IMG/VR virus record: IMGVR_UViG_3300036828_000609
Coordinates: 1 to 20,670 of that record
Length of the DNA: 20,670 bases
Origin: a virus
Direction: 5' to 3' (one strand)
Shown here: positions 1 through 20,670 of the stretch, in pieces
Layout: every line of letters begins with the position of its first letter
Numbering within the stretch: position 1 is the stretch's first letter
Notes under the pieces: generated by a model
Database searches by the model: none
What the model was told of the DNA's origin: nothing
Seen by the model: only the letters and a program-made list of their open reading frames with translations
Made by a program: the position numbers and the translations under genes

Positions 1-216
1 TACATCAAGATCAGTTGCGAGAAAACGAAGGGTGCTCTTGACGATCCCGACAAGCTGATCAAGGGTGGAACGTACGATCTGCCTAAAGAAGCGTACGCTC
101 ATACCTGTACGTTCCAGGGGTGGGAGTCGGTCGAAGGGCAGTGCCCATTCCCCTGGGCTCGCGAGAGCAACCGCTCGTTCCGATCTCAGCACCATAGGAT
201 CGAAAAGGCAAAATGA
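1..216 (+). CDS. C-terminal part of an unknown phage protein (5' truncated)
   Basis: An open frame runs from the first base of the window to a TGA at 214-216, giving the last 71 residues of a protein whose start lies outside. The piece is hydrophilic and has three cysteines (in ISCEK, HTCTF and GQCPF) and a basic tail ending RIEKAK. The last Cys lies beside an aromatic stretch CPFPW. The stop overlaps the ATG of the next gene (ATGA at 213-216), so the two are probably translated together. I do not recognise a family. The three Cys could bind a metal, but no complete zinc-binding pattern is visible. Confidence 0.65.
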   Translation, partial: YIKISCEKTKGALDDPDKLIKGGTYDLPKEAYAHTCTFQGWESVEGQCPFPWARESNRSFRSQHHRIEKAK

Positions 217-422
217 GCGGAAGAGTCCTAACGATATGTGATGAGATCCGGCACCGGATCCCGTTCTGGTGGTGGCTCACCTACGACCTAGCTGTCGCGC
301 TCGTTATCGTTGCCGGCGGCGTCGGAGGATTCGCACTTGTGTTAGGGCTGTTCGTGCTCTCTATCGCTGTCATCATAGACGTAGCCGAGTTCATCGCCAA
401 GAGACCGCGAAAGGCTGAATGA
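213..422 (+). CDS. Small membrane protein, 69 aa
   Basis: The 69-residue protein has a hydrophilic N-terminus, an aromatic patch FWWW at about residues 18-21, a long hydrophobic Gly/Val/Leu stretch at about 25-58, and a basic tail ending KRPRKAE. The hydrophobic part is long enough for two short transmembrane helices with a glycine-rich turn (AGGVGG), or one long helix. The ATG overlaps the upstream stop (ATGA) and the stop overlaps the ATG of the HTH-like gene (ATGA, 419-422), so it is a link in a coupled plus-strand operon. Its function is unknown. A holin-like role is possible by size and topology, but nothing in the neighbourhood supports it. Confidence 0.7.
   Translation: MSGRVLTICDEIRHRIPFWWWLTYDLAVALVIVAGGVGGFALVLGLFVLSIAVIIDVAEFIAKRPRKAE
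245..260. repeat. Short dyad inside the 213 gene
   Basis: GATCCGG (245-251) is followed after two bases by its exact complement CCGGATC (254-260), about 30 nt after the start codon of the small membrane protein gene. As RNA it would form a six-pair stem with a four-base loop. Short dyads like this arise often by chance. I list it only because the other plus-strand genes also carry dyads near their starts. Confidence 0.3.
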
Positions 423-991
423 CAACGACGCCTTACCAGTACGACCGCGAGCGAGTCCGCACTGATGACCTCGCGGTCGTACTCGACCAATGGTGCCAGG
501 AATCCGAGGATCATAACCCCATCAATCGGATGGCTATGTTAGCGGAAGTCGATCTCCGCACGCTGTACGCGATTCGCAACAAGCGAACCAAATCCACGAG
601 CTTCTTTCTCGCCGACAAGATACTCACAAAGATCGGCCTCGACATGGCATTGCGGGACGGACGGATACGCAAGCCTGGACAGAGGCACGGAGAATATCAC
701 AAGTCGGCAGTAGATTGCTCGACGGTTCGGCCGCATACGAAGGAACTTGTCGAGCGGTGCGGCGGCGCTCCGCAGGCGGCGCAGTACGCGCTCGTTACAC
801 CGCAGACGATCAACCGTGTCCTGAACGAAAAGCAATGTACCATCCAGCAGGCTACTGCGAGGAAGATCCTCATCGCTTTGGAACACCGGCGCGAGGAGGA
901 TATCGAGGTCAAGAAAATACATGACCGTCTTCTACGGAAACGTCAACAAGACGTTATCGAGAGCGACAGAGAAAGGCTGGTAGGATACTGA
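419..991 (+). CDS. Putative DNA-binding protein with two HTH-like regions
   Basis: The protein has 190 residues. Residues about 36-75 (from NRMAMLAEVDLRTLYAIRN on) look like the helix-turn-helix half of an XRE-type domain: a short helix, the turn AEVD, a recognition-like helix, then the hydrophobic LADKILTKIGL helix. Residues about 106-155 repeat the pattern (GGAPQAAQYALVTPQTINRV, then TARKILIALE). The C-terminus (about 156-190) is highly charged and probably helical. Two such units in one chain could bind two half-sites. The ATG overlaps the previous stop and the stop overlaps the next ATG (TGATG at 989-993). A 14-bp perfect inverted repeat lies just inside its 5' end. A transcription regulator is the best guess; no family was identified with certainty. 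Confidence 0.65.
   Translation: MTTTPYQYDRERVRTDDLAVVLDQWCQESEDHNPINRMAMLAEVDLRTLYAIRNKRTKSTSFFLADKILTKIGLDMALRDGRIRKPGQRHGEYHKSAVDCSTVRPHTKELVERCGGAPQAAQYALVTPQTINRVLNEKQCTIQQATARKILIALEHRREEDIEVKKIHDRLLRKRQQDVIESDRERLVGY
438..483. promoter_or_regulatory. 14-bp perfect inverted repeat at the 5' end of the HTH gene
   Basis: AGTACGACCGCGAG (438-451) is repeated in perfect inverse as CTCGCGGTCGTACT (470-483), with 18 bases between. It begins 19 nt after the ATG at 419 and lies within codons 7-22. As mRNA it would form a stable GC-rich hairpin close to the initiation region. As DNA it offers two half-sites to a dimeric or two-headed protein, such as the product of this gene. Which of these applies, if either, is inference. 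Confidence 0.55.
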
Positions 992-1200
992 TGACGGAGT
1001 TGAGTGAAAAGGCGAGAGCGTACGACCTGTACGCTTGTCTCACGAACGTCTGTTCAGTTGTGACGTTTATCCAGCTAGAGCGTTGTCCGGTCTGTCAGCA
1101 GCCCGGAGCGATTATCCGGAGCGCGGACATATTTGAAAAGGGGCCACCCCCGGATTCGGCTAGAGGCGGTTCACTCGAACCAGGCGAAGGCGCTTCCTAG
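991..1200 (+). CDS. Small protein with one CxxC pair, 69 aa
   Basis: The 69-residue protein has a CPVCQQPG motif at about residues 32-39, typical of half of a zinc ribbon or zinc knuckle, plus two single cysteines upstream (YACLT, NVCSV). All four could ligate one zinc, but the spacing fits no standard finger. The C-terminal third is rich in Gly, Pro and charged residues and probably disordered. The ATG overlaps the stop of the HTH-like gene (TGATG), so translation is coupled. The TAG at 1198-1200 abuts the inverted repeat that precedes the next gene. Function unknown. A dyad GCGTAC-GACCT-GTACGC (1018-1034) lies near its 5' end. Confidence 0.6.
   Translation: MTELSEKARAYDLYACLTNVCSVVTFIQLERCPVCQQPGAIIRSADIFEKGPPPDSARGGSLEPGEGAS
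1018..1034. repeat. Short dyad inside the 991 gene
   Basis: GCGTAC (1018-1023) and GTACGC (1029-1034) are exact inverse copies around a five-base loop, 27 nt after the ATG at 991. This is weak on its own because six-base stems are common by chance. It is noted because it is at a similar distance from a start codon as the dyads at 245-260 and 438-483. Confidence 0.25.
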
Positions 1201-1201
1201 C

Positions 1202-1289
1202 TTGTAGGAGCTTGTATCCGTGGACGACAAACTAAAAGCGGCCGAAGATCCGCCTAATACCTGGGAAGAGCTTATACAAGCTCCTACAA
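1202..1289 (+). promoter_or_regulatory. 16-bp perfect inverted repeat enclosing the RBS of the 1220 gene
   Basis: TTGTAGGAGCTTGTAT (1202-1217) is repeated in exact inverse as ATACAAGCTCCTACAA (1274-1289). The left arm contains the AGGAG Shine-Dalgarno (1206-1210) of the gene starting with GTG at 1220. The right arm lies inside that gene, at about codons 19-24. If the arms pair in the mRNA, the ribosome site is in a 16-bp stem and the start codon in a 56-nt loop, which would repress initiation. The left arm also has an internal direct repeat, CTTGTA-GGAG-CTTGTA. No U-run follows, so it is not a plain terminator. Repression is inferred from the layout alone. Confidence 0.6.
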
Positions 1290-1750
1290 AGCCGTTCGGC
1301 TTTGTCGAGCGGTACTTTGATAGCGGATTACGGCTTGAAGAGCAGATTACGCGAGATTCGTTGGTTTCAAGGGAAATCGACCGAATCACGAGGGCATTGA
1401 TCCTCATCGGCGTTACCGGCTCGATCCCGAGGCGTCTTGGTAGCGAGGCAACCAACCACGAGCTAGCGATTGACAAGAAGAGATCGAAGCGCGTCGAGCA
1501 TGTACTGCGTCAGGCTCTCGCAGCTTGGAGCAAGAAGGATCCGAGGATCCAGGTCACGGCCGAGATCCAGAAAGAGGGGATCCAACTTGAATGGAGCGAG
1601 TTCGTTCCGAACCATATGACGCAGGTGATGTCCGAGTTGACCCTACTAGCTACCTGGTCGATTCAGAATGATGAAGCTCGCTGGGGCCGAACCGCAGTGG
1701 TGTCGCTAGAGAACGAGCTACGCTGGCTCAGCTACGCCATGCGTGACTAG
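1220..1750 (+). CDS. Unknown protein, 176 aa, GTG start
   Basis: The GTG at 1220 follows AGGAG (1206-1210) by nine bases, which fixes this start. The soluble, mostly helical-looking protein has 176 residues, with charged N-terminal residues, a hydrophobic segment ALILIGVTG at about 59-67, and a Trp-rich C-terminal half (AWSKKDP, LEWSEF, LATWSIQ, RWLSYAMRD). I recognise no family or catalytic motif. It is the last plus-strand gene: its TAG (1748-1750) shares the palindrome CTAG with the stop of the opposing gene. Its ribosome site lies within a 16-bp inverted repeat, so its translation may be controlled by RNA structure. Confidence 0.65.
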   Translation: MDDKLKAAEDPPNTWEELIQAPTKPFGFVERYFDSGLRLEEQITRDSLVSREIDRITRALILIGVTGSIPRRLGSEATNHELAIDKKRSKRVEHVLRQALAAWSKKDPRIQVTAEIQKEGIQLEWSEFVPNHMTQVMSELTLLATWSIQNDEARWGRTAVVSLENELRWLSYAMRD

Positions 1751-2076
1751 GGCGATTCTGTCTTGCCCTCACTTGGCTCCGGCCATCCTTCCGGAACCGG
1801 GATCACAGCTGTGTCTGCTTCCTTGCTCAGATAGAACTTCGGTACAGGTTGGCCGTTGCCGGCGCGGAAGCCCAGGTATGCCCCGAGGATCCCGAAGATG
1901 CCCCCGAACGACGCAATCAGAACCTGCGTCTCATTCTCCGTCAGCACAGCCGCTTTCGAGCCATGCTTGATACCGCCCCAGACGACCCCAGTGATCAGAA
2001 TGATCATAGAGATCGCTACACCCGCAGACAAGATCACTGCGACCCAGTCACCCGCGCCAAGCCCTTTACTCTTCAT
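1747..2076 (-). CDS. Two-TM membrane protein, holin candidate
   Basis: The 109-residue protein starts at the ATG at 2076 (MKSKGLGAGDW). It has a hydrophobic helix at about residues 11-34, a short loop with HGSK and TENET, a second glycine-rich helix at about 50-71, and a soluble Pro/Glu-rich tail of about 38 residues. Two helices at the end of a phage late operon are typical of holins, but holins share little sequence, so the name rests on topology and position. The start overlaps the end of the 44-aa gene by 11 bases; a TTG at 2100 is an alternative start without a good ribosome site. No separate endolysin gene lies next to it here. The stop shares CTAG with the convergent plus-strand gene. 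Confidence 0.6.
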   Translation of the reverse strand: MKSKGLGAGDWVAVILSAGVAISMIILITGVVWGGIKHGSKAAVLTENETQVLIASFGGIFGILGAYLGFRAGNGQPVPKFYLSKEADTAVIPVPEGWPEPSEGKTESP

Positions 2077-2200
2077 CCTCCAGATCGACCCCTCTCTCAA
2101 TCGCTTCGGCTATTCGTTCCAGGACGGCTAGTAGTCTATCGAATCTCTCGATGATGCGGTCGGTAATGTCAACTACCATCTTCCGATCAGGTTCATTCAT
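2066..2200 (-). CDS. 44-aa helical small protein
   Basis: This short frame starts with the ATG at 2200, which overlaps the stop of the Ig-domain gene (ATGA, 2197-2200), and ends with TAA at 2066-2068. The protein begins MNEPDRKMVVDITDR and has a heptad-like pattern of Ile, Leu and Val (IIERFDRLLAVLERIAEAIE) with an acidic end, so one amphipathic helix or coiled coil is likely. A longer reading from 2347 exists, but it would overlap the upstream gene by 150 bases and its extra part looks non-coding. Its place between adhesin and holin candidate suggests a late accessory role. Function unknown. Confidence 0.6.
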   Translation of the reverse strand: MNEPDRKMVVDITDRIIERFDRLLAVLERIAEAIERGVDLEDEE

Positions 2201-3249
2201 GATGCCATCTTCGGGATGTAGTCGTAGTAGACGCAGCAGCCCTGTGTGAAGCTCGTGTTCATGCCGGAGATCGTCTCCCACTTCGCCATCCTGACTCCCT
2301 CGCCTCCATTGACATTGACCGCCGGGCCGCTCCGGAATGGCCCCCATGTCGGGCCGTTATCCCAAGCGTCGTATTCCACACCATTGACGTCCAGAGTAAC
2401 ATGAATGTCGTTCCCTGATGTACCACCTTCGCAGCGTCCTGCGTTCGTTGTGCCCATCTGGACGCGCATCTGGTAGTGAGTGGGATCCGGGTTCCCAGGA
2501 AGACCGTGATAGGTATTGATGTTGTTTCCAAAGTTGTCCCAGATCGCATTGACGTTCCAGCGGTTGTTGTAGTCAGGGCCGACGTTGCGGTAAGAGTCGT
2601 ATGCCTGCTCATCATCGTTCCACGGAGCCCAGCCGCCGAAGTAGAGCAGACCGCCGGCAATCCCGTTCGAGACGGTGACTCCGACCGACGCCTGTACCTG
2701 GTTCCCCTGCGGGTCTCTCACTGTGGCGTAGATCGTATGTCCGCCATTCGCGAGATTGTGGGTGTCGTAGCTGAGCTGGTACGGCGCTCCGAGCGCGCCA
2801 CCGACATTCGCTCCGTCGATGTTCCACTGGACGGTCGCCGCGCCTCCGAAGCTCGACACACTGGCGGAGAGAGTGATGACGCCGCCGACCGTCGCGCCGC
2901 TGCCTGGGCTCGTAATCGAGATCGTCGGAACGTTGTTCACTGTTACGTTGCTAGTCAGAGTAGTCTGATTCCCGACTCGATCCTTGACAACAGCCGTGAA
3001 CGAATGCGCTCCGTTCCCGAGCGGACGAGTATCGTACCCGTTGATTTGGAACGGGCCGGTCACAGGCCCGCCGATATTGTTGCCATCGACCTTGAACTGA
3101 ACGCTGGCAACGCTGTCGTTATCCGAGACATTGACGAACAGGTTGATGAGACCGCTGACTGTCGATCCGTTCGCCGGGGTAGAGAACGCCCCAACCGGAA
3201 GGATGTGGTCAGTAGAGTCGAGGATCCCGACTGGTACCATTCCACTCAT
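2197..3249 (-). CDS. Ig-domain virion protein with unknown C-terminal domain
   Basis: The start is the ATG at 3249, overlapping the previous stop (ATGA), giving 350 residues. Residues about 21-105 and 109-194 are two bacterial Ig-like repeats of the Big_9 type: each has a PANGSTVSG- or PGSGATVGG-like opening, VQFKVDGNNIG or VQWNIDGANVG in the middle, then YDTxxLxNGxH and a closing VKDRVGNQ or VRDPQGNQ. Phage Ig domains are known on tail fibres and other exposed proteins, where they bind cell-surface carbohydrate. Residues about 195-350 form a Trp-, Tyr-, Asn- and Gly-rich domain I do not recognise, with one Cys in AGRCEGG and a Cys pair in QGCCVYYDY. It lies at the end of the tail cluster, so a receptor-binding role is plausible but inferred. 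Confidence 0.75.
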   Translation of the reverse strand: MSGMVPVGILDSTDHILPVGAFSTPANGSTVSGLINLFVNVSDNDSVASVQFKVDGNNIGGPVTGPFQINGYDTRPLGNGAHSFTAVVKDRVGNQTTLTSNVTVNNVPTISITSPGSGATVGGVITLSASVSSFGGAATVQWNIDGANVGGALGAPYQLSYDTHNLANGGHTIYATVRDPQGNQVQASVGVTVSNGIAGGLLYFGGWAPWNDDEQAYDSYRNVGPDYNNRWNVNAIWDNFGNNINTYHGLPGNPDPTHYQMRVQMGTTNAGRCEGGTSGNDIHVTLDVNGVEYDAWDNGPTWGPFRSGPAVNVNGGEGVRMAKWETISGMNTSFTQGCCVYYDYIPKMAS

Positions 3250-3800
3250 GGTACCAGGTTCCCTGCCACCCACCAGTCGTCGGTACCGCGCTTCTGAACC
3301 GAAGCCATCGCGTATTGACCAGCGAGCTTCAGCGCGTTGTTGTAAGACTTGAGCGTCACGCCTGAGGACGCAGCTATGGTCGTTAGACCCGCTCCCAGCT
3401 GCGCGACATCGATCCGGACACCAACGGGAAAGGCGACAGCAGAGTTGGGCGGTATCGTGAAGCTGTTCGCTCCGGGGACATTCATCTCGATCACCTTGCC
3501 GGCGTCACCGAGCACCGGGGTATAGCTCGCCGTCTGAGTGACGTAGGTGATGAAAGAAGTCGAGACCGTCTGCCAGGCTGCGCCGTCATCATACCAGAGC
3601 AGCTTCGTATCGGTCGTCCACCAGAAGCGACCACCGCCGGTCTGGTGCGCGGCTGCGAGCCTCTGGGCGTCGGTTCCTTGGTTGTAGACAACGTCTACAT
3701 CGAGCGGCGTCGCCAAGTTGCCGATATGAAGGGCAATGTCAGCGCGGTCGCTTCGATCATTGCTGGGATATGAGATCCCGCGTCTAGTTGTAGTGAGCAT
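3246..3800 (-). CDS. Tail fibre-type structural protein, 184 aa
   Basis: ATG at 3800 follows GGGAGGG closely. Residues about 57-80 hold a short beta motif (FWWTTDTKLLWYDDGAAWQT) of the kind seen in phage fibre proteins, where a label such as a tag or time value is followed by a Trp-containing strand. Residues about 85-184 form a domain common in phage tail and fibre proteins, with the pattern SFTIPPNSAVAFPVGVRI, then VAQLGAGLTTIAA, LKLAGQYAMASVQKRGTDDW and a final AGNLV. I recognise it as a recurrent virion domain, not as an enzyme. It lies eight bases after the gpI-like gene and overlaps the Ig protein, so it probably belongs to the fibre or its attachment to the baseplate. Confidence 0.7.
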   Translation of the reverse strand: MLTTTRRGISYPSNDRSDRADIALHIGNLATPLDVDVVYNQGTDAQRLAAAHQTGGGRFWWTTDTKLLWYDDGAAWQTVSTSFITYVTQTASYTPVLGDAGKVIEMNVPGANSFTIPPNSAVAFPVGVRIDVAQLGAGLTTIAASSGVTLKSYNNALKLAGQYAMASVQKRGTDDWWVAGNLVP

Positions 3801-3808
3801 AGCCCTCC

Positions 3809-4447
3809 CTAGTGGATATCAGCGTACGTCTGGAACTGGTTGTAGATGTTCAGGTACGTCCAACCGTTGGTAGTGTAGATCTGGTCGTACGTCAGCGCTG
3901 GCGGCGTTCCGGGGTTGACTACCAAAGTCCAGGCCAGTCCGGCCGGTTTTGCAAACTTGTTGACGTAACTCACGAGCGCCGACGTAGGGCTAGTATCGGC
4001 CGGAGCTTCTGCGGCCCAAATCGTCACAGTGAAGTGATACGGAGTAGAGTCGCGCTCAGCGAGGATAACAGTTTGCGTCCCGGTCAGGAAGAGGCGAACC
4101 GCAGAGATGATTGAGGCAGGCGTTCCGCGACCCCAAGTGACATGCTGTCGGATCTGCTGTCTCATCTGGTCGGTAGTGATTCCGGTATAGAAGTGCATCC
4201 CGATGAACTGAGCTAGCCAGCTGAGACCGACATCCGGAACGCGGTTGATATCGAGAACGATTGACCAACCAGGCTCGCCGTTCGGCCCATCCTGGACGAG
4301 ATCCGCAGTATCCTGGAACATCAGACCGATAGCATCAATGAACGCGAGCAGCGGCCAACCTAGCCGCGCTTCCGCACCGGTCAGAGGCTCCAGCTGATCG
4401 TACAGACGCTCAGTTACATCTTCGACCGGCCAGCCGTAGCTACTCAT
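3809..4447 (-). CDS. gpI-like baseplate/tail protein
   Basis: The start is the ATG at 4447, overlapping the baseplate J stop (ATGA), giving 212 residues; an upstream start at 4489 would run into gene J. The protein fits phage P2 tail protein I, which joins gpJ at the baseplate edge and carries the fibres. It has an N-terminal helical part with WLAQFIGMHFY near residues 76-86, then a helix around MRQQIRQHVTWGRGTPASII (the conserved GT-x-x-x-I region), and a two-layer beta part with ILAERDSTPYHFTVTIW. The C-terminal YDQIYTTNGWTYLNIYNQF is probably where a fibre attaches. The order gp25, J, I, fibre matches P2-like baseplate clusters, which supports the call. Confidence 0.75.
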   Translation of the reverse strand: MSSYGWPVEDVTERLYDQLEPLTGAEARLGWPLLAFIDAIGLMFQDTADLVQDGPNGEPGWSIVLDINRVPDVGLSWLAQFIGMHFYTGITTDQMRQQIRQHVTWGRGTPASIISAVRLFLTGTQTVILAERDSTPYHFTVTIWAAEAPADTSPTSALVSYVNKFAKPAGLAWTLVVNPGTPPALTYDQIYTTNGWTYLNIYNQFQTYADIH

Positions 4448-5634
4448 GGGGTCGCCGTTCCGTTGAGTGCTCCTGGCTCTGTCAGACAAGCGTGACCGGG
4501 AAGGTTGATGTCAACCACTCCGAGCGCGTTTCCGGTGATCGCCATTGACATAGTGAGGACGCGATCTACTCCCTCAGCCTGACCGAGAACGTTCAGGATC
4601 TTGTTGTAGTAGACCACCGGCGTTTCGATCCAGGACTGAGCTGACGCCGTCGCATCAACGATAGCCGGATCCTTGCCCCAGACCGAAGGATCGAGGTATG
4701 CCTGAAGGCGAGCGAGCGCGTTCGCTTGCACGGTCGCGGCAGTATAGCCGACGATGCACTTGACGTTGTACGTCACATCGATTGAAGTCACGGTCGGATC
4801 GAAGACATTGACAATGAAGTTGGTCTCGCGTAGAGACTGCAGGTAGGTATCGAGGTTCGTTTTGATGGCAGCCGAGATCGGAGTCCCGTTCTCATCAACA
4901 GCCGCGATTCCAATCATCCTCTCGTTGTTGAATGTTCCGTCCGCAGGATTGAACCCATCGAGCGCGACCGAGCGATAGATCCCAAGTATGTCGAGCGCAG
5001 CCAGCGTGAAGTCTGAAGCGAGGATCGGACGCTGCGACAGTCGCTGCAGCTTCTGGGCAAGACGATTGTTGTAGTCGCTCGATAGCTCTGCATCCTGTCC
5101 GCCAGAAGTCGCCCCTGTGAGAGTAACAGAAGTGACAAATGAGAGCGTGTCGAGCAGAGTGGCCTGATAGCCAGCAGCGCCGAGACCGGAAAGATCAAAG
5201 CCTGTCTCGATAGAAGTGAGTGTCACACCGCCAGCAGGCGTTGCGTTCGATCCCGAAGGAACGACCGTATCGAGCGTTGTCGCGAAGGCGTGATCGACTC
5301 CGAGGCTATCGCGAATCGAGACCTGCGTACCAGCAGGGATGAAGTAACCGGCATTGTCTTGCATTGCCCAGGTCGAACCGACGATGGACGGTGTCGCATC
5401 CATCGGCGGTAGTCCCATCAGGTTCGCTCCGTACCATTTGAAGATCGTATCCGGAACGTCCTGCGCGAGTGTCATGAAGTCGGACGCCTGCGACGCGACG
5501 ATCTGAAGGATCCAGGTATCGAGGTTACCATCATTCTCGATCCAGTTCGGAACCTTATCCTTCAGAGCCGTGTATGCTTCGGTCAGAATGTCGGCCGGAT
5601 CCGAAGCAATCGGGTAATCGATGTATCCGCTCAT
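4444..5634 (-). CDS. Baseplate J-like protein (wedge)
   Basis: The protein has 396 residues, within the normal range of the Baseplate_J family (P2 gpJ, T4 gp6). It has a conserved start (an N-terminal helix near GNLDTWILQIVASQASDFM), then YGANLMGLPPMDATPS and the typical FIPAGTQVSI strand followed by a 'classic' all-beta domain. Later come GGQDAELSSDYNNRLAQKLQ and a repeated alpha/beta part with VDVTYNVKCIVG-like strands. It forms the wedges that triangulate around the baseplate hub. ATG at 5634 overlaps the gp25 stop (ATGA) and the stop overlaps the gpI-like ATG. Order and overlaps agree with the P2 W-J-I arrangement. Confidence 0.9.
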   Translation of the reverse strand: MSGYIDYPIASDPADILTEAYTALKDKVPNWIENDGNLDTWILQIVASQASDFMTLAQDVPDTIFKWYGANLMGLPPMDATPSIVGSTWAMQDNAGYFIPAGTQVSIRDSLGVDHAFATTLDTVVPSGSNATPAGGVTLTSIETGFDLSGLGAAGYQATLLDTLSFVTSVTLTGATSGGQDAELSSDYNNRLAQKLQRLSQRPILASDFTLAALDILGIYRSVALDGFNPADGTFNNERMIGIAAVDENGTPISAAIKTNLDTYLQSLRETNFIVNVFDPTVTSIDVTYNVKCIVGYTAATVQANALARLQAYLDPSVWGKDPAIVDATASAQSWIETPVVYYNKILNVLGQAEGVDRVLTMSMAITGNALGVVDINLPGHACLTEPGALNGTATP

Positions 5635-6050
5635 GAGCCTCCCTTCTGAACAATCGAGACACCGATATTGATATGATCGACTAGCTGATCCACCTTGTCA
5701 GGATTCTCATCGACCACTAGCAGAGCGCGCGGTTCTTGGTTCGCGATCCAGTTACTGATGTCCTCAGACCCGAGCGGCTGACGGCGCATCGTAACATCGG
5801 GGATCCCGAACGTCGGCACTTCAGCCCTCCACCCGAGATGAGTGGAGACAATCGCGGTCACGCAGTTCGCGATATCGTCGATAGTGTCCTGCTCCACGCA
5901 GATCGCGCCGACCGACCCGAGCCTGAACGGCAGATCGAAATGCGGAACGCCGAGGATGGCCTTGTTGATAATCGGATTGCCTCCGACCGTACGCTCTCCG
6001 CAAAGGAACGTACCAACGAGCGGCGGCAATGTACTTGATACGGTTGCCAA
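5631..6050 (-). CDS. Baseplate wedge protein, gp25/gpW-like (TTG start)
   Basis: This 139-residue protein has the GPW_gp25 fold signs: FDLPFRLG near the N-terminus, then EQDTIDDIANCVTAIVSTH (conserved helix), GWRAEVPTFGIPD, and a C-terminal half with WIANQEPRALLVV. T4 gp25 and P2 gpW are small wedge proteins that help start sheath polymerisation. No ATG is in the right place. TTG at 6050 lies six bases after AAAGGAG and one base after the preceding stop (TGAGTTG), so I choose TTG; an earlier TTG at 6086 has no ribosome site. The family's usual length (about 120-150 residues) supports this start. Next comes baseplate J, as expected. Confidence 0.85.
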   Translation of the reverse strand: MATVSSTLPPLVGTFLCGERTVGGNPIINKAILGVPHFDLPFRLGSVGAICVEQDTIDDIANCVTAIVSTHLGWRAEVPTFGIPDVTMRRQPLGSEDISNWIANQEPRALLVVDENPDKVDQLVDHINIGVSIVQKGGS

Positions 6051-6051
6051 C

Positions 6052-6231
6052 TCATTCTCCTTTCGGTGAACTGGCTGCGAGGTCAAGCTCGAAGTTTTCA
6101 GCGAACCGCTTCAAACCGTCTACCCCGAACACCGCAACTGGCTGCTCGGACGTCACTTCTCTGACGACGTTGCCCTCGTCGTTGACTTCCTGGACGACCG
6201 CGACAACGAGGAACTTGTATGGGCGGAACAT
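6052..6231 (-). CDS. 59-aa protein between fibre and gp25
   Basis: ATG at 6231 overlaps the fibre stop (TGATG), and TGA at 6052-6054 ends 59 residues. A longer reading from 6603 lies inside the fibre gene and looks non-coding. The protein begins MFRPYKFLVVAVVQEVNDEG, with one hydrophobic beta-rich run then EGNVVREVTSEQPVAVFGVD, and ends in a helix LKRFAENFELDL. This is compact and soluble, without motifs I know. The next gene's ribosome site (AAAGGAG) is formed by its last codons, so the two are tightly linked. A small baseplate-associated or chaperone role is possible from position only. Confidence 0.6.
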   Translation of the reverse strand: MFRPYKFLVVAVVQEVNDEGNVVREVTSEQPVAVFGVDGLKRFAENFELDLAASSPKGE

Positions 6232-7700
6232 CAGTTCGGCACCCGTAGCATACGGTAACCAGCCCCGCCCGAGTCGGCTGCGCCGACCTGGACAAGCTGC
6301 GAAGAACCGCCCAGCCCGCCAATCACGAGGTTCCCGTCTGTCTTCAACTGGCCAACCGCCGAGCGGTAGAGAGTCGTGTCGGGCGCAGTTGCACCACCGA
6401 CGCCCCAACTCAGCTTGCCGTCTGCTTTCCCGATCTTGAATGAATACTGAGCGTCGTGGTCTGTCTTGAAGAACCCCAGCTCGGTCGAAGAGAAAGTCCC
6501 GGCCCACCCGACCGTCTGGTTCCAGAACTGGATGCCGTCTAGATCGTTCTCCGTCCAGAGTGACCAATGACTGGCACCATTCCCGGCGTTGAGGTCGAGC
6601 CATGCGCCAGTATCGCCAGGTGCCCCGCCTTTCGGTGCGGAGATGTAGAAGCTCGGATAGCCGCCGCCGCCGCTGGTGTCGAAACTGTAGACTCCGCCAC
6701 CACCGGAGAGATCGTCAATGTTGATCACGCTAGGAGCCGAGCGGTAGAGGGTTACATCAGCCGCAACCGCACCGCCTGGCCCCCACTTCATCGAACCATC
6801 TACCATGAGTTCGAAGTAATCTTCGGCATCGGCGCCCATCCACGCCGTAAACGCATAACTCGCGTTCGCTGTCGCGCCTCTTCCCGCTACGCCCATGTTG
6901 CCAGCAAAGAAGCCACCGTTAGTCTTTAGTTGATTGACGCCGTTGCGTTGAAGTAGCGTGTCGAGTGCGGCGTTGCCTGGCCCCCACTGCAGCGAGCCAT
7001 TGGTGTCGATAGCGAAGCGCGTCGTCGTGTCGCTGTTGAGCTCGGTCGTGAGCGCAGCTGCGACCGCACTGTGATAGACGCGGACGTTCCCCGCCAGCCC
7101 GAACCCGCCCGGCGTGAAGAGCGAGCCCACGTACCAACGCTGCAAGAACGTATCCGCTGCACCGCCGCCAGCAGGTGACCACTTGATTGCCTGGTTGTTC
7201 AGGAGGTCGAACTCACCCGCAGAGAACTGGTACATATCGGGCGCTCCTGCGCCTCCTGCGAATCGCATCCCCGGAAACGACGCAAGTTGCGTATAGATCA
7301 TCCAGTCGCCATCGCTACCAACTCCCTTGGATGTGAACTCGATTCCTGCGCCACCCGAGGCATCTGGGGACTTCATGAAAATCCAAGGATAGTTGTTTAC
7401 CGAGAGTCCAATCGTGCTGCCGGTAGCTCCGATTGGATAGAGGGAGTTGATGTTGAATGAGTTCGACGTTGAAGGGTCGGACACCATCGTCAGTTCGCCA
7501 GGCTTGGTACGCCAGAGAGCGACATCCGGTGCAGATGCAATCGCTGGCCCCCAGTTGATCCTCGCGGGAGCAAAGATGTTTGAACTGGGATCGATGCCGA
7601 CGTAGCCGCTGGGCATGTCCTTCTCGTCGCGCGTCTGCAGCTTAGTCATATTGACGGCGTTGACCGGAGTCACGCCGTCAACCCATACAGGATCAGCCAT
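6231..7700 (-). CDS. Tail fibre with five WGPGG-type repeats
   Basis: ATG at 7700 follows GAGGT by four bases and gives 489 residues; the GTG three bases earlier is too close to that site. The protein has five degenerate copies of a motif of about 28 residues: a strand ending in Trp, then GPGG or similar, A-D-T/V-x-L-x-R-S, and LKTDGNL. They lie at about residues 48-75, 172-198, 237-262, 304-330 and 429-458; the clearest are MKWGPGGAVAADVTLYRS and LSWGVGGATAPDTTLYRS. Such repeats are typical of phage fibres and minor tail proteins and probably form trimeric beta structure. Between them are Gly/Trp-rich unique parts. The gene lies within the baseplate cluster, so it likely encodes a host-contacting fibre. 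Host receptor unknown. Confidence 0.8.
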   Translation of the reverse strand: MADPVWVDGVTPVNAVNMTKLQTRDEKDMPSGYVGIDPSSNIFAPARINWGPAIASAPDVALWRTKPGELTMVSDPSTSNSFNINSLYPIGATGSTIGLSVNNYPWIFMKSPDASGGAGIEFTSKGVGSDGDWMIYTQLASFPGMRFAGGAGAPDMYQFSAGEFDLLNNQAIKWSPAGGGAADTFLQRWYVGSLFTPGGFGLAGNVRVYHSAVAAALTTELNSDTTTRFAIDTNGSLQWGPGNAALDTLLQRNGVNQLKTNGGFFAGNMGVAGRGATANASYAFTAWMGADAEDYFELMVDGSMKWGPGGAVAADVTLYRSAPSVINIDDLSGGGGVYSFDTSGGGGYPSFYISAPKGGAPGDTGAWLDLNAGNGASHWSLWTENDLDGIQFWNQTVGWAGTFSSTELGFFKTDHDAQYSFKIGKADGKLSWGVGGATAPDTTLYRSAVGQLKTDGNLVIGGLGGSSQLVQVGAADSGGAGYRMLRVPN

Positions 7701-7950
7701 CACTACCTCGATTTGGCGGCGTCGGAGGAACCGAAGCGCCTGGATTCATACCGAGCGTGTCGGCATGACTACCGGATCCGACGCTCAGGCATTCGGCGTT
7801 CCCGAAGATATGCTGCGAAGTCGGCTCGCCGTAGATTTCGTGCGTGACGAACATCCACCCGGTGCGCTCGGACGAGTCGAGGTCTGGATGACCCTGGCAG
7901 TCCGGGTTATCACACACGATGTTCAGGGTAGACGTTTCTTCAATTGTCAT
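7693..7950 (-). CDS. Small Cys-containing protein, 85 aa
   Basis: The 85-residue protein overlaps the OB-fold gene upstream (ATGA, 7947-7950) and the fibre downstream by eight bases. It has a CDNPDCQGH motif at about residues 13-21, a beta-like WMFVTHEIYGE, and one more Cys in NAECLS at about residue 54. The tail is Pro/Gly-rich (GASVPPTPPNRGSDG). Two Cys four residues apart with nearby His and a third Cys suggest a metal site, but no standard finger is complete. A ribosome site AGGAG lies ten bases before the ATG. It sits between spike and fibre genes, so a small baseplate or adaptor part is likely; no function is established. Confidence 0.6.
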   Translation of the reverse strand: MTIEETSTLNIVCDNPDCQGHPDLDSSERTGWMFVTHEIYGEPTSQHIFGNAECLSVGSGSHADTLGMNPGASVPPTPPNRGSDG

Positions 7951-8507
7951 GCGATCACTACTCCTTTCCAGACGCCATTCACGCGCGCCCAGAGTTTGTT
8001 GTTAGTCGAATCTACGACAATCGTACCGTCAGGCGGCGGGCTTGGCCAGTCGCTGTCGTGCGGCATTCCTGCCTTCTCCTTCGCTGCAAGTGTCGCACCA
8101 ACCTGATGCCATGCACTCCCACCGGCGTCGTACTGGTACATATGGCTGTTTCCGTTCGCATCCGCGTCTTCTGCGATCCAGATATCCATATCGACCGGAG
8201 AGACCGGGAACCCATCCGAATACGGACTCGTTGATATCGTCGGATTGCGAACGGCAGGCCACCAGGTGATCACCCATGGCTCGTTCTGATTGTCGAAGAT
8301 GACGAGCACGATATCCTCGACCTGAGGCAGAGACATGTTATCGCGGGATTGCCACCTGACGTTAGGGAAGACGAGATCCGCGTTGATGTCGGGGATCGTT
8401 ATATCGATGAGCGCCGAGAAGTTGAGCGGCTGCCGATGAATGATCCCTTTGTAGATCTGTCCAAGAGCTACGTCAGGCGGACGAATATCTTGGTACATAT
8501 CGCTCAT
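7947..8507 (-). CDS. Baseplate OB-fold (gpV/gp5-type) protein
   Basis: The N-terminal part (about residues 15-85) fits the OB-fold of baseplate spike proteins such as P2 gpV and T4 gp5: YKGIIHRQPLNFSALIDITI, then VRWQSRDNMSLPQVEDIVLV and the strand WVITWWP. Instead of a beta-helix spike, residues about 106-186 carry two small fibre-like motifs (MDIWIAEDADANG..YQYDAGGSAWHQ and PDGTIVVDSTNNKLWARVNG). It would plug the hub at the tail tip. ATG at 8507 overlaps the hub stop (ATGA), and hub followed by spike is the usual order. Length is 186 residues. The OB-fold call is good; the lack of a long spike is an observation, so the piercing tip may be another protein. Confidence 0.7.
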   Translation of the reverse strand: MSDMYQDIRPPDVALGQIYKGIIHRQPLNFSALIDITIPDINADLVFPNVRWQSRDNMSLPQVEDIVLVIFDNQNEPWVITWWPAVRNPTISTSPYSDGFPVSPVDMDIWIAEDADANGNSHMYQYDAGGSAWHQVGATLAAKEKAGMPHDSDWPSPPPDGTIVVDSTNNKLWARVNGVWKGVVIA

Positions 8508-10726
8508 GGCAAGTAGCTCCGCATAGCGATTACCGTCTCAGCGTTGATCGGATACTCGATCACACCTTGCTCCGATCCGCAAGACGCTACCATCCCTCCT
8601 CCGAGGTAAACGGTAACATGTCCGGGGAACGCGAGAGTACCGTGATAGAAGATCAGATCTCCCGGTTGCGGCGAAAGAACGGGAAGGCCATGAGCTACGA
8701 GAGTCCCTGTGTTACCTCCTCCATCGTAGTTCTCATCGTTCGGGTCGGCGCAGCCCGCTTCCTTGTAACAGAGAGTCGCGAACGCCGAACAGTCGAGTGC
8801 AGCATGAGCCTGCTTACTCCAGAGCGTACTCGGGATCGGTCTCGCTGGCCCTGGCCCTGCGCCGCCTTCCTCATGCGGATAGTGATAATGCCAAGTCTTG
8901 TTGACCTCGATAGCTTTATTGGCGACCGCTACAACGGACTTCCGATCTCCGTTGTTCATCCCGGCGATCCCGCCGAACGCCGCCTGGTTGGTACCCGTAT
9001 ATGATCCAGCGGCGGCGGCAGGAGCCGCAGCGGTGTTAGCCCAAGTCGGTAGCGCGTTGCTGCTCTCGGTCGCGGGCTCAGGTAGCTTCGGCTGCGGTTT
9101 TGTCAGAGCGATGTCTGCGTTGTCATCAAAGAGACTACGCGTGAATGTATTGACGAGCCAGCGACCGTCGAGCGGCCCCATGTCTTCCAAGACTACCAGA
9201 GATCCCGGCGGCGCGAGCCATAGCCCGACCTGACACGGTAGGTCTACAGTAGCTCCCTGCCTGCCAACGTCGTAGTCGAATCCGATCCCCATGATGCCGG
9301 GGGTCTGTTCGTTGACAGTCGCTATCGGCTGAGTTTTGAAGAGATCGTCGTCGTCAAGAAAGTAGAAGACGCCACCTATGAAGAATGCGCGCCAGCCGAC
9401 TTCACCCGCGAGCCGCTGGATACAAGTCCAGTTATCTTCGCGCTTCCACCATCCCTTGTTGCGGGTCGGCGGTATGCCGCGATAGTAGTAGTACGATCCA
9501 TCAGCGCCAGGACTCGTAGAAGTGAAGCCCATCGCATTGGCGGCAGCTGCGCTCCCTTCGGTCGTTGAGTCAGACGTACCGGCTGTCCCGCCGGTCGGAG
9601 CGTTGCCCTCGTCTCCTGGCGGGATTCCGAACGCACTGACGATCCGCTCCGCTTCCCAACGCCATTGTCCGTAGAGAGTAGGGTGACCTGAGTTCTGAAC
9701 CGTCTGGCAGAGATCGTTGAAGCTAAGACCAGGCTGGCTCGCGTCGTCTTTGATGCACCGCTCCAGGAACATCCTGGCTGAAGTAGCCGGATCAGTACGG
9801 TCGGCGTAGCTGCCCCAGTATTGATCAATCTGCTGGAAGAGACCGGCGCTGGTACCATCGCCACCTGCAAGGTTCTGCAAGACGCTTTCCTGGATCGCAG
9901 TCATGATAGCGCAGACCATGACCTTCCGGCGCGCGTTCATATTCGAAGCGACTGTCAGGATCGTGTTCGCATTCGCGATCTGAGATTTCGTAGCTCGGAC
10001 GTTCTTGACCATAAGAGCTTGAGTCGTCGTCACGGTGTAGGTGTTAGCGGTCGCTCCCTTGCCGGGGCCAATCGAAGGGTGAGCAGTTTTATACTTGTTG
10101 AAGTCAGACGGGATACCGCCCGATGACGCAACCGAGGTAGGAGTGTAGGAGGTTGCCACATCGGTCTGTTTCGCGATCCTCTGAATCTGATGAAGATGCG
10201 GGATCACTACCGGGATGTCCACTTCTTTGACTTCGCGAATCAGGTTGAGGATGAACTCAGCGCGCGTCACCTTGTCCCGGCTCGCCCACTTGACCCACTT
10301 CTTCGCGTTCTCAATCGTATAGTTGGTCGTGTCTGGCTTCGGGTAGGAGCGCAGCAGAGAGATCTCGCGCTGCTCAAATGTCAGCTTCAGTTCGTCGTCA
10401 CTTGCGTTCTTGGAACAAGAGACGAGACGGAACCACAAGCCGTCGATCTGAATATCGAGCTTCGCGTTGATAGCCCAAGACCGTAGGATCGCTCGGTCGT
10501 AATCGTTGAGCGAAACATCGACTGTGCTCGAACCGTCGATCCCTCGATTGACCTGAACATCGATCACTCGATCTGTTGTATCGAAGAGGATCTGACTTTT
10601 GAGGTAAACGAGTAGTTTCCCAAGGTCGAGATCCTTCCCCATCATCTCGCGCTGGATCTGATTCGGGTCGAGCTTCGATAGCTCCAGCTTCTTGACGGCG
10701 GTAACAGCTTTAGACGTAGGTGCCAC
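8504..10726 (-). CDS. Baseplate hub fused to lytic transglycosylase and NlpC/P60 domains
   Basis: The 740-residue protein starts with GTG at 10726, overlapping the previous TAG by one base. Residues about 30-185 look like the first domain of a gp27/gpD-type hub. Residues about 250-370 fit a soluble lytic transglycosylase: IMTAIQES with the likely catalytic Glu280, then GTSAGLFQQIDQYWGSY and a C-terminal helical part ending RIVSAFG. Hub-like sequence resumes at about 405-545 (WTCIQRLAGEVGWRAFF, FLDDDDLF, GRWLVNTFTRSLF). Ala/Pro-rich linkers follow, then an NlpC/P60 peptidase at about 590-740 with LDCSAFATLCYKEAG (Cys646), GDLIFYHG and PGHVTVYLGGG (His703). The protein could cut both glycan strands and peptide stems at injection. 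The third catalytic residue is unclear. Confidence 0.85.
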   Translation of the reverse strand: MAPTSKAVTAVKKLELSKLDPNQIQREMMGKDLDLGKLLVYLKSQILFDTTDRVIDVQVNRGIDGSSTVDVSLNDYDRAILRSWAINAKLDIQIDGLWFRLVSCSKNASDDELKLTFEQREISLLRSYPKPDTTNYTIENAKKWVKWASRDKVTRAEFILNLIREVKEVDIPVVIPHLHQIQRIAKQTDVATSYTPTSVASSGGIPSDFNKYKTAHPSIGPGKGATANTYTVTTTQALMVKNVRATKSQIANANTILTVASNMNARRKVMVCAIMTAIQESVLQNLAGGDGTSAGLFQQIDQYWGSYADRTDPATSARMFLERCIKDDASQPGLSFNDLCQTVQNSGHPTLYGQWRWEAERIVSAFGIPPGDEGNAPTGGTAGTSDSTTEGSAAAANAMGFTSTSPGADGSYYYYRGIPPTRNKGWWKREDNWTCIQRLAGEVGWRAFFIGGVFYFLDDDDLFKTQPIATVNEQTPGIMGIGFDYDVGRQGATVDLPCQVGLWLAPPGSLVVLEDMGPLDGRWLVNTFTRSLFDDNADIALTKPQPKLPEPATESSNALPTWANTAAAPAAAAGSYTGTNQAAFGGIAGMNNGDRKSVVAVANKAIEVNKTWHYHYPHEEGGAGPGPARPIPSTLWSKQAHAALDCSAFATLCYKEAGCADPNDENYDGGGNTGTLVAHGLPVLSPQPGDLIFYHGTLAFPGHVTVYLGGGMVASCGSEQGVIEYPINAETVIAMRSYLP

Positions 10727-11382
10727 TACGGGATCCTCACCTTCGTCTTAGGCTTGATGTTGTTCGGGTCACGGATACTCGGATTGGCTTTAGCGATATC
10801 CTTCCACCGACTCGGGTTTCCGTACATTGCTTGAGAGATGCTCTTCAATGTATCGCCCTTCTGGGTGAGGTACTGGTTCGGCAGAGAGTTGGTGATTGTG
10901 ATCTGTAGACGTTGCTCTTCCTGATACTGCATCAGATGAACGGTAGCGTCCTGACGCAGACGGTAGAACTCGCCATGACGCTCGGCGTTCTTGCCGGCGT
11001 CAGCCCAGTAGACGTTTGTGCCCCAGTCAATGCTGAGGATGATCCAGGTCGCGCCGTTGACAGGTAGCGCCCCATCGATCTTGATAGTAGGCGGCGGGCT
11101 GAAGTCGTACCCTCTGGCCATCTCCTGCATGACTCGGATAGGGTGCTCAACGCTGACACCGTACCTCCAACCATCGAAGAGGATCGGGACATCCATAGAG
11201 TACGGATCGCGGCCAGTCCACTGCGTGAGGCTCGTCCGGCGCGGGCGCTGCACAGTACTCCAACCACCCTCGCCGCCGACGATGCTAGCGGGATTGTCAC
11301 CGCGCAGGACTTTGACCGTCTGTCCTTTGCTTGACTTGAAGGTATAGAAGTACCTATCAGGAACTCTTGTAGGTAGATTCAC
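10726..11382 (-). CDS. LysM-containing baseplate/tail protein (gp53-like)
   Basis: The 218-residue protein starts with GTG at 11382, within GTGA that also ends the tape measure gene. The last about 48 residues are a LysM domain: YLTQKGDTLKSISQAMYG, then WKDIAKANPSIRDPNNI and KTKVRIP. LysM binds GlcNAc-containing polymers, but in baseplate proteins such as T4 gp53 and Mu or P2-like relatives it also serves as an assembly module. The first 160 residues are beta-rich (WTGRDPYSMDVPILFDGW) and have no motif I know. A LysM protein between tape measure and hub is the usual order in many myoviruses, so a structural baseplate role is more likely than a lytic one. Confidence 0.8.
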   Translation of the reverse strand: MNLPTRVPDRYFYTFKSSKGQTVKVLRGDNPASIVGGEGGWSTVQRPRRTSLTQWTGRDPYSMDVPILFDGWRYGVSVEHPIRVMQEMARGYDFSPPPTIKIDGALPVNGATWIILSIDWGTNVYWADAGKNAERHGEFYRLRQDATVHLMQYQEEQRLQITITNSLPNQYLTQKGDTLKSISQAMYGNPSRWKDIAKANPSIRDPNNIKPKTKVRIP

Positions 11383-13577
11383 TTTCTCGCCACCGCCTTC
11401 TGTCGGTGCTTCGCGCTGTTAGCAGCGATCTCTTTCCCGTCGAGATGGACATGGTTATGAACTTCGATATGTACCGGCCCAGCTCCGGCAAGAGCCGTTC
11501 TGAATGGATTGATCTGAGCCTGCGGAGTCTTGATCGCGCCGCCGCCTGATACGTCCGCCCTCCCGATCCCAGGCTGATTCCAGACAGCAGATGCAGCATG
11601 ACCTACTGCTCCTGCTGCTCCCTTGATCGCTCCGACGATCCAGGTAGCTCCGGGGATCTTCTTCCACAAGCCGAGCAACTCCTTGATCTTCGCGATGGCC
11701 TTGTCAGCCCATCTGATCATCGGCTGGAACCATCCAGTGATCGCTCGTACCATATCATTGATATCTTTCCATGCAGATATGAACGGCCCGGTCACCATGA
11801 CGTTCCAGACATCAGATAGCCAACGGAAGAGAGGTTTGAGTACATTGTTCCACATATCCGTTAGTAGCTTACTGAGCGAGTGCCAGTGATCATACAAGAC
11901 CCTAGCAGTCACCAGGATAGCCGCGAGCCATGGAGCGATGAACAGAAGGATCGCTGCGACGAGCTTCCAGTGTTCCCAGATGAACTTGAACGTCGTATTC
12001 ACGAGGTTGTGGAACCACTTCCACTTGAAGTAGAGGATCACGAGACCGGCGATGAGGAGAACGACAGCTGTGATGATCCAGGCGATTGGATCAATCTCGA
12101 AGGCTATCAGTTCACCAGCAGCAGCAGCCTTGTACGCATTCACAAGTCTCCTCAAACCTTTTTCGAGAAATGTGAGGGCACGGAACTGACCGTTGGCAGC
12201 CTTCGCAGCCTTACCGTTAGCAACCGCCCAGAGTGTAGTCCACCAGGTAGAGAGTTTTGTCCAGATGGCTGTCTGTTTTATCCACGTGAGCAACTTCATC
12301 GTAGCAAGTTTATTCCTATTCTTCCACAATGTCGAATACGCCTCGGCAACTCCGTCCGCCCAAGCGAGTGTTTTCTCGGTCGCCCAGAGACTAATCAGGA
12401 TCGTCAGAACTGGAACCATCAACCAAGACTGCTTCGTTAGTTCCTTGAGAATCCACAATAGTGGACTGAGTGCGGAGAAAACACCGTTCACGATGACCGC
12501 CATCACAAACAAAGTCGGAAGCAGATCGTCCTTGATGATGACCCACAGATCCTTGACGACCTTTATGATGTTCTGTATGAGCGTGATAAATGGTTTCGCC
12601 CAAGGCCAGCTCGTTTGGACGACTCCGAACACCTGAGCGAGACTGATTCTCCCCTTTTGGCGGATGATGATCTTACTAATCCCGTCGAACATGTCGTTGA
12701 TATTCTGAAGGATGCCACGCTTCCCGGTGACGCCAGCGAATCCTCCGAATGTCAGTGCTCCCATCGTCTGAGAGATGTTGTCCTTGAGGGTGGTTAGCTC
12801 ACCCTGTAGAGACTGCGCCTGGCGTTTCGCTGCATTCATGTACGCGGGCGTCGTCTCTATGTATTTGTTGATCGCGGCAAGAACGGATGAAGCCGGGATA
12901 CCGAGCTTCGAGATATTGTGAAGCTGAGCACCGCTGATCCCCATCTCCTTCGACAAAGCAGCGAAGATCGGGATACCGTCACGAGCGAGCTGGTTCACCG
13001 TGAACCCGGTCAGCCGTCCCTGGTACGCCATATGCTGGAGAGCGACCGAGACGCGGTTCAAGTTCGATGGACTTGTTCGGCCGGTCGCAGCCAGAGCATC
13101 GACCATCGATTGCAACGTCGTGTTCACGGTGGCAGCCGAGATCCCGAGCGGCTGCATCGCCAGGTACATCGAGCGGAATGCCACCGTCATATCTTGGAAC
13201 CGGAACGGACTGTACTTGGAGATATTGAACAGCTTCTCCAGTTCTCCGCGAACAGCTCCGATGTTACTCATGACCGGCTTCAGAGCTATAGTCGCACTCT
13301 GCATAGTCTGGTTGAAGCTGACACCCCACTTGAGGGCTTCGACTCCCGCTCCGGCTAGAGCGATAGTTGAAAAGTAAGCCATGCGGCGCATCATGTAGAT
13401 GCCCTGAGTCATCAGGGCTGAACGCTTGGAGGCTTTTTCAACGGTTGCGCCGTACTCTGTGACCCTCTCGTTCAGACCAGTTACTGCATCCTTGGTAGCT
13501 GTGATCCCGGCGATAGCTGTACGCGCGCCGGTGAGAGTGATCCGAAGAGTAGCCGATGACATACCGCCGAGTGCCAT
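11379..13577 (-). CDS. Tail tape measure protein
   Basis: The 732-residue protein follows the chaperone directly: ATG at 13577 abuts the frameshift-frame TAG, with GGAGG 11 bases before. The N-terminal about 280 residues are helical and match tape measure proteins (AGAGVEALKWGVSFNQTMQSA, then LFNISKYSPFRFQDM and ARDGIPIFAALSKEMG). Hydrophobic stretches at about 351-398, 497-516 and 535-557 could be membrane-active at DNA entry. The C-terminus ends in VHIEVHNHVHLDGKEIA, a motif often found at tape measure ends. It sets tail length: at about 1.5 Å per residue, 732 residues would give a tail of roughly 110 nm, an estimate by rule of thumb. No muramidase or peptidase domain is seen here; these are in the hub. 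Confidence 0.9.
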   Translation of the reverse strand: MALGGMSSATLRITLTGARTAIAGITATKDAVTGLNERVTEYGATVEKASKRSALMTQGIYMMRRMAYFSTIALAGAGVEALKWGVSFNQTMQSATIALKPVMSNIGAVRGELEKLFNISKYSPFRFQDMTVAFRSMYLAMQPLGISAATVNTTLQSMVDALAATGRTSPSNLNRVSVALQHMAYQGRLTGFTVNQLARDGIPIFAALSKEMGISGAQLHNISKLGIPASSVLAAINKYIETTPAYMNAAKRQAQSLQGELTTLKDNISQTMGALTFGGFAGVTGKRGILQNINDMFDGISKIIIRQKGRISLAQVFGVVQTSWPWAKPFITLIQNIIKVVKDLWVIIKDDLLPTLFVMAVIVNGVFSALSPLLWILKELTKQSWLMVPVLTILISLWATEKTLAWADGVAEAYSTLWKNRNKLATMKLLTWIKQTAIWTKLSTWWTTLWAVANGKAAKAANGQFRALTFLEKGLRRLVNAYKAAAAGELIAFEIDPIAWIITAVVLLIAGLVILYFKWKWFHNLVNTTFKFIWEHWKLVAAILLFIAPWLAAILVTARVLYDHWHSLSKLLTDMWNNVLKPLFRWLSDVWNVMVTGPFISAWKDINDMVRAITGWFQPMIRWADKAIAKIKELLGLWKKIPGATWIVGAIKGAAGAVGHAASAVWNQPGIGRADVSGGGAIKTPQAQINPFRTALAGAGPVHIEVHNHVHLDGKEIAANSAKHRQKAVARK

Positions 13578-13787
13578 CTACTTCATTGCCTCCGCGAGCT
13601 TACTGATGATCTTGTTGGATAGATCATCGTTGAGATCGAGGTACAGCCTCTGGACTTCGGCCGCAATGGCTGACATTTGCGACCGTTTCTCTGGATCATC
13701 CGTCCCCAAGAACATCCACGGATTTTGTCCGGAGAAAGCGATCTGGGCTGCGGCCTTGATTTCATCCGGGACACCTACAGGACTTCC
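13578..13787 (-). CDS. Frameshift-only extension of the tail assembly chaperone
   Basis: In the -1 frame relative to the chaperone, an open frame without an early start codon runs to TAG at 13578-13580, immediately before the tape measure ATG. From the slip site it adds 69 residues, beginning GSPVGVPDEIKAAAQIAFSG and including NPWMFLGTDDPEKRSQM, AAEVQRLYLDLNDDL and NKIISKLAEAMK. This looks like a real helical protein. It is open only back to a TGA at 13800-13802, so the ribosome must enter it between 13799 and 13777. The GGGGGAA run lies in that gap. By analogy with lambda G/GT, the fused product (about 253 residues) should be a minor form that recruits tape measure and tube. I recognise the arrangement, not a sequence family. 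Confidence 0.8.
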   Translation of the reverse strand, partial: GSPVGVPDEIKAAAQIAFSGQNPWMFLGTDDPEKRSQMSAIAAEVQRLYLDLNDDLSNKIISKLAEAMK

Positions 13788-14338
13788 CCCAAGAACTCCT
13801 CATCGACTTTGACGCCGGTGTTGTTCATCCAGCGGTTGAGGAGAACTCCGTACTGTCCGACCATGAACTCGTTTCCGCCGAACACCCAGTACAGGGCCAT
13901 ACGCGAGTTGTCGTTGTCTCCGTTCGGAGTCCAGCCGAGGTAGCTCGCCATCATCCCCCATGTCATGACAGGGATGTCGTTGTTCCGGTCGTCGAGGATC
14001 TGAAGCTCTTGTTCCTCGCCTTCCTTGACGTAGAACCCGCTGGTCGAGTTGATGATCATGTCGATCATGATGCGCATATTGCGCTCGCCGCGATCCTTGG
14101 TCTCATTCATGATCTTCCGACCGATCCGCTCGACTTCGGGACGATCCATGAGTCGGTGTTTCACATGCACTCCGTATTCCTCGTATCCTGTCAACGGCAG
14201 AAGAACGTCGTGAGTATCTGCGATCTCGGTGCGACGGATACGGAGTTGCTCAGCGAGGGTTTGCGGGCCTTTGATCTCGTCGCTCGTGATCTCATGGGTG
14301 AGCGGCGCGGTCATGGCCTCGTCTTCGATATTTGTCAT
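13775..14338 (-). CDS. Tail assembly chaperone, short form
   Basis: ATG at 14338 lies five bases after AAGGA and overlaps the stop of the 37-aa gene (TGATG), giving 187 residues; a GTG three bases upstream is less well placed. The protein is acidic and helical, with ETKDRGERNMRIMIDMI and a C-terminal region containing YWVFGGNEFMVGQYGVLLNR. Its place between tail tube and tape measure and its -1 frameshift identify it as the tail assembly chaperone, whose products are needed for assembly but absent from the virion. It ends in EFLGEVL with TAG at 13775-13777. Its family cannot be named from sequence alone; chaperones of this type vary widely. Confidence 0.85.
   Translation of the reverse strand: MTNIEDEAMTAPLTHEITSDEIKGPQTLAEQLRIRRTEIADTHDVLLPLTGYEEYGVHVKHRLMDRPEVERIGRKIMNETKDRGERNMRIMIDMIINSTSGFYVKEGEEQELQILDDRNNDIPVMTWGMMASYLGWTPNGDNDNSRMALYWVFGGNEFMVGQYGVLLNRWMNNTGVKVDEEFLGEVL
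13784..13790 (-). other. Programmed -1 frameshift site GGGGGAA
   Basis: On the minus strand the 0-frame reads TTC TTG GGG GAA GTC CTG TAG. The five-G run 13790-13786 followed by AA lets the Gly tRNA on GGG move back one base to GGG, after which GGA AGT CCT follows. The stop in the 0 frame is three codons on. Slips at such runs between tail tube and tape measure genes are conserved across tailed phages. Slip efficiency and any stimulatory structure downstream were not assessed. Confidence 0.75.
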
Positions 14339-14451
14339 CACTTTCCTTTCGGTGCCTTTGCTGTGGCTCCTTTGGTCGGAGGCTTCTTGCCGCCCTTTCC
14401 GAATGGAGGCGCTTTCTTGCCTCCGAAGTTGGCCGTTCCCTTCTTGGCCAT
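14338..14451 (-). CDS. 37-aa Lys/Gly-rich protein
   Basis: ATG at 14451 lies two bases after the tail tube stop, and TGA at 14338-14340 overlaps the chaperone ATG (TGATG). The protein begins MAKKGTANFGGKKAPPFGKG and is made almost only of Lys, Gly, Ala, Pro and Thr, with no acidic residue and only two aromatic ones (Phe9, Phe17). It is strongly basic and must be disordered alone. It could bind the acidic chaperone or nucleic acid, or it may be a translational spacer; nothing in the sequence decides. Clean overlaps at both ends and the biased composition support it as a real gene despite its size. Confidence 0.6.
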   Translation of the reverse strand: MAKKGTANFGGKKAPPFGKGGKKPPTKGATAKAPKGK

Positions 14452-14453
14452 GA

Positions 14454-14924
14454 CTAGCTCGGCGGGCCTACGGCTGTGGGTGCCGAGTCGATGGTGCAGA
14501 CGACGGTGATCATCGCCGCTTCCGCCGACGCCATCGAGTTGTGCTCTGGAGGCGTCACCGTCTTGAGGGTGCCGTTCCAGATGAGGGCAGGTGTATGGGT
14601 GTTCCCGAACTTGTCCATCGGGAACTGCGAGACCTGGATGGCCGACTTCCCGACCGCATCCAGAAGCGTCTGGATGTGGTAGTGGTCTCGCTGGATCCGG
14701 TAGTTCCTGGTCAGAGTGACCGCCTGCGGAGAGATCCGGCCACCAAGCGAGTACGGCGGCTGCATCGCGCCAGGGTAGTACAGCAGGTCATCCGAGTCGA
14801 GATCGCCTCCGGTCTTGGTATCCCAAATGCCGAAGTCGAGCCACTGTCCTGGCTTGTGAGGATCCTCGACCATGAGACCTACGGTAAAGGTATCTGGACG
14901 AGTACCTCTTATCTGAGTGCTCAT
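14454..14924 (-). CDS. Tail tube protein
   Basis: The protein has 156 residues, the usual size of a myoviral tube subunit, and lies directly after the sheath. It begins MSTQIRGTRPDTFTVGL and has GIWDTKTGGDLDSDDLLYYP, ISPQAVTLTRNYRI, and a late SMASAEAAMITVVCTID strand, which suits a two-sheet beta barrel. A very strong ribosome site (AGGAGGAGGT) precedes ATG at 14924, as expected for a protein needed in many copies. The call rests on order (sheath, tube, chaperone, tape measure), size and translation signal; I do not see a diagnostic motif. Confidence 0.8.
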   Translation of the reverse strand: MSTQIRGTRPDTFTVGLMVEDPHKPGQWLDFGIWDTKTGGDLDSDDLLYYPGAMQPPYSLGGRISPQAVTLTRNYRIQRDHYHIQTLLDAVGKSAIQVSQFPMDKFGNTHTPALIWNGTLKTVTPPEHNSMASAEAAMITVVCTIDSAPTAVGPPS

Positions 14925-14938
14925 TTACCTCCTCCTCT

Positions 14939-16387
14939 TTACGGAGCCGTGATCGGCTTCTTGTAGACCTCGATCTGGATCATCTCGGCGAACTCGCTCA
15001 TCTTGACGTTCAAGACAGCGTGCAGTTCGTGATTCGCGATGGTCGTCGGGGTATTGACCTGAGCGCCGGTGTCCACGAAGAACGCCTCAGACGCCGAAGC
15101 GCCGTAGAGATCACCGTTGTTGTAGTAAATCGCCAGCATCCCGCTGAGCGCGGCGTTGAATGCGGAGATGGTCATGTTCTTTCCGTCGAGCTTGTCGAAG
15201 ATGAAGCTCTCCGCGATGGCCTGTCCATCCGCAGCGATGGCCATATACAGCCGGCCACAACCGAAGTTGACCCAGTCGGACTCGGCCACAGGATCCGAGA
15301 GCGACCGCCAGCCGTAGTTGCGGATCGTCCCGTAGAGCGGACGAACGACATCGATCCCCGACGAGTTGAGCGTCTGCCGGTTGGCATCGCTCATTGCCGG
15401 CTGCGACAGCCCGGTCGCGAACAGCGAGACGCCGTTGTCTCCAGCAGCCGCCTGATCAGGGCCCAGCCCCTGCGAATCGTTCCGCCCGAGCAGACCGGAG
15501 ATCAGAGCCGATGGAGGAACGTTGCGGGTCGATCCCGAGACAACGCCTGGAACGATCAAGTTTGGCCAGAACATCGCTCCGAACTTGGAAGACGATCCGA
15601 CGCGCGCCCCGAGCGCGGACGCAGTCAACGTCGCGATGGTCGAAGTATCCGGAGCATCGAGGATCGCGACCCTCGAATGCTTGCCGGCATGATCGACCAG
15701 CTGCTGGTGACCAATATCCGACGTACGACCTGGAGCCGAGACCTGCCCAGGCCCGAAGTCGGAAGTGATCCCGTCGAGCGCCGCCTGCCACTGGACATCG
15801 GTGATGTTCGTCCTGTCGTCGTTTCCGCCCGCGAGCGCGACGGCGGCAGCGACAGCAGGATCGTTCGCTGACGGCCCGGCAGTGAGTCTGATGTACGCGG
15901 AGTTCTGCGCCCAGAGGATCGCGGTCGGAGGATCAACCAGATCCGGGCTGGTCTCGACCTCGACACCGCCGATGACATTGAAGATCACGAACGTACCGGA
16001 TCCCTGGCCCGCACGAACGCCGGTACTGATGTTGTTCCCGCTCGCGCCAGGCCCGAGCGCGCTGACGATCAACGAGACCGCTGCGGCCGCGTCGAGCAGG
16101 TTGTGGGAAGCGGTGACCGCTGCAGGGCCGACGACTCGCTTGACGTAAGCGTGAGCGCCTCCTTCGCGGAAGTAAACATCGAGCGCGTCGTACAAGACGC
16201 TGTAGCTGACTCGCTGGCCGAATGTGTTCATGAAGTCGGCCATGCTGTCGATCAGCGTCGGAACGGTCGGCCCGGCATCAGCTGTCCCCACGACGAACCA
16301 GACGCCGGTATCGGTTGGAGCACCGATTGTCGGCGGACTGGGCCGCAGCGTGACGTTGACGCCAGGCCGGATCAGAACAGTGCTCAT
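14939..16387 (-). CDS. Tail sheath protein
   Basis: The protein has 482 residues, typical of compact sheath proteins. The N-terminus (STVLIRPGVNVTLRP, then GVWFVVGTADAGPTVPTLI) is the conserved beginning of phage tail sheath families. A middle domain follows with KRVVGPAAVTA and alanine-rich parts, and the C-terminal domain has YGWRSLSDPVAESDWVNFG, RLYMAIAADGQAIAESFIF, FNAALSGMLAIYYNNGDLYG and a final strand EMIQIEVYKKP that links subunits. Contraction drives the tube through the envelope. ATG at 16387 overlaps the previous stop (ATGA), and TAA at 14939-14941 runs into the tube ribosome site. Confidence 0.93.
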   Translation of the reverse strand: MSTVLIRPGVNVTLRPSPPTIGAPTDTGVWFVVGTADAGPTVPTLIDSMADFMNTFGQRVSYSVLYDALDVYFREGGAHAYVKRVVGPAAVTASHNLLDAAAAVSLIVSALGPGASGNNISTGVRAGQGSGTFVIFNVIGGVEVETSPDLVDPPTAILWAQNSAYIRLTAGPSANDPAVAAAVALAGGNDDRTNITDVQWQAALDGITSDFGPGQVSAPGRTSDIGHQQLVDHAGKHSRVAILDAPDTSTIATLTASALGARVGSSSKFGAMFWPNLIVPGVVSGSTRNVPPSALISGLLGRNDSQGLGPDQAAAGDNGVSLFATGLSQPAMSDANRQTLNSSGIDVVRPLYGTIRNYGWRSLSDPVAESDWVNFGCGRLYMAIAADGQAIAESFIFDKLDGKNMTISAFNAALSGMLAIYYNNGDLYGASASEAFFVDTGAQVNTPTTIANHELHAVLNVKMSEFAEMIQIEVYKKPITAP

Positions 16388-16590
16388 TTCTCACTCTCCG
16401 TTTTGGCTGTGGTTGGGGTGGTGACTTCGATCAAGTCACCATCGTCGAACAGAGTCTTATCGACTCCGTTCAGGTTCTCCAGTTCGATGAAATCTCCTGG
16501 AGCCAAGGGTGCGCCGCTCTCCATGATCTCGGCGCGATTGCCGATGTAGCGATACGTCGATACCTCGCCCGTTTTCGCTTTGTCAACCAT
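16384..16590 (-). CDS. Small protein before the tail sheath, 68 aa
   Basis: The 68-residue protein begins MVDKAKTGEVSTYRYIGNRA and has a middle part MESGAPLAPGDFIELENLNG, ending in a Thr/Glu/Lys-rich tail. The pattern (short strands, LAPGDFIEL, DGDLIEV) suggests a small beta fold. GAGGAGG lies five bases before ATG, and the ATG directly follows the tail terminator stop (TAGATG). It overlaps the sheath start by ATGA. A small gene at this place is common in head-tail joining regions, but I cannot name it. Confidence 0.65.
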   Translation of the reverse strand: MVDKAKTGEVSTYRYIGNRAEIMESGAPLAPGDFIELENLNGVDKTLFDDGDLIEVTTPTTAKTESEK

Positions 16591-17217
16591 CTATTCCTCC
16601 TCGATTCGCTCGATGGTCGTGAACACTTCTTCAACCTCCGGCCATTGCGATCCAGGCTGGTTGACCGGATCTGGCGGATCAGGCACTGCAGGCCCGCCAT
16701 ATTTGTTCCACATATTGAGTACCTGGACGCGAGCGATCACATGAGCCGATCTCATCGTGCGAGCCTGCTCGATATCAGGTATGTCGCCGTACGTCTCGTC
16801 CAGTATCTCAATACCGTTGTATTCAGCAGACTCGTCTAGAAAGCCCTTTTGGCTGAGGATCAACCTAGCAGCCGCGCCGTAGAGTTTGGCTAGGCGCTCC
16901 GAGTTGTCCTCAGTACTCGCGGCGGCGATGACTCCGACACCGAGAGCCCACCACCCATTTACAGTTCCGTCGCCGTCAGGATGCGGCTGTTCAGCCATTC
17001 CGGGACAGACAACGATAACGGCAGGGATCTTGTCATCAGGGTATGAGTCAAACGTCCATCGTTCTGCGTACGTTCGCGGCGGCGGGATCTCGCCTACTTC
17101 ATATCCACGCTGAACCTCGATCTCTCTGATGTACGTCTCGAACCAAAGCTCAAGCGTATTCAGAACCGATCTCGTCAGCTGGCTACCGTCGAAGATCGGC
17201 CCAAAGATGTCGCTCAT
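16591..17217 (-). CDS. Tail terminator/neck protein candidate
   Basis: The 208-residue protein begins with a helix LTRSVLNTLELWFETYIREI. It has a KIPAVIVVCPG strand, a segment VNGWWALGVGVIAAASTEDN, then a helix ERLAKLYGAAARLILSQKG and a strand SAHVIARVQVLNM. This alpha/beta order (helix, strand, strand with aromatic residues, helix, strand) resembles tail terminators such as lambda gpU-like and other neck proteins. The last 35 residues are Pro/Glu-rich and probably disordered. It lies between the tail completion protein and the sheath, the expected place. ATG at 17217 overlaps the upstream stop (ATGA). The family match is by pattern, so the exact role is not certain. Confidence 0.6.
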   Translation of the reverse strand: MSDIFGPIFDGSQLTRSVLNTLELWFETYIREIEVQRGYEVGEIPPPRTYAERWTFDSYPDDKIPAVIVVCPGMAEQPHPDGDGTVNGWWALGVGVIAAASTEDNSERLAKLYGAAARLILSQKGFLDESAEYNGIEILDETYGDIPDIEQARTMRSAHVIARVQVLNMWNKYGGPAVPDPPDPVNQPGSQWPEVEEVFTTIERIEEE

Positions 17218-17696
17218 ACCGATCTCCCGACCCTCATAGCATCGGTCAGATACTGCGCGCAGATCTCGGCCCAGTGATCGACGTCACTCTGTAGGAAGTC
17301 CGCGTACGGGCGCGCGGGCAGATCGCTCGGGCCGCCACCCCTGTCCTGAACGTTGGCGTAATCCAGACGAGAGCTAAGCTCGATGAAATCTCTGGTGACC
17401 CTGAGATCCATATTCGGATCTCGGTACAAGGTCATCGAGTCGCGGAGCGCGCTAGTAGCAATCAGGATGAGAGGTAGCTCGCCCTCGCGTACCTTACGAG
17501 CAAGCGTCTCTGGATTGAGTTGTTTCCAACTTCCGCCGCCTCGACGCCCCTGACTTCCGAAGTTGATGTCGATTACTTCCATCAGATCGCGAGCGACGAG
17601 TTCCAGAGCTGGCTTCATATTCCCGACCGCCGACATAGCTCCATTGAGAAGATCCTCGACGGCCGTAACACCAAATATCTTCATGGAAATGGCCAT
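17214..17696 (-). CDS. Tail completion protein (Phage_tail_S / Mu gpG-like)
   Basis: ATG at 17696 overlaps the connector stop (TGATG), giving 160 residues; a start at 17732 would overlap that gene further. The pattern is that of the phage virion morphogenesis family that includes P2 gpS and Mu gpG: RRGGGSWKQLNPETLARKVR (the W-x-x-L-x-x-x-T-x-x-x-K signature), then LILIATSALRDSMTLY, LDYANVQDRGGGPSDLPARP and YADFLQ. These proteins act at the head-tail interface or at the end of the tail. The place after the connector and before the tail terminator candidate agrees. Confidence 0.8.
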   Translation of the reverse strand: MAISMKIFGVTAVEDLLNGAMSAVGNMKPALELVARDLMEVIDINFGSQGRRGGGSWKQLNPETLARKVREGELPLILIATSALRDSMTLYRDPNMDLRVTRDFIELSSRLDYANVQDRGGGPSDLPARPYADFLQSDVDHWAEICAQYLTDAMRVGRSV

Positions 17697-18451
17697 CAGA
17701 ACGGTCTCAACCAAGGATCGAAGTATCCCCACCCATACTCAAATCCTTGCGCTGGCGGGTAGGCGTAAGCCGGTTCGCCGCCCGCACCTGCGGTAGCGTC
17801 GGCGATGTCCCCGCCAGCCTCGACTGAAGCGATTGCCTTCCCCAGTGCGAGAATCTTCTCGTCAAACAAGACTTTCAGCTCCGGATACACGGAGCGGTTC
17901 ATCGCGACCTCGTTCGCAAAGAACGTCAGCTCGATGTACATCGCAGTACGGATCGAAGCGACGTTCTGCGCCTCACCGATCAACGATTCGGGGATATCAG
18001 TCCCGATCAGAGGGATGATGTCGTCAATCGCCTTCTGGATCAGAATGTACACTTCTTCGTCGGTCGGCTGCGTGACATCGGTGAACGTTCCGAGAACGAC
18101 ACCGTTGTCGTCGCGAGTTCGGGAGAGAACGACATGCCCGACATCTACGAGAGTCGGAGTCCACTCGATGGGGACACCGTTGAACGTCGGCGGCGTCTCC
18201 TGAACGTTGTTGTTGACGTCGCCGAACGAGACCAGATACCAACCGACACCTACGTCCAGAGTCGCATTCGACGTAGTGAACGAGCGGGACATCGGATCGG
18301 TCGGATCCTCGTCCACAGGACTCAAGTTCTGCGTGTCGATCAGAGTCCAGGGGCCGGTCTCGGAGTCGGACTCCTCGATCATCACCGTCGTCCAAGGGAT
18401 GCCGTCGAACCGAGGCACTGGAGTGTAGTCTGTGAACGTAACGACGGTCAT
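17696..18451 (-). CDS. Head-tail connector with FN3-like N-terminal module
   Basis: The protein has 251 residues. Residues about 1-100 resemble a fibronectin-III-like module (IPWTTVMIEESDSETGPWTL, SRSFTTSNATLDVG, GWYLVSFGDVNNN). Residues about 130-215 are helical (TDEEVYILIQKAIDDIIP, then IRTAMYIELTFFANEV and YPELKVLFDEKILALGKAI), like gp6-type adaptor proteins that sit under the portal. The last 35 residues are Gly/Tyr/Pro-rich and end in WGYFDPWLRPF. Actinophage connectors with a similar two-part plan are known to me. GAGGAGG precedes ATG at 18451, and a promoter lies just upstream, so this is the first gene of the tail transcript. Confidence 0.7.
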   Translation of the reverse strand: MTVVTFTDYTPVPRFDGIPWTTVMIEESDSETGPWTLIDTQNLSPVDEDPTDPMSRSFTTSNATLDVGVGWYLVSFGDVNNNVQETPPTFNGVPIEWTPTLVDVGHVVLSRTRDDNGVVLGTFTDVTQPTDEEVYILIQKAIDDIIPLIGTDIPESLIGEAQNVASIRTAMYIELTFFANEVAMNRSVYPELKVLFDEKILALGKAIASVEAGGDIADATAGAGGEPAYAYPPAQGFEYGWGYFDPWLRPF

Positions 18452-18472
18452 AATCCTCCTCTCATTGTACTA

Positions 18473-18501
18473 AGTATAGTCCGACCCGATCTCGAAGTAA
18501 A
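18473..18501 (-). promoter_or_regulatory. Probable sigma-70-type promoter of the connector-tail operon
   Basis: On the minus strand TTTACT (18501-18496) and TATACT (18478-18473) are exactly 17 bases apart: four of six and five of six matches to the usual -35 and -10 boxes. The start of transcription should fall about 18 nt before the ATG at 18451, leaving a short leader with GAGGAGG. It is the only sizeable gap in the minus-strand cluster, so the location also makes sense. The -35 box overlaps a dyad. Not tested. Confidence 0.6.
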
Positions 18502-18580
18502 GGGTACCAGCGAAGGTTTTTCGCCCCTTACCACTACAATCGTTCTTGTAGATTTGGACACTTTTCCAGATACCAAGAAC
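18497..18580. repeat. Cluster of dyads upstream of the promoter
   Basis: Three inverted repeats lie here in plus-strand order. GTAAAGGG (18497-18504) pairs with CCCTTAC (18525-18531) with one unpaired base and encloses GCGAA/TTCGC (inner stem 18510-18524). CTACAA-TCGTTC-TTGTAG spans 18534-18551. GTTCTTG (18542-18548) pairs with CAAGAAC (18574-18580), with a TGGA/TCCA pair inside. Some arms overlap, so they cannot all form together. They may be operator sites or RNA switches for the adjoining promoter; purpose unknown. Confidence 0.45.
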
Positions 18581-18610
18581 AAACTACTTGCATCCCGATA
18601 CCTTTCTAAT

Positions 18611-18659
18611 ATGGGAACAACCTCCCGCTTCGTGTAGGAAACGGGAGGTTGTCACCCAT
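18611..18659 (-). terminator. Terminator-like hairpin after the capsid genes
   Basis: ACAACCTCCCG (18617-18627) and CGGGAGGTTGT (18642-18652) form an 11-bp perfect stem with a 14-base loop, and ATGGG (18611-18615) with CCCAT (18655-18659) extends it after a small bulge. It lies 17 bases past the stop of the last head gene on the minus strand and before the next promoter, the natural place for a terminator. There is no U-run on either strand, so it could be a weak or factor-aided terminator, or an RNA-processing or stability element. Confidence 0.55.
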
Positions 18660-18675
18660 ACACCGGACATTTTGG

Positions 18676-19209
18676 CTAACCTGACTCGATGATCGCTGTC
18701 AGCCCCGCCTCGACGCCCTTCCGAGGCTCGCCATCCGTGGCGATGTTTTCAGCTTGCAGAACGCGGTGCGCAAGATCCCTGTCGGTTCCGGCCAAAGCGA
18801 CCGTCTCGTTCACCGTCAGTTCCTTGCCCTCGGGATTGCTCCCCTTGATGTATTCCGCCAGCTCGTACTCGCCCATCGAGCTGACGTCACCGCCGGCACC
18901 AGAGGCGGCGGGTGCGTCAGGGTTTTCGCCAGCCTCCATCTTCTCGCGCTCTTCAGTGGTGTAGAACGCGCCGGATGACTCACCCTTGATCTGACCGAGC
19001 AGACCCATCTGCTCCAGGGTGACTGTCTCGCCGTGGCGAGCTTCCTTGCCTGTGAGCACCGTATTGCCGGCCGCGTCTTCCATCGCGACCTCGTAGATGA
19101 AGCTGAGGTTCTTGATGATGCGGTCGTCGCCCTGACCACTGAACTCCTCAGGGCTTTCGTAGTCGCTCACATCTTGCGCTGTCGTATCCTTGCCGTATAG
19201 TTCTGTCAT
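18676..19209 (-). CDS. Head-associated protein of unknown function
   Basis: The 177-residue protein starts at ATG 19209, with AAGGAGG a few bases upstream; a GTG three bases earlier is too close to that site. It is acidic. The N-terminal part has YESPEEFSGQGDDRI and a beta-like segment NLSFIYEVAMEDAAGN. A Gly/Ala/Pro-rich linker lies at about 95-110 (NPDAPAASGAGGD), and a helical C-terminus has ELAEYIKGSNPEGKEL and HRVLQAENIATDGEP. It directly follows the major capsid protein and is the last gene before the hairpin. Possible roles are decoration or head completion, but I do not recognise it. Confidence 0.65.
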   Translation of the reverse strand: MTELYGKDTTAQDVSDYESPEEFSGQGDDRIIKNLSFIYEVAMEDAAGNTVLTGKEARHGETVTLEQMGLLGQIKGESSGAFYTTEEREKMEAGENPDAPAASGAGGDVSSMGEYELAEYIKGSNPEGKELTVNETVALAGTDRDLAHRVLQAENIATDGEPRKGVEAGLTAIIESG

Positions 19210-19218
19210 CACCCCTCC

Positions 19219-20208
19219 TTACCCGGCCAGGTTCGTGAACTTGAGGACGGCGAAGCGGTTGTCGATGAACATCAACGGACGCACGCTGCTCTGCGTCCAG
19301 AACCGCTCGGTCTCCTGCTCGTACCACTGAGCGGTCTGCAGAGGCTGCTCCGTCCGCATCTGACCAGGCTGTCCGGCCTGCACGACGTAGGCGTTGCCGG
19401 CGGGCACGCGGTTCGTCACGAAGATCGACAGACTGAGTGAAGCGAGCAGGTTGTTGAGATCCGGCCCGTAGATCCGGGCCAGCTGGAGGTACTCCTGCGG
19501 ATTCAGGATCCACAGGTCGTACACGATGCCCAGTTCCTCGACCTCTGCCTGATACTGAGCCCTGCTGAAGTCGTAGCCAGGCCACAGGGTCGAGTTCGAC
19601 GCCGTGGCACCGGCCGTGATGACCGTTGCCCAGTTGACGCCGGTGACCGTCCGAACGGGAGTCGTCTGAACGGCGGCTTCCAGGACTTCGACGGCCCTCT
19701 GGTTGATCTTCCGGACGATGGTGTTCGCCAGCATCCGGACGTTGCGTGTGAAGACGGAGACATCGTTGCGGTCACGAGCTTCGACCGTCACGAAGAACTT
19801 GCCTCCCCACTTCTCGACCTCGGCCACCTTCGGGACGCGCCGCGAGCTGGTCACGAGCGGGAACTCGTCACCCGGCTGGATCCGCTGGATGTCACGATCC
19901 GAGTACAGATCGTTGGCCTGGAGATCGTCGTACACGACGGCACCGCCGGTGACGCCACCGGACGAGGAGAACACCCGATCAGCAAAGAACCGCTGAAGCG
20001 TGAGATCCATCAGCGTTCGGGTGATCCGCGTCGGAGCGTTCAACGCGATGTCCATCGTGATCGTCGTACCCGAAACGGTTGGCGGCCCTAGAGGGTGCGC
20101 CACAGGGTTGGGGTACGTCTGTGCCTCGATGGCCTCGCGAGCGCGAGTGATTCCAGGCTGACCAGGAATCCAGGCGATCTCTTCGGCCAAAGTGACTCTA
20201 CTTTTCAT
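19219..20208 (-). CDS. Major capsid protein
   Basis: The 329-residue protein is of a capsid type common in actinobacteriophages. Conserved-looking stretches are DLTLQRFFADRVFSSSGGVT, GGAVVYDD, RIQPGDEFPLV, VAEVEKWGGKFFVTVEARDR and MLANTIVRKINQRAVEVLEA, followed by the YDFSRAQ and LWILNPQEYLQLARIYG region. The C-terminus ends in RFAVLKFTNLAG. It should form the HK97-fold shell. No long scaffold-like N-terminal delta domain is visible, so scaffolding may be encoded upstream, outside this window. GGGGAGGGG precedes ATG at 20208. The decoration-like gene directly upstream fits. Confidence 0.88.
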   Translation of the reverse strand: MKSRVTLAEEIAWIPGQPGITRAREAIEAQTYPNPVAHPLGPPTVSGTTITMDIALNAPTRITRTLMDLTLQRFFADRVFSSSGGVTGGAVVYDDLQANDLYSDRDIQRIQPGDEFPLVTSSRRVPKVAEVEKWGGKFFVTVEARDRNDVSVFTRNVRMLANTIVRKINQRAVEVLEAAVQTTPVRTVTGVNWATVITAGATASNSTLWPGYDFSRAQYQAEVEELGIVYDLWILNPQEYLQLARIYGPDLNNLLASLSLSIFVTNRVPAGNAYVVQAGQPGQMRTEQPLQTAQWYEQETERFWTQSSVRPLMFIDNRFAVLKFTNLAG

Positions 20209-20220
20209 TTCCCCTCCCCT

Positions 20221-20652
20221 CTATGAGATCATGAGCGCGACTTCGCAGTCGGCTCCGACGGCGCAGTCATCGCAGGCTGTTCCGATGGGAGTGCCAGTGG
20301 AGAACGGCACCACGCTTCCATCTCCTACGACCTGCACTTCCTGACCAGCCGTGATAGCAGCGCTGGCTGTGATTGGAACGATCCCTTCGCGAATGATGCC
20401 GAAGAGCTTGCCGACTACTGCCTGATCGTACTTGGCGACGCCGAAGATCATCTTGCCGGCGCCACCATTTGCACCCGCCGCTACCGGATGAGCACAGCGG
20501 TACGTCCCGCCTTCACCCGTCGTGCTCAGACCCTCGGCGTGGTTGACCTTGGCTGCAGCGATCTGGACGCACTTCTTGCCGGTGATCGCTGCGACGGCAT
20601 AGCCGGTGACTTCGTCACCTGGTCGCTTGTACGGGATTAGGTCGTTTGACAC
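20221..20652 (-). CDS. Capsid decoration-like protein (DUF2190-type candidate)
   Basis: The 143-residue protein starts with GTG at 20652, eight bases after GGAGG. It is beta-rich and Gly/Ala/Val-rich, with YKRPGDEVTGYAVAAITGKK, then FGVAKYDQAVVGKLFGII, VPITASAAITAGQEVQVVGD and a final VALMIS. The strand pattern and the P-G-x-x-V and I-x-A-G-x-x-V motifs resemble small capsid-associated proteins (DUF2190 group). A Cys cluster near the end (TACDDCAVGADCEV) has three Cys and may bind metal or cross-link; that is unusual for the group. It lies 12 bases upstream of the major capsid protein. Confidence 0.65.
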   Translation of the reverse strand: MSNDLIPYKRPGDEVTGYAVAAITGKKCVQIAAAKVNHAEGLSTTGEGGTYRCAHPVAAGANGGAGKMIFGVAKYDQAVVGKLFGIIREGIVPITASAAITAGQEVQVVGDGSVVPFSTGTPIGTACDDCAVGADCEVALMIS

Positions 20653-20670
20653 GGCCTACCCCTCCTTCGC

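Follow-up and report, generated by a model that had tools for sequence, protein, structure and literature searches.

The locus studied here raises the question of whether a single phage baseplate hub can carry two peptidoglycan hydrolases in one chain, with one of them set inside the hub fold itself, and of what such an arrangement would do for the phage. The window, i.e., the whole stretch of DNA that we analyzed, is a virus record of 20,670 bases, possibly incomplete; it stems from a soil phage whose tail is contractile, as the sheath gene shows (14939..16387, minus strand; phrog_23, E 1e-35). The reading frame of interest starts with GTG and lies on the same strand at 8504..10726 (740 residues, stop included in the coordinates), the position that had originally been assigned to it. 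It belongs to an operon that encodes a capsid protein (PF25209), the sheath, a tape measure protein (11379..13577, minus; PF20155, 60.9 bits), a LysM protein of 218 residues that is a gp53/gp16-like baseplate component (10726..11382, minus; PF01476, 31.2 bits), the hub, a small protein of 186 residues (7947..8507, minus), and then gp25-, J-, and P2-I-like baseplate proteins. The hub gene hence sits between the tape measure and LysM genes on one side and, on the other, the 186-residue protein, a probable OB-fold spike judging from its position and the look of its sequence. This spike candidate matched no relevant family in Pfam or PHROGs, and the hub protein matched no family in NCBIfam. Two further minus-strand genes of the window deserve mention: a 490-residue frame at 6231-7703, near the hub and spike candidate, which matches no Pfam family, has similar counterparts in just 10 of 80 loci, and is perhaps a variable fibre-like protein, and a 358-residue protein at 2197-3273 that contains two Big_7 Ig-like repeats and may belong to a tail fibre or serve in adhesion.

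Scanning viral contigs twice, we recovered relatives of the hub at 76 loci (L002-L077, some of them near-identical), which were 27-92% identical over the best segment. Among 80 loci, the LysM protein was found in 75, the tape measure protein in 73, the sheath in 71, gp25 and J in 60, and the spike candidate in 58, and the gene order (sheath, tape measure, LysM protein, hub, spike candidate, gp25, J, P2-I), which we read in the first 20 loci, was kept. The relatives at 76 loci, together with this kept order, exclude a chance reading frame at 8504-10726. In bacterial genomes, two contig scans, one using the protein and the other the alignment, returned no relative of the hub, and hence no prophage and no host. 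The window sheath is, however, 29-30% identical to the sheaths of Gordonia, Arthrobacter, and Brevibacterium phages, and because of this resemblance an actinobacterial host appears likely. Some relatives displayed peculiarities of their own: in L006 (7959-9878 and 9737-10240), the hub frame ends at residue 640, with the NlpC/P60 domain continuing in another frame, which may be either a sequencing error or a real frameshift, and in L037 and L048 (7551 onwards), the hub reading frame contains ~145 additional N-terminal residues.

We modeled the hub with AlphaFold2 as a single chain, using 55 aligned sequences. The resulting model (mean pLDDT 77, pTM 0.47) was confident for single domains, though not for their mutual placement. 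Structural alignment with VIA revealed that residues 30-185 (10172..10639, minus; subdomains 1 and 2) and residues 410-547 (9086..9499, minus; subdomains 3 and 4) make up one hub fold, with ~230-258 residues aligned over 30..547 at Z 15-19. The matches to the P1 hub (9vzk; Z 18.7 over 252 residues), T4 gp27 (Z 16.8 over 255 residues), and the pyocin R2 hub (Z 15.3 over 245 residues) all ran across the segment that separates the two halves and, since each half comprises only ~140-155 residues, both halves are required for alignments of this length. With its four subdomains, the modeled protein is a gp27-like baseplate hub, and the original description of a hub-like N-terminal part followed, after an interruption, by resumed hub-like sequence was borne out. 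It would presumably assemble as a homotrimer, the form in which hubs of this class make a 6-to-3-fold adaptor.

Is the interrupting enzyme a true insertion? Brevibacterium phage Cantare provides the decisive comparison, because its gp26, a protein of 285 residues at the same gene position, lacks the enzyme and aligns across the gap. Upon comparing the halves of the window hub with a small profile of isolate-phage hubs by hhalign, the first half matched residues 18-105 of Cantare gp26 (probability 83, E 8.8e-6) and the second half residues 149-284 (probability 97.3, E 1.8e-11), such that the two halves are colinear. Cantare gp26 was likewise retrieved from the BFVD structure library, with a TM-score of 0.75 (normalized to the length of gp26; 522 alignment columns). 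Accordingly, residues 405-545, on whose hub-like nature the original prediction had staked itself, belong to the hub fold by VIA, by hhalign against Cantare, and by the structure library alike, and one enzyme is indeed inserted inside that fold, as had been proposed. The secondary structure of the model places the insertion between hub subdomains 2 and 3 (subdomain names as in PMC9437275). In sequence searches, tblastn against isolate phages gave no match for the first hub half and, for the second, just matches at E 0.1-0.3 to Gordonia minor tail proteins, which became convincing only through gene position and profile comparison.

The inserted domain, residues 236-368 (9623..10021, minus), closely resembles the GH184 muramidases. 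Its profile matched 8b2h at E 2.3e-12 and 8b2e at E 5e-9, and its model superposed on 8b2h with Z 20.0 and an rmsd of 1.9 Å over 128 residues, and on the second GH184 structure with Z 19.9 and 1.6 Å over 126 residues. These founding structures of the family, KsGH184 and TtGH184 (8b2e, 8b2h), are stand-alone fungal muramidases, in which Glu41 of KsGH184, corresponding to Glu125 of TtGH184, is essential by mutation (PMC10394673). In the profile alignment, Glu280 of the hub (in the motif IQES; codon 9887..9889, minus) falls on Glu125 of TtGH184 and is hence the predicted catalytic acid; all 66 covering sequences, the window included, retain both the inserted enzyme and a Glu at this position. A second residue, Asp290, aligns with the substrate-side Asp150 of TtGH184 (Asp66 in KsGH184), but is an Asp in 44 of 67 alignment rows and is therefore not family-wide. 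The hub domain has the fold and the catalytic Glu in common with the fungal enzymes, which differ in standing alone rather than being tail proteins and, for TtGH184, in carrying their own SH3-like wall-binding domain. Each of 28 related contigs had exactly one GH184 domain, which invariably lay in the hub frame. GH184-type domains also occur elsewhere among phages, as the tape measure proteins of Streptomyces phages contain one at ~36-41% identity (e.g., ON645339, 29696-30106, annotated just as tape measure).

The original prediction had named this domain a lytic transglycosylase with Glu280 in IQES as its catalytic residue. It was right about a glycan-cutting enzyme and about the position of the catalytic Glu, whereas the family matches point to GH184 muramidases. 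A true lytic transglycosylase, yielding a 1,6-anhydro product instead of hydrolyzing the glycan, seems to us rather unlikely. The pattern ES...GLFQQ does resemble the GH23/SLT superfamily, there is a Pfam SLT_3 match in one relative (E 7e-4), and a single catalytic Glu fits both chemistries; the window protein, however, has no SLT match in Pfam, and the best solved matches by both sequence and fold are GH184 muramidases, including the Asp150 position at Asp290. We therefore consider that the inserted enzyme is, from its sequence and its model, better called a GH184-type muramidase with a lysozyme fold.

The second enzyme occupies the C terminus. Residues 591-740 (8507..8956, minus) matched NlpC/P60 in Pfam (PF00877, 30.8 bits against a cut-off of 23), and their model matched CwlO (23tz) with Z 15.6 and rmsd 2.5 over 128 residues. 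Cys646 (in LDCS; codon 8789..8791, minus), the predicted nucleophile, is conserved in 24 of 24 NlpC/P60-type members, and His703 (in PGHV; codon 8618..8620, minus), the predicted base, in 23 of 24 with one gap, in agreement with the peptidase and the residue pair that had been predicted. Enzyme domains might, in principle, have degenerated into modules that only bind the wall or clamp the baseplate: the hydrolase lobes of diffocin also clamp its baseplate before contraction (PMC10996793), and the lysozyme domain of cyanophage A-1(L) is not among the domains with reported lysis (PMC10966104). We regard such degeneration as very unlikely here, given that all covering relatives, though diverged to as little as ~26% identity, retain the catalytic Glu and the Cys/His pair, and that the domains replacing the C-terminal peptidase in relatives are other peptidase-like domains.

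These replacements constitute a pattern of their own. Clustering the C-terminal regions of the relatives by single-linkage BLAST gave an NlpC/P60 class (24 members), an M15-like class (22), an M23 class (10), and another Cys-peptidase type (C40; 2), with Pfam support for NlpC/P60 in 22 of 55 members and for M23 in 8 of 55. The M15-like group shows invariant H, H..G, D, and H..HxH positions, and its putative label draws mainly on this pattern of H, H..G, D, and HxH. For its representative L027, the C-terminal domain had no match in PDB or PHROGs; the model of this L027-type domain (pLDDT 90) had as its best matches LAS-type metallopeptidases (VldE, MepA, and a Zn DD-peptidase) and hedgehog domains, which have the same fold, at a Z of only 6-7. 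Mapping the classes onto a tree of the core (hub plus muramidase), in which 13 branches are weakly supported, required at least 16 class changes as a rough minimum, compared to 20-31 changes with shuffled labels. Since the observed count lies below the shuffled range, C-terminal exchange, as read from these sequences, happens often, yet not at random. Four large relatives (L019, L020, and L026, 7923-10868; L022, 7434-10433) encode hubs of 982-1000 residues with an additional C-terminal domain after the NlpC/P60 domain. This additional domain matches Amidase_3 weakly (E 4.6e-4 in L019 and 0.016 in L022), the L022 domain found nothing in PDB or PHROGs and the L019 domain nothing in PHROGs, and it is possibly a third hydrolase in the chain.

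Because the muramidase is fixed in every relative and the C-terminal module has been replaced repeatedly, adaptation to differing wall chemistries probably falls to the peptidase. A bolder and, in our view, still tentative extension is that the never-lost muramidase is combined with a C-terminal socket for varied peptidases, whose class would then reflect host wall chemistry at the level of stem peptides or cross-links. If true, one could read from the tail-tip sequences of uncultured phages which wall type their hosts have.

What, then, would the two enzymes do? With considerable confidence, we read the protein as a trimeric, gp27-like hub of a contractile tail that would cut the wall at entry with a GH184-type muramidase and an NlpC/P60 endopeptidase. 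Both hydrolases would be held on flexible linkers, the muramidase in the loop that joins subdomain 2 to subdomain 3, and the peptidase after subdomain 4. Contraction would drive the spike and hub into the wall, where three muramidases and three peptidases, arranged around the tube, could locally cut glycan strands and peptide stems and let the tube reach the membrane. That both enzymes instead act at lysis, with the hub doubling as endolysin, we consider highly improbable. A Pfam scan of the 16 ORFs in the 20.7-kb window, possibly a fragment, detected no further peptidoglycan hydrolase, as had been noted before, and 12 of 15 larger relatives likewise have no Amidase_2 protein, both of which would suit such a lysis role. 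The search in these relatives covered just three hydrolase families, though, in contigs whose completeness is unknown, and the hub fold and baseplate synteny also argue against it, as does a separate Amidase_2 protein, presumably the endolysin, encoded elsewhere in 3 of the 15. NlpC/P60 and M23 matches in the same 15 relatives occurred only in the hub frame. Returning to entry, it is plausible that the hub is the main wall-opening enzyme at that stage, as first suggested, but since 3 of the 15 larger relatives encode Amidase_2 elsewhere, it is not necessarily the only wall enzyme of the phage.

The combination of two hydrolases in one hub has precedents in A-1(L) gp15, diffocin CD1368, and Brussowvirus Tal, of which A-1(L) has the same layout, so that the arrangement is less unusual than originally proposed. 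The site between subdomains 2 and 3, a GH184 module in a hub, and the pattern of a fixed muramidase and an exchangeable peptidase are not described for these published examples. In cyanophage A-1(L), gp15 (PDB 8kea) carries glycan-cutting domains in the barrel at residues 56-430 and a C-terminal peptidase at 736-899, in vitro assays of its peptidase and endoglucanase domains gave lysis of host cells, which supports local wall cutting during tube penetration, and the LysM baseplate protein gp16 is anchored on it (PMC10966104). Like the window hub, it is a contractile-tail hub with a predicted or known glycan-cutting insertion, a C-terminal peptidase, and a LysM baseplate protein. It differs in having two inserted glycan domains, located after ~55 residues, where the window hub has a single one between subdomains 2 and 3, in the enzyme families named, and in its Gram-negative cyanobacterial host. 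Diffocin CD1368 (PDB 8v3w), for which local wall cutting during tube penetration was proposed (PMC10996793), is likewise contractile, targets a Gram-positive wall, and combines, in a single chain, a gp27-like hub with an enzyme that cuts glycan and an NlpC/P60 enzyme. Its enzymes, however, follow the hub in tandem with none inserted, an arrangement that the window hub does not have, and it cuts glycan with a lytic transglycosylase of the MltA type (Tyr-Asp-Asp). In Brussowvirus Tal (SW13, TP-778L; PMC9437275), a glycoside hydrolase and a CHAP peptidase are inserted in the gp27-like domain, but this is a siphophage protein, both lysins are inserted together between subdomains 3 and 4, and the glycosidase has an Auto-type glucosaminidase fold.

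The present data extend these few known two-hydrolase hubs to a large family of uncultured phages and place a putative GH184-type muramidase inside a tail hub at a new insertion site. With one enzyme constant and the other exchanged on the same hub, the family offers a natural series for testing the share of each enzyme in thick-wall entry. Among isolate phages, the C-terminal end of gp20 of Arthrobacter phage Abba looks like a CHAP domain when its sequence is read. Gordonia phage Gray (MK279853; L078 9204-11925) encodes, at the same gene position, the tandem hub paralogues gp51 and gp52, which are 50.5% identical over 291 residues. Of these, gp51 ends in a GH184 domain and gp52, as read from sequence, in an NlpC/P60-like domain; the Gray virion hub may be a mixed trimer. 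Both modules are thus found on hub proteins in Gray as well, but they are split, one per paralogue, and both are C-terminal. Overall, the Gordonia phages appear to solve the same problem with two tandem copies of the hub carrying one enzyme each, in contrast to the single chain with two enzymes found here.
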